A stretch of DNA of 64,000 nucleotides from Alloascoidea africana (Eukaryota > Ascomycota > Alloascoideomycetes > Alloascoideales > Alloascoideaceae), in assembly GCA_030581615.1 (NCBI GenBank), contig JAKTTT010000009.1, positions 124,001 to 188,000 of the forward strand, given 5' to 3'. Shown in pieces: positions 1 to 64,000 of this stretch; the first letter of the stretch is position 1; the number at the start of each line of letters is the position of its first letter. Below the pieces are notes generated by a model. It had not been told where the DNA came from, made no database searches, and worked only from the letters and a program-made list of their open reading frames with translations. A program made the translations under genes and the position numbers.

Positions 1-46
1 CCCAATCTGTTATCTCTAACACACTCTAACCGCTTGTAACAATTAG

Positions 47-638
47 GATACGAAGAAGGAGGAGTTCCCATAGGTAACTATCATATTTGAACATGCTGTA
101 TAAACAAGTTGAAAGATCCCGGGGTCTGATTTTTTGGATTTAAAGGGGCTGCGTTGATCCACGAAGATGGTCGAATCTTGGGACGAGGCCACAACAAGAG
201 GATACAAAAAGTAAGTAAATGAATTTGGTGAACCTGTAGAACTCAGCGATTAATATCTTCCTAGGGTTCGGCGGTTCTTCATGCTGAAATGTCAGCACTT
301 GAAAATGCGGGTCGAATAAAAGCCAGTGAATATCGCAAATGTACTGTAAGCCTTTCAGTTCAACTAGAGAAGAGGGCAACATTTTTTTTTTTTATTAACA
401 TTGTCAATTATAGATGTACACTTCGCTAAGTCCCTGTGATATGTGCACAGGCGCGTGTCTTTTATACGGCATTCCTCGAGTAGTCATGGGTGAGAACAAG
501 AGTTTTGTAGGAGGAGAGGATTATCTACGAGTTCGAAATGTGCAAGTGGTGAATTTGGAAAATGATGATTGTTATCATCTTATGCAGAAATTCATTACTG
601 AGAGGCCTGATGATTGGAATGAGGACATTGGGGAATAA
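47..638 (+). CDS. FCY1: Cytosine deaminase, 3' part (5' end outside window)
   Basis: Yeast-type zinc cytosine deaminase, which converts cytosine to uracil in the pyrimidine salvage pathway in the cytosol. Exons read as 47-73, 146-210, 265-345 and 414-638; the first shown exon is preceded by an AG acceptor at 45-46 and a TCTAAC branch-like site, so at least one more exon lies upstream. The joined protein contains YEEGGVPIG, then the zinc and proton-shuttle motif HAE, then SPCDMCTGA with the two zinc cysteines, and ends ERPDDWNEDIGE, nearly identical to the yeast C-terminus. Phase is preserved across all three junctions. The acceptor at 145 (TTTAAAG) is weak but is the only one keeping frame. 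It converges with the next gene, 59 bp away. Confidence is high for the family and good for the exon limits. Confidence 0.93.
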
Positions 639-697
639 ATTTAAATGCGATGATGATTATTTACATATTTATAGAAGAAGAAGAAAAGACCAAAGTT

Positions 698-1710
698 CTA
701 ACTTTTAAAATGAATCAAATCGTTCAATTTATACTGAGATGGAAGCCTTATTGGCAATTCCAATTTTTGATTTTTTTGTTCTCCATCAAAAGTTTCAAAC
801 ATGTATGTCATTTTCTCATCAATTTTGAATTTTTTTTGTAAATTTTGTAATTCTGGAGAATCCATAAGAATTTTTTTATCTTCTAAAGTTACAAACTTTT
901 CATAATCTGTATCTGAAATATCTTTAAATTGTTGATTTTGAGGAGACTGAAACAATTTTTCATGAAATTTGCGAAGTTCTTTAGCATGGACACCACCGCC
1001 ACTACTGTTGGTGGAATTTCGTGTAGTACCAAAATGGAGAAAATATTGTAATAATTTGGGTTCGTTGACGATACTTAAAACCATTAATTTGAAAGTTTTG
1101 GATTGCTCTGTTTCAAAGATATGTGTGTTTCTATTGGTTTCTTCACCCGGTATTCTCTCAATGAAATGGAAAGGAGATTTGAGTGTCGCGGAGGTAAGTT
1201 TGACAGGTTGTAATGGCGGTATACTTTTGGTAGGTTCTTTTAGAAAAGGCTCTATCTCGGTTTGATTACTTTGTTCATCAACTGATATCTTTTCATGTGT
1301 ATATAATTCTTCACCAAAAGTATCGTAAAAAGTTTTCATCCTTGGTAATGCCCGAATATCCAACAACTTTCTTGTCAATTCATGTTTCTCAATTTCCACC
1401 TGTTGTTTGTTCATTTTTAAATCGGGGTCAACGCTGAATATCATAGAGACAGAAGTGTTTGGTACAATATAAGGGAAATTGACCTTTTTTTTAACAAAAT
1501 CATCATTAGTTTATTATGTTTGCAAAATGGGAAAAGTACACACAGACTTACCATGCCTGATTTGTAGTATATCAGTTTACCAAAAGTCTTGAACCGTTCA
1601 TGGATATACTGAGATTCAAGAAACGTAGCAGGAGATCGCACTATTCTAAATGAGGTTCGTACCAAGGTATTCATATATCTTTCGACATTTCTTCCTGCTG
1701 CTCCATTCAT
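698..1710 (-). CDS. Unrecognised two-exon protein, about 314 aa
   Basis: Exons 1552-1710 and 698-1483 (minus strand), joined across a 68-nt intron with a GTAAGT donor and an AACTAAT branch-like site; the phase fits. I took the ATG at 1710, which opens MNGAAGRNVERYMN; an in-frame ATG at 1833 would add a Lys/His-rich leader translated from a poly-A-rich stretch that looks like 5' UTR. Residues about 15-75 (SFRIVRSP, then SQYIHERFKTFGKLIYYK, then SVSMIFSVDP) alternate predicted strand, helix and strand, and could be a degenerate RRM-like or small mitochondrial protein fold. The rest is charged, with Glu/Lys-rich helices and a short Ser/Gly linker. No signal peptide or membrane span is seen. I cannot assign a function; a fast-evolving mitochondrial factor is only a guess. 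Confidence 0.7.
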
Positions 1711-2042
1711 TATGATCTGACCCGTTGATGTGTATATTTGTGGTGGAGTTTTTTTTTTTTTTTCGTGATGTGTGTTGTGTGTGCACTTTGTGTATGGGTG
1801 GTGTTTTTTGAACCCAGGAAAGGCAAAAAACATGAGAAAGTTAGTTCTAAAATGCTACTACTATTCTAACAACCACATGAAATCCAAAGCGAACCGATTT
1901 TTTTTTGTTAAAGGAATAGAGCTATATACAATCAACAATATCCTTAAGAGCAGAATAAATAATAGAAAACAGTTACCCCCAAAGCGAGTCCAACTAGAAT
2001 ACATAGCTTTTCTTTAAACTTTTTATGATTTAGAATTGCCCT

Positions 2043-2073
<31 letters not shown>

Positions 2074-2226
2074 CATTCCTTTAGACCATCTTATAGACTT
2101 TATTCAATCTGTGATATCCAGACAAAAAAATCAAACATATTGATACACAACAAATGCTTAATGATCCCCAGTTAAACGCTCAAGATCTATCTTCTATGAC
2201 TTTCCAACCAAAAAAATGCCACATTT
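1711..2226. other. Intergenic, TOM5 3' flank and unknown-gene 5' flank
   Basis: Roughly 500 bp between two minus-strand genes. It holds a (CACTTT)n tandem repeat at about 2043-2075 and a T-run at 1750-1763. No conserved ORF was seen. Confidence 0.6.
2043..2075. repeat. Hexanucleotide microsatellite (CACTTT)n
   Basis: About five and a half perfect copies of a six-base unit lie in the intergenic DNA downstream of TOM5. It is one of many six-base repeats in this window. Confidence 0.9.
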
Positions 2227-2502
2227 CTAAAAACGTCCCTTGATTAACTGATAGGCAAGAGGAGCTATACAAATAATGATTAGCAAAAACTTTTGTCATC
2301 TCTTCCGATCCAAGATCCAAATGACAAAGGCAATTCTCGCTTTACCCCCTATTTTCTCATGGGTTTATATGTGTAGAATAGAACACTTACCACTCCATAG
2401 TGCAAGTGCAATATATACAGCCTGTTGAACAGTTTTGAAAGCCTGAAGCCTGTATTCATCCAGTTCTTCCTTAGTTGGTTCTCTATTAGGTCCTCCGAAC
2501 AT
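2227..2502 (-). CDS. TOM5: Mitochondrial import receptor subunit Tom5
   Basis: A 49-residue protein in two exons, 2391-2502 and 2227-2264 (minus), split by a 126-nt intron with donor GTAAGTG and acceptor GTATAG. The product starts MFGGPNREPTKEELDEYR and ends APLAYQLIKGRF. This matches the Tom5 pattern of MFG start, acidic cytosolic N-terminus, a single membrane helix (about residues 23-43) with a conserved Pro, and a short basic tail facing the intermembrane space. Tom5 is a tail-anchored subunit of the outer-membrane TOM complex that passes preproteins to the Tom40 channel. Length agrees with the 50 residues of S. cerevisiae. The exons are too short to be found as a plain ORF; identification rests on both ends matching after splicing. 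Confidence 0.9.
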
Positions 2503-3261
2503 GATTCGTTGTTTTTTTTGGTTACTTTCTTTCGAATGCCAATGCTTCGTTCAGTTTGGTAGTATCCAAATTAAGCGGCGAATGAATGAATGGAAGAAAT
2601 TGATAAAAAAAAGGAAGGGATTTACCCGGCACAGTTCGAGATATTATGTGTGTCTGGTGAATCCCACAACTTTATCACAAAACGTTAGTTAAGGAGTTTT
2701 GGAAATGAAAAATAAACTACAAAATTTCTTTTTATACAGTTTTTTTCTCAATGGATATTGCATTCTTTTTTTTTTCTTTATGATGGTTTCCACTTACAAA
2801 GTTAGCAAATCTTTCATTTGGCGGTTTACTTACGTAATTTAGACTGCGGGAGAGCCGGGTAAGCCGGGTATTTTAAACCTCCTCCCCCCGCACCCGATTA
2901 GAAGTCATCGAGAAAGCAGAAATATGTGTAGAGCCGATTAGATTGTTTGCCAAAAGAAAAAAAAAAAAAAAGTAGTACAGATAAACATCTATAAATCCCC
3001 ATAACTTAACAATTACAACGATAATTAGATCCAACAACAAAAAGAAAGAAAAACTAACAAACAAAACAAAAACAAAAATAATAAAAAAGAATGTGGTCAA
3101 ATCTCATATCTACTTAGGCTCTCAATCTCTCGTGTCTTAATAATGCACAAGAGCTATGTATTTTCGTGATGTCTATGTTATATTTTTATTTTTCAATAAA
3201 TCCTACTTTTCTTCTTTTTCTTTTGATACAAGCATGGACATTTGAAGTTTTTTGGATTTTT
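2503..3261. other. Intergenic: TOM5 promoter and ANT1 3' flank
   Basis: 760 bp with long A- and T-tracts (for example 2766-2776 and 2956-2971). Short T-rich ORFs here translate to Phe-rich low-complexity peptides and are not genes. No RNA gene was recognised. Confidence 0.6.
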
Positions 3262-4452
3262 TTATACAGCAACAGCAGCCCTTGCTGTCCTCCTTTGATT
3301 TATTTTTTTCTTCAACCCTATAAGTTTGTAGATGAGCATAATCATCAAAATTTCAACCTGTTCTTTAAACATAAACAGTAGACCCTGGACAACAAAGCCT
3401 TTGCTTAATTGAGGACCGATACCTTTGAACAAGCCTGGGATTCCTTCAGTTTTGTAGAGATAGACTAATGCCTGGATAAAAGAGTTGAAATAGACAGGTT
3501 TACCGTCCAGCAAGACAGGTTTGCCATCGACGAGTTTCATATGATGATGGTGAAGGGGGTGTTCTTCTGTGGTTGGTTGCTTTTCCTCCTCTTTTACTAT
3601 TATTACACTAGATGATGAGACTGATGCAGAGGGCTCTTGCTCTTGCTCTTGCTCTTGCTCTTCCGATGATGATGAAGTTGCTAGATATTCTTCTTCGTAA
3701 TGGGCACCTGATTTTGACTGAACCATCACTTTGGAAACAATCAAAGGCTGTGTTGCAATGGTTGCTAAACTCTTGGAAAGAGCGCCAAGAAGAAAGTTTT
3801 CCTTTGCGTTTAGGTGTTGTTTGTTGGGGAATAACAAGGTTTTTAAACGTTCGAATGAGCCATATGTTATGGAAGGATTGACAGTAAGGACAAAGCCTGC
3901 TTTCAAGCCTCTCCACAAGCCGATGATTCCTTCCTCGCCAACGACCTCACGGGCGGTGTCGATAAGGCCTTTTCTACCATCGCCTTCCTGGGTTTGCTGG
4001 CGGGTTGTGACGACGGCGACGGGGATGGTGAACATCTGGGCAAGAGCGCCCGCAAGAGCCCCAAGAATCAGTTCTACCACAGTCGAGTTTTGTGCATTTT
4101 TTGAGTCTTTGCCGCGTTTGAGATGAGATGCATAGAAGCCACGGATCAAGGAATACCAGTAGAAATATGCAAAGTTGGTTGAGGCGTTTCCAATCAGGCA
4201 GCCGGCAAGGCCGCTGTACAGGCCGGCAAGGCCATCGATTCTGTAGATTTTCTTGATTGCATCCAGGGTGCCGTGGTAGAAATGCTCTTCGTGGAGATGG
4301 GCAGGTTTCTTTTTGGGCTGGAGCTGGATACGGGTTTTGACAACGTCCAGCGGATAGATGACGGCGTTGGCCAGGGTTGCTGCCAGGGCGCCCGCGACCG
4401 CCTTGTTCCAAGGAGACAGAGTCAGAGGTTGCTGCTTCGAGGCTACGGACAT
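3262..4452 (-). CDS. ANT1: Peroxisomal adenine nucleotide (ATP/AMP) carrier, Ant1/Pmp47-like
   Basis: A single-exon, 396-aa mitochondrial-carrier-family protein. Repeat 1 has the full signature YPLDVVKTR (about residue 35); repeats 2 and 3 have the altered forms IPVAVVTTRQQT and TQPLIVSK that are typical of peroxisomal Ant1. The blocks NPSITYGSF and VVQGLLFMF also match Ant1. It imports ATP into peroxisomes for fatty-acid activation. I chose the ATG at 4452 (MSVASKQQPLTLSPW), because the 19 residues upstream of it look like leader. An insertion at about residues 265-335, between TM5 and TM6, is not usual: Ser, then EQEQEQEQE from a CTCTTG hexamer repeat, then a His patch. It makes the protein about 70 residues longer than the S. 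cerevisiae one. It is divergently transcribed from the Mis18-like gene. Confidence 0.9.
   Translation of the reverse strand: MSVASKQQPLTLSPWNKAVAGALAATLANAVIYPLDVVKTRIQLQPKKKPAHLHEEHFYHGTLDAIKKIYRIDGLAGLYSGLAGCLIGNASTNFAYFYWYSLIRGFYASHLKRGKDSKNAQNSTVVELILGALAGALAQMFTIPVAVVTTRQQTQEGDGRKGLIDTAREVVGEEGIIGLWRGLKAGFVLTVNPSITYGSFERLKTLLFPNKQHLNAKENFLLGALSKSLATIATQPLIVSKVMVQSKSGAHYEEEYLATSSSSEEQEQEQEQEPSASVSSSSVIIVKEEEKQPTTEEHPLHHHHMKLVDGKPVLLDGKPVYFNSFIQALVYLYKTEGIPGLFKGIGPQLSKGFVVQGLLFMFKEQVEILMIMLIYKLIGLKKKINQRRTARAAVAV
3636..3661. repeat. In-frame hexanucleotide repeat in ANT1
   Basis: About four copies of CTCTTG encode alternating Glu-Gln on the minus strand, inside the loop before the last carrier helix. 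Confidence 0.85.
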
Positions 4453-4965
4453 GATGAGAGTTGGTTGCTGGAGTGTGTTGCAAGAGGTTGGAACCGGGAG
4501 CAGGCACAATATAAACGAGATGGGATAGGAGGAGCTGGGAGGGGAACACGGGGTGGGGGACAGCCGAGGAAGATACGAGCGACTATAAGCTTTTGCCTAC
4601 CCCGGACTGTTCTTTCGTACCGGCCAAAAGTCAGCAGTAGCTGTCAGGAGTCGAGTCGAGTCGCTGGCCCGTCTGCCCGCGACGGAGCTGCCAGCTGGCA
4701 GCTGGTGACCGTCGATTTCGCTTTCGCTTTCGCTCTAGCTCGTTCGATCGCTCCTCGCTCCTCGCTCGTCTGCCCTGCCCGGGTTGGAGTTGGAGTTGGA
4801 CCGCCCGTCGCGGCCTCGCGAACCCTGCGCGCGCATGTGATCTTGGCCGGGGACGGCTGGCGCGCTTGCCGGCCCGACACCGCGCGGGAGGGCGATGGCC
4901 CCCAGGCCGTGGGCCCCAGGCCGTGGGCCGGGCTTCTCGGGGCTGGCGGGCTGGCGGGCTGGGCG

Positions 4966-5030
4966 TTGTGAGCTGTGAGCTGTGAGCTGGGCGCCGTGAG
5001 CTGGGCGCCGTGAGCTATGAGCTGTGAGCT
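4966..5030. repeat. Tandem GTGAGCT/GGGCGCCGTGAGCT repeat
   Basis: A run of seven-base GTGAGCT units mixed with a longer GGGCGCCGTGAGCT unit in the GC-rich promoter island. Confidence 0.85.
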
Positions 5031-5069
5031 GGCGGCCAGGCTCTGCCAGGCCGAGGAACAGAATCGAGT

Positions 5070-5106
5070 CGCTTTTCGCTTTTCGCTTTTCGCTTTTCGC
5101 TTTTCG
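5070..5106. repeat. Tandem GCTTTTC repeat
   Basis: About five perfect seven-base units in the 5' flank of the Mis18-like gene. Confidence 0.9.
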
Positions 5107-5194
5107 TCTGGGGTCGCTGCGAAACGATGGGGCGTGCTGCTCCGGGAGTTTGCGCCCCCAGGTTCCGGGAACAGCACCCCGTCCCGTCTCACTT

Positions 5195-5227
5195 TGGCTT
5201 TTTGGGCTTTTTGGGCTTTTTGGGCTC
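5195..5227. repeat. Tandem GGGCTTTTT repeat
   Basis: Three to four nine-base units, ending about 40 bp before the chosen start codon of the Mis18-like gene. Confidence 0.9.
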
Positions 5228-5267
5228 CAGGGCGGCAAGGGTGAGCATCTCGAGACCAGACTGGACC

Positions 5268-6020
5268 ATGAGCACGGGCAAAGACGAGGAGAACGGCAAC
5301 GCAAAGCCCCGGCTGGCCATCTTCCAGTGCTCCGGATGCTTCAAAACAATTGGCAACTCGAGGGCCTGGCTGGGCTCCAACAAACACCTCAACGCCATCT
5401 GTCTGCAAAGCGTGGAGCAATCCGATGGCGAGCCAGTGGTGCAAAAAGGTTCAAAGCTAAGATCCTCTTCCAGAGGCACCGATTTCGGGGCTGCCTACTA
5501 TGATCTTTCCTGTCTCAAGTGTAAAACCTCGCTGGGAAGGTGGTTCATGACCACCCCTCCACATTTGGATAACGCTCGAGAGTGCTATGTTTTATTCGCC
5601 AGAAGGATACGAACCTATTTCGTTGGCTCGGGCGAGCCCACAGTGGAGGATGTTCTCCATATAGTCCCCGATATAAACGTCTTGAACCCTACATCCGAGG
5701 ATTTGGCCCAGCGCTTGGCAATGCTGGAGGCCATGACCATCCATATCCACGAACAACTCTATGACTTGTCTACCCGAATCTCAGAGATGACGACACAGTT
5801 ACCGAAAGAAATAGGTCCGGTGATAAGGTCCGAGCTGAAAACAAAGTCCACCTACGCTTCAATTGAACGCCAACTGGAAACTATCAGAGCAAAAATTACT
5901 GGAGAGAAACCAGATAATGCTAAAAGCGATAAGAATTATCCTAATGATGATAGCGAAATGCCAGACCTTGTTGAAACCCCAAAGCCGGTTGAACCTGCCA
6001 AAACAACTACAAATCCATGA
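5268..6020 (+). CDS. Mis18-like centromere protein (Yippee-fold zinc domain plus coiled coil)
   Basis: A single-exon 250-aa protein. Residues 18-31 read IFQCSGCFKTIGNS and residues 80-96 read LSCLKCKTSLGRWFMTT, so the two CxxC pairs (C21/C24 and C82/C85), the (I/L)G(D/N)S motif and the LGR-x3-T-T motif of the Mis18 domain are all in order. After this come LD..R..F...RI..Y.VG (about 100-120), as in fission-yeast and animal Mis18, and then a heptad-like helix (about 155-200), as in Mis18 C-termini. The tail is acidic and Pro-rich. In known systems Mis18 licenses CENP-A loading at centromeres. The ATG at 5268 (MSTGKDEE) is preferred, since the in-frame upstream ATG lies in the repeat-rich leader. 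The alternative is a divergent Yippee protein, but the LGR block and coiled coil favour Mis18. Confidence 0.8.
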   Translation: MSTGKDEENGNAKPRLAIFQCSGCFKTIGNSRAWLGSNKHLNAICLQSVEQSDGEPVVQKGSKLRSSSRGTDFGAAYYDLSCLKCKTSLGRWFMTTPPHLDNARECYVLFARRIRTYFVGSGEPTVEDVLHIVPDINVLNPTSEDLAQRLAMLEAMTIHIHEQLYDLSTRISEMTTQLPKEIGPVIRSELKTKSTYASIERQLETIRAKITGEKPDNAKSDKNYPNDDSEMPDLVETPKPVEPAKTTTNP

Positions 6021-6624
6021 CACGAAACTCCTTATAGATGAGGTACTTGTGGTATAATCTTTATGAATTATTGCGCTCTGTTGCTGTATTATTGATAAAA
6101 ATAGATAAAATGATGGGTTGATAGTTCTCTCTCATCGTTCCTGCACCGCACCAAACAGTAGAACCCTCTCTCTCTCAAGAAGGCCCATAATTTGATGACA
6201 TTAGCTTAGCTCAGCTCACCACCACCAGGACTAGACTCTGCTGACTCCCGGGCTTTGGGCCTCTCTGGTCTTTATAGTTTGGGCCCGACTTTCTCCTTTC
6301 TGCTTGGAGAACCAGCGTTTCCCAACTAGCCTTTTCTGTCCTTTCCCTTTCCCTTTCCCTTTTGCACGTGGACAGAACTTAAAAGGCAGCAGCCGTGGGT
6401 GGGCCAACGAGTGAGAGAGAAAAAAAAAGAAAAAAGTCTAACCCGAGTCGAGTGTGTGCAACTACGATTTTGTTATTTACCCGTATACCATATAGACTCT
6501 CCATCGCCGTCTGTCATATCTTGGTCGTCATATCCTGATCGGGATCGCGAGCACATCTTTCGTCTTCCTCATTGCCCAGCCCTGGCCTGGTGCTTTCCCC
6601 TTGTGTTAGATCATTTTGGATCCT
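6021..6624. promoter_or_regulatory. Promoter region of the AreA/Mks1-like gene
   Basis: 600 bp. A CCCTTT tract lies at about 6338-6362, followed at once by a CACGTG E-box at 6365-6370. Downstream is purine-rich leader. No ORF of note. Confidence 0.5.
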
Positions 6625-9600
6625 ATGACCGCTACGGACACTCGCTCAATGAGTAAAGACCTCCTCCATGGCCTTTCACCGAATGGCATTTCAGGACCTG
6701 ACAGAACTCGTCCACCACACTTTCTGGTGGTTTCACCCTCTTTACTCTTTGAAAACGTTCCGGGCGCCGGCGCCTCCGGTACACATGAAATTTTGACCGT
6801 ATGGAGGGCTTTTTCAAAATGCTCCGGTTATGTGTCAGAAGGTCGCAGACTTGAAAATATATCCTGGAGAGTCTTGAATAAAAGTTTTACCTGTCGGTCC
6901 GAGCTACAAGATCTAGATCTAGATCTAGATCTAGAACAAGATCAGGATCAGGATCAGGATCAGGATCAGGATCAAAGGACGTGGACGTATGGTGACAAGG
7001 TTTGGAACAAGTCGCACATGCCTCCAAATCATCAGTTCCCCCCGTTTGATACCGATGTCAATCATGATCTACCGAACAAGACCCAAAGACAAGAGGATAC
7101 GAATATTTACATTGGATATGACCACCCATCTCACGAAATTAAAAAAGATGAACTGGATAGTCGAAAGCAATATGAACAGTTGAGCCAAATGATTCAGCAG
7201 CTACTACTTGTCACCAAATCAAACGATACCAACAACTCCGAGTCTGTGCGCAAAAGCCAAGGAGGTCGTCCCAGTAATGAACAAAATCAGGGAAGCATGG
7301 TTAATCGACAATCAAGCCCAAGCCCAAGCCCCAGCCCAATCCAAACTCAACAAAGACAACAATTGAGTAAACCTGGTGAAACCAGATCATCCAAAAATTC
7401 TAGCGGGAATAGGAGACCTGGAATGACGAGAAGTTCAAAAAGACATTTAATTGGACTTTCGAATCGATCGAAATCAAATCCAAACATTTACAAGTTATCG
7501 AAACCAACTGTGGAAAAAATCAATAATGAAAGGCAAAAGAAAGCCGATGATGATAAACCTCCAAAATTGAATCCCGAAAATATCTCAAAATCTCAAAGTG
7601 TTCCTCTATTGGATTACAACAAGAATAATAATAGTAATGTGGAGAGCAGTGTTATACTACTGGAAACAGATAATCACCAAAAGACACTCCCTGAAGCAAT
7701 CAACGCTTATTCAAATGGGCATAAATCAGGGTTGTTTGAACGTAGACGGATGAAACCAAACATACAAAGGCAAGGCTCGGGATTTAAAAAACAATCCCAA
7801 GTTGTCAACGCCCAATCTGGTTTGGGTAGACCTGTCCAAAGAATTCTACCTCGAGATTTGATCATGACGTCTCTTGCTCCTATGGGATCAGGCAAACCGA
7901 TTGATGGTAAAAGGACAACAACAAGTAGGAAGATTTTCTACATTGATGCTAATGATGGCGATGATGATGAAAATGATGAAAACGATGGCAAGTGTAGTGA
8001 TACACAAGATCAGATAAAGTCGACCAAGAAGACATCTCCTCCCAAACATGTTTACAATTCTGATGATGATGATGATGATGATGAAGAGAAAGATCAATCA
8101 GAGTCGAAAACCAGTGTAAGAGAGATTTTGGCTGATGACGATAGCGATACTTCTTCCAATTGGTCATCAGTAAGTGAATCTGAATTCGAATCAGATGATG
8201 AAAAAGGATGGAAAGAAATCAAATTTGAGAAACAGGATCCCGTTATAAGACCACTAGGTTTGAAAAGAGGACAATCTGCATTATCTTCTCTATTCATCAA
8301 AGATATGGCCAAAAATAAGGAAAGAAATGAGAATGAAAATCATGCTTCTGATGAACAACATACCCGCAAAGAGATTAAAAAATCAGACAATAATAATCAA
8401 CATTTGACCGATTCCATAACAACAAAGAGAAGACCATCTCTAGTACATCACAAAACAGTAGATTTTTTGATACCTTCTACAATGGCCTCAAATACTCTAT
8501 TACCACTAACTGCTGCAACTTTTGACCCGCGATGCTTTATGGCCCCAGCCACCACAACTTTAGCTACTTTCCCAACTGTGGTATCATCAAATGGGAACCA
8601 GCAGCAGTTCCCATCCACAGGATCAAATACCAATGAGCAACATACAACCAGTGGAAGTTTTACTTCAACTGGAAATCTCAAATCTGGGTTTTCTCATCGA
8701 AGATCAAAGACTAGTCCAGGAGGTGACATGCACATCTATGACCATAATCGTGTCAGGGACGAGAATCCCATGGAACGAGACTCAAAGAGTCAAGGTCAAT
8801 ATCTTTTATCCAAAGTTGCAAGTTTGAAGAACGTAAACGATGCAATATTATCTATTATTCCGAAAAGTGCAACTGCCCTCACATTTGGACTTCATCATCA
8901 TCTTGCCAGTGATTTTAAAACTGAGGAGCACCTGCCATCTACCAACGACAAAGATTTTTCGGAATCTGGGATTGAGCCCTGTGCTAGCACCACGGGGAAT
9001 GGTCGCACTTCGGAAAGTGGGAAATTAATGAAGGCCTCTTTGGAAGGAATCAAACTACACAGATTTACAAATTGTGTTTTAACTGCAAAGGAAGAGAAAC
9101 CTGATGTTGGAAAACTGACGAAATCTCAAATTGTTCGAAATAGTTTCGAGACTGCTAATCAGACGGATAAGAGTAAGAGCAAGAGTAAGCGCCACGAACC
9201 TCCGATAAGGAAAAATCGGTCGTACTCATTTTCAGCATCAACAACTAAAACTGCCCAAGAGGAGCAAAGTGGCCAGTCACCGGTCTCCAAGTTATCACCT
9301 CGCTCCACGAGACAGCAAATGTTGGCTACAGAGCTTTCTGAATCTTTACGCAAGAGTCTGATACTGGAACAACGCAATTTGAAAGTCACTTCTAGTAGCT
9401 GTTTTGCAGTGAATCATGGCCACACAAGAAACAGACTATCCCATCGCAGAACACAATCAAATCTGGAACGCCACCACCATCAGCAGCAGCATAGTGGCGA
9501 TAAGGTTAAAGCCATGGAAGGGGAATTGCAAGGAGACAATGGAGTCGAAGCGGGCTTGGAACTACAAGAACACGGACAAGCTCAAACTCAAGGTCAGCAA

Positions 9601-9915
9601 GGACAAGAAAGCTTCGCGTCCACCACCACCACCACCACCACCCACGACCACGAAACGATAACAAATGGATCAACGACGACAATTACAGATGAAGAGATGC
9701 TGAACTATGGTCTTGAACGATCCGTTCCGGACTCTTCTCCCCTTGATGCACATCATCTCGGTAAAACCCAGAATAATTTTGCAAGACATGATGGACTGAG
9801 ACATGATTACGATGATGAAAGCAAGATGATTGTGGACACTGAAGAAGGCTTGTGGATGGGGGAGGGACAGGGTTATGGATACACAGACTTTGATTATCAT
9901 TCTAGCGGATGGTGA
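6625..9915 (+). CDS. Large disordered regulator with AreA-type N-terminal motif (Mks1-like)
   Basis: A single-exon protein of 1096 aa; the first ATG of the frame is at 6625. Near residue 55-90 the block VWRAFSKCS...GRRLENISWRVLNK fits the fungal motif shared by AreA-type GATA factors, Mks1 and Reg1 (W..FS...G.RLEN.SWR). Near residue 895-915 STRQQMLATELSESLRKSL fits the DUF3295 core of fungal Mks1-like proteins, which also usually end in Gly-Trp, as this one does. The middle is disordered: SPSPSP, an acidic DDDDDDDEE run, Ser-rich WSSVSES. A GATCTA/GATCAG hexamer repeat codes for Asp-Leu then Gln-Asp runs (about residues 95-118). Such proteins are linked to nitrogen and TOR signalling. The family placement is fairly sure; a specific role is not. 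Confidence 0.75.
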   Translation: MTATDTRSMSKDLLHGLSPNGISGPDRTRPPHFLVVSPSLLFENVPGAGASGTHEILTVWRAFSKCSGYVSEGRRLENISWRVLNKSFTCRSELQDLDLDLDLEQDQDQDQDQDQDQRTWTYGDKVWNKSHMPPNHQFPPFDTDVNHDLPNKTQRQEDTNIYIGYDHPSHEIKKDELDSRKQYEQLSQMIQQLLLVTKSNDTNNSESVRKSQGGRPSNEQNQGSMVNRQSSPSPSPSPIQTQQRQQLSKPGETRSSKNSSGNRRPGMTRSSKRHLIGLSNRSKSNPNIYKLSKPTVEKINNERQKKADDDKPPKLNPENISKSQSVPLLDYNKNNNSNVESSVILLETDNHQKTLPEAINAYSNGHKSGLFERRRMKPNIQRQGSGFKKQSQVVNAQSGLGRPVQRILPRDLIMTSLAPMGSGKPIDGKRTTTSRKIFYIDANDGDDDENDENDGKCSDTQDQIKSTKKTSPPKHVYNSDDDDDDDEEKDQSESKTSVREILADDDSDTSSNWSSVSESEFESDDEKGWKEIKFEKQDPVIRPLGLKRGQSALSSLFIKDMAKNKERNENENHASDEQHTRKEIKKSDNNNQHLTDSITTKRRPSLVHHKTVDFLIPSTMASNTLLPLTAATFDPRCFMAPATTTLATFPTVVSSNGNQQQFPSTGSNTNEQHTTSGSFTSTGNLKSGFSHRRSKTSPGGDMHIYDHNRVRDENPMERDSKSQGQYLLSKVASLKNVNDAILSIIPKSATALTFGLHHHLASDFKTEEHLPSTNDKDFSESGIEPCASTTGNGRTSESGKLMKASLEGIKLHRFTNCVLTAKEEKPDVGKLTKSQIVRNSFETANQTDKSKSKSKRHEPPIRKNRSYSFSASTTKTAQEEQSGQSPVSKLSPRSTRQQMLATELSESLRKSLILEQRNLKVTSSSCFAVNHGHTRNRLSHRRTQSNLERHHHQQQHSGDKVKAMEGELQGDNGVEAGLELQEHGQAQTQGQQGQESFASTTTTTTTHDHETITNGSTTTITDEEMLNYGLERSVPDSSPLDAHHLGKTQNNFARHDGLRHDYDDESKMIVDTEEGLWMGEGQGYGYTDFDYHSSGW
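6909..6976. repeat. In-frame hexanucleotide repeats (GATCTA)n and (GATCAG)n
   Basis: Two adjoining six-base arrays encode Asp-Leu and then Gln-Asp dipeptide runs near the N-terminus of the regulator. Confidence 0.9.
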
Positions 9916-10378
9916 TTTCGTTTCAGGATGACTTTTTTTGTTTGTTTGTTTTCTTCTTTTTCTTTTCATATTTGTTTCTTTTCTTATCATTGTTCATTGA
10001 GGGGCATAGATACATTTCACTGGGTTTGTTCATAGTTTCTTGTAGAAGACACAAAAAACATGGGTTTAAGTTACTTTTGGGCTCGAACTTGTCCAAACCA
10101 GCAGGATTCCGAGACACCATCCACCACCATTTTCCCCTTTCTTTCTTTTTTGTTTAGTCCAGGCCGGCCCAGCCCGGGCTTCTTTCGCTCGCTGCAGGTA
10201 CGAAATATAATGTGTCTCGCAAGCGGATCGAAAAGTGGCCGTGGAGGGCGAAACGGAAAGAAACTTCGCTCCTTCGCTTCTCCACGTGAGGCCCGTCTAC
10301 TCAAGCAAACCACCTTCCTTCTTCCTCCTCCGTGACCTCTTCTTCCAGCACCTCTCCCCCAGAGCCTCTCGAGCCGTC
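9916..10378. promoter_or_regulatory. Intergenic leader of the 707-aa protein gene
   Basis: About 460 bp. Pyrimidine-rich after the upstream stop, GC-rich near the downstream gene, with a CACGTGA site at 10283-10289, about 95 bp before the ATG. The downstream reading frame opens at 10235 but has no ATG before 10379. Confidence 0.5.
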
Positions 10379-12502
10379 ATGGATTCGCCCATTCAACAGC
10401 CCTCCTCGCTCGCCGTAGACAGCCGGGCGCACCCGTCCAGCCCGTCCTCCTCCTCTGCCAGTGCTGCTGCTGCTGCCAATGATGCTGCTGCGGCCCTGGG
10501 CACTGGCGTTTCTCCCACAACCCCAGAGCCCAACAACGACAAGACTCTTCTGCTCGCACCGGCCTCTTCGCGATCGACAACTCACACTTCATCCCAATCC
10601 CAGATGTCCGGCCACAGCCAGAATAGCAACAGGTCCATGCCGTCCTCCATGATCTTTGAAAGATCAGTCCAAGACCCTCTCGCTTTTTCTTCATCTTTGT
10701 CCTATTCGTATGGATCCCACCATGCCAACTATCTCCCTATGAACACACAAGGTCACAATCCTCTGTCACGGAAATCCTCAAGGCATGATACAGATGTTAC
10801 GCTGACACCAACAACCACGGAAATAGACTCAGCATCACTCAGGTCGCTCTCCCGTACTGCTACTGGAGGGCTTCGGCCAACTGTTGGCAGTGCCGAGCAT
10901 CTATCAACTCCACTGCACCACTTTCAAGAAAACTACATCGCACCAGCTTTGGACGCATCCACCGAGATATTCACCTCCAAAAATACCGATTTGGAGGAAA
11001 TCGACGTCATCTATGGAAGTCGTCGTAGGTCAAGCGTAATCGGATTGAACTTGGCACTGGGCATGAGTCCTCCTCCTTTCAATTCCAATTCCAATTCCAA
11101 TTCCAACATTATGGGACATTCGAATGACCAGTTTTTGTATCCGCCTTCACCTTCTAAAGAATCAAGCACTAACGAACCTGCTAAATCAAGGGCACTCAAA
11201 TCATCGGCAACTTGGCACTCAAAACGACCAGATAGATCAACTTCTTTCCATCTCCGTTCGGCTTCTTCGTTAATGGGCCTTCAGCCTACTTCTTCTCAAC
11301 CACAACAACAGCAACAGCGTCAAACACACCATAGACAACCCAGTAGATCTCCTTCACACTCGATATCACGCTCTACTTGTTCGAATTCCAACTCTCCTAC
11401 CAAAAACTTACGCCCAACTTTGAGCTTTTGCAGTTTTGCCGATATGGTAAACAATGAAACAGCATTGACCCCTACTTTCTCTCAAAGTGGGAAAACCTCA
11501 CAAACCCAGAATCTCCGGAGAAGTTCGAGTGCTGCAGTAACTTTATCAGGATCTGCTGGTGGTAGTAAAGGTCATTCAACAGGTTTACGTAAAGCTTGGA
11601 GCGGTTTTAGAAGAACACATACAAGCCCCCATCCGCATCTGTCTGAATCCAGAAAAATAGCCACTGAAAAGAAGGAAGAAAATCCAGCAATCAAGAAACT
11701 TTTCAAGAAAACTAGCAAAGAGATGCCTATAACAGTGGTAACGTCTTCTGACAGGGAGGATAAAGAGAAACTGAAAGCATTCACAACAACATCCTCTTCA
11801 TCTCCTCCCCTTTCTCCTGCTCCCTTTTCTTCACCTCTATCACTGGCTTCGGACACAGATAGTCTATCTACCTTTTCTGATTTCAAATTGCAATCGATAT
11901 CTCCCTTAACAGCAACATCAAATCAGAGTTCTCCAATTGCCGATGCTATAGGTGCTAGGACACTAGGAAGCACATCTGCAAAATTGTCTCCTATACAAAT
12001 CCCTACAATGGATGTGTCTGCTCAATCCATGTCTACAAAGTTGGCACAGTTTCTAGACCATCCACAACCCACCAGTAATAATACCAATAATAATACTCGA
12101 CAGGAGTTGGTTACAGAACATAATGTTGAAACAACACCAGGAAACAACATGGCTAGAACCAAAGGTCCACAAACGCATGACCATATTAATTTGATACCAG
12201 AAAGTATCGATGAGTTTATAGGGGATGAAGAATTTGAGTCTGATTCTGACTATTATGATTGTTTTAATGCTAATGAATTTGATGGTGATGATGAGCAAGA
12301 AGAGGAAGAAGAAGGATTCCAGGTTCTATCGCTGGGTGAATCTCTTCGCCAATTGACAACCGAGATTTCAAGTGTCGGTAGCAAACAACTAACAACCTCT
12401 CCTGAATGGTGGAATCAAGGTGAGAATCATGAACAAAAACTTGAAACCCCCACTCATCTTGCGAAACACGACCCAGCTCACACTTCTTCTCCAACAGAAT
12501 GA
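10379..12502 (+). CDS. Disordered Ser/Thr-rich protein, 707 aa, function unknown
   Basis: Single exon; the frame is open from 10235, but the first ATG is at 10379 (MDSPIQQPSS). The protein is low complexity throughout: Ala-rich and Ser-rich N-terminus, NSNSNSNS from a TCCAAT hexamer repeat (about residues 235-243), Gln run, many basic RxxS sites. Three short blocks look ordered or conserved: RSSVIGLNLALGMSPPP, RPTLSFCSFADMVNNE and, near the C-terminus, ESIDEFIGDEEFESDSDYYD followed by an acidic run and GFQVLSLGESLRQL. It follows the Mks1-like gene in tandem and shares its style (acidic DSD patch, phospho-site-rich), but I cannot show homology. Probably a phosphoregulated signalling adaptor; I do not recognise the family. 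Confidence 0.7.
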   Translation: MDSPIQQPSSLAVDSRAHPSSPSSSSASAAAAANDAAAALGTGVSPTTPEPNNDKTLLLAPASSRSTTHTSSQSQMSGHSQNSNRSMPSSMIFERSVQDPLAFSSSLSYSYGSHHANYLPMNTQGHNPLSRKSSRHDTDVTLTPTTTEIDSASLRSLSRTATGGLRPTVGSAEHLSTPLHHFQENYIAPALDASTEIFTSKNTDLEEIDVIYGSRRRSSVIGLNLALGMSPPPFNSNSNSNSNIMGHSNDQFLYPPSPSKESSTNEPAKSRALKSSATWHSKRPDRSTSFHLRSASSLMGLQPTSSQPQQQQQRQTHHRQPSRSPSHSISRSTCSNSNSPTKNLRPTLSFCSFADMVNNETALTPTFSQSGKTSQTQNLRRSSSAAVTLSGSAGGSKGHSTGLRKAWSGFRRTHTSPHPHLSESRKIATEKKEENPAIKKLFKKTSKEMPITVVTSSDREDKEKLKAFTTTSSSSPPLSPAPFSSPLSLASDTDSLSTFSDFKLQSISPLTATSNQSSPIADAIGARTLGSTSAKLSPIQIPTMDVSAQSMSTKLAQFLDHPQPTSNNTNNNTRQELVTEHNVETTPGNNMARTKGPQTHDHINLIPESIDEFIGDEEFESDSDYYDCFNANEFDGDDEQEEEEEGFQVLSLGESLRQLTTEISSVGSKQLTTSPEWWNQGENHEQKLETPTHLAKHDPAHTSSPTE

Positions 12503-13615
12503 ATGAAAAAACAAAAACAAAAAGATAAGGTTCTATTGCTTAATCGCTCTACAAGTATAGCTGGTTGCTTTGAGGTGATGCGAACAGCTTACTATGCAAC
12601 ATCCCTTTTTGCCTTTTATTATGACTTTTTTTGATTCCCTTGTTTCGTAGCGCTTTTTTTTTTTTATTCTTCTTACATTTTTATTTGTTATGACTATATA
12701 TAACTTACCGTATATATATAATAGGGTTTCTTTTGAGTGTTTCCTTTTTCTATTTTTTTTGCTTTTTATTTTTTTCGCTTATTGTTCATTGTGACCTATT
12801 TGTTTTCTTTTTAAAAATCAACCATAGCACAAGTGTATATAGGTCCTGGCACACTTTACATTTCCCACCAAGATCTGTAAGATGTTCGTTTCTTTTGATT
12901 TGAAGACTGGCGGCTGCCTCGTTCTCTAAATTACACGCATATTTTTAACTGGAAAGCACTCTCCTCCCCCCCGTCCATTTCCTTTCTTCACATTACCCTC
13001 AACGTAAAGTAAGTGCACCACTTGTTATACAGTAGTATTCCTACTTTTCCAAAGACAATGAGGTCAATCGATCTTATGATGACTACTGTGTTCTTTTGGT
13101 ATGAATGCCGCAATCATCCATCTTTTGGCCCCGCTGGTTTCTCTCTTTCCCCCAGCTTCTCTATCTTTTGCACTGGGGGGTGTTAAAAGGTGGAGAATCC
13201 TAGAGATGGAACTCGGGGACAAATGAATGATGAATTGTGTCATGACGTTAACTAATCTTCTCTCTGAATGTTTGTTCTGGATCTTGGATTCATTGATTAT
13301 GACGCATACCATTTCATTGACCGCTTGTGTTTACTAACCATATCTTTGTTAGTTGGCCCCATCAATGTTTTGCGCATTGTAATGAAACACATATCCATAG
13401 CATTTTCTGGGGATACATATAGCATTGGAGTAGTAGCAGCTTTGACATCGTAATCTACTTTCTCAGACTTTACAGTTGTTACTAAACTTTAAGAATCTGT
13501 TATCTTACAAATATTTTGCATCACTTTGTAATTCTCATACTTAGAACATTAATATACACACAATTATTATTTTCAAAAAAGTTGTTTTAGTTTTTCTCAT
13601 TTTTTTTTTTCTCTC
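12503..13615. other. Convergent intergenic region, 1.1 kb
   Basis: Lies between the 3' ends of the 707-aa gene and TRA1. T-rich tracts and TATATATA-like stretches (12700-12720) probably serve 3' processing. The short ORFs at 13064-13453 are not conserved. No RNA gene was recognised. Confidence 0.6.
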
Positions 13616-16600
13616 TCAAAGATAAGCCATCCATAAAGTGTCAGCAGCCGCCAGATTTCTTGGGTTCACTGCTTGCGTAATTAGATCCAATACAGTCTGT
13701 GTTGCGACACTGTTTTGAGATACATGGCCCATAGTAGACCCTCTTTTAATCAGCAAATCGACATTTATTTTGACAATTTCTCGGAGCTGTCCATCCTGCA
13801 CGCTTGGCCTATTCTGTTGGGTATACCAGAATATAACCTCATCACGGACAAACAAACTAAGGAATTGTTCCATGTCAAATTCAGGTTCAGAGAGACATCT
13901 ACCAATCGTCAACATGTAAACAGAAAGTATTCCTTCCATTCCCGTTGGCCCAATATACTGTTGGATATTTGGAGTTAATCGGAAAGGAGTGGACTCGTTG
14001 TTGAAGAAAATAGGAGCCCCCCTTTGACCTGTTAGACACGGCAACATTTCTGACATCGAAATGTCCCCTGATTTTGGATCGATATGAATCTTATGAGGCT
14101 GTCTCTGACTGATACACATCAAGAAGGTCATGTAAATAACTCCGGCATACTGGGAACTAAACTGTTTTCGTGAAAACCAATAATCTTCGAAAGAAGAATA
14201 GAGATTGGTGAAATAATCCCTCAACACCGTACTAGGCACAATGGTGGACTGGATACCACTGAGTATCTCGGTCCTGATGCTATGAACATCTGGCTTGGGC
14301 AGTCTTGAATCAAAGGCAACTCTGAGCTGATTGATTGTATAGATAAAGGGATCATCTCTTCCTATGCCCTTCTTCCGACAAAAGTCTTCATATATTGTCT
14401 GCAGCGTCAGGTACTCATTATCATTCATGATCCGGATATGAGGTGACAAAGGTATGGCCATGGGAATTGTAAATTGGATATTTCTTTTCCGACTTTCAAC
14501 CTTTCTTGCGAGCGTGTCGTTGAAAATGCGGAATATTTGGAACACTCGCTCTTCTCGCCTACAGTGTCTGGCCGCAGGGAACTGAACAGCAAATGAATGT
14601 AAGCTGCCATCATGTCCTCGAATTTGAAGCCTCTTGTAGCAAGCACCGAATCCTCTCACAAGATCTAATTTGGGCAAAAACCTGTCAATCTTGATAAAGT
14701 GTGTGTTCGAATCCTTATTTAGCAAGTATTGGCCGGGAACTTCAATATCTTCAAACTTTTGATGATGAAATTCACACAAATGAGGACAAACAACTTCTAG
14801 GTTCACTGTCTTCACTCTTCTGTCTAACTTTTCTTCCAGCCTATCTCGCCAGATTCTTAGCTTGATGATGTAATTCTCTAGATTCGGCTTTGTCTTTATA
14901 AAGTCTTCTTCAAACTCTGATCGAATATGCCTTGGTAACACTGTAACAGCAAATGTGGTAATATTGGACTCAGTAGCACGAGGCAATGTCGCATCAATCC
15001 TGGGGTTCACCAGTCTGTTCATAAACGACACTCCATCATTCAACAATAAAACGACAAGGCGATAGGAGTCTTCGTCCGCATTGCTTTTAAATCGCTGGCT
15101 AACCTGGTCCACAAAAGACTCTAATGACAGTGCAAGCAGAGGGTATGACGTTTTCAAAATCCCCATAATCTCTTCTACATACTCCCAGGGTTGTTTAGGA
15201 CCTCCTGGTCGAGTTGTATTATTGTTTCCACCAGGGGTGTTAGCAATATTTGGACTACTAGCGTTTGAATTGGTACCAGCTGGTGTATTGGCATTACTGG
15301 GATTCGAATTTTGACCATTGCTAGCACTATTGTTAGAGTTGTTACTAGCATTTCTCGCAACCTGCCGAGCTTGTCGTTGAATAACAGCAAAATCTTCTTT
15401 TGTAGTTCGCAGTTGAAAGTGAAGAGCTTGAGGAAATGTCTTTGCAATCTTCATCAAAATGTCTCGCATAATCCTAGCTTCTTTATGAGACAGAGAAGTT
15501 AGCAGTTGCGGAATATAGGTTACCCAATACCAAATTGGAGTGTCTCCTCGATAACTATCAAAGGTAGATGCCAGAGTTCCATTCGCATCATCAAGACTGA
15601 TGAGCCACAATATTCTGCTGAGCAATTTCCTGCTTTTACTATTCTTGAATGAGCCAGCGGCTTGAAGATAGCAGCTGATGGCATTGTTGGCGTACACAAT
15701 ATCTCCAGGATTTTGTTTGAATCTCCTGTCATTGAACGCTCCCCATTCAGCCCAGGCCTTCGCAAGGTTCAAGTCGATTTGAACAGCAGTCGCAAATACT
15801 CGATTGGCCTCGTCAAGGTTATTCAGTTTGGCCAAAAACATTCCTTTTAGAGTAAAAAATTCCGCTTTCTGTTGCGTTGCAAAATACACTAGATTGGTAT
15901 TGCTGATTACATCTAGCCCTGTGTTAAGCTCATTGGGATTTTGATAATGGCACTTTGCTTGTTCACGTAACTTTAAGAATGCCTCCTGAATTTCAATATT
16001 TGGAAGCTGGTAGATCTTTTTCAGTTGGTCAATACAAACCTCCGGCATGTTGTGCTTTCTAGCGACATGTGCAAACCGATTAATCACCCATGCTATTTCA
16101 TGGAAACCCCTATATGCCGAAGAATTTGTGCTGTTGTTTCCGTTGGCTGGACGTATAGTGGGAACCAGAGACATGTAGACTTTGTTAATCACATCAAACG
16201 CATGCCTTCTCCAAGTTACAAGGTCATTCCAAATGTTGATGTCATCCCAAATGTTTGGAAGGCGCTCTCTCCATGCCTGTAGCACTCTTTTAAGCTCATC
16301 GGATTTGGTACTCAAATTCTGAAGGTTGGTAGTTTTCAAACTGGCATAGATTTGGCATGCCTCGTTAAACTCTGTGTATTGTTGGAAGGTGTGGAGCAAA
16401 GAAATGTGCGAACGGGTAAATCTGGTGGGCAGTGAATGCCACTTTCTCAGTGCTAATTGAATACCTTCATCAGATAGCTTTGACAATTCCCGAGCCTTAG
16501 TGGGGTCTTGAGAGTAGCCTTGCAAGCAAATAAACGTCTCGAAAATCTGCCGTCTCGGTGTGGGCACATCCATGACTGTTCTGATTGACTGTTCAAGCGG

Positions 16601-19600
16601 CTCTTTATCATTAATCCAATCCGCAACTCTCCATCCACACTCAAGTAACAAATCTGTAAATCCTTCATGTTTGGCCAACTCTGTTAATATTTCCCAATGT
16701 TGAAGTTTCTCCGCACAATGAATCCAATTATCTTCCCAAAGAGAGTATTCAGAAATACCATAAGGCAGAACACCACTTCTGGCCTTAATTTGAGCGTTTT
16801 CGTATAACTGCATTGCTTTGTCCCATTGCCCAATTTGTTCAAAAGACAAGGCATGATTGGTCTCGCTGTACTTGCATCTTCGTCTCCACAAGCCGTAAAA
16901 AATATCTTCTTCTTGTAATAAGGAGTAAGTCTCAGCAAGAGAATCCAGATTACTCTCTCTGATTTTAGCGCTATCACTAATTGGATTTTCTTCCACACTC
17001 TCCATAATCTTTAAAGCAGGGAACCACGCACAATAGGAATAGCCCAAATACTTTGTTAGGTGAGAAGGCAATTGTAGTTTGTCACACTTGCCAATACCTT
17101 CCAGTAATGTTGAAATAACATTTGGACGCTTTTGTTGCCTGCTGTGGTAGTCCTTTGACACAAGGTTGACAATTCCTCGAAGAAAGTCCATTTTCTCTCG
17201 CTTTGGAACCGAAGCATAGGCAACTGGAAAGAAGCTAACCCATGACGTATGAATTGACTCGTTACACTGGAAGTGAATCTCTGTCAACGGAACGAGAATA
17301 TCATTGGCATGAACATTCGAAATCTCTTTCAAAAATTCAGAGTGCCTTGCAATAAATGCTTTGAGTTCATCAGAAACAGTACTGTCAGTAGTATCTGAAA
17401 CATCTGGCAAGGAATCAGCGATAGTAGAAGAAGCCGGTAGCTTGTACTCGTCTGTAGAGAGACTCAAAACGTAATCATCGTCTGCAGAACCATAAAGTAA
17501 CTGCAAAGCTTGCTTCAGCCAGGGATAATCTGCCAAGTACTCCCAATTTTGCTCTCGAACGACATAGTGTAACCGCTTGTATAGGTCCTTATCAAGACTT
17601 TTATGCAGAATCGTCATTAATTGGTTCCTCAGTTCAATGTCCGCCAATCGTGTGCCCACCAAAAATGGTTGTTCCATACGAACAGTTAGCTCAGTCCTTG
17701 CGAATGATGGCTCTTCGAAGATATGAATGATGATCTTGAAAAGTTGTCGAGATAAAGATACTTGATTGCGGGCTTCGTATAGCATCATCTTAGCCAAAAT
17801 AGCAGCTTTCTCTTTGGTGGTAGGGAAGTCTTGCTTTGAAAAGACCCATTCCTTAACCACAGAAATGATCTTCTCTTGTAACTCATTATCATTAGAACGT
17901 TCAATAAGCTGTGCCAACACTGTCAAGAATATTCTTCTTTTTTCCCGGTCAAGATGAGAAATTCCCATGGATACCAAGTCGATAATTTGTATCATGACCT
18001 TCCAATCGGCCACCTGGCTAGCACCCTCACCAGGCTTGGGTGTGAACAAGTCTTTGCATATTCTGGCAAAGGTGCTTACAACAAGTGGTAGCAACGGGCT
18101 CAGAGAACTTGGAAAGTAAGTGCCAAGAGTTGAGCAAAGTGATAATCCGGCAGCTATGCTACTAGTACCAGTTAAATCTTTTTGAATCACTTCGATTACA
18201 GAATCAACAAAGCTCGTTACTGCTTCTGGTTTTTCTTGCTCTTCGTCCGAAAATTTCTCCTGGATAGCCCTCAAAATCACTCTCAGAATTCTCTGGAGAA
18301 CACCTTGTATTCTCAAATTCTCAGATTTCAGTGGATACTCGAGCAATTTTTCCAGGTAAGATAGCCTGTCTATTATCCACTCTGAGTCCTTCCATTCGAT
18401 AGTAACATCCAGAACATCAAGAGTGTTAAGACAGTATCCAACAATGTTTGGATCGCTGAGGTCGTTTTGCATCAAAAACCTTTCAAACTTTAGCAGCTTC
18501 TCAGGTATTGCTGGCCAGTGGCCTGGACTCAATAACTCATAAAGGACTTCAAGTGTCCTCCTTGCGTTCTCGTTATCCAATGCTCTTTTAGGTGACATGC
18601 AGATAAATCGGGTCAAACAAATGATGGTGGACTCTTTTTGATTTGAAGGGATATCATATTTCGGCAGAGAAGCAACCATTTCAAGACTAGAGCCTGGTGC
18701 AAGACCCAACTCTACATCTGTATAGTCTTTTGCATCCTTTTTGCCAGCAGCGATTTCCTCTCTTAACAAGGCAGTATCTTCCCATTTCAGGAGTAACTCC
18801 GATAGATCGATAGCAAGCATTTGACTCTCATTTCCAGCGTTATGAAGGGTAATCAGTTTACCAAGCGCCGAAACAATATTAGGGATGAAATGATCCCTGG
18901 AGTCGAAAAACAATTCAGAGTGTCGGACTATAAATTGGTAAACGCTGATGACTGAAGCTATGCTATAACCGTGCTCGCTTAACACCCTTCTCGGATACTT
19001 GACCCATAATGGCGAATTCATTCTCTTTGGTAAAACGGGGGCCAATAAATCCAGTGCTTGCCTAACAAGGAAACGGGTATCACTATCATGGGTTCTTAGC
19101 AAAGCAACATATATCTGAATAACAATCTTTGATGGAGTGTCATATGCTGCAATGAAATAAGCGATGACAACATAGGCCGCCTGTTTAGACAGAGCATCTT
19201 CATGTTTAAGAGAATTCCATCCGAATTTGATGATATCTTTGCGCAATCCTTCAATAAGCTCTTTGCCATACTTTATGAAAATTGCAGCAACTTGCAAAAA
19301 TTCAAGCTTATAATGATCAACAGCACCATGACTCTCGTTATTGTTCTCCAAAAGACTGCCTCTCCATACTTTTGTGTGAAGCTGATCCAACCAACTTGGA
19401 AACTTGGTCGGCCCGCTTGTCGAATGCCCAAACCTGTTCAAATCGCCATGGGTCCGACCTTCAACAATAAGGATAGGGTTAATGATCTGCTTTAGAAAGT
19501 ACTTTCTGGAAAAAAGAGGTACATCCTTGTCAAGGGCCTTGGAGAAGCAAAGCGTGAGATATGTTCCTCTAATTTCTACATCGTCGTTCATAATGACATT

Positions 19601-22600
19601 CTCAAATGTAAAGCGTTTCACACGGTTGCTTATTGTGATCTCCATTGACGCGAGCAAATCAATAAACTCCACAATGGATGAATGATCGTCTGGATGCAGC
19701 TCCAAAAACTGAATATAGAGGTCTTGAAGCCTTTCCAGTGTTTGCTGTACTTGAAAGTAATGGACAGATAACGGAGATGCACAGTCCGATTTGACAACTT
19801 CCTTCCCCATGTTGAGCAGAAAGTCTAGTATCTCCCTTTGGTCTTTTAGCCACGCAGGATCATTCTTTGACAACGAACACATAAGGTCAATCATGTTCGC
19901 ATACTTTACGCACTTTTGCTCATTAGAGTCGGCTTCTGTGAGCTTGCTCTTAATAGCCGCAACATTTTCTTTGAAGTGTTTATTCAATTGATCACACAGC
20001 TTGGAGCCCACGAAAAATGAAAACCTGGTCCCAGTAGGCCTGTCCCCAAAATTTGAAAGATAAAACTTGAAGCTTTCATCTGGGAATCTCTCCAAAAATT
20101 TCCCGATAGGAGTCCTGAACGGAGAGTCGTGTCTTCTTCGTAAGTTATCTTCTAGAGATTGTAGAGTTTGAAGCATTTTCCCCATAAAGGTGTAAGCTTT
20201 AGGAGGTAGTAAGTGGAAAACGTTTAAGATTGCCATAACAATTTGAACAATAAGGTTGGTTTCCAGCTCTTGTCCAGCAATCAAATAAAGCGCGTTGGGT
20301 TGAGCCCAAGCGTTCAAATGATCCAGTAGCTTGGAGCCGATTTCAACTTTGAAGTAGTTGATTAACAGTTCCAACAAGCCTGCCAAGCTTTCTAGTCCCT
20401 GAACTGTTAACTTCTTGTGATCAGACAAATTCATAAGCATTGGTTTGAGCCCATTTTGCAGCAAATCTTTGGGGAGCTTCAAGTTTTGTGAGAGGACCGC
20501 CTTCAGTCCAGCATGCGCAGCCTTGATCACTTCGCTTGATTTTGAACACAAAGCTTTGAAAAAGACAGCAAGAATTTTTGTTCTAACTTGAGAATTCGAT
20601 TGAGCAAACTCTGGTTTAGTTAACGCCAAAGCGAGAAGTTTCAAACAGACAATCCGTAGTTTTATCAACTGTTGAGAAGTCCTATGCTCGACTACTCTGT
20701 TGATGGTTGTCAGGGACTGGTCATCCGCATCCACAAGTGTAAGTGTCTCCATCAACAATCTTGTCATTTCATCATTGAACTCAAGAAACGACCCTTCCAA
20801 AGCCAGGACAAACGTTATAGCTTCAATATTTGCTATCTGCATTGGAAAAGGGAGGGCCCTTAGCGGCTTTCCAAATATTGGTGAGATCAAAATAGCTTTT
20901 GAAGGTTTGATTATATCGGCAATTTTAACTCCTGTAGCTTCAGAAAGTGCTTTAAACCCTTCTTGCGAAACCTCACGGATTACAGGATTTGCATTCGCGA
21001 GGTCATACACAAGAGTGCCGGTTATAGCTTGGAACGGTCGTTGAATTATCTGTTCCTCGGTTATTCCCTGATTGCATGTTCTGAGGACGTCCAAGATCAG
21101 CTCTTGGGCGAGATTTCGGAGCTCACTTGGCGTTTCTGGTGTGATATCTCTGAGCACGAAAACCATTGCCCTGACAAATTCAAGCTGGCGTTCTTTCAAA
21201 AATTGAAGAGGAAGTTCAAGTTTTTGGATCATAACTTTTAATCCTAAACATCCACTAGCTTTGCGGTAATAATCCTCCTCATAACAAACATGCACAAAAT
21301 GACGAAAAAGAGCTTTGATAAAAGGAAACGACATGGCCTTTTCTTTAGAGCCATATATTATCTCACAAGCATTGAAGATGTAACAAATTGCTTCCTCGCC
21401 GGCTTTTCGGACGTCCGCCAAGTACGAGCCCAGGGCATACGTTATTCCTGTGAAGATAGAGCTCTCATTCAAATAAACTTTACCCTCGTGCGCGTGAACT
21501 GAAAATGGACTCTCGATTTTTTTTCTCATTATGACTTCCTGGCCAATATATAGAAGCGTAAAATGTTCGCATAATCCTTTAATTAACTTCATGCCGTCAT
21601 CTTTAACCTCAGGAATAGAAACAGAGTAGAATAATGCTTCCAATAATCGCTCCAGTAGCTTTTGTTGGTTGTCGAACTTGGCTTGGTCTTTGATAACGTA
21701 TGCTGGAAGTTCCTTATCGCCAGGGATTTTGGTCTCCGTCAAGGCATCAGCGCTCCGGCGAACTACAAGAGCATAATTATCTTCCACTGGAGTGGTATCG
21801 ACCATCAATTTGAGAATACTAGACAAGTACTTGTATGAGCAACGCCGGTAGTGAACATTAACACGGGGATCTTCCAAAATTGATAGTGCGCTCGAAACAG
21901 CAGGGGTTATAGAGACGGGAATTGGTTCGGGTAATCCAAAAATTGCCATTTTCGCTTTAACCTCCTGTGAAAATTCTGTAATAGTCTGTAAATCATGTGG
22001 AGGCGTTACAAATCTTCGGTTTCTACCTCCTAGTTTCCCAAGAATTCTGAAAGTAGTGTGAGCATTTTGATGAGAATATGGGAGCGGTTTGAGATGCTTC
22101 CACAAAGCCTTCATTATATCTTCAATGAATGGTTCAATAATGGGGTCAAAGTATTCCGCTGTCAAATTATCAACACAGAGCTCAAGAGTTCTCAAGCCTT
22201 GAGTTACCAAGTCATGACTACCATTGAGCGCGTAAATAAGGGGCCTCATCAGATAACTTAGGTGGGGAACAAGCACGCTTAGTCGAACAGGTACCGTTAA
22301 GCAAAGCTCAACGTAAATGTCCTTTTCCTGTGGACGCCTAGCCGAAGCTATCAGCCTATTCAAAGTTTCCAGTAGCACTTGCAATAAAGGCATAAGCTCT
22401 TTATATAAATCCTCGAATCTGCCACCACCAATGCTCCTGAATAACGCTCTTATCAGTTGAAAATATAAGATTGGTTCTATCGCAACAGTGGATAGCTCCA
22501 AAGACCTTAGGATGAAGTCGTTAAGATATGGTTTAAGAACTTCTTCATTCCCATGAAAAACGTTGACAGCCATACATGCAAATTTGTACAACTTCATAAG

Positions 22601-24901
22601 AATATTAGATTTTGCTGGCTCAAGTTTTCCCAAGTCTGGCAATTTGTTCTTTAGTAATTGAATAAGAATGCCAAAGAAATTTGAAGAAGTTTGTTCACTA
22701 GCAAGAAAAACCTGGGGCATATGGAGCAATGTTGGATTCTTGAACACTGACTCATAGTAAAATTCAATTTCTGAATGTACAATCTCGTTGAATGTAGCAG
22801 GGTCAATATGATGAAATATTGTCGCAAAAAGTTCAATCAGATCTCTTTCCTCTGCAGAAATGGGGACCGCGCTCGTGCCTGTCAAGTCATATCCTACTTT
22901 TTCGTTTTCAGGTTTTGGGGTTGTGAAAAAGAAAATACCTTTTATTCCCTCGTGGAAAAGTTTTGTGAGTATCACAACTTCCTCATAGTTAAAGGTTTTG
23001 CTTTTATCATTCCATTGTAGTTGTGGATTAAAATCTGGACCTTGAGGCGTGGGGTTGCAAGTTTTGATTATGATGGGCTTGAGGAAAGACATGAGGGTTC
23101 TGAATAGAGCTTTGGCATCAAGTAATGGGTCTTTCTGGACTTCTTGCGTAACCTTGATTGGTGACGCTTTCTGAATATCATACATGTCTAAAGGATCATC
23201 ATTATGGGCTTCCTGAGATTCTTGTTTTTCGGATTTGGAGTCGTCCGACTCGTCAATATCCATGCTGTCGAGATCAACTTTGGCATCAGTTGCAGATTTT
23301 GGCTTCTCCATAGTGAGTTTCTTATATCTTTCGTATTTGGATGGTACAGCTTTTTCCTGATTCTTCACAAACTCTTTATGATGCTTCATAATGTTATCAT
23401 AAGCACAATTCAAGGTTGCAAATCTCTCAACATAGGAGTTAATTATTAGCATAAACAATTGGCGTTGCTCGACTTTGTCAGGTAGCAAAGATATTCTGTC
23501 AACCAGATTGAGAAGAAGCTTTGCACTCATTATTTGCACATTAATAGCGAGCGTATCATCTTGCATATGGCGGCAATAGACTTTAACCGTGTTTGCGATT
23601 TGTTCATCAGTAAGTTCTCCACGAATGTTATGAATAAAGTCTGCAATTGTTGAATAGGCTATGCTGCGAAGCGTTTCGTGTGCAGTGAGACCGTCCCCGG
23701 TCAACAGCTTTTCATTAAAGAGCAGGTTAACATGGGCGTCCCCAGTGAATAGTTTCCGGTATTCAGTGGACAGTATGTGCCTTAGAGAGTGTATCAGATC
23801 TTTTCTTGCCGCGGAAAACTCGCAGGGGCAGTCTTGGAAAAGACGTAGAATAAGATCTGGAATCTGGTCGTAAAAAGCTTTCAGCTCCGCAGCATGCCCC
23901 CGAATAAAAGTATAAGCGATGAAAGTAACGGATTTCACTTGAGACTGGATAAACTCTCCATATAATGCTCGATTTTTGATTAACGGTGACACTGTTGGTA
24001 GAGTTTCTCCCCTTTTTATCGCGGCTAATCTTGCTTCCGCCTGCGGAGGGGCCTCTAAACTCAGCATTTTGATAATATGTGGTATAATTCGAGGTAATAT
24101 GGTACTGGCAAGAGATTTGTAGGTTGTCAACAGTGTCACAATAGTAATTGGACATTCCCCGGCAGTTTTAAAACTCATCATAGCTTTGGGAAGAGATTTT
24201 GGGGAATCAGCCAAATCGCCCGTAAGAGGAGGAGACATTGGTCTGGGACTCTGAAAAGATCCCGGAGTTGAACCTTGAGTTACGCTTCCCTTCTGTCCTG
24301 ATTGACTAAACGATTCGGCTACCACCATGGGCATATTCTTGTATATTTCAATTATCACATTCACAAACTCGCTCACATCAGACATGTTCTTGTAAGATTT
24401 GTGAATATTCGTGATGATTTTAAGACATAGGATCCCATTGTCTTCATTTTCCTCCTTTAGCAAGTTCTGCAAGTTTTCGATTACTTTAGGCGCATATGGT
24501 TGGAAAGCTTCGTTTGTCTGTAAACGATGGAAGATGTCGAGAACGCAATTTCGGAGTCGCTACATAATGTTAGGTCACTTGGATAAAAGCTATATGCAAA
24601 ATAGACAATCTTTTCGCGTCTCTTACCTGTTCGTTTGAGTTACTAGAAAAACTGATAGGCGACGTCTCAAGCAGATTCAAAAACAGAGGAATCATAGTTT
24701 TTAAAAAATATGGATAATCTGGAGAGCTTTGAAAGGCTTCGATCATGTCGCACAGCTCGCTTAGAACGGAGAGCTTGACTTTGACATCTAAAGATATATG
24801 GTCATTAGAAAGCCGCGTTGGGTTGAGACATGCTAGAACTACTTACCATCTTCCTCTAGCCGCGATGCAAATGCATCAATTTGGGGAATGACATCGGACA
24901 T
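13616..24901 (-). CDS. TRA1: Tra1, activator-binding pseudokinase subunit of SAGA and NuA4
   Basis: Three exons, 24847-24901, 24627-24787 and 13616-24559 (minus), joined by introns of 59 and 67 nt, give about 3719 aa (S. cerevisiae Tra1 is 3744). N-terminus MSDVIPQIDAFASRLEED matches Tra1. HEAT repeats fill the first two-thirds. FAT-domain blocks include GLWRRRCKYSETNHALSFEQ and NTNLVYFATQQKAEFFTLKG. The PI3K-like domain has RGHDGSLHSFAVQ and the protein ends in a FATC tail, PRNLAAADTLWMAYL. The kinase lacks the usual catalytic residues, as known for this family. An Asn/Ser/Gly/Pro insertion (about 15170-15350) precedes QPWEYVEE and is longer than in S. cerevisiae. It is the nuclear scaffold by which activators recruit histone acetyltransferases. 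Confidence 0.97.
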
Positions 24902-25257
24902 GATGATACCAGACTATTGAAATTTGTGCATATACCGCTTCCCTTTAACTCCGTCTGGGGATTATTTCTTTAGTCCAAAAAGTGCTGGTGGTTATGGGAT
25001 TTCTCAAAAGTAATGTGGTGAAGTGAAGGGTAGGGAGAAAACGAAAACTGAAAAGTGCGGTTCTCTTTTCCAAAATCTGATTATATAATACAGCACGTGA
25101 TATGCGGTTTTGGCATGTTCAACATAGGACTGGTTTATGAACATTTCAGAAAACTACAAGTGACAATAAATCTTGGCTACTCAAATAGAGTGCTTTCGTG
25201 GCATTATTAAATAAATCTATCCATAAAGGGGGGGGGGGGATTATTAGGATGAACGCT
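24902..25257. promoter_or_regulatory. TRA1 promoter and RPS18 3' flank
   Basis: 356 bp. A CACGTGA site at 25093-25099 is about 190 bp upstream of the TRA1 ATG. A run of about 11 G lies at 25229-25239, just past the RPS18 stop. Confidence 0.5.
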
Positions 25258-26067
25258 TTATTTCTTCTTGGTAACGCCAACCACCTTTCCTCTTCTACCT
25301 GTAGTTTTTGTATGTTGACCTCTAACCTTCAGGCCCCAGTAATGTCTCAATCCTCTATGGGCTCTCATCTTCTTGAGACGTTCCAAATCTTCTCTCAACT
25401 TGGATTCTAACTGGTTGGCCAAGATGTGTGTGTCTTTGCCATCAACTATATCCCTCTGTCTGTTCAGGAACCATGTTGGGATCTTGTACTGAGTTGGATT
25501 CTGCATAATTGTGACAATTCGCTCCAGCTCCTCTTGAGTGAGTTCTCCGGCTCTCTTATTAAGGTCAACATCGGCTTTCTTGCAGACCAAGTTGGCATAT
25601 CGGCGACCAACTCCACGAATAGTGGTCAGGGCATACATAATCTTTATTCTTCCATCAACATTTGTGTTGAGGAGCCTAAAAATCATGTTAGAGCGATTTT
25701 TCTACAAGGAGTTGAGTATCAGCGGGAGGAAGTTGTAGGTTTATTCTTCAAAGAGTAAAGGGGATTCAACCCGTGCAAAGAGCGCTTTCTACTGTGGCGT
25801 TTGTCGCTACTTGCGGCATTCCTCGTTAATCCGACATACTGAAATAATCATCTGGATCGTTTATACCAAGTGCCATTCAGAATTCTTAAAAAACAAAGTT
25901 TCGTATCCTCTCGAGATATCTCGTAGTTGTGATCTTCTCGGATAGCTCATGGCGTTTGCACAATACCTCTTCTCAAAAACAACATATAAAGGCACCCACT
26001 TCCAAGAATCGTAAACTTACCGAAGAATATGCTGAAAACTGCCTTGTTCTTGAACTACAAAGGACAT
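25258..26067 (-). CDS. RPS18: 40S ribosomal protein S18 (uS13)
   Basis: Exons 26021-26067 ([15 protein letters not shown]) and 25258-25675, split by a 345-nt intron, give a 154-aa protein. It keeps [18 protein letters not shown], the helix-two-turn-helix part [17 protein letters not shown] and the basic C-terminus [16 protein letters not shown], so it is a clear uS13 orthologue at the head of the small subunit. The intron splits the Arg codon after HIL, at the usual early position of ribosomal-protein introns, and it is the longest intron in the window. A TCTAAC branch site sits about 12 nt before the acceptor. It shares a divergent promoter with RNH201. Confidence 0.97.
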
Positions 26068-26478
26068 GATGGTCGATAGTATACAGTGTTTCAGTGTCTT
26101 GTGCTAGTGATTAATATTGAATCAAGTGGTATCCGTTCTCATATGTATTGGTTCTGAAATATACCCTAGGAGTCTATCTGTCTGTGTTACCTAAATCGGA
26201 AAAGTACAGCATGAAAATACCACGTGATACATGAAAAATAGAGATTAGAGAAAGATTGTGGGTTTAGAGTACTAAATTAAAAAATGCTCTAATGGATTTG
26301 TTTGAGATGAATATCTGGAGAGATTTATATGTTGGTTACTAAATGAGTGGTGGTGGGGTTGTGTGTCTTCAGTTCCTGGACTCAAAGGTTAACGCGACGC
26401 GTGGAACAAAACACAAACATATTTTATCCCAGCAGTTGAGCTTCCACCTCTACACTTCAAGATCAGATTTACATCAAA
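26068..26478. promoter_or_regulatory. RPS18/RNH201 divergent promoter
   Basis: 411 bp. A CACGTGAT site at 26221-26228 lies about 155 bp from the RPS18 start; Cbf1-type sites are known at ribosomal-protein genes of several non-Saccharomyces yeasts. A separate ACGCGT lies next to RNH201. Confidence 0.5.
26397..26402. promoter_or_regulatory. MluI cell-cycle box (MCB) upstream of RNH201
   Basis: ACGCGT, overlapping another ACGCG, about 77 bp before the RNH201 ATG. This is the binding site of MBF, which drives G1/S genes in yeasts. A six-base palindrome occurs by chance, so position is the main support. Confidence 0.45.
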
Positions 26479-27553
26479 ATGGCAAAAAAGAGGTCGTTTT
26501 CAGCGATTGATGAAGATGATTCGGATAAAAATCATAAAGTTTCATTTGTCCCACCTTCTATCCCCGCTTTAAACACGTTCGAATCGACTACCTACATCTC
26601 TGATATCCCAAAGCAAATATTGGAAAGCCCCAAAGAGCCGTGTATTTTAGGAGTGGATGAGGCAGGTCGAGGTCCAGTGCTAGGTAAACACGCAGAGAAA
26701 TGATTGCTAAAGGTGATAATTGACTAACTGTAACACCTATAGGACCAATGGTATATGGAGTCTGCTACTGCCTCAAATCGTATAACGAATTACCAAAGTA
26801 TGGATTTGCAGATTCAAAGACTCTTACTGAACCTGTAAGAGCCCGGCTTTTATCGCAAATATGCGATTCAAACTCAGAGCTATTTCAGAATGTGGGATGG
26901 TCCACGAGGACAATGTCACCTAGGGATATATCAGCCGGAATGCTACGGCCAAAGAAACTTACAAACTACAACCTGAATGAACAAGCACACGACACGACTA
27001 TGGAACTGATCCAAGGAATACTTGATCAAGGAGTACTCTTGTCCGAGATATATGTGGACACGGTCGGTCCACCTGTGTCGTATCAGGCAAAGCTGCAACA
27101 ACGGTTCCCCGGGATCAAAGTCACTGTGGCCAAAAAAGCAGATTCTCTGTATCCCATAGTCAGCGCGGCAAGCATTTGCGCTAAAGTGACAAGAGATGCA
27201 TCTCTCGAAGTTTCTCATCCAGATAGTAAGATCTGGGGATGTGGGTATCCAAGTGACTCAAAGACTTCTAGCTGGCTAAAGAAAAGTATGGATCCTGTGT
27301 TTGGCTGGCCCAAGGTAGTTAGATTCTCATGGCAAACTACAAAAGATGTTTTAAAAAGCCAAGGAGGAGTTGAAGTGAAATGGTAAGTTTGTTATTGGAA
27401 GAGCGCTTTAAAAAAGAAAGACTAACACAAAAGAACGAAAGGTTGGATGATAAAAAGGAAGCATATGATCTTTCAACTTTCTTGTTCAAGAAAGATTCAG
27501 TCAGCTCCCTCCCTTTATCAACCAGATGGTTCGGGGAAGCTACCGACTTTTAG
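26479..27553 (+). CDS. RNH201: Ribonuclease H2 catalytic subunit A
   Basis: Three exons, 26479-26683, 26743-27382 and 27442-27553, give 318 aa. The catalytic motif DEAGRGPVLG spans the first junction (continuing GPMVYG); YVDTVGPP and KKADSLYPIVSAAS carry the other active-site acids. RNase H2 removes ribonucleotides and RNA primers from DNA in the nucleus. The third exon is inferred: reading on from VEVKW hits a stop at once, but GTAAGT, an ACTAAC branch site and an AAAG acceptor join it in phase to LDDKKEAYDLSTFLFKK and a terminal STRWFGEATDF. RNase H2A proteins normally extend past the KW position and often end in an aromatic tail, which supports splicing. Without it the protein would end 37 residues earlier. 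Confidence 0.92.
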
Positions 27554-28303
27554 TAACTTTTCACTGTGTGCCTTGGATCTGTTTTGCCACCCTTTTCCTT
27601 CTTGGACATGCTGTTTTGGGGTTTTTTTTTTTCATTTCTTTGTAGAATACTAAGAGAAATAGGTAATGAAATGAACATCAAGGGTCAGAAAGTTTGAGTA
27701 CTAGAACCTTTAAATTAACTAGCTTGTCTGCGTTGAAAGTTGGAAAGTCATTGCTTCCCGACTCTTCTGCCGAGGCTTGCACAAGATAAATGTAACTATG
27801 AACTTGGCATAACTTTAGCCTTATTCGTGTATGGTATATCTATTGTGTTGTGGTTGTACTTTGAACAATTAAAGTATGAACCGTAAGGTCTTCTCTTTCC
27901 AATGATGAGGTGAAAGTTTGTATGGGCGATACCATAAGGGGCCGATTAATGACATCATTGCTATTAGCGTATTATAACGGCTACGAGAATATCATTACAA
28001 GGATAAATGTAATAGATAAGAATTATCTGTCTTGTTAGAATGATTTTCTAGATAACTAGATAATCCACGTAGTCTTGTTGTTGTCCCTTAGGAAGGAATC
28101 ACTAGATATGAGGTGCTTTATAAGGTTTCTAGGGTACTATTTCAAACCCAATCCTGGTCTTGTCCAGGAAGAACAATAACCATTCCCTTAACACCCTTAC
28201 TTCTCGGGTTCGGGATATATAAATCGTGCCAGAGCCGGCGGCTTTACGATTCCAACCACTGCTTCTTTGTAGCACGCACGGTGGAAACGAACTGATATCA
28301 AAG
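27554..28303. promoter_or_regulatory. Intergenic; promoter of the GRE2-like gene
   Basis: 750 bp. TATATAAA at 28216-28223, about 80 bp before the ATG, is a good TATA box, as expected for a stress-type reductase. Nothing else recognised. Confidence 0.55.
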
Positions 28304-29365
28304 ATGACCAAAGTTGTTCTGACTGGAGCCTCGGGCTTTATTGCCCTCCATATTCTGGATCAACTTCTTTTCGACCCGAAAAACTACTTTGTCGTTGCAA
28401 CTGTTCGATCTCAAGAAACAGCGTCTAGGCTGATCAAGAGTTTCAAAAGCCTGTATCCAGATCAGCCTTCGTTAATCTCACCAGAAAAGCTAGAGTTTGA
28501 AATCGTCCCGGATATTGCAAATCTCAATGCTTTCGACGAGGCTATCAAGAAACACTCAGATGTTGATTTCGTCATTCACACCGCTTCGCCGTTTGCTTTG
28601 GCTGTTGCAGATCCCGAGAAGGAATTGCTGGAGCCAGCCGTCAATGGAACAGTGGGAATTCTCGGCTCCTTAAAGAAATATGCGCCGAATGTCAAACATA
28701 TTGTGGTTACCTCGTCATTTGCATCAATGGAAGACAGGAGTAAAGTTAATGATCCAACGCATGTGTTCAACGAAGAATCATGGTCGCCGCTGGTTTGGGA
28801 AACCGCCAGAGATGATGAGATCCTTGCCTATTGTGCTTCCAAATTGTACGCGGAAAGAGCTGGTTTGGAGTTCATCGCAAAAGAAAAGCCCCATTTTACT
28901 TTCTCCACCATTAACCCTGTTCTGGTTTGGGGACCCCAGCTATTCAAATCATCTCTTGAAAAACCCTCCGCTAACACTTCAACACAGATTTTCCTAGAAA
29001 TTCTGGGCACAAAGCCAGATGATACAACCTTGAGCAACTCGTTTTGTTTCTCGGTGGTGGATGTGCGGGATGTAGCAAAGTTCCATCTCAGGGCTATTGC
29101 CAACCCCGAGGCTGCCAAGGGTAAAAGATGGATATGTGCCTCCAATGTCATTAGCTCTCAAACCGTTCTAGATATTATTCACGAAAAGTTTCCTCAAGTC
29201 TCCGAGAAGATAGGGAAAGGCCTTCCTGGAGGAGGCAAAGCACTCGAACAAGAGCTTGCAAAATTCGACACATCCAGTACCAGAAGAGACGCAGGACTCG
29301 AATTTATGGACGCCGAAACCTCGGTCTATGACACTGCTAAGCAAATCATCGATGTCAAGTTTTAG
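28304..29365 (+). CDS. GRE2: NADPH-dependent aldehyde/ketone reductase, Gre2-like extended SDR
   Basis: A single-exon 353-aa protein. Residues 4-22 hold the Rossmann motif VVLTGASGFIALHILDQLL (a TGxxGxxG type), then HTASPF, the catalytic serine in VVTSSFASM and the YxxxK pair in AYCASKLYAE. NPVLVWGPQ and the C-terminal helices also fit the Gre2/dihydroflavonol-reductase-like group (S. cerevisiae Gre2 is 342 aa). Members reduce methylglyoxal, isovaleraldehyde and bulky ketones with NADPH. The frame is open upstream, but the ATG at 28304 starts directly before the Rossmann strand. There is a strong TATA box upstream. Many yeasts hold several such genes, so orthology to Gre2 itself is not certain. 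Confidence 0.88.
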   Translation: MTKVVLTGASGFIALHILDQLLFDPKNYFVVATVRSQETASRLIKSFKSLYPDQPSLISPEKLEFEIVPDIANLNAFDEAIKKHSDVDFVIHTASPFALAVADPEKELLEPAVNGTVGILGSLKKYAPNVKHIVVTSSFASMEDRSKVNDPTHVFNEESWSPLVWETARDDEILAYCASKLYAERAGLEFIAKEKPHFTFSTINPVLVWGPQLFKSSLEKPSANTSTQIFLEILGTKPDDTTLSNSFCFSVVDVRDVAKFHLRAIANPEAAKGKRWICASNVISSQTVLDIIHEKFPQVSEKIGKGLPGGGKALEQELAKFDTSSTRRDAGLEFMDAETSVYDTAKQIIDVKF

Positions 29366-30707
29366 TGTATATAGGGTGTTTTAGTTGATTTCTTGGTTGT
29401 AGAAGATAAGATAGAGTCACATGAAGTAGGGTAAGTTGATGCTGGCAAAGTCCGCTATCAGCATGCCAGCGCTAGTTCAGAGAGTGTTAGAATTTAAAAA
29501 GCTTGGTAGAGATAGAGAAGGAAAATGCCACAAAATGGTAGCACAATAGGCCGAAGACCTGCTTGTATGATAAACAAAGTGTACTGGAGGCCTTCTTGCT
29601 TGTATATAGTAGTCTGTGAACACAGAGAGATAACCAAGAATGCTCTAAACTATTGAACACGTTTCTTCCCCTTACCAGTAGTCATGAGCTATGGTGACGT
29701 AGACATCTCTCTCTGCTGCTGCTGGTTTCTGGAACAGCTATATAGATAGGTCCGGGCATTGGGAATAAGGAATAATAATCCGAAACACAAGAAGCTTATC
29801 AGGTGTGATTGGCCAGCTTGTGCAGACCTCGAGAGTCAAATTAAACATTTTAAAGTACGAGGTTCAAGCATTTGGAGGAAAAGCTTGGCCCAAACTATAT
29901 CACTAGAATGCCCATGCAAAGCAAAGTAGAGGCTACTTTTCTGTCTTCGGTTTAGACTGTCTGGGAGCCGAACGGCTAGCCTTATTCGGCCGGCGCCATC
30001 CACATCCACAATAAGAGTAAGAGGTCCTCGGATTAATAGGCTTAAGTTAGGGTTGCACATGAACAAAACAACAGCCTTGCTGTTTGTGACAGTTGGTAAA
30101 CGGGCCTTTTGAGGCCAGGCAGAAGAAACACACAGCCTTGCAGATGGGACTTGAACCCCAAACCCCAAATACAAAAGTACGAGGCATTCCCTCGCCAGCA
30201 CCATCCATCCCAGTATATATATCCCATTTGGTACTCTCTGCAAGACGGCAACGACGCCTCCAAGCCAAGTCAGCCGGTGGAAAGGACGTGGCGGTGGTGC
30301 CTGACCAGGATTTTTGTCCACTAAAACTCTCGACGACGTCATTTCGACTGCATTTACCCTCCCAACTCCTCGATCGCTGGGGACTTAAAGACGAATCTCT
30401 CCTTTCCTCCCTCTTTTTTCCCCCCTCTACTTCTCGGGCCCTGTATCTCTAGGTTTTTCGCCGTTTTGCCTTTTTCTCAACAACTGTATCAACCAGCTTT
30501 GCCCGGCTTTGAGGGATTGCGAGGGACTGTTCGCTATATTGGATTTTGAAATCCATATAGAAAGTCCCATCCCCGCTTACTGTGGACTGCTTTAAACATC
30601 AGGAGACAGTAACGAGACCAGTAACCTACAACTTCTATATTTTCGAGAATATTCCATCATCTACACCAGAAGATAGCGCTCTTGCAAAACAAGCTTTGCA
30701 ATTCAAG
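29366..30707. promoter_or_regulatory. Long intergenic region upstream of the copper-fist gene
   Basis: 1.34 kb. Short minus-strand ORFs at 29836-30342 show no family features. A TTCAAGTCC box-B-like string at about 30155 was checked for a tRNA and rejected. The last 300 bp are pyrimidine-rich and likely form a leader. Confidence 0.5.
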
Positions 30708-32194
30708 ATGGTTGTTTACGATGGTGTCAAGTATGCTTGCGAGGTATGCCGTATTGCCTTGCATTTTTACTTTGTAGACATCCAAGGCTTGTTCTAACCG
30801 TTGCCCCTTTTTTTTTTTTTGGCTCAAAATAGCGATGTATAAGGGGACACAGAGTCACATCGTGTAACCATATCGATCAGCCGCTGTTTCCAATAAAGCC
30901 TAAGGGGCGCCCGCCGTCTCAATGCCAATCATGCAGAAACGCTAAGAAAAACAATATCCCAACTCCTACTGCTGATTGCACATGCTCCAAAAAGGCAAGA
31001 ACGTTGGCCATGGTAATGGCCATGCCGAAGCCCAAACCATGCTCGAACCCCTCGAATCCGGCCCAGCCGAGGAGAAATACCACCAGTTCCACGGGCTTGA
31101 GCCGATCACATTCACACGCAATCCATACTGCGGTGTGTAGATCGACCTCTATTTCGTCCCGAAGCATCAATCCTCTGGCTTCGGAGCCTGAGGGTGTTCC
31201 AAAATCCCATTCTACAGTAGACTTGGTTCGAATGAACAACACTGCAAACACTGCAAACAAAATTCGCAAGCCTGAGGTTTTACACTCTCATTCAAAGACG
31301 AATAACCAGTCGACGAATGCTCTCAGATCACTTTTGCTGAGCGGTAATGACACAGAGGTCAATACCCTTTCATCTAGTGGGTATCATATTGATACTCCTT
31401 CGTCCCGGTCGACTTCTCGACCATCCACTCCACACTCAATTGGTTCTATGAACTGCTCAATCGTATCTCCCGGCTCAAGTCTAGACGGGATCTCTGACTT
31501 TGGGAATGGCGTCAACAATAAAGGCGAAATCCATTACCAGCATTTCCAGCCTTTAGCTCCAAGTGGACTCCCCACGCCTGATAGACATACTGGTTCCTGT
31601 GACAATCAGTCTACCGCCCTTCCATTCTGCCCCTGTCAAGAGGATGGAGATGACTTGTTAGACATGGATATGTATGGGCTGGGGTTCTCGCCCATGAAAG
31701 GCGTCGGTTTGTACAATCTAGGCCTTTTGGATTCATTCCAAGGTTTCCCCGATAATAGCAACTGTGAAAGCATAGACCCTTTGACCAGCTATGAGATTTC
31801 CCAAATTTGCGATGAGGATTCGAGAAGCATGGACAGAGCTGTTGAAGTGGAGTGTCCGCTTTCTACACCAGATGAAGAGGCCAGGGCCATCAGCGATAAG
31901 GGGATAATACCAATCGATTACACCAGAACACAAAACAGACAAGTTGTTCTGGATGAAATTAGCAATTGCAACCAACAAAGGCGTAAAACAAATTGCGGAA
32001 GTTTCCAGAGACAAGAGCGCCTAGCATATGGAACTCCCAACGATTATGGAGCATTTGGCGCCCCATCTGTCAATGATACAGATTTTGCATATTATAACCA
32101 GAACATTGATCAAAGTATACCATCATGGCATGAGAACATACCACCTCAGGGTTTTAGAGAATACTACAAAAATGTTCACAATGATAGGCAGTGA
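30708..32194 (+). CDS. Copper-fist DNA-binding transcription factor
   Basis: Exons 30708-30743 and 30833-32194 give 465 aa. The N-terminus is a textbook copper fist: MVVYDGVKYACERCIRGHR, with zinc ligands C11, C14, C23 and H25, then KPKGRPPSQCQSC with the minor-groove GRP motif, and CTCSKKART. The 89-nt intron falls between C11 and C14. The rest is Ser/Pro-rich, with an acidic DDLLDMDMYGLGFSP patch (about residue 282-296) that looks like an activation segment. Only one FCPCQ motif appears, so the Cys arrays of Mac1/Cuf1 copper-sensing domains are not evident; Haa1/Ace1-type roles are equally possible. It is a nuclear regulator of copper or weak-acid stress genes, subtype not fixed. Confidence 0.92.
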
Positions 32195-32693
32195 AAAATT
32201 GAGAAAAATTTTTATTATTGCATTTTTTTAACTAGAGGTATAATAGTAAAAGAAACAGTGAAGCATGGTAGTGGTGGTGCCTTTCAACTTCAAAAAGTTA
32301 TCCCCAGTGAATGCCGTTTACGGAAGATCCGTCCACGTGATGCACGACGAATCGAATCAAATCACAGCTTTTTCTTTTAAACCCTCCCTCCTTTTTTTTT
32401 CTTCTTCTTCTTCTCTACCACTTCATCACAAAGATAGAAAAAAAAGCTACGTATATAATCTGTTGATTATATTTAAATCCAGGACTGCTTGGTTTTATTA
32501 TTACTTTTATAATTATTATCGTTCTAAAACAGTTAGTTATTCTGTTTTTTGTTGAAGGCACACAGCTCAAAGTCGAAAGTCCCACACACAGTGCTCAGTA
32601 ATTTGAAAGAACATTATTGTACACACAACATTGCAGTAGCTGGAGTAGCATTTACTATTATTAAAAAAAAATTAGTAAAAAGTTTCATAAGAA
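32195..32693. promoter_or_regulatory. NRD1 promoter and copper-fist 3' flank
   Basis: About 500 bp with a CACGTGAT site at 32334-32341 (about 355 bp before NRD1), a TTC/TTCT-rich tract at 32400-32414 and an A-tract just before the ATG. Confidence 0.45.
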
Positions 32694-34849
32694 ATGGCTG
32701 CTGTTGATAAGTTCACCGTTGTATTGGAGGAGCTACCTACTTTGAAACCTCCTGGTGTCTCCAAATCACGAATTCAAAAATTGACGGAATTAGCCGTTCT
32801 AAACCCTCAGGTATAAATCTTTCTTTTTTTTTCTTTCTATTAACTATTTACCTCACACTACGACACGAAGTGTTCCAAGAATTGTCCTAGGAACTAACAT
32901 TTAGACGGATATTAGAACGGGGAATTTTTTGTGGATAAACTGTATCAACAGTATAAGGCTACTCCTCCAAGCCATAAGTTAGGAGTAGTCTATGTAATTG
33001 ATTCAGTGGTTAGGGCATATCTGGATGAAGCACGTAAGATGGGCCAAATTATAAATGCCTCTGCCAATGGAGGAACTGCTGCTTCTGCTTGTTTTAAAAC
33101 GGAAGGAATTATTGAAGAGATTGTTGATGATATTCTCACCATTTTCCGGACACCAGATCAAAGGGCAAGCTTTATTTGAAAGAAAAAAAAAATTAAAAAT
33201 TCCATGGAAATGTTCAACTAACATGCAGCATTTCTTGCAATTTTTTTTTTTTTTAGAAGAAGATTGAAAAATTGGTTGATATTTGGGATCGTGGCCGTAC
33301 TTTTCAGCCATCTGTTATTCAAACCATTAGGCATAAACATTTTGGAGGTCCAGCTCCAGAACAGGGGAATCCAACATATGATACAGGCGCTAGTTCCAAG
33401 CCTCCAACTGTTCCAGATTCTAGCGCTCTTTTACAAGTTTTGTCCGCTTTAAAAGGTACTACTACTGCTAATAATATTCCTGGTGGTGGTGCTATTGCTG
33501 CTCCTAGCAGAGGATCATCATTTGGTCCTCCACCCGGTATTGCACAAATGGAAGATACTTCTGATCCAAACCAGAAGGCACAGTCGCTTTTAAAACTGTT
33601 AAGCAATAATTCTCAAATTGGTGGCAATATCAATATGGGAAATGTTGATCGGAACCGGTCCGATAATAATACGACGAGATATCGCGATTTTAGAGAAGGA
33701 GGAAGAAACCGATCGAGATCGCCTGTTCGTAGAAGAGGTATGGATTCTCAACGTGGTGGGCGAGGTAGATCAAGAAGCCCTTCATCTCGTGGTGGTGGTG
33801 GCAATGATGGTGGTCGTAGCCATAAGCAAGGTATTTCGGAAAACCAAGATGAAAAAAATGTTTTGGGCTCTGCTCATTATAGGCCTACCAATGTGACATA
33901 TGATCAATCGATTCCGCCGGGACAAATTAGAGTCTTGAGCCGTACTCTTTTCATCGGCGGCATTCCACCGTATATGGATAGGGATGAACTTTTTGGTATA
34001 TTACGCCCGTACGCAGAAGCCCAGAATATTACAATTAATAAGGAAAGAAAACATGCCTTTGTCAAGGTTTATTCCCGATCAGAGGCCGTTGCCGTTAAAG
34101 ATAAATTTGAAGAGTTTAATCAAAGTGGAGGCTTGTCTCTACGGGCTCGATGGGGTGTAGGTTTTGGCCCCCGAGACTGCTGTGATTATTCGAACGGTGT
34201 CAGTGTCATTCCAATTTCTAGATTGACGGATGCCGATAAACGATGGGTTGTGAGTGCAGAATGGGGAGGTACTGGGGGGAAACCTCTTGTTCCTGGTATA
34301 TGTATTGAGGAGCCAGATATTGAGATAGGAGCAGGTGTTTCCTCCAAGGCCATCAGCAAAAGAGTTCCTACCAATTCGACGAGAAACGGGCCCAAGTCTA
34401 CGAACCGGGAAGGCGGTTTTGATGGAAGCGAGCAGCAACAGCAACAGCAGCAGCATCATCATCATGGACGGGGGAATCCCAATCACACTCCTCTTGGTCC
34501 AAGGGAGGCTAATCCCAATCCCAAGCGTGGAGGCATGCCACAGCAGATTCCTCAACTGGGCGGACTTGGTCAACTTCCAGGGAACTTTATGCAAGGAGCA
34601 GGAGCAGGAACAGGAGCAACTGCGAATCCACTATCAATGTTTTTCTCAAACGGTATGCCGCCTCAATTTAGAACTGATGGAGCTCCTGTGCCACCTGGTG
34701 GTGGTGGTGGTGGTGGGCAACCACCGAATCAGCAACAGGCTCTTCAAACCTTACAAAGTATCCAGGCTCTTCAAAGTATGATGGCTATGAATCCACAACT
34801 TGCCTCTGCGTTTTTCCAACAACAAAATCAGCAAAATCCTTCCCAGTAA
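32694..34849 (+). CDS. NRD1: Nrd1/Seb1-type RNA polymerase II CTD- and RNA-binding termination factor
   Basis: Exons 32694-32810, 32916-33164 and 33257-34849 give 652 aa. Residues 1-145 form a CTD-interacting domain: GVSKSRIQKLTELAVLN, SHKLGVVYVIDSVVRAYLDEAR, then KKIEKLVDIWDRGRTF. An RS/RGG-rich linker follows (about 240-300). The RRM starts near residue 350 (RTLFIGGIP, HAFVKVYS) and runs into the extended Nrd1/Seb1 block RWGVGFGPRDCCDYSNG...RWVVSAEWGG. The C-terminus is Gln, His and Gly-rich. It directs early, non-polyadenylated termination of non-coding transcripts. The second intron uses a GC donor (AGG|GCAAGC) and is the only solution that keeps the DQR-KKIEKL phase. The first intron uses a weak GTATAA donor. 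Confidence 0.93.
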
Positions 34850-35203
34850 TCCCTTTCCTTTCCCCTGTGATTTAGATTCTAGTATTCTTCTCTTCACCAG
34901 AGAGACATTCTCTTCTTTTTTGTTTTTGTTTTTTAATAAAAATGAAATGAAATAATAAAAAAAGGGGGGATATCTGTGTCTTATGGTGGTATACGCAAAG
35001 ATAGAGAACTATTGATGTATCATTATTACTACGTTAGTGATTTAAGTATTTTTGTTTTATGATGATGCTCTTTTGTTTTTGTGTTTTTGTGTTTTTGTTG
35101 AAGAAATGGGCGTAAGGGTGTGTGTGTTATATCAAGAAATCGGTTTTAACTTGAAGAAATCCAGATGGTTGATTTTTGAAAGATTAGACGATTATTATCA
35201 GAA
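34850..35203. other. NRD1-TEX1 intergenic region
   Basis: 354 bp, T-rich, with AATAAA at 34935-34940 as a likely polyadenylation signal and GTTTTTGTTTTTGT repeats near 35070-35100. Confidence 0.5.
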
Positions 35204-36787
35204 ATGTCATCATCCGCGACAAGTTTGAAAAAACTCACGCCGATGGATACTCAGCCGTCGATATCGGTGGATACTGCAACACAATTTTTCCGAACTTTAC
35301 GGCTTCACACGTATAGTGAAAACGTTGGAGGACGGGGTCATCATCATCATCATGCTCAGCACCATGCTCAGCACCATCCTCATCTTCCTGGAGTTGGGTC
35401 CGGTGTCGGTGGTGCTGGGCTTTATTACAATTCTGATTCATCTGGATTACTCTCGGGGTCAGTTACCTCGGGGGGTGTAATGGGCGGCGGCGGCGGCGGC
35501 GGCTCATTATCATCTGGAGGAGGTTCACAAGGCATGATGATGATGATGAGTAGTGGATCAGGTGGGATAGGTGCCAGTAACAACAACAACAACAATAACA
35601 TCAGTTCTATTCGATTCATTGCATGGAACAATGTAGGAACACGAATAGCGTGTGGGAAGATTGATCGGGCAATACGAATTTGGAATCCTGAGAAGATGGA
35701 TCTCAAATTTTCAACCGAGATAAGACATGCACATGATAAAAGTATTGAGGGTTTATATTGGGATCCTTTACATCTCGATGTTTTGGCAAGTTGTTCAACG
35801 GATGGATATGTGAAATTATGGGATGTTAAGTTGAAAAAAGAGTTGAAAAGAGTAAGAACGGGGATTTCAAATATTGGGATAAAGTATTCTCCTGATGGGA
35901 AATATCTTGCTGTTTTAAGAAAGGTAAATTTTCAAATTTCAAATTTCAAATATCAAATCATTAAACATGAAACATGAAGAAAATGAATACGATTTATTAA
36001 CAACTCTTGATGAAGGATAATGTTATTGTTTTTCTGGATGCATTGGACGATTACAAGACATTATTTTCATTTAAATCGACGGAAACAGGATATGACATGT
36101 CATGGTCCAATACATCCGAGTTTATAATATTGACGGATGGAATGGGAGATATCACATTGTACAGTTTCCCCAATGAAAAAGTTGAGAAACGGAGGCAAAA
36201 TCGAGTGAAAATGATGGAACCCGAGCAGTCATCTGAACAAAATGGTGATGCAGATGGCGATGGTGATGAGAATGATGGGTTACAGTTGATGAAAATTCAC
36301 ACAATGACGGGACATCAATCGTCTGTAACGGTTGTTGTTTTTGATCCCAAGGGGAAATATATCGTCACGGGTAGTAATGAAGGTTTGGTTTCTGTTTGGG
36401 ATGTTGAGGAACTAATTTGTGTTAGAACTTTTGCACGAGTCGAGTAAGCATATATTTCTTTTGCCAGGGAGGGAGGGGATGAGGGAAATGGTACACCCCA
36501 TACTAACATTAACATTATGATATAGCAAACCGATTTTATCGATTGATTTTTCACACGATGGAGCGTTTCTTGCAATCTCATATGAAGGTGCCACAAACAT
36601 CGACATTGTACATGTTGAAACAGGAAAGTATGTATTTCAGGAAGTTCGAGATAATATGGCACCGTTCCCCATGGTTGCATGGCATCCTCTCAAATATTCA
36701 TTGGCGTATTGTGGTGATCCTGTAGGATTAAACATTTTGTTTATCAGTGGTGGTAAGAGGAATACGACGAGTAGTACAAAATACTAG
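35204..36787 (+). CDS. TEX1: THO/TREX complex WD-repeat subunit Tex1/THOC3
   Basis: Exons 35204-35923, 36016-36443 and 36526-36787 give 469 aa. After a low-complexity N-terminus (His-rich, Gly-rich, Met and Asn runs, about residues 45-140), WD40 blades follow: IRFIAWNNVGTRIACG..IRIWN, DVLASCSTDGYVKLWDV, IGIKYSPDGKYLAVLRKDN, YIVTGSNEGLVSVWDV and SIDFSHDGAFLAISYEG. The order and the GYDMSWSN and WHPLKYSLAYCGD blocks match THOC3. It acts in co-transcriptional mRNA packaging and export. The low-complexity leader is unusual for the family. The annotated end uses the in-frame stop after GGKRNTTSSTKY; an alternative last intron (GTAAGA at about 36754 to CTACAG before 36836) would instead end at 36909. 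Confidence 0.9.
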
Positions 36788-36856
36788 TATAGGAAAATAT
36801 AATGTAGTATTTATTCACACTATCACTATCTACAGATGGACCAAGACTTGGACATG

Positions 36857-38090
36857 TTATTTCATGCCCACACGATAGTGTCTCAACTGTTCCAGTACCA
36901 GAAATGTGACGATTGTATGGGGCCCCAGACGGATGAAAGCGGGCAGCCAACCACGAAAGGCAAAGCCCACACCTTCTCGTCTCACAGCGTCTGTGAGGAT
37001 TTGGAAAGCGCCAGGATGGTCTTTACCATGGGAAGCATTCATGATGCGTGTTTTCACAACATCGACGGGAGAACATACGGTGGTTGCAATGAGACCAGCA
37101 AGAAGACTCGCGGAGAAATGGGTTGTCTTTTTGTCCGGGTCGAATGAAAACCGCTTTACGAGCACCTGTTTGAACTCATCATAACTGACGACCTGGGACG
37201 CCGTCATGAGTACACCACGCGCACAGTTCGGTAGTACGCCACGGAACAGGGCCCGGGGGCCTTCCTCACGAGCGATGCGAACGAGTCCATCGACGGCATG
37301 GGCGTAATTACGGCGAAGGTTCGGTGCCAGGCTCTTGTCGTTTTGCATGCGGACGTTAATCACGTCTGCTGGGTTTCCCACGAGGCCGCCAACGGCTCCT
37401 GCGGCCATGGAGATTGGGAGAAGGATGTAACCCGGAGGAGTTGCGGTGGTGGAGCCGTCCATGAAGGTTGCAACGTATTGCTCTTTAAAATATTCGTATA
37501 CTGCAAATCTTGCTGTGGAGTAGGTTGCCTGGCGGAGAACCGACGCTGAAATTCCCGAGTAAAGGGCGAAAAAGCCTTCTTTTCGTAGCACCTGAAGCAG
37601 AGTCCCCAGAAGCGTTTGTCCTGGCTCATGGGCCGTTTGCAATCGCACTTTTGCCAAATCCAATGGATGCTAGGTTTGCTGAATGGTTAGTTTGATTGTA
37701 TATACAAGGCGCGGAGAGGCGGCGGCCAGCACGTAGGTGTCCAAAGATGTTAATTTTTTTTTTTTTTTTTTCACATCTTGTGTTGATGAAGCACTCACGG
37801 TCGCAAAGGCAGCGGTCATGCTGGAAAAGCCTAGAGGTGATCATTAGACTCTGGATTGTGGAGAGGAAGGGCAAAGTCTAATCCGGGGTTGAGCAGCGAT
37901 GCTTTTGTACTTACCACCATACCAAAACCTAGTGGGGGGGAAACGTTAGTAACTCAATACGGCAGTCGGCTGGACAAGTAGGTGGGTCGGGGGCTTACGG
38001 GTAGTGGACTTTCTTCGGGCTGGCTGGAGCAGGCGACGACGATGATGATGATGACGAGGACGAGGACGAAGACGAAGACGAGGCGGCCAT
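36857..38090 (-). CDS. DIC1: Mitochondrial dicarboxylate carrier
   Basis: Four exons (minus): 37999-38090, 37915-37928 (14 nt), 37799-37830 (32 nt) and 36857-37669; introns of 70, 84 and 129 nt. The spliced 316-aa protein runs from a poly-Ser leader through KKVHYP-FWYGG-FSSMTAAFAT-HPLDLAKVRLQT and so restores the first carrier signature across two junctions. Repeat 2 has GNPADVINVRMQND and repeat 3 has CSPVDVVKTRIMN; it ends HYRVGMK, as Dic1 does. It exchanges malate or succinate for phosphate across the inner mitochondrial membrane. The poly-Ser leader (TCN-rich codons) is not typical. It converges with TEX1, 70 bp apart or overlapping, depending on the TEX1 3' end. Confidence 0.94.
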
Positions 38091-38250
38091 GGCTGGGGGC
38101 TTGCTGGAGAAAAGGGTGTGGGAGTGAAGAGTGAGAGTGATGGAGCAGCACGGTACAAAAGGTGAAAAACAAGAAAAACGAGAAAGCGGTGATCTTTCGA
38201 AGCAATACACAAGCACAGGACTGGCAAGATACTGTTCAAATTACGCTATG

Positions 38251-38278
38251 TAGAGCTAGAGCTAGAGCTAGAGCTAGC
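38251..38278. repeat. Hexanucleotide repeat (GAGCTA)n at a gene end
   Basis: About four and a half copies; it covers the stop codon of the coiled-coil gene and its immediate 3' flank. Confidence 0.9.
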
Positions 38279-40307
38279 CGCTATAGTCCTCCTCCAGCGG
38301 CATCTCGCTGTACTCGATGATGTTGAGCCGGCGCGCGGTCAGAATGCTCAGCCGGTTCTTCTTGGAGTTTTTGCCCTTGTGGCCTCGCTTGCGCACCGCG
38401 ATGGGCCCGTCCGAGGCCGTGAGACCGTTCTTGATGGTGGACCTCGCCTGCTCGCGCTCCAGCTGGTCGATCTCGCTCAGCGACCGCACGGACTTCATCG
38501 TGATGATCTTGCGCCGGATCCGCGCCATGTCGTCGACCAGCACGTTGCAGAACTCCATCGTCGGGCCCATGCTGGCTCGCTTGCTGGCGTTCTCGCTGCG
38601 AAGCTCGCCGACCATCAGCCGGAGCGCGGCCTCTCGCAACTCGCCCAGCTCGCCCAGCCGGCGGTTGTCCTCCACGATCCGCCGCTGGAGGGCCTTCTGC
38701 TCGTGGAGCTGCTCCTTGAACGTGCGGACGAGCCCCAGATTGTGCTCCTTGCGCTGCTCGTACTCGTCCAGCCGCGACGCCAGCAAGGCCAGCTCCGCCG
38801 CAAACCGCTGCTCCAGCCGCTTCTCGCCCTCCAGCACCGACTCGTGAGCTACCTCCAGCCGAAGCCGCTCCGTCTGCGACTCCATCACCTCCCGCTCCAG
38901 CCGCCGGCACCGCGTGCTGAGCTCGGACTCGCTGCCAGCCGCCTCGCGCTCCAGCGCCTCCAGCGACCCGAGCCGCGTCTCCAGCTCCCGGATCCTCTGC
39001 TCTTTGCCCAGCAGCGTCCCCGACAGACCCTCGTTCTCCTCCTGCGCACCTTCCAACTGCTCTTTCAGATTCTGTGTCCGTTTCTGAAACATCGCGTTCG
39101 TCTTTGCGTACTCCGACGCCTGCGTCCGGAGATGATTGTGCTCCCGTCGTAACGTGTCTATAGTCAGTTGCAACTCGTCAATGACCCGTCTCGTGGAGGC
39201 AGATCTCGAGCCCGAAACCAGCCCCAGCCCCTGCCCCTGCCCCTGCCCTTTGAGAGAGGTCGTGGTCGTGGTCGTGGTCGTGGGCCTTACCAGCGTCCCC
39301 GGCCGGTTATACCCTAACTGAAAGGATGAGTTGAATGGCGCATTCAGCCTCTTCCCTGTCCCGTTGTTATTCTCTTCTTGATCGGTTTTCACCATATCAT
39401 CCCCCCATTCGGCTGAACCTGTCAACTTGGGAGATAGGTTGAACGAGGGAAGCCGTGGAATATGTGGATTGGGATCCAGTGTGGGCGCTCTTGATCGTGT
39501 CTGAACAGGTCCAGGTCCTCCAACAGTATTGTTATTGTTAATATCCTCGGATCTCGACTTTTGTTTCGGGGTTGGAAGCTTTTTCCCATGTAGTGCACTA
39601 GCAACCCCTTTCACACCATCTTCTTCATTTCCTCCCACATCTTTATCTAGGTGGTAAAAAAAATGGTCAGTAACTTGTTTGCAGCTTTCTAATATGCAAA
39701 GAAAACACACACGCTCACCTCTTGTAGACAAAGAGCCCGAAAAAGAGGCCTTGAACCGAATCCGCGCCATGCTGGCCTTGGACCTCAGCTTGGACATCCG
39801 TCCAGGACTCGGCGTCTTCCCATCATGGCTATACTCATGGTCATGGTCGTGCCCTGACATGCTCGTCTTGTGTCCCTGGCTGAACCCATGGTGGTGTCCC
39901 TGGTGGTGCCCCTGGCCCTGGCCCTGGCCTTGACCGCCCTCACTCTCTCCTTCAAAAGCCAGTCTCGAAACAGACTTTATCGTCCTCCTGTCCTCGCTCT
40001 CTGTTTCGTTCGCATCAGTGTCATCGTCAGAGTCGCTATCCAGCACCACGATGTTCTCCGTTGATGGAGACCCAAACGATTGTACCTGCTGGTGCTGGTG
40101 CAGTGAGTGCTGCTGTTGGTGCTGGTGCTGGTGCTGGTGCTGGTGCTGTTGTTGGTGCTGCTGGTTCTGATGATGGTCCCTGAGTCCTCTTTCAAGAGCA
40201 TCCTCGCTCTTGATCATTCTACAACATATGTCCAGAGTCAGTTCACCGCTGTCTCCTATTTTGGAGAAAGGGGAAGGTGGGACAAGAGAGGAAACTCACC
40301 GTAACAT
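38274..40307 (-). CDS. Coiled-coil protein of unknown function, about 626 aa
   Basis: Exons 40300-40307 (8 nt, ATGTTACG), 39719-40218 and 38274-39646. The first junction makes MLRMIKSEDALERG; skipping it, the ATG at 40217 gives the same protein minus three residues. The 72-nt second intron has a GTGAGC donor and CCACCTAG acceptor; it is in frame and stop-free, so retention would add 24 residues. The N-terminal half is disordered, with QHQHQHQ and GQGQGQGHH runs and acidic DSDSDDDTDANE. Residues about 310-540 form a long Glu/Arg/Leu coiled coil (IDTLRREHNHLRTQ onward). The tail KGKNSKKNRLSILTARRLN is basic. The last kilobase is strongly GC-rich. I do not recognise the family; a spindle-pole, septum or trafficking scaffold would fit the shape only. 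Confidence 0.72.
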
Positions 40308-41295
40308 GTTTGTCTCAACCTGGAGAAGATGCAAAATGTCAAGTTACAAAGAAAGAAAATATTTTGTTGGAAACCAACGAACGATTCAGGCGATTCTGAC
40401 ACTGCTTTTTGGTTTTGGTTTTGGTTTTGGTCTTGGTCTGGTCTCCTCGCCTACCTTCACTGATTGGCGCGTTACCCGCCTTCCACAGCACCACCCAGTA
40501 ATAACTGGATGATACTGACTGAGTGAATACTCTCAAATGGGAAAAGGATTTACTCTATTTACAGGTTTCTGGAATGTGTCGATAGTGAGAGTGAGAGTGA
40601 GAGTGAGAATAGCAATAAAAGTTTGTAAAACAGCAACATTATCAAAATTTCAGCAGCTTTTTTCTTGGGGGGGATTCGAATGATTGGATTTTTGAAGTAT
40701 TTGTACTCAAAAATTCATAAGATGGGGAGGTTTAAACATCTGATGAATTCTGGGAAATCTTATCTACTTCTTGTCCTCCTTCCTTTCATATTCATATTCA
40801 TATTCATACAAACCCCAATAGAGTAGTTATACTAATGCTTATCCATACAAGCAATGTTTCCAAAGATATTTTTTTCTATTAAAAACAAAAGAAAGTGTCC
40901 ACCGGCGGTGTATCTGATTTGGGATTGTTTGAGTTACAATAGCTTTCGATTGAGGGCGTGTGGATGCTTTTTGTATGGAGGTTAAGCGCTGTGTTAAGTA
41001 ACAAAAGATGAAAAGGAAGCATCAAGGGAAGAAGCACTATCTGAGTTTTGAGAGTATAGATGCGCTTTCAACACTGGAAAATTTCAAAAACAAGATTCTT
41101 ATATTTGGGAGATTGTTGTAAACGTCGTTAGTTTGTTTTGTGTCGGCTAATCGGCAGCTTTAGGGAGACCAGGTCAGTCAGGGTCTGCATGTTTGCTCCC
41201 TCTATTTTCTTCTTCCTCTCACCCCAAATGTACTTTCCAAAATTGTTTAACCATCTTTATACTATCGGATTTGAGATTGATTGAATAAACAAAAC
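40308..41295. other. Microsatellite-rich divergent intergenic region
   Basis: About 990 bp with GGTTTT units (40410-40436), GTGAGA units (40585-40606) and TTCATA units (40786-40807). Upstream of both flanking genes. No ORF or RNA gene recognised. Confidence 0.55.
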
Positions 41296-42266
41296 ATGTC
41301 AGGGTTAACTGAACAAATTGAAAATATCCCAGGTTATGATATCGTAATGGATACCTGGAACGAATACGCTGAAGAACATTTTCAAACAAAAGGTATCATG
41401 TAATGTCTCATAACTAAAGTTTGACATGGAAGTGAAGCAAAGGGAGGTAGGCGTACCTAACAAATATTTTATAGATCCTTTTTTTGAAGAACTCCCGGAT
41501 GGAAGCACAAGGAAACGAAAAGCTCCACAAGGTCTTACACAAGAAGAGAAAAAAAATTGGAAAAAAACTAGACAAACTGCTTGGAATCATGATCGATGCC
41601 TTTGTGGTTGCTTCTGGTTAGACGCTGGACTTGGATCTGCTCCTCTGATATGTAAGTCATTGATTGAAACAAAAAATGCCAAAGGAAACCATTTGTATCT
41701 AACAATATATAGCTATTGTTCCTGTTATTGGACCTTTATTAATGTATACTTTACACTCACGAATGATTTCAGAAGCTGAAAAAAACTTTCATATTCCTAC
41801 TTCTCTATCAACAAAAATGTCTGCAAATATATTGTTTGATTTCTTGATTACTTTACCCCCAATCATTGGGGCGATTTTTTCTTATATAAATGCCTGTTCA
41901 ACCAGAAATGCAGCTATGATTTATACCTTTCTTGTAAGAAAAGTGGCAAAAGGAACGGTAAGTTTTTTTTATCGACCGATCGAGAGTTCTTTTCTAACAT
42001 GTTTCAAGACTTTGAACCCTTTTCAAGGAGATCTTGTTGTAGACAACAACAGTACAAGAAATGAGGAAAACATTCAATTGAGTAATCATCATCAACCCTC
42101 TTCTCATCCATACGCCAATAAGACCCATTATCAATCGCATCCAATAACTGGATCATCAGATTCCTATGCGAAACAGAAACCGAAAAAAAATGTAAACTTT
42201 TGGAGCGGCAAGAATTCAAAGATAGCTCCTGGTCGACCCGGACAACAAGAACAAGGATTTCTTTAA
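41296..42266 (+). CDS. DUF4112-family membrane protein
   Basis: Exons 41296-41392, 41451-41651, 41713-41957 and 42009-42266 give 266 aa. The start MSGLTEQIENIPGYDIVMD, the block KYFIDPFFEELPDG, the RKAPQGLT..EK..WKKTRQ..W..D part and the LDAGLGSAPLIS-IVPVIGPLL segment are typical of fungal DUF4112 proteins. Two hydrophobic hairpins are seen: residues about 90-110 and 150-170 (ILFDFLITLPPIIGAIFSYI). The C-terminal 85 residues are polar and Lys/Gln-rich. The last intron (51 nt, GTAAGT donor, TTCTAAC branch) is in frame and stop-free; if retained, 17 residues are added. Function of this family is not established. Exon 2's acceptor (GGTAG at 41450) was chosen because it alone keeps phase. Confidence 0.85.
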
Positions 42267-42706
42267 AGTTTTCTTCTTTTATTTTTCCAAAGTTTTTGGC
42301 CTTAGAGGCCGCCGCCGCCGTCTCAGTTTTGGGAAATTTTGAAGTATACAAAAGCTCATCACACTTTTCAGGCACACAACTTTTTGCGTTCCGCTCGCTT
42401 TATGACAGAATTTTTTTTTTTTTTTAATTACCATGCTTAGAGATGTAGATCAAAAGACGAATCGAATTATCAAGGACTTTTATATTTAAATAGCTTTTTT
42501 TTTCACTAAACATGTTGGACAGTTTCCACGCTATTTTTTTTTTTTTTTTTTTTTTTCAATGTTGCGCAAATCAATCTGCTTATCTTGCAAACATGTGGGT
42601 TGGGTTGGGTGGCTTTCCCTAACCTCCATTAAACCTTACCCATCCAACACATTCTCTTCTACCTGGACTTGAAAAGAAAGTCATACTTGCCATACAGCAA
42701 ACCGAA
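42267..42706. promoter_or_regulatory. ECT1 promoter region
   Basis: 440 bp with a GCCGCC run at 42309-42319 and long T-tracts at 42412-42424 and 42533-42556. No gene seen. Confidence 0.5.
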
Positions 42707-43990
42707 ATGACTAAAGAAGTTTTGGAATCGAGAATATGGATCGATGGGTGTTTTGATTTTGCCCATCATGGTACGTGATCCCCGTTTGTTCATAATCGTT
42801 CATGGATGGATGGTTTCTGACATTGAAGAGAAGGCCACGCTGGTGCAATGAGACAGGCCCGACAACTGGGTACAGAACTTTATGTCGGTATTCACAGTGA
42901 TGAAGAAATTGCTGAAAATAAGGGTCCCGTTGTGATGCATCTGGATGAACGTGAATTGGCAGTTTCTGCTTGCAAATGGTGTACAAAATGTATCCCGAAT
43001 GCACCATATGTCACTGATCCAGCAGTTATGGATGATTACCAATGTAAATACGTTGTTCATGGTGATGACATTACTACAGACGCCTCGGGTGAGGATTGTT
43101 ACAGAATTGTGAAAGATGCAGGAAGGTTTATTGTCGTTAAGAGAACTCCAAACATTTCAACCACAGATTTGGTGGGACGGATGCTTTTATTTACAAAATC
43201 ACATCATTTGCCAACTGTACTTGAAAATGATTTTTCCAATATGACAAATTCGTCTAATCCATTGCTTCAAGATGATATAAAGACAAAGTATGCCGAATAT
43301 GCAACGGCCGAGGATGGGAAATCACCGGGATCCGGGGTATATTTTTATACACCCGACTCTGAAACAATCCATCAGTTGGTACAACCATCCCAGATTGTAC
43401 AAGGAAAACTGCAAAAAAATGTTGTATATGTGGATGGTGGTTTCGATCTTTTCAATCCAGGACACATTGAAGTTATGAGGATAATTAGAGAACAGGCTAA
43501 TAAACTTGATGCAGCTGTTGTTGTTGGAATACATGACGATCGATCAGTTCATGAAAATAAAGGTCTAAATTACCCTATAATGAACATTCTTGAAAGATCT
43601 TTATGTGTTCTTCAATGTCGATATGTGGATACTATTCTTCTCGGCGCTCCTTATATCCCGACTTTGGCCTTTATCAATAATCTAAAAGAAAAGGCAAAAT
43701 GGCCAATATCTGGAATATTCCATGGTCCAACTCCTGAAGTTGCAATTAAGAAAACCGCCACCATATCTGGTGAACAGGAATTTATTAATCCTTATAGAGA
43801 CGCTATAAGTGAGGGACTTTTCCGTCAGGTGGGTCCTCACAAATACGACAACATTTCAACTAAAGTGATAGTTGATCGTGTTTTAGAAAATAGGGCGCTT
43901 TATGAACAACGACAACGGAAAAAGGGTTGGAAAAGTGAAGTGGAAAGGAAACTGGAACTGGATGAAAAAGCGCAGGAAGGCCAAGTTTAA
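42707..43990 (+). CDS. ECT1: CTP:phosphoethanolamine cytidylyltransferase
   Basis: Exons 42707-42770 and 42834-43990 give 406 aa. Two cytidylyltransferase folds lie in tandem. The first has IWIDGCFDFAHHGHAGAMRQ, where the 63-nt intron cuts inside the HxGH active-site motif, then LYVGIHSDEEI and YVVHGDD. The second has YVDGGFDLFNPGHIEVMRI, VVVGIHDDRSVHENKG and RYVDTILLGAPY. This twin layout is specific to Ect1, which makes CDP-ethanolamine in the Kennedy pathway for phosphatidylethanolamine at the ER and cytosol interface. The N-terminal MTKEVLESR and basic C-terminal helix agree in length with other fungi. Confidence 0.96.
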
Positions 43991-44700
43991 GATTGAATGT
44001 TATTTGGAAACAGCAACAACAACATCTATACATTTATATATTTCGATTTAATTCGTGTCATCTAATATTTCCTTTATCTTTTTATCGTGAGTTAAAGACC
44101 ACGTACCCTTAAAGATATACTTACTTGATGCAATCAAGTTGGGAAAATGGAGGGTTTCCTATGATTGGTCCGGTGTTTCAAGTTGAAGAAAAATTAAGTC
44201 TTGCTTCAAAATTCATTAACGTTGTTTCAAATGGAATCATTAGTTTCCCAACGGAAAGAGGCTTGAAGTAGGCAATCTCCGGTTGAAAACCAAACTAATC
44301 CACAATGTCACGAGACAGATCGGTGTTGTTAACTGAAATTGAGAATTGATGGCATCATGATGGCCTCAGCCACTTAGCTTCGGTTTTTGGAAGCATGCAT
44401 TTTCCTAATATTTCAAAGCCAATCAAGATGGACATATACAATTCTACAGCAATTACCAAAAACTTGAAAAAGTGAATTAATCTGTTCTGAACAGAAACAA
44501 TTCACTACAAAAACATTCAGTATAATGGAAAGTGGCCATAATAAAATAAATGTTTATAATAGATAGAGGGGTTCATAACGTCGTCAAAAAGGTGCTCTAG
44601 GCAATATAATGTAAACATCATCATCATCATCATCATCATTTCAAAGTTGTTACATCCCTTGTGAGTCCAGCTGTGAGTGGATCGGAAAACTTACCCGTTA
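43991..44700. other. Convergent ECT1-STF2 intergenic region
   Basis: 710 bp. A (CAT)n trinucleotide run lies at about 44617-44640. Otherwise nothing is seen except possible 3' processing A/T tracts. Confidence 0.55.
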
Positions 44701-45045
44701 TTATTTGGAGTCAACAGAGGATTCAGAAGATGTAGCAGTGGCAGTGGGAGCAAAAGCAGTGGTATTTGGCTTTTCATACTCTTCATCAAAAACATCATCG
44801 TATTTGGGTCGAACTTCCCAACTTGGAAGACCTTGAGATTGAGAATTGGACGATCGTCGTCTTCCGCCTTTAAACAAGGAAACTTCTCCAGATGCAACCA
44901 AATCAGCAAGTTCATCACCTTCTTTCCCCCAGTTTAACTTTCCGGCACCGTTCTTTTTGGTCTTGTTGGGCGCCATGTCAATATGACCATGCTTTGAAAA
45001 ATAGCGGGGCTCTTCATTAGAATGAGATCTGGTGGTTCTTGTCAT
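44701..45045 (-). CDS. STF2: Stf2/Tma10-family small hydrophilic protein
   Basis: A 114-aa single-exon protein. MTRTTRSHSNEEPRYFSKHG, then KTKKNGAGKLNWGKEGDELADLVASGE matches yeast Stf2 and Tma10 (MTRTNKW..., GKGNWGKPGDE) and the wider hyaluronan/mRNA-binding group. The C-terminal 40 residues (acidic, then Thr/Ala/Ser-rich) extend beyond the roughly 85-residue yeast proteins. Family members were described as stabilisers of the F1Fo-ATPase inhibitor and as desiccation protectants and ribosome-associated proteins. A CACGTG site at 45214-45219 lies about 170 bp upstream. Confidence 0.9.
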   Translation of the reverse strand: MTRTTRSHSNEEPRYFSKHGHIDMAPNKTKKNGAGKLNWGKEGDELADLVASGEVSLFKGGRRRSSNSQSQGLPSWEVRPKYDDVFDEEYEKPNTTAFAPTATATSSESSVDSK

Positions 45046-45801
45046 TGCTTTATAAAAGTTTTTGGAATATACGTGAAGAATTGAGTGATTTGCCGTTCGG
45101 AATTGACTTCAAATCTGGAGAAAAGGGGAAGAGAAAAGGAGACAAAACTGAGGATTCCGCCCCAGCCTTATTTATATACGCTAGAACAGTTGGATTGTGG
45201 GGTATAATTTGGTCACGTGTGAAGAGCTTTGAAAGCATATATGAGATTTGAACCTTATCTCATATTCGAGTTTTTGGTTAAGAAGGATATGTTTTCAAAA
45301 AAATGATGCATTGGGTATTTTGGTTTTGTGATTGACAACTAGATGGGCAAGAAGAGCGTTTTCAACCGAATTGTGCCGTATAGGAACGGTCTACATCGAT
45401 GATGATGTCTTTAGTGACAACCACTAGTATTCCTGAAATTGCGGTGGAATAGTAAAATGTGTGAAACTTTGAGGAGAAATAGCATAGTAGATGCTTTGAA
45501 ACGAATTATATCTTGTCGCTCATGGCATCTACAAACAGTTTGAGAACCAAAAAAAAAAAAGAAAGGAGAATAATTTAGCACTGGTGTTTTTGCCAGTATG
45601 CCAAAATTTCAGTATCAAAATGTAGAAAGCTGGGTTTGGTATTGCTGCTAAAATAATGCAAGTACATCATATTGGGGGGTTTGAAAATAGAAGTAAGAGC
45701 ATTATCAATCCTTTTATGCGCGCGTGCTCAGAAAGTGTGAATACGGAAGCTCTTTTTTAAAACATCCATTTATGTTAAAGGACATATCAACTCTTCTTCG
45801 T
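45046..45801. promoter_or_regulatory. STF2 upstream region
   Basis: About 750 bp with CACGTG at 45214-45219 and nothing else recognised. It leads into the retroelement fossil. Confidence 0.45.
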
Positions 45802-46032
45802 TTATTGTGGAAACGAATTCGCCAGATCCTCGTTGATTATCGAGATCTCGGCACCTGTATCACAGATGGCGAGGAGGGGTGTTCCATCTTCCATGATTAA
45901 GGTCGTCATGGGTAGTGTTGAATGTGTTTGTGTAACTCCGAAGTTGACCTTAATTACTTTTTGCTCGTAGTTATGTGATGGAGGTTTGGTAAACGCAAGC
46001 CCTAGGCGAAGACAAATACGACATCTCGTCAC
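45802..46032 (-). mobile_element. Retropepsin-like fragment of an LTR-type retroelement (fossil)
   Basis: A roughly 76-codon stretch carries LLAICDTGAEISIINEDLA, the aspartic protease motif (DTGA followed by a hydrophobic turn) of retroviral-type proteases, preceded by a strand-rich segment. A short Cys-x2-Cys lies ahead of it. Layout suggests the protease part of a Ty3-like gag-pol. No reverse transcriptase, integrase or flanking long repeats are recognisable within 2 kb, so this is a degraded fragment, old by its state. A domesticated protease domain is a weak alternative. Confidence 0.5.
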
Positions 46033-47288
46033 GTTGAATTTCGTTTTGAACTTGATGATGAGAGATTATGCCACTTCTACAAAGTTGGAGATGAAGAACT
46101 GCAGGTAATCGGTTATTGTTCTATCTATAACTTCCTTTGAATACTGAACTTGATTTCTGTCTTAACATAAATTGAGCTGATTCCCCTTAAACTAAACATG
46201 GCGGTAGGCAAATAGTGGAAACGATTTGTGATTCTTCAGCAACTATTCCCTTTGAGTTATAGCCGAGTAAAAATTTCAAATATTACTAAATTGCGAGGTT
46301 GGCAACCAATATGGGTAGTCTCAGACAATGAGTGTTAGTAGTTGTAAGATTCGAAGCAAAGTATGTTCCTCCAGTTTCAACGATTCCACACTTGGCTTTT
46401 GTATTCGACACAAGCTGGAACCTCAAATTTATTGCCGTTTGATCTTCTCATCTGGCGGTTCATAAGCTCTGGCTGTCGCTTCTTCTCGTAAGGTAGTTCG
46501 ACTGACAGAGTAGCTTTCGCAAAACTTGTAACTTTGGGTCTCGTTTGGTAGCCTCGATCACAACTAAAAGAATGACTTTTGTTGTTTTAGAAGGCATGTA
46601 ACGTGTAGTGAGATGGTTTAAAAGAGGAGGTTTGGTTAGATTACTACGATATACATTAACAATTAAAAGCAAACGATTCAATCTTCAATATATCCCTCAA
46701 GTGTTAGCTTTCAAAGTGTTGCCCCATAAAGACGGGAAATGACAACAAAAAAATTTCCTGTTATGGACTTGCTTTTAAACCTTTGTAACTTCTATGAGAC
46801 ACCAAATTTATTCAGTCTAGGTCATATAATATCTGATGTACTCCAATCTCAAGGAGCCTCCAATTGACCCCATTACACCTCTCCTGTTCCTAATCCACCT
46901 TCTCGTTTGTCGGTGGTCGTAGACGATTTGCGGAAGCTACTGAAGGCTATTTCTTAAATCTTGAGCAGTGGTTTAGGGCAAACAAGAGCCAATACGGTGG
47001 GATAGGAACAGGAGAAGAATTGTAGAGATTCCGAGAACCAACTAAAATAGCTAATTCCAAGCAACTCTTCACAAAAATACCTTGCTCCTTGAGATTAGCA
47101 TGCATCAATATTGATGATAACTTTCTCAAAACTACAAGAAAGTTACAAATTAGAATAACAAAGAACAATAAATCGTAATAGACCAAAAATTAAACTAGAA
47201 TAAGCAATGTTGCCGATACACACTCTCAAGAACTATATAGTTCAGGTATAAGTTAATGAATTTGAAAACTGATGATTTGGTTAGACGT
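46033..47288. other. Gene-poor region beside the retroelement fossil
   Basis: 1.25 kb of AT-rich DNA. Short minus-strand ORFs at 46460-46681 and 46947-47186 are not recognisable; some may be further decayed element sequence. No terminal repeats found by eye. Confidence 0.45.
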
Positions 47289-48964
47289 TTATTGAACCAG
47301 CATGTATGAGTCTAGAAATAATTCAACGCCAGCGTGACGGATAAACTCAATCATAACTCCAAAAATCAATCCCGAAAGGCGTGAGTGAGATCTAATCGAT
47401 TTATAAGGTATTACCCTCATAAGTAGCTCATAGTCGTGGGTCAGACTTTCACCATCACTATCACTATCACTATCATCGTCCTCGTCCTCGTCAATATCTA
47501 TAGGTAGATATGCCGCTTTAAAATCCTCAGGTTTCAAAGTATTATTCTGAAAAAGAGTAACAATAGCTTTTAATGATAGAGTTCCCGGGATAAAAGCATT
47601 AAACTCATCGTTGTCATACCCACTCTTTTGGGAACCAACTAGTTTGGCATGCAAAACATTCTCAATTTGCTTTTTCCAAGCATCCGAATTATTTTCATAC
47701 GAGGTTGCAGCAAGTTGTTTGTAAAACTCAGTTGTGTCCTGCTGAGATTCATTTTCCACAAGCTTGTCGTCAGATCCACACCATCGGTCATATTCCAGTT
47801 CTTTATCGTATAATGTATCCTGACTTGTAGCCTTATTGTCGCCTAGAACAACTAGGTTGTTGGTGGTATCGTCTAGATATTTTTTGAATGTTTGAAACGG
47901 TTTATAAGTCAGGGAAACTGGATCCAAAAGATAGCAGGGTTGGAAATTGCCCTTGTACTTCATTTTAACGCAATTGTCAATATAGTAACCCATGTAGTAA
48001 TAGGAATACTTAAACAACTGACTTGTGGCAACCTCAAATAAGGCCGATAGTTTTCCAAGAGCCAAATGATCATAATCAGGATGGCGTATTAAATAGACAG
48101 AAGAGACAGCATGGGGCATCAAATCAACAACGCCGATGGCAATCAACTGACCTTTGTACCGGTACATTTGATGTGCCGGGCCAATGTATGGAACAATATC
48201 AGAATTTTGTATGTTACTCTTTTGATAATTCTCAAAAAGCGAAGAAGATGACAATCTGTTGTTCATCATATTCAGCTTTGCTCTTGTAACATTAATATCT
48301 TGTTTGAAAGGAGAATCACAGAGAAACCTTTTGAACCCCTTGGGTGTACTCTCATCGTTATGAACTGCTTTCTGATAGGACTCAAAAAGCTTATACTTTT
48401 CTTCTGTGGGCACAGCTGGCTCAAAAGTTATCTCGAAATCTTCATGTTTAAAAGCTGTTTGAATAGAAGATAGAAAAGTGTGGTCGTTCTTTTTACCCTT
48501 GTGACTACAGAGTATTGTTAATTAGAATTCTGTCTGCGAATAACTTGTACAACACATACTGCTGACTTCCAGTAGCTTTTGTAGATCCAGTAGATAGAAA
48601 GCGGAGAAACCGATTCAGACATTGCCTATGCTCCTTGGTAGGCTTAAAGGCGTCGGCATTTGTTCGAATGGTGTACAATTTACAGCAGGACCTTAAAAGG
48701 TCGGTCTGTATATGACATGGCCAAACAGTTAGAAATGCATACTACTCCCACAAAGTTTCTCACACTTACCTTGTATAAAATTGTGCCAGACCTCCTGAAG
48801 CCTCTGTCTACTAACTTTTGATACTGTTCCACAGTCAATGACTTTGCCAACAAGTGGTACTGAACAAAAGTTTTCTTTTGATGGCAGTATCCACAATCTG
48901 TGGCCACTCGATTCCCCGGATACACAAGTGCGGAATCTGTTGTCGGATAGTCAGTAAAGTCCAT
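47289..48964 (-). CDS. ATE1: Arginyl-tRNA--protein transferase
   Basis: Exons 48770-48964, 48560-48705 and 47289-48504 (minus) give 518 aa (S. cerevisiae Ate1: 503). The N-terminal domain holds CGYCHQKKTFVQYHLL and RGFRRSGTILYK, then after the first junction LLRSCCKLYTIR with the conserved Cys pair, and FKPTKEHRQCLNRF. The C-terminal domain has SYYYMGYYIDNCVKMKYKG..PCYLLDP. These are hallmark Ate1 blocks. It attaches Arg to N-terminal acidic residues in the Arg/N-degron pathway. The second donor is GTATGT; frame holds at both junctions (introns of 64 and 55 nt). The acidic DEDEDDDSDSDSDGES tail segment (about residues 460-477) comes from a short repeat. Confidence 0.95.
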
Positions 48965-49261
48965 TGATAGTATCCTTTATCTTCAGTTCCTTCTCTATTT
49001 GTTGATCCCAGCTCTGGTACCAGAAAACTAAAGACACCCTTCAAAGCGCTGTAAAATAATGGTGCAGTGGTTGTGAGAGTGGATGAAGCATGAATCTCCC
49101 ATACACAGTGATAACACGCTTTGCTCATGTAGAACATTATTGGATCTGGACATCTTTTCTATAACACCGAATATGATAAGCAGAATACAATACATATACC
49201 GAAAAAAATGCAGTAGGAATAATGAAATTACTGAACAAACAATACAAAATAAAGAAAATTT
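48965..49261. promoter_or_regulatory. ATE1 promoter and CKB1 3' flank
   Basis: 297 bp between two minus-strand genes; no distinct signals recognised. Confidence 0.45.
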
Positions 49262-50128
49262 CTACTGATCTTGCGTTATACTCATCATACTTTCGCTCTC
49301 CACTACTTCATCATCATCCTCTTCTTCCTCTTCCTCCTCCATTTCACTGTCCTCGGCATCGTCATCATCTTCATCGTCCAGCTCTGTAGCACAGAGCTGA
49401 AGCTCTCGCTTTTCCTCTTCCGTTTCAGGCTGTTGTCGCAGCCATCTCATTCGTGGTCCGCTCACAGCCATTTCATGTATTTTGAATCCAAATACTTTGA
49501 GGTCATAATGTTTCCACCGTCGCAGGGCACATTGTTTCTCGATCTCTGGGTACATTTTCAGAAACAATCCTGGAAAGCTGGTTCCAAAGCAAGCACCGTC
49601 AATTTTCAGATATCGGGAGCTTGTCGGCAGGTACAAATCATTACAGCATGGGCAGTAAAGTCTGACAGTTTCAAGCCCCAATTGATCATACTGCCCGATT
49701 GGCAGCAGATGCATTCCTTCACAAAAGTACCGGGAGCATACGCCGAATTGCTTGTACTCATACTTCTCTGCCATTATCTGCATACCTGGCCTTGTTAGAA
49801 TGAATCTCGCGTGTATCAATCCATATAGTAACTCGGCTGAATGCTCGACATAGGCCATATTTCCTATTTTTATGGGAGGATTATGTTCAAGATCCAATAT
49901 TATCTCTAGTGATTCCCGGTAGAACGGGACAGCGCCGCTCAATCCAGTCAGGTTGAAATCATCTTCTATAAATTCAGTCGCCACCTGGGCAAAATATTCG
50001 TGTCCAAAAGCTGTACAAAACCCGCTTATCCAAGTTTCTGTTTCCTCCAAGGATTCATCATCGTATGTCGTCAGTTCACTTGTTGGAGTATACTGGACCA
50101 TTCCTCCATGTTTTGAGGACCGAGACAT
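49262..50128 (-). CDS. CKB1: Casein kinase 2 regulatory (beta) subunit
   Basis: A single-exon 288-aa protein. WISGFCTAFGHEYFAQVATEFIEDDFNLTGL opens the CK2-beta fold. The acidic EDD loop is followed by the HARFILT block, then the zinc ribbon with cysteine pairs in GVCSRYFCEG and RLYCPCC, and PGLFLKMYPE. The tail (about residues 245-288) is almost wholly Asp/Glu plus a SESMMSITQ end. As the dimeric regulatory core of CK2 it binds two catalytic subunits and sets substrate choice in nucleus and cytosol. S. cerevisiae has two such subunits (Ckb1, Ckb2); which this is orthologous to cannot be told from sequence alone. Confidence 0.94.
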   Translation of the reverse strand: MSRSSKHGGMVQYTPTSELTTYDDESLEETETWISGFCTAFGHEYFAQVATEFIEDDFNLTGLSGAVPFYRESLEIILDLEHNPPIKIGNMAYVEHSAELLYGLIHARFILTRPGMQIMAEKYEYKQFGVCSRYFCEGMHLLPIGQYDQLGLETVRLYCPCCNDLYLPTSSRYLKIDGACFGTSFPGLFLKMYPEIEKQCALRRWKHYDLKVFGFKIHEMAVSGPRMRWLRQQPETEEEKRELQLCATELDDEDDDDAEDSEMEEEEEEEDDDEVVESESMMSITQDQ

Positions 50129-50635
50129 GTTTGATACTGTTCTTTATGATCTGGGTTCACCTGAAAACAAGGAAAAACAATAAAAGTATAGAATAAATAT
50201 GTTATACTGTAGCTCTGTAGCGGTGGATGCCGAGCTAGTTAACGGTGTCTGCGAACTTTTAGGTTATTCCAGTCGTGTAAATCGTAGAAAAACTATGTTT
50301 ACTATAGTTGACTCAAAAATAGCATATCGCACAGCACAAAAGCCGGATTGAATACTTTTTGAGATTTGAAGAGGTTGATGGAAGACTATTCAAACTCGTC
50401 TCGGTTCCAAATGGAGAATGAATAAGTCTGGGAAAAAGCAGCAGCCTAAGAATAAAAATGGTGGCAGGGCAAAAAATGAAAGTGGTGTGCGACGAAGTGA
50501 GTCTTCTTCCAGGCATTGCGTGCTGCAGTGTACTCCTCTGCGCGTACATCCAGGTCTGCCAGATATGGAGTTGCAACTACCATTTCAAACCACATCTGCC
50601 CAAACAAGACGAACCAGCTCGACTAGCCTCCTGCC
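50129..50635. promoter_or_regulatory. CKB1/GET1 divergent promoter
   Basis: 507 bp. An open plus frame from 50458 ends within GET1 in another frame and is not conserved. No site stood out. Confidence 0.45.
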
Positions 50636-51226
50636 ATGGCGTATTCTTTAGTGTTGGGGTTGATAGCGTTATCGCTGTACTCGCATTTGATCAGTTTCAT
50701 CGGCTCTGTTACAATTGGAGAAGTGGCATGGCTGAACTACCTCCGTCTCGTGTCTCCTACTAAGGCTACGGAGTTCAACAAAAAGAAGAGAGAGCTATTA
50801 GAGACGGTACAGGAGAAACGCAAAACATCCAGCATGGATAAATTTGCAAAATGGGCAAAGCTGAACAGAAAAGAGGATAAGCTGAAGATAGAGGTTTCAC
50901 AACTGGAAAACGAACTGAGCGGTACGAAATCAGCTTTCATATCCCGTGTCAAACTCCTATTGCGAATCAGCACATTCGGATCAAAAATGCTTGTTCGCTT
51001 GTGGCATAGGAAAACAGTCATCTTTTGGCTGCCCTATGGACTGTTTCCTTACCATGTTGAATGGATTCTTTCTTTCCCATCAAGCCCACTGGGGACTTTA
51101 TCACTTGGCATTTGGCTATTTTTGGTGGACCGATTTGTCAGTGTGTTTTTCGATATCGCACAAGCGCTTATTGAACCTAAGCCATTGCCACCTGCTGGAA
51201 TAAATCTTGAAAAGACCGAAAAGTGA
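50636..51226 (+). CDS. GET1: Get1, ER receptor subunit for tail-anchored protein insertion
   Basis: A 196-aa protein with the Get1/WRB plan: membrane helix about residues 2-22, a cytosolic coiled coil at about 40-105 (EFNKKKRELLETVQEKRKTSSMDKFAKWAKLNRKEDKLK, rich in the conserved AKWAKLxRKxDK motif that docks Get3), then two more helices (VIFWLPYGLFPYHVEWILSF and LGTLSLGIWLFLVDRFVSVF). With Get2 it receives Get3-bound tail-anchored proteins at the ER. Single exon; the ATG at 50636 directly begins the first helix. Confidence 0.95.
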   Translation: MAYSLVLGLIALSLYSHLISFIGSVTIGEVAWLNYLRLVSPTKATEFNKKKRELLETVQEKRKTSSMDKFAKWAKLNRKEDKLKIEVSQLENELSGTKSAFISRVKLLLRISTFGSKMLVRLWHRKTVIFWLPYGLFPYHVEWILSFPSSPLGTLSLGIWLFLVDRFVSVFFDIAQALIEPKPLPPAGINLEKTEK

Positions 51227-51699
51227 CTGCTTGGCATGATCTGACCATCTCATGAATGAGATGACGACTCGTAAACCGAGACAGATGGCGTTTTCTAGGG
51301 ATTCGAATTATGAGCTGCAGTATGAAGCGTTCCTTTTACTACTCATACAACTTGGAAATTTTTGTACCAATTTTGTTTTAGTTTTGCCTTTTTTGTTACT
51401 CAGCGAAGAACTGCATATGATTTAACCAGACAATCTGCTTATTTTGAAAAAAACCGTACAGGTTCAAATGTCGTAGCTATATTACCACTGCACGCTAAAT
51501 ACTACACTATAAATGGATTTCAATGACAAAAGTATATTGAGAAAAAAGTAATTTTGTTAAAGAAACAAAAAAGTCCGTGATAGAAAGTGTAAGATATTTC
51601 AAATCAAAAGCCAAAAGAGTAATTATTCGATACATTTACAGCCACCAATGGCTTAGAGAGAAAAGGAAGGAATAACAGAAATAAATATGACAGTCTAGA
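51227..51699. other. Convergent GET1-haspin intergenic region
   Basis: 473 bp, AT-rich, likely shared 3' ends. Nothing else seen. Confidence 0.5.
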
Positions 51700-54438
51700 T
51701 CATGAAACCAGTCCTGATTGAGAACCCCATGTAACAACGTCGTTTGCGCTCTCCAATTGGAGAAACACGGAGTCGACCCTTTTCTGTTTGAATGAAGTGG
51801 TCGATTTTCTTCCATGATGGTGAGAGTGACGTCCCCGTCCGTTTGGATCAAGAGACTTGTGAATAAACTCAAGAGTCTCAAACTCTTTCCTCTCGGAATC
51901 TGGTATGACCATAATGCTAGGGGAAGAAATGTAGGTCTGAGTCTGGGCATATGCATTTGGTAGTCCTTTTGAATTCAACAGTTTATCAGCAAGGTAATGA
52001 AGCCAAAGTATGTTTGTCTGTGGACAATACGATGACCAGTCGGTACAATCAGAATAGGAAATAGATGACGATGAAGACAGTGAAGAAATGCTTGGAGGAG
52101 AAGAAAGAATAGAAGAGGCACAAGAGCCACTGGAAACAGAAGAAAGGGATTTGGAAAAAACCGGAGACGCAGCAGAATCTCGAGGAGCCGAGTGAGTGTA
52201 TTGATTGAAATTGGGGCTCTGTTTAAAAGATTGAGGTGTCACAGGAGAGGGAACTGGCTGTTGATGAGCTTTTGATCGGTTACCATTGACAAGATCTCTC
52301 ATCATTCGATACACCTCATATTGGTAATCTCCTTTCCCACGAAAGAAATCTGGGTGGTCGAGTCCAGTAAATACTGTTCTACCAGCAATACTAACACGGG
52401 CCAAATTGTAATCAATCAGCGTTACATTCACGTCGTCGTCATCATTCTCTGTAGAGATGATAACTTTCCCCCATTGCAAATCTCGATGCTCAAAATTTAG
52501 TTTAGTCTCTGCAGCTGCAAGCGCTTTTGCAGTTTTCCAAAAAATCTGGTTTGCTTGTTTATATGAGACAACCCTAAAGTGCTCCAGGTCAATACCCTCG
52601 TAGTTCATGACAATAATGCCATACAGTTGTTCTGGACCATAAAAATCTGGTCTATACTTCTTTGAACCGTGCTTAGACTGATACTGATCCCAGCATTCAA
52701 CCAGCTGTTGAGGAAAGTAACCTTTGACGACCCGTACTTCCTTAATGGTGGCAAAGCCATCAAGTTGTCTCACCGACTTTGAGATTGTGACATCTCGAAT
52801 AATGGTTTCAATGGGGATTTGATCAAATTTCTCATTCCCAAAGGGGACAATCTTGACAACTTTAGAGCATTCCACTCCATTGGGATCCTGCGCAATGAAT
52901 ACCTCGCTGAATCTAGCCTCGTTTAGCTTGCTGAGCTTGAAGGAGGCACCAAAAGTCGAGCGTGTATACTCGTCAAAGTTTTCAACAGCGGCAGAACTAC
53001 TAAACTTTAAGAGCTCCTGCAAAGAGAGCTCTTCGTGCTGTTCCATAGACAGATATTCGCTAGGTGATGGAATTGAATAACTATCAAAGCTAGGAGAAAG
53101 GTTGTCTAGTGAAATCAAAGAGGTACTGGCCCGAAGCTTGTTGTGCAACTTTTCTCTTGATGAATTGACCGGAAGCGGTCTTGAAATCATGATGCGTTTG
53201 TCAACTGTACTGGACTTTAAAGACGAATTACTGGGAGCGTTTCGAAGAGTGTACATTTCATGCATTTTTGGTGATTGGTTCCCAGAGACTGAAAGATTTC
53301 TGCTCATCCGGAAGGGAGCCAGCATCTGAATAGACCGACGCACCAGCGGCATTTTCGAGGAAAATTTGGAGGGCTCGCTGCTTTTCTTAGGGCTTGTGGA
53401 GGGCTCGGAGGTATCTTTTGAAATTATGGAGAAAAGGCTTCGAGAAGATATTGAAGTTCGGAGCTTGTTCGATTTCCAGTATGAATCTGATCTCTTGTGC
53501 GATTGTCTGAAAGGTGACATCCTTTTGCTATTGTTTTCATCCGGCTTGGAAATATCATGAAGTTGAACAACCTGGCCGCTAGTGATTATTGAATCTTGTT
53601 TTGCTGTTTCAACATTAATTATAGGGCCAGAAATGGTATACTTGTTCACCTTTTGCTTTCTTCTTGGCACTGCTGCTTGAATATTAGAAAAGTAAGAAGT
53701 CTGGGGTGTTGCATTGATGCCCTTTGCAGGATCGTTTGGACGAACAGAGGTTTTGATGTTGAAAACATGAGAGTTGACCTGAGAAAGAGCCGGTCTATTC
53801 ATTTCTGCAGGATGCTGATCCGCGAAAGGTGCTTTTGAGACCATTTCAGTTTGGTCATGAGAAAATGTAGTTCTGTCGAATGAGCCATTAGTAGATATGA
53901 CGGTAGTTCGATCTCCCAGAAAGCCGCTCAGTCCAGATGTTTTTCCTGTGCTTCTTTTCAACGACGTCGGTGTTGAGCCATTAGTAGCACTCTCATTCGT
54001 ATTTGAAACAGTGGGGTCGTGAGTGCTTCTTGGAGAGTTGGTCGAGTGAGCAGTTGAATTGAAAGCATTCGAGACGGTATTAATGATTGTCCTAGCAGAG
54101 CTAGAAGACGCAGATGACTCGATTGAGAAAGATGAAGCAATTGAAGTTGCCGATTCCGGTCGAATGAACTTGTGCTTTCGCTGTGACCGGTGCTGTGAAG
54201 GCGACCTGTTCTCGAACCCGCTGCCGCTCTTGGAGCCCTTGCTTTGATGATGGCGATATGTTGTGTTCTTTTTCACAGTGCCAATATCGGACCTCGAGGG
54301 GGCATAGACGTCATTGCCATTGTCCTCACTCGCCAAACATGGGCTGCTGTTTGTCGACTCTGCTAGTGAGGAAGGAGCAAACGCGCCCCGAGAAACTATC
54401 TGCGTGTAGCTTCGTGGCTCGCTACACATCTGGGACAT
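51700..54438 (-). CDS. ALK1: Haspin-type histone H3 Thr3 kinase
   Basis: A single-exon 912-aa protein from the ATG at 54438 (MSQMCSEPRSYTQ). The first 500 residues are Ser/Thr-rich and disordered. The kinase core begins near residue 505 (FSEVFIAQD), has the lysine in SKVVKIVPFG, the haspin helix block IRDVTISKSVRQLDGFA, catalytic HRDLQWGKV (about 649), and LIDYNLAR (about 669) in place of DFG, as in haspins, then FRGKGDYQYEVYRMM. A Ser-rich insertion of roughly 90 residues (about 710-800) splits the C-lobe before WLHYLADKLL. Haspin phosphorylates H3 Thr3 at inner centromeres in mitosis to recruit the chromosomal passenger complex; Alk1 and Alk2 are the S. cerevisiae members. Confidence 0.92.
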   Translation of the reverse strand: MSQMCSEPRSYTQIVSRGAFAPSSLAESTNSSPCLASEDNGNDVYAPSRSDIGTVKKNTTYRHHQSKGSKSGSGFENRSPSQHRSQRKHKFIRPESATSIASSFSIESSASSSSARTIINTVSNAFNSTAHSTNSPRSTHDPTVSNTNESATNGSTPTSLKRSTGKTSGLSGFLGDRTTVISTNGSFDRTTFSHDQTEMVSKAPFADQHPAEMNRPALSQVNSHVFNIKTSVRPNDPAKGINATPQTSYFSNIQAAVPRRKQKVNKYTISGPIINVETAKQDSIITSGQVVQLHDISKPDENNSKRMSPFRQSHKRSDSYWKSNKLRTSISSRSLFSIISKDTSEPSTSPKKSSEPSKFSSKMPLVRRSIQMLAPFRMSRNLSVSGNQSPKMHEMYTLRNAPSNSSLKSSTVDKRIMISRPLPVNSSREKLHNKLRASTSLISLDNLSPSFDSYSIPSPSEYLSMEQHEELSLQELLKFSSSAAVENFDEYTRSTFGASFKLSKLNEARFSEVFIAQDPNGVECSKVVKIVPFGNEKFDQIPIETIIRDVTISKSVRQLDGFATIKEVRVVKGYFPQQLVECWDQYQSKHGSKKYRPDFYGPEQLYGIIVMNYEGIDLEHFRVVSYKQANQIFWKTAKALAAAETKLNFEHRDLQWGKVIISTENDDDDVNVTLIDYNLARVSIAGRTVFTGLDHPDFFRGKGDYQYEVYRMMRDLVNGNRSKAHQQPVPSPVTPQSFKQSPNFNQYTHSAPRDSAASPVFSKSLSSVSSGSCASSILSSPPSISSLSSSSSISYSDCTDWSSYCPQTNILWLHYLADKLLNSKGLPNAYAQTQTYISSPSIMVIPDSERKEFETLEFIHKSLDPNGRGRHSHHHGRKSTTSFKQKRVDSVFLQLESANDVVTWGSQSGLVS

Positions 54439-57400
54439 GGCGAAGAAAGAAGAATACTGGCAATAGGACCAGGGCCGAAGGGGAGAGGGAGCAGGCAGTC
54501 TTAAATACCCCCAAATATGGTTTGCTCGATCCGTGTAAACAGCTCCCGTTTCCAGAATCAGGCTTCTTTCTCTCTTCTGGCGCTGCAACTGCAACTGCAG
54601 ATGCAGTCGAAGATTATACGCTTAAAAATAGAGAAATTAGAAATTATGCGCTCGAGAAGGCAGAGCTCCGAAAAGAGGGCGGGTTGCCGGCGGTTGGAAC
54701 TTTCGTCTATGCTTCGCGGGCGAGGATTTCGCTCGTCTGCTCTTCTCGCGGGCGTGGCGGTGGCCGATGGACCTTGATCTGTGTTTTGGTTGCTCATTCT
54801 GGGACATGATGGCAGGAATCCTGACGGAAGTTGGGTTTGAGTTACAGTTTGAGCAGAACGCGATAGTCCTGCCAACCTTAGCTGGATCGAAGCTCGAAAG
54901 GGGATACTGATTAAAACCAAGGTGACCTCTTTGACGGGATGGCTTCATAAATTAAACTATAGTTCCCATTTGGCCAAATATCAATAAACAGTATCGTTGT
55001 CTACATCAGAGCAATCCACTACGCTAACTTCAACATTCCTTGCAAAGTTGGGGCACCACAATAAAGAGAGCAGTATTCAAGCTCGCACAACAGCTAGATC
55101 TCGTCATTTCTTCCCCCTTAGAACATATAGTGAGACAATGAAGTAACAAAATTACATTACCCTTTCACAAACAAACAAAATCTAGAGTTCTCTGCTAATT
55201 AGGTTTTACACACACACCCAGCTGATAAGCCAGTATTTTGGTCCGACTCTCAATACCTTTCATCTAGACCCTGGGAACTCTTGTTAGTTGCACTGCTTAA
55301 ATTTTATCAAAGAAATGCAAGGCCTACGATAACAGGGGTTATGAAGCTCTTGTGGGCTGGTTATGATGAAAATTTTGCTATGTTGTTGTGGAAAAGCTCT
55401 GCATCGTGTTGGAGCTCATTTTAATGGTGTCCCGACCATAGCACAGCCGCACCGTAATCTTGAAGGCATTTGCCACTATCATTTCTCAAAAAAGAAGTAA
55501 TCAAAGGCCATGGTTAATGCGATCGGCAAGGTATTCTTAGAAAATTTACTTATGCTTGGGCACTTGAGCATAGCAAAAGGGAAAAGAAATAGAAACGATA
55601 TTAAATAATATGACCAGGGCTTGAGTTTTAACCGTTATAGCTTAAAATCATAGTCATGGAGAAAGGTCGGATAATGAGGGCAGTTGCTAGTTGGTTAGCG
55701 GAGTAGCTACAGATTACCAAATTCCAATTGATATACGAAGATGTCAGATGAAGTAAATGTAATGTGTACAGAAGTTATCTTTCTTCACCAACTATGCATC
55801 GGTGATAAACAGCGAAGAGGAAACGTCTAGGCAACAACATTGAAATTGTCTCTGGCTAATCTCTTTACTTACAGGGGTCCACCTCCTCGAAGACAAAAAC
55901 CATACCGCGCAAACGCACAAGTCTTGCGGTGAAATTTGTACTAGCAGTAGATCGACAAGTATGTTGGAAGGTCCATTACTTGATACTACCTGTTTCGTCT
56001 TCTTTTTTTCTTCGCGGCATTGTTGTTCTACTCAAGAAGAGTCTTGTCAGCTTAATTAAAGCAAACCATTTCATCCCACGATGCCCAAATAAAATTAAAC
56101 GTCGGCTTGGAAACAATGCTGCTAGGCTAGCATATAGTGATATTATACGACGCTTTGATAATTAAACCCCTTGGAGAATGTCAGCCTGCCTAGTAACGGC
56201 TTTGGTGTTGGTTTAGCTAGGGTCTAGATAAACCACAGGCAGAACTTCTACTTATTGCCACAGTTTTTGTCCTGTGCTCAGTTTATTCTTTATCGATTCA
56301 AAAGATTTGGCAGCTTGTACAGAACTGAAATTTGTGTTGTTTACAAGTAAATAATAGAATTCAGTAGCCAAGTCGACCTGACCATCAAAAACTTGTTTGC
56401 ATTTGAAAAATTGATTAGAACCCCTCATATCATCAGTTTTGTCCTGACTATAATTAGGACATGATTGTTCTACAGATAACGAGCTATTGAAAATTCTCAA
56501 ACTGTTAGCACTATATCAATTTTTGTAGTGTCTTGAAAAGCAGTAGCATTTCTCTGGACGTGGCACTTTTAAGAATACTGGGATGCTCTATTAGGATTTG
56601 CAAAGAATAATGTCTATGCTCTACACTGCCAAAAGGGAGATCACTGCTCCTTGGAGTCTTTCTATCTTTTCTTTTTCAAGGATTTAACGTCTAAACTCTT
56701 GTTTAGTATGCTCAAAATTTGGTACATTACTCAGTAGCATTATAGTAGCTACTGGTGGAGTACGATGGAGCTAAAGAAAAACTTGGAAACTTTTATAAAA
56801 ATGAAAATATCATTGTTTAAATGTAACTGTTGCCCCTCCCGGTCTGCATCATTTTTGTTCTATATTTTACTTATTGTCTAATGTGAATCAAGAATCAAGA
56901 AATTTTAAAAGGCTCGTATTACCGTGTATAGCTTTTTTCTCATATGATATTCATCCGGATCAACTAAAAAATGAAAATGGACCCTGGACGGGGTGTACTT
57001 AACATGAAGGTGTCACTGGCACAACTATGCCAATCGTCTTGGATCTAAACCAAAGCGTTTTTAAAACCAGTTGCAATTCCCGGTCAATTTCAATTATAAA
57101 TCAACAGACAAAGCACACTGCCGTTCTTCTGCTACGCTGAGAGCATTTGAAAGACCGGTGCTGAACCATTAGATCCGTGGTGAAGCATATCACTAGGATC
57201 TCGGGATCATAGGTTTATCAATTGAGGGACAATTTATTAGTTTAGTTATACTTACGAGTTAGCAGATCAATTTAAATGGAATTGGAATTTTCGCTCAACC
57301 TTTCCCACATGGTTCCTGGCTCTCATTTTGACTTTGCGTTAAAAACCTCTTGTCATTTGCTACTTCATGCATCTTCAATTGACGCCACTTGTTCAGAGTA

Positions 57401-57800
57401 GATTAAAGATGTCTCAACCCGTAATCGAATCTACAAAATCCTTGGAAATGGCCCAGTATAGCAAATTCTTCGTCTTGTTCCTTTCATTAACTATCCCCAG
57501 GAGAAGACCAAATTGAAAGAGTACCAGTAGCACTTCTCGCTAGGATCTAGTTTAATTCGCACATTGGTAAATTTACTTTTCAAAGACCTTGAATTCTGCA
57601 AACGCAAGTAGTGAAGAGCTATAAACCCGACTTAACACTGCTTTCTCTAGCACAATAGCAAATGAATTTAGTAAAGTCTCTTTCTTTGGTCGAATTAGTT
57701 GGAATCAGCCTTGACATATAGACTATGACAATTGAATTGGACTATATACAGGGTTAGAGGGTCTAAAGATGAAACGGATCAACTAACAAGGATTATAAAA

Positions 57801-57874
57801 TAAGAATGCATGTTCATAGTCACCGAATAGAGACTGTGTTTAGTTAAATTTAAGAATGCATGTTCGTAGCCACC
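57801..57874. repeat. 24-bp direct repeat pair, 50-bp period
   Basis: TAAGAATGCATGTTC-x-TAG-x-CACC occurs at 57801-57824 and 57851-57874 with two differences in 24 bases, inside the gene desert. Confidence 0.85.
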
Positions 57875-58023
57875 ACTTAGGACTGCTAGTCCTAAAATTC
57901 ATGTTCTTCTCAACATTCAAGCCCGTAATGCTAAGACTTTAACAATAGCCTCTTAATTCAATTTCTAGCCATTCTTTAAGCGTGTATAAAACAAACACTC
58001 TGTCACGCGACACGGCACGAGAA

Positions 58024-58046
58024 ACCGGCTTGGTACTCCAACCGGT
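58024..58046. repeat. Inverted repeat / hairpin
   Basis: ACCGG and TTGG arms face CCAA and CCGGT around a TACT loop with one unpaired base. It stands alone in the desert; no T-run follows, so not a Pol III terminator. Confidence 0.6.
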
Positions 58047-61000
58047 AGAACGTTGCAATATCAACATCTGATACAATCTACATGTTTTAGATTCTAACCA
58101 TTTTCCACTGCTGAACTGAATGAAACTATATTTTGAGCTTCTGCGATTTTGTCACTTTGTGTTCAAACTATGACCTGTGGTGACCGGAGATAGTCTAGGA
58201 AGATAATTATGTATGAAGACATACAGAATGAAAAACTGAAGGAAAGAACTGTCTCCAATGAATAAATTGTAATGGCAAATTATATGTCCAAAATCTAGTC
58301 TCAATCTGTGAGAGGGCAAGAAATAAAAAGAACTTTTTAATTCTAAGAGCTTATATTTTGCATCATTTCACCATTTTCAGCAAAGTTGGATATCCCAGTG
58401 GTCTTATCAATGGATTAGACTAACCTTTCTCTTAACAATAGATGTTTACTCAACCCAATTCTGAAAGCAAGGCAGGGTCTTCTGGTACTATTGATGATAG
58501 ATTTCCACTTGGCGTTACAAAATCCCTGGTTTAGATTTAGGTCATCGGCCAATACTAAGGCACAGGCAATGTAATTTTGGTCTCATGGAAGCTGAGGAAA
58601 CTAATGCCGGGGATATCGATTTCTACTATTTAATGTTGCGGGTGAATAAAAAACAAAACGCTTGGGATGAGAGCATAGTCGTTCTCATAGGCCGTGACTT
58701 TTGTCATTATCCTTCAACAACCTTATTCCGACTCAGCCAACCCCTTTAGTTCTATACATAGGAAAAGAATCGAGTCTAATTTCCAAGAGTTTATCTTTAA
58801 AGGTGGTCGCATTCAAGCCTGTCTTCAAAGGGAAATAAGTAAACTTCTCCTTGTAACGGCGAAGGAGTTATCAAAAGTTTTGGACCACGACGTGAGAACG
58901 GTTAAATCTGAGCTCTTTAACGAAAGGCGCATTTAGTTACAAAACGATGTAACTAAACTATAACAAATTTAGCATTGACAATTGAATCAATAAAGTGAAC
59001 CTTCTAGTTTTTCTTACATACCCGAGATTAACTAAGGTTGGTTATTGTTCAACCGTTTCTCGTTTATTCTGGGTGATGTAGTTGTTCGTTTTCCAACAAA
59101 CATAGAAATTGAAATGCTCATTTGGGGGCAACTCCTATTAGTTACAAACGTCATATTTCTTTTAGTGGATAATAAAGGATACCGCCCTGTCTTTGCTTTT
59201 TCTAGATCGCCATACATTCTCGTTGGCGTAGAATGGCGAGAGTTACAGAACGAAACCAAATGCTCGAGTGTGCTGCTACTTAAAATCTAAGAGTCATAGC
59301 AAATATTGCTGTTTTAGTGTCTTTCAGCGTTTGCCTTTGAGAGTTTTTAATTGTGTGGGGAATATAAAATCTTTAGATACTTCATTTCAAAACAAGTTTG
59401 TTTCTAAATTTAAATGCAAAAGGTGGTTAACTGGGAGAACATTTTGTCAAGTACGGGATGGAGGCTAGCTTAGTTAAAGATGCTCTTTGATGAGAGAATC
59501 AATCAATTTTTAGTGAAAAATCACAATAAAATCGAATGAAGGCAATGCCCTTAAGTCTGCTGTTGAGCATGCTCTTGGTTTATTATCTTCTATTAGTCAC
59601 AAAGGGAGTTAATTCGGTTTAACCTATTACCCGAAAACGTGTTTGTTAACAAAAATAACATACCAAAGGCCTAAAACTTCATTGTGGTATATCGCAGTTT
59701 GGCCTCACCGTTAGAATCGTTTTACACTCAAAAAGTGGAAGAAATCTTTTCGCATTCAGATTCTCGGTAATAACAGAACAATAAAAGCACATACTGTAAT
59801 TTAAGAAACACATCTGACGAGATCCTTGATTTTTCACCATCGACGCGAAAAGAATGAGCTGCGACGATGGTGCTGTTCATGCCCTGCCAACGAATCTCCA
59901 ACTAAGACCGATCAGAAGCAATAACAAAATCTCATTCATTCTAATGGCCATGATTCTTTAAAAACCATTTTTCAACTGAAAAGGCAAAAGCACAGATTGA
60001 TAAAGTTTTCAAATTGAAGCTGTCATGTACTAAATCTCGTTGTGAGGTTGACATGTGGGTTGTAGCAGAGCAGCAAGAGAAAGATTAGAAATAAAAGTGT
60101 TCGCTACCCAAGCCTACACATATTATTTCATAGCCACCTAGTTTATCTCAGTATATATTCTGCTATTGATGTTTGATTTAACTGAAATTGCTGGGTTTTC
60201 AAATAGTGGAAAACGTTCACATTCTGTTCTTTGATAGTATGCAAAGAAGAATGAGCTGTCTAGGCGATATTTACCTGGAAAACTTATGTCCTCCATAGCT
60301 CTCTGCTGGCTTTCCCATCGAAACTAGTATGATTTTTCTCTTGTGCAAAAACCGGAAGGTATGGGAATGAAAAAAATGGACTTGAAAGTGTTCATTGTCT
60401 TAGATCTGCAACAATCTCTACCACAAAAGTAAAAAGCTTTGTATTTAACATGATCAATTTGTTTCTTCATACGCCTCTATCCTCACGCTATTAGATTGAA
60501 TCATTAAAAACCTTTTATGCTTTGCTAGACTGAGAAGAAGTTATATTTACTGTCTCTTTTGGGGTTTACTCTGTGCTTTCCTTTCACTGATCTCAATAGT
60601 AACTGGTGGCATTGACCTTCAAGTAATTCTTCATTTTGTCTTCATTTTATTTTCTGTAGACTTTCTGAATTTAAGTGTAACTGATTAGGAAGAAAGAAAA
60701 AAGAGATTTGGAAAGAATGGGGCAGGTTCTACTGTATTTAGTTGTTCCAACAGCTTCTGGGACACTAGGCTTTGCTCACATCTATGCAGCTATTTTGTAT
60801 ATACCTTAGCTATTGGTATCATGTTCTAGTTTTAAATAAACTATAAGATTAGATCAATAGATCTTACCTGCAAAACCATTATTCTACAATAATGATTGAA
60901 CTTTTGCTGTGAGGAGTGATTGACATTCAGCAATCTGAGCAAGTCCATAAATTTAAAATGAGAGATCAACTGAACTGAGAGTGATAGCCCAACAACTAAC

Positions 61001-62861
61001 AGAACTTATTCCATCAGTAAAGATATCCAAAGAATGATTATTCAACGTTTCATCAATCCTTGGATTTTCCTCCCACTTCTCTTTTAAACTAGATTATTTT
61101 AGCGAATTCAAAGGTATAGCACAACCTTGCTCTTATGCCGGGACTGCTATTCTAGAATGGGAGAAAAGTTATACAGACTGATTATATGACTTTGTTAATA
61201 TTATAAAACTTACAGATCCTCTTCTGCTCCTTAAGGGCAGTATAACTACTCATCTCCAGCTTTATGACCGCAAGAAAACACTGAAAAATAGGAAGGCAAA
61301 AAAAGAGAAAACCTGATAGAAAGGCGAAGCGTAGACGCTTTGCATTTTGGAACTGTTAGAGCGAAAAGAAGTAAACAAGGATACATTCAGACAGGTCCTT
61401 CCCCACGTGTGTCAGATGTTGCCTAGAGAGTCCGATAGAAGTTTTGCCTTTAGCCGACACATGAAAGCCCAAATGGTCATACGCTTTCAATCATCACAAA
61501 AAGATTCACAGATAGATGACAGAAGAAAGAGGTTTCTGGTTTGTTCTTAGATAGAACGCATAACGTTGTTGTCAGACCAGTGCATTAATGCTGATATGGG
61601 CTTTATACTCAACTCTATTCGTCCATCAATTATGAAATTGAGATACTCTTCCGAAAAATCTTCACTATTATTGTTTCTCGCGCCTGAATGCTAGTTTGGC
61701 ACATATACCCCCTTATTTCTGGCTTCTACCAGGTCTCGATAAATTTTGAAAAGCCTGTGATGCACAGACTTGGTAAGAAATCCATTCATTGTACTGGCCT
61801 CAGTCTTCGTTTGCTTGCATTTGTAATTTACCATTTTATTCTCACCTCTTTACTGCCCCTTTTCCTTTTGCTATTGTCCAAATTGGCCAGGATAAATTGG
61901 TTTCCGAGAATAGTTCATGTTGCAATGCAGAGGGACTTTACTTTTCAAAAAAACGGGCCCCAGTGATATTGAGAAGAAAAAAACAGAGCTGTAGGTTCCA
62001 TAGATTGATATATGGATGCTTCTTTTTTCGGAACATTAGGTCTGGATAACCTTGAACATTTAAAAGATTTTCTTGTTCTTGTATACATTTTTCCAAGGAT
62101 ACTCTCAGAATACTAGATCCCAACTATTGTATACAAGCTTCCCATTCTTAGAAGATAAGCAAAATTCAATCACGGATAGTTTTATTACATGAGACCCCAT
62201 AGATACATGAGTCAGATTTCAATTGGTTTCGAAAATAGGGTTCACTACTTCTTTATCCATATGACTGGACATGCCATATCTGACTGATTCTTTGACCACT
62301 TTTCTTAAAGCTATGTACGTTCTACCTTACTACCTTTAGTTCTACCAACTTGGACATTAATATTAGACAAAAACCATTCATTTCTGAAGCTAGCATCAAC
62401 AGATTCAAACATCTTTTATATTCAGTTAAGCTGTTCGTAACACAATCTATATATTCTATAACTACATGTATTATTAGTGCTAGTAATCTCAACAGATTTT
62501 GATAACAGTTTCTTATCGATTTAGGCTTCTAACTTAACAGATAACTATTGAGACTGGATTCATCGCTATATATTCATCACGTCTGCTACACATCATCAAA
62601 CCGCTTTATTATTCACTGATTGTTGCCCATCCAAAGGTAATGAAACCATATGGAACAAGATACATACCATTTTTCCTTTGATCTTTTACAATCACTACAT
62701 AATACACTGTTATTAAACGCGGTACAGTATCATGCAACGTGCTATGCCACTGATTTTGGTTCAGCTTTAGGGATTGGGTTGCTTCTCTTCCTAACAGTGT
62801 CGGTTCACGATAATGGGGAAAGGGGTAGGAATCTCTACAAATGAGAGACTTATTCTAGAAA

Positions 62862-62867
62862 CACGTG
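62862..62867. promoter_or_regulatory. CACGTG (Pho4-type) site upstream of PHO84
   Basis: CACGTG about 450 bp before the PHO84 ATG. Pho4 binds this core and drives PHO84 under phosphate starvation in S. cerevisiae. Only one core was seen, and the flanks (ACACGTGCG) are not the ideal high-affinity GGG form. Confidence 0.5.
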
Positions 62868-63169
62868 CGAGAGAAGATAAAGAGGACGCCAGCAGCAGGT
62901 TCTCTGTGCCTACGGTGTGTGTATATACTTTTTAATCTGCCTCGTGCGTTTTCTGTCTGGATAGAGCAGACCCCAGTCCTGACATGCGCCTAGACTGTTT
63001 GTTTTAATCGCACTGTAATTATTTCGATAGTTTTTAGTCCATTGATCCATTAGTGGTGCCGCAACCTCGGGGAAAGCATCAATTAAGCGGGATGTAAAGC
63101 ATGAAATACTTTCAAAATGACTGGACTCTGAGCTCCATTATTCAAGAAACCAGTACAACTGGTGACAAG

Positions 63170-63178
63170 TATATAAAG
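63170..63178 (+). promoter_or_regulatory. TATA box of PHO84
   Basis: TATATAAAG about 140 bp before the ATG, a good TATA element as expected for a strongly inducible promoter. Confidence 0.6.
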
Positions 63179-63313
63179 AATATCTAATCCTCTGAGTCCT
63201 ACAATACATATTCAGGTCCAGATTCCATCCTTTAGCCACCTACACAAGCTAAAAGGACACACTCTCTGGCTTTCATCTCAATTTAGTAGAAATCCACTAA
63301 ATATCAGCATACA

Positions 63314-64000
63314 ATGTCTTCAGGAGGTGCAGCTGGTGTCAAAACAAGTGGCGGAAATGCCGCTTTTCACAACTTTGTCAACGACTTTTCACACATTGAT
63401 GATCCAATAGAACGAAGGAGACTTGCTTTGGAAAAAATCGACAGTGCAAAGTTTGGTTGGTATCATATCCGTGCAATTACCGTTGGCGGAATTGGATTTC
63501 TCACTGATTCGTACGACATTTTTGCAATCAATATTGCCGTTACCATGTTGGGATATGTCTACTGGGGAGGATCCGTTGGCGGTCCTGGTGTTCCAAGTAC
63601 TTCAGAAGGGAATTTGCTCAAGGTTTCTACCTCTGTTGGAACTGTTATCGGCCAGATTTCTTTTGGTACCTTGGCAGACATTATTGGAAGGAAGAAAATT
63701 TATGGAACAGAGCTTATCATCATCATCATTGCGACTATAGGACAAACATTAATGGGACAATCTCCAGGTCTGAATTTTGTTGCACTTTTAACGTTCTGGC
63801 GTATTATAATGGGAATTGGAATTGGCGGTGACTATCCATTATCTTCGATTATCACCTCAGAGTTTGCAACAACGAAATGGAGAGGTGCCATTATGGGCGC
63901 CGTTTTCGCCAATCAAGGATGGGGACAATTATTTGGAGGCATTGTTGCGCTTGTATGTGTAGTTGGATGGAAAGATTCTTTGATAGATGCAAACAACGTT
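63314..64000 (+). CDS. PHO84: High-affinity phosphate:H+ symporter, N-terminal part (runs off window)
   Basis: ATG at 63314 (MSSGGAAGVKTSGGNAAFHNF); 229 codons are present and the frame is open at the window end. RRRLALEKIDSAKFGWYHIR leads into TM1 (AITVGGIGFLTDSYDIFAIN), followed by the MFS loop GTLADIIGRKKIYG and the phosphate-symporter signature GIGIGGDYPLSS, then TKWRGAIMGAVFANQGWGQ. These are diagnostic for Pho84-type plasma-membrane proton-phosphate symporters of the major facilitator superfamily. A CACGTG and a TATA box upstream fit control by phosphate supply. Confidence 0.95.
   Translation, partial: MSSGGAAGVKTSGGNAAFHNFVNDFSHIDDPIERRRLALEKIDSAKFGWYHIRAITVGGIGFLTDSYDIFAINIAVTMLGYVYWGGSVGGPGVPSTSEGNLLKVSTSVGTVIGQISFGTLADIIGRKKIYGTELIIIIIATIGQTLMGQSPGLNFVALLTFWRIIMGIGIGGDYPLSSIITSEFATTKWRGAIMGAVFANQGWGQLFGGIVALVCVVGWKDSLIDANNV

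Follow-up and report, generated by a model that had tools for sequence, protein, structure and literature searches.

A Mis18-like gene in the window

The stretch of DNA that we analysed (the window; 64,000 nucleotides) carries an intact forward-strand reading frame whose predicted product, P0001, has the features of a Mis18-type protein. The gene, its recognisable parts and the gene lying upstream of it are as follows:

5268..6020, + strand: Mis18-like gene P0001, 250 amino acids, single open frame (PF03226, 69.9 bits)
5319..5645, + strand: Mis18/Yippee-like zinc domain, residues 18-126 (Pfam, phmmer against PDB, model with pLDDT 73, fold matches to Mis18)
5328..5339, + strand: first CxxC (C21, C24), predicted zinc ligands by homology (aligned with Mis18 and Yippee rows)
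5511..5522, + strand: second CxxC (C82, C85), predicted zinc ligands by homology (aligned with Mis18 and Yippee rows)
5694..5900, + strand: C-terminal region, predicted to be helical, residues 143-211, putative oligomerisation helices (low-confidence single-sequence model; start motif in four Mis18 rows)
3262..4452, - strand: mitochondrial-carrier-type gene (by eye), upstream of P0001 (BLAST paralogue near P0003)

The 250 codons of the frame are free of internal stops, which do occur in the matching register of the complementary strand. An in-frame ATG at position 5127 would extend the protein by 47 residues; the part with homologues starts at about residue 15, and the conserved part does not need this upstream start. 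The codon score of positions 5001-6000 rises to 0.29 per codon, a value like that of the known genes of the window, although P0001 lay outside the training set. The gene contains seven CTG codons, of which no fewer than three lie at conserved hydrophobic sites.

An earlier note, made from the letters alone, had described this frame as a Mis18-like centromere-licensing protein on the basis of a set of sequence motifs. Most of these can be read directly from the translation: the two CxxC pairs (C21xxC24 and C82xxC85) are 58 residues apart, I28-G29-N30-S31 forms the IGNS turn behind the first pair, and L89-G90-R91-x3-T95-T96 corresponds to the LGR-x3-TT motif behind the second. The LD..R..F block is present as L100-D101-x2-R104, while its phenylalanine is placed loosely, since in the run LDNARECYVLF it is F110, six residues past R104. 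For the C-terminal coiled coil, a low-confidence single-sequence model (pLDDT blocks of about 44-56) predicts helices at residues 143-176, 183-192 and 195-211, and the start of this region carries the motif P-x3-(D/E)-(L/I)-x2-R-(L/I)-x2-L-E, which is common to four aligned Mis18 proteins.

P0001 groups with Mis18 rather than with Yippee or cereblon

The match of residues 18-126 to the Pfam profile PF03226 (Yippee-Mis18; E 2.5e-19, cut-off 26.6 bits) does not by itself distinguish between the two protein families that this profile includes, and we therefore resorted to further tests of family membership. A phmmer search of PDB with P0001 yielded eight sequences at E<=10, three of them below 0.01, all Mis18; the best was human Mis18-alpha (1.7e-12), followed by two entries of Schizosaccharomyces pombe Mis18 (1.0e-11 and 1.4e-11). 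We also modelled the domain from an input of two sequences, with five models spanning pLDDT values from 39 to 73; when the model with a pLDDT of 73 was compared with known structures by Foldseek, the 14 best rows were Mis18 chains, above YPEL5 and cereblon. The full-length single-sequence model was poor (pLDDT 38.5).

YPEL5 and cereblon share the fold, and by one measure cereblon comes closer to the P0001 model than Mis18 does: among the top rows, the rmsd is 2.5-2.8 A for cereblon chains versus 3.5-3.7 A for Mis18 chains. In a structure comparison, the best cereblon row lay only 1.3 to 1.9 Z units under four Mis18 rows; the absence of a YPEL5 chain among the 50 entries listed there excludes nothing. 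Despite the lower rmsd and the near Z values, a cereblon-type identity is the weaker reading by sequence and by the Foldseek scores, both of which stand on the Mis18 side.

Yippee (YPEL/Moh1) proteins are of the same Pfam family and fold as P0001, and the genome provides its own set for comparison. PF03226 gave eight matches in it, namely three Mis18-type genes (on C9, C41 and C42) and five Yippee rows that represent four Yippee genes (C1, C64, C65 and C77, the last with two rows), whose split exons were read by eye. In a ten-row tree, in which each of the four Yippee rows consisted of two joined exons minus the stretch between them, Yippee and Mis18 rows separated with 100/100. The domain of P0001 is 51% identical to that of P0002 (a homologue from a second source), 42% and 26% to those of its paralogues P0003 and P0004, 29% to S. 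pombe Mis18 and 32% to human Mis18-alpha, while the Yippee proteins share only 14-19% with it. Moreover, the Yippee matches are split over exons, whereas each of the three Mis18 genes occupies one uninterrupted frame. On the position of P0001 outside the Yippee group in this tree, together with these identities, we reject a Yippee identity, and we regard it as extremely improbable that P0001 is a protein of the Yippee or cereblon type. Profile, PDB sequence matches, Foldseek order and tree hence support the assignment of P0001 to the Mis18 family, as the earlier note had proposed, and the profile and structure check that it suggested favoured Mis18 and brought up no better overall match to Yippee or cereblon.

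Saccharomyces cerevisiae has one Yippee, Moh1; the genome studied here has four intron-split Yippee genes (L007-L010).

Three Mis18 paralogues and a partly duplicated neighbourhood

The genome (23.18 Mb, 138 contigs) encodes three Mis18 paralogues: P0001 on C9, P0003 (254 amino acids) on C41 and P0004 (455 amino acids) on C42, with PF03226 scores of 69.9, 77.5 and 79.6 bits, respectively. Protein searches for further homologues were less productive. With P0001 as the query, P0002 was the one match among 357 candidates (1.2e-36); a profile search with the full alignment A1 returned no homologue among 7997 scored proteins, for which we suspect the low-complexity tail of P0004, and with the trimmed alignment A2 only P0002 was recovered, as one of 2451 candidates. 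As these searches yielded this single homologue, statements about the distribution of the subgroup are limited.

When the helical region was included, P0001 and P0002 grouped with 100/99, which places P0001, as judged from its sequence, in a derived Mis18 subgroup together with P0002. The stem common to the two is long (1.74 changes per column). A clade of P0001, P0002 and P0003 is present but weak (69/56), and a sister relationship of P0003 and P0004 was not rejected (AU p 0.46). Direct sister relationships of P0001 with P0003 (AU p 0.0021) and of P0002 with P0003 (AU p 0.0024) were both rejected. Because P0001 groups with P0002, a duplication giving rise to P0001 and P0003 would predate the split from the source of P0002.

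We compared by BLAST 54 kb of C9 around P0001 with 30 kb around each paralogue. On C41, about 6 kb ahead of P0003, lies a paralogue of the mitochondrial-carrier-type gene found just upstream of P0001 (60% identity over 236 amino acids plus 78% over 46 amino acids). Carrier and Mis18 genes occur in the same order and relative orientation on C9 and C41, with another frame between them on C41; one additional short and weak match connects the two neighbourhoods. In the 30 kb around P0004, the Mis18 genes were the only matches to C9. By eye, a small secreted-type gene, not reported by BLAST, lies farther upstream on both C9 and C41. The partly duplicated segment, C9:120917-130017 and C41:72385-86533, is a hint of genome duplication.

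P0001 and P0003 probably stem from a segment or genome duplication, and the simplest history would be one in which such an event gave rise to the lines of P0001 and P0003 earlier than the divergence from the source of P0002. Doubled genes for CENP-A, CENP-C and Chd1-type proteins (see below) and the four Yippee genes fit with a genome duplication. Further ancient genome duplications have reportedly occurred in yeasts (Dipodascales, Alloascoideales); none of the papers listed by our search on this point carried a title to that effect.

Such an origin raises the question of whether P0001 is a dispensable duplicate in decay. The partial duplication of its neighbourhood on C41 would agree with this, as would the fact that P0001 has changed more than P0003 (0.73 on its own branch plus 1.74 on the shared stem versus 0.3). 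However, its frame has stayed intact over 250 codons, its codon score resembles that of known genes of the window, and the subgroup has been maintained in a second source in the form of P0002; we therefore consider decay very unlikely.

Changes at functional residues of Mis18

The S. pombe protein (PDB 5hj0, 5j6p) resembles P0001 in combining a zinc domain with two CxxC pairs and a predicted helical C-terminus, although 51 residues separate the pairs in the former and 58 in the latter. In PMC4818781, S. pombe Mis18 is described as a homotetramer in which V22, I31, Y114 and L116 hold the dimer; the pocket mutant tested was Y74A/Y90A/T105A/S107K, and the mis18-262 allele is G117D. Aligned with the four dimer positions, P0001 has I18, T27, Y117 and V119, one of them identical, two conservative and that of I31 changed. 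At the pocket positions it has Y, F, V and F, only one of the four being identical, so that I31, Y90, T105 and S107 are all replaced, while V22, Y114 and G117 have equivalents, the last in G120. P0004 has V, S, Y and A at the dimer positions, F, Y, T and S in the pocket, and a glycine at the position of G117. Among the three copies, it is P0004 and not P0001 that comes closest to S. pombe Mis18 in domain identity (38% versus 29%).

From this alignment, P0001 appears to have kept the frame of the family and to have changed at sites that serve pairing and binding in S. pombe Mis18. Since dimer and pocket residues are altered, pairing of P0001 may require a partner, or its function may have drifted. 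In the latter case P0001 would descend from Mis18 as one of its paralogues, but would have given up CENP-A loading and taken on a different role in chromatin. For this there is a precedent in the human FAM72 proteins, which have a Mis18-type domain and are reported in PMC11377751 to work alongside RPA following DNA damage; the substituted pocket and dimer positions and the long stem shared with P0002 would suit such a departure, and the ancestral job could rest with P0003 and P0004. Against it stand the retained zinc sites and the equivalents of Y114 and G117, the conservation of the region behind the domain, and the maintenance of the subgroup in the second source with 51% identity in the domain. 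On balance we judge a different chromatin role to be unlikely, and favour a P0001 that has specialised within CENP-A loading.

Human Mis18-alpha and Mis18-beta (PDB 7sfz, 9a8g), which comprise the best PDB sequence match and fold matches to P0001, provide a parallel in that human, like the genome studied here, has Mis18 paralogues rather than a single Mis18 protein; the S. pombe homotetramer (PMC4818781) differs in this respect from a set of three paralogues. No correspondence between the human alpha and beta forms and the yeast paralogues was seen in the tree, where the four yeast rows join weakly (79/73) and the human branch is long.

Centromere and kinetochore genes of the same genome

The Mis18 gene co-occurs in this genome with Scm3 (by Pfam) and CENP-A (by eye). 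Scm3 was found at one locus (72.9 bits in the genome search; 68.2 bits for the protein). CENP-A is encoded at two loci, L016 (C27) and L017 (C44), recognised by eye among Histone matches: both proteins start with MARLS, have a loop 1 longer than that of H3, contain RWQS and end in the common C-terminus RIRGAWGGLG. The C27 gene has a 75-bp yeast-type intron giving a protein of 167 amino acids, and the C44 gene appears to have an intron too. CENP-C is likewise represented twice, by L054 (C108) and L055 (C4), whose matches span all 85 profile positions and score 89.1 and 76.9 bits, respectively; this profile has sub-cut-off matches in 8 of 14 control genomes, and both matches here are far above the cut-off.

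The RbAp48-type H4-binding domain (CAF1C_H4-bd) was found at four loci by profile search. By eye, the locus on C3 resembles Rrb1, a ribosome-biogenesis protein, and the Mis16 candidates may therefore number fewer than four. Scm3 and RbAp48-type domains are features that this genome shares with S. pombe. S. cerevisiae is described in PMC4043117 as having no Mis18, yet having retained Scm3, as the earlier note had stated, and as having in Hat2 the orthologue of Mis16.

For the SANTA domain of human M18BP1, the search of the genome gave no match, and since the controls were likewise without a match, absence is not inferable from this result. In S. pombe, according to PMC4043117, no M18BP1 has been identified and Eic1 is proposed in its role.

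Six Chromo matches were obtained, five of them over the cut-off; by eye these five correspond to two Chd1-type proteins and one eEF3-type ABC protein, and the sixth is a weak piece on C19. Neither HP1 nor Clr4 was seen among the Chromo matches, a search that exon-split genes can escape. This genome with no HP1 or Clr4 chromodomain seen has one Argonaute/Piwi gene, L056 (C28:100635-101600; 259.8 bits).

An ORF-free stretch and possible regional centromeres

The earlier note had suggested epigenetic regional centromeres for this yeast. We consider this plausible: the genome has Scm3, CENP-A and CENP-C, while for Ndc10, a mark of point-centromere (CBF3) kinetochores, a search in which no positive control matched gave a single match of 14 bits (E 0.156), below the cut-off of 26.3.

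Positions 54,949-63,313 of the window form a stretch of 8.4 kb without an ATG-initiated ORF of 100 amino acids (GC 37%), the longest gap of its kind in the 138 kb examined, with the next one measuring 4.3 kb. Its best-frame codon score has a mean of -0.14 versus -0.22 for shuffled sequence, with maxima of 0.03 and 0.08. Of the 59 frames listed for 54,000-63,500, ten were selected, and none of these had a Pfam match; Rfam gave none at gathering score in the whole window, and the repeats detected in the stretch were all short and imperfect. It is a candidate for a regional centromere, but may equally be no more than a long intergenic region. A Haspin kinase gene (51700-54438, - strand; 229.5 bits) lies about 500 bases from it.

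A proposed role for P0001 in CENP-A loading

CENP-A is deposited by Scm3 in S. pombe and by HJURP in human, and it is the Mis18 complex that recruits these proteins (PMC4043117, PMC7614391). With genes for Mis18, Scm3, CENP-A, CENP-C and H4-binding WD40 proteins all present, Mis18-based CENP-A loading is the most economical reading of this genome, and we hold it to be quite probable, on the strength of sequence comparisons, that P0001 is one subunit of a diversified Mis18 complex bringing Scm3-CENP-A to centromeres. The zinc domain of P0001 would pair with a second Mis18 domain, its C-terminal helices would assemble the higher oligomer, and this oligomer would act with an RbAp48/Mis16-type WD40 protein. 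The complex would then bring Scm3-CENP-A-H4 to CENP-C-marked centromeres, where CENP-A would be refilled. P0001 would be the faster-changing, specialised subunit of the complex and not the generic one; its pairing with another Mis18 is suggested by the changed interface residues and the existence of paralogues. Family membership, the paralogues, and the Scm3, CENP-A, CENP-C and RbAp48-type genes are established here, and from them we infer complex formation, partners, timing and the localisation of P0001 at centromeres.

A more far-reaching version of this proposal, which we put forward as a tentative and rather doubtful one, holds that the whole centromere-loading module was doubled and specialised after a genome duplication. 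It would comprise three Mis18 proteins (one generic, the other two a pair of duplicates with one fast-evolving member), two CENP-A, two CENP-C and one Scm3; the Mis18 proteins would be obligate hetero-oligomers that arose independently of, and in parallel to, human Mis18-alpha/beta, and might load both forms of CENP-A at regional centromeres that lack CBF3 and HP1-type heterochromatin.

Host lineage and significance

That the host is a budding yeast, as the earlier note had it, is most likely from three features. Tra1 of the window scores 4231, 3539 and 2881 bits against three PDB chains, which we take to be from Komagataella, S. cerevisiae and another fungus, respectively; SHE3, a Saccharomycotina protein, is present in the window (63 bits); and the intron GTATGT..TACTAA..TTTTAG is of the yeast type. 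These features point to a host that is probably a Saccharomycotina yeast; a universal LSU rRNA primer pattern had no exact match. To our knowledge, budding yeasts are generally thought to be free of Mis18. For the order Alloascoideales, PMC12322030 gives an average genome size of 24.15 Mb, based on three genomes and larger than that of any other of the 12 yeast orders.

Our literature search found no report of Mis18 in Saccharomycotina, Lipomyces or Yarrowia lipolytica; most subscription papers were out of its scope, and we do not claim that Mis18 is unreported there. The word Mis18 is absent from the kinetochore survey PMC5579357.

P0001 adds to a known family, and its interest is raised by the three paralogues and the doubled inner-kinetochore genes. 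If the host is a member of the Saccharomycotina and the genes were acquired by descent, Mis18 would have disappeared on the side leading to Saccharomyces once this lineage had branched away, and its loss would not lie at the base of the budding yeasts. Under the same premises, this would be a yeast in which Mis18 and Scm3 are genetically separable, and its paralogues let one ask whether Mis18 hetero-oligomers evolved more than once.
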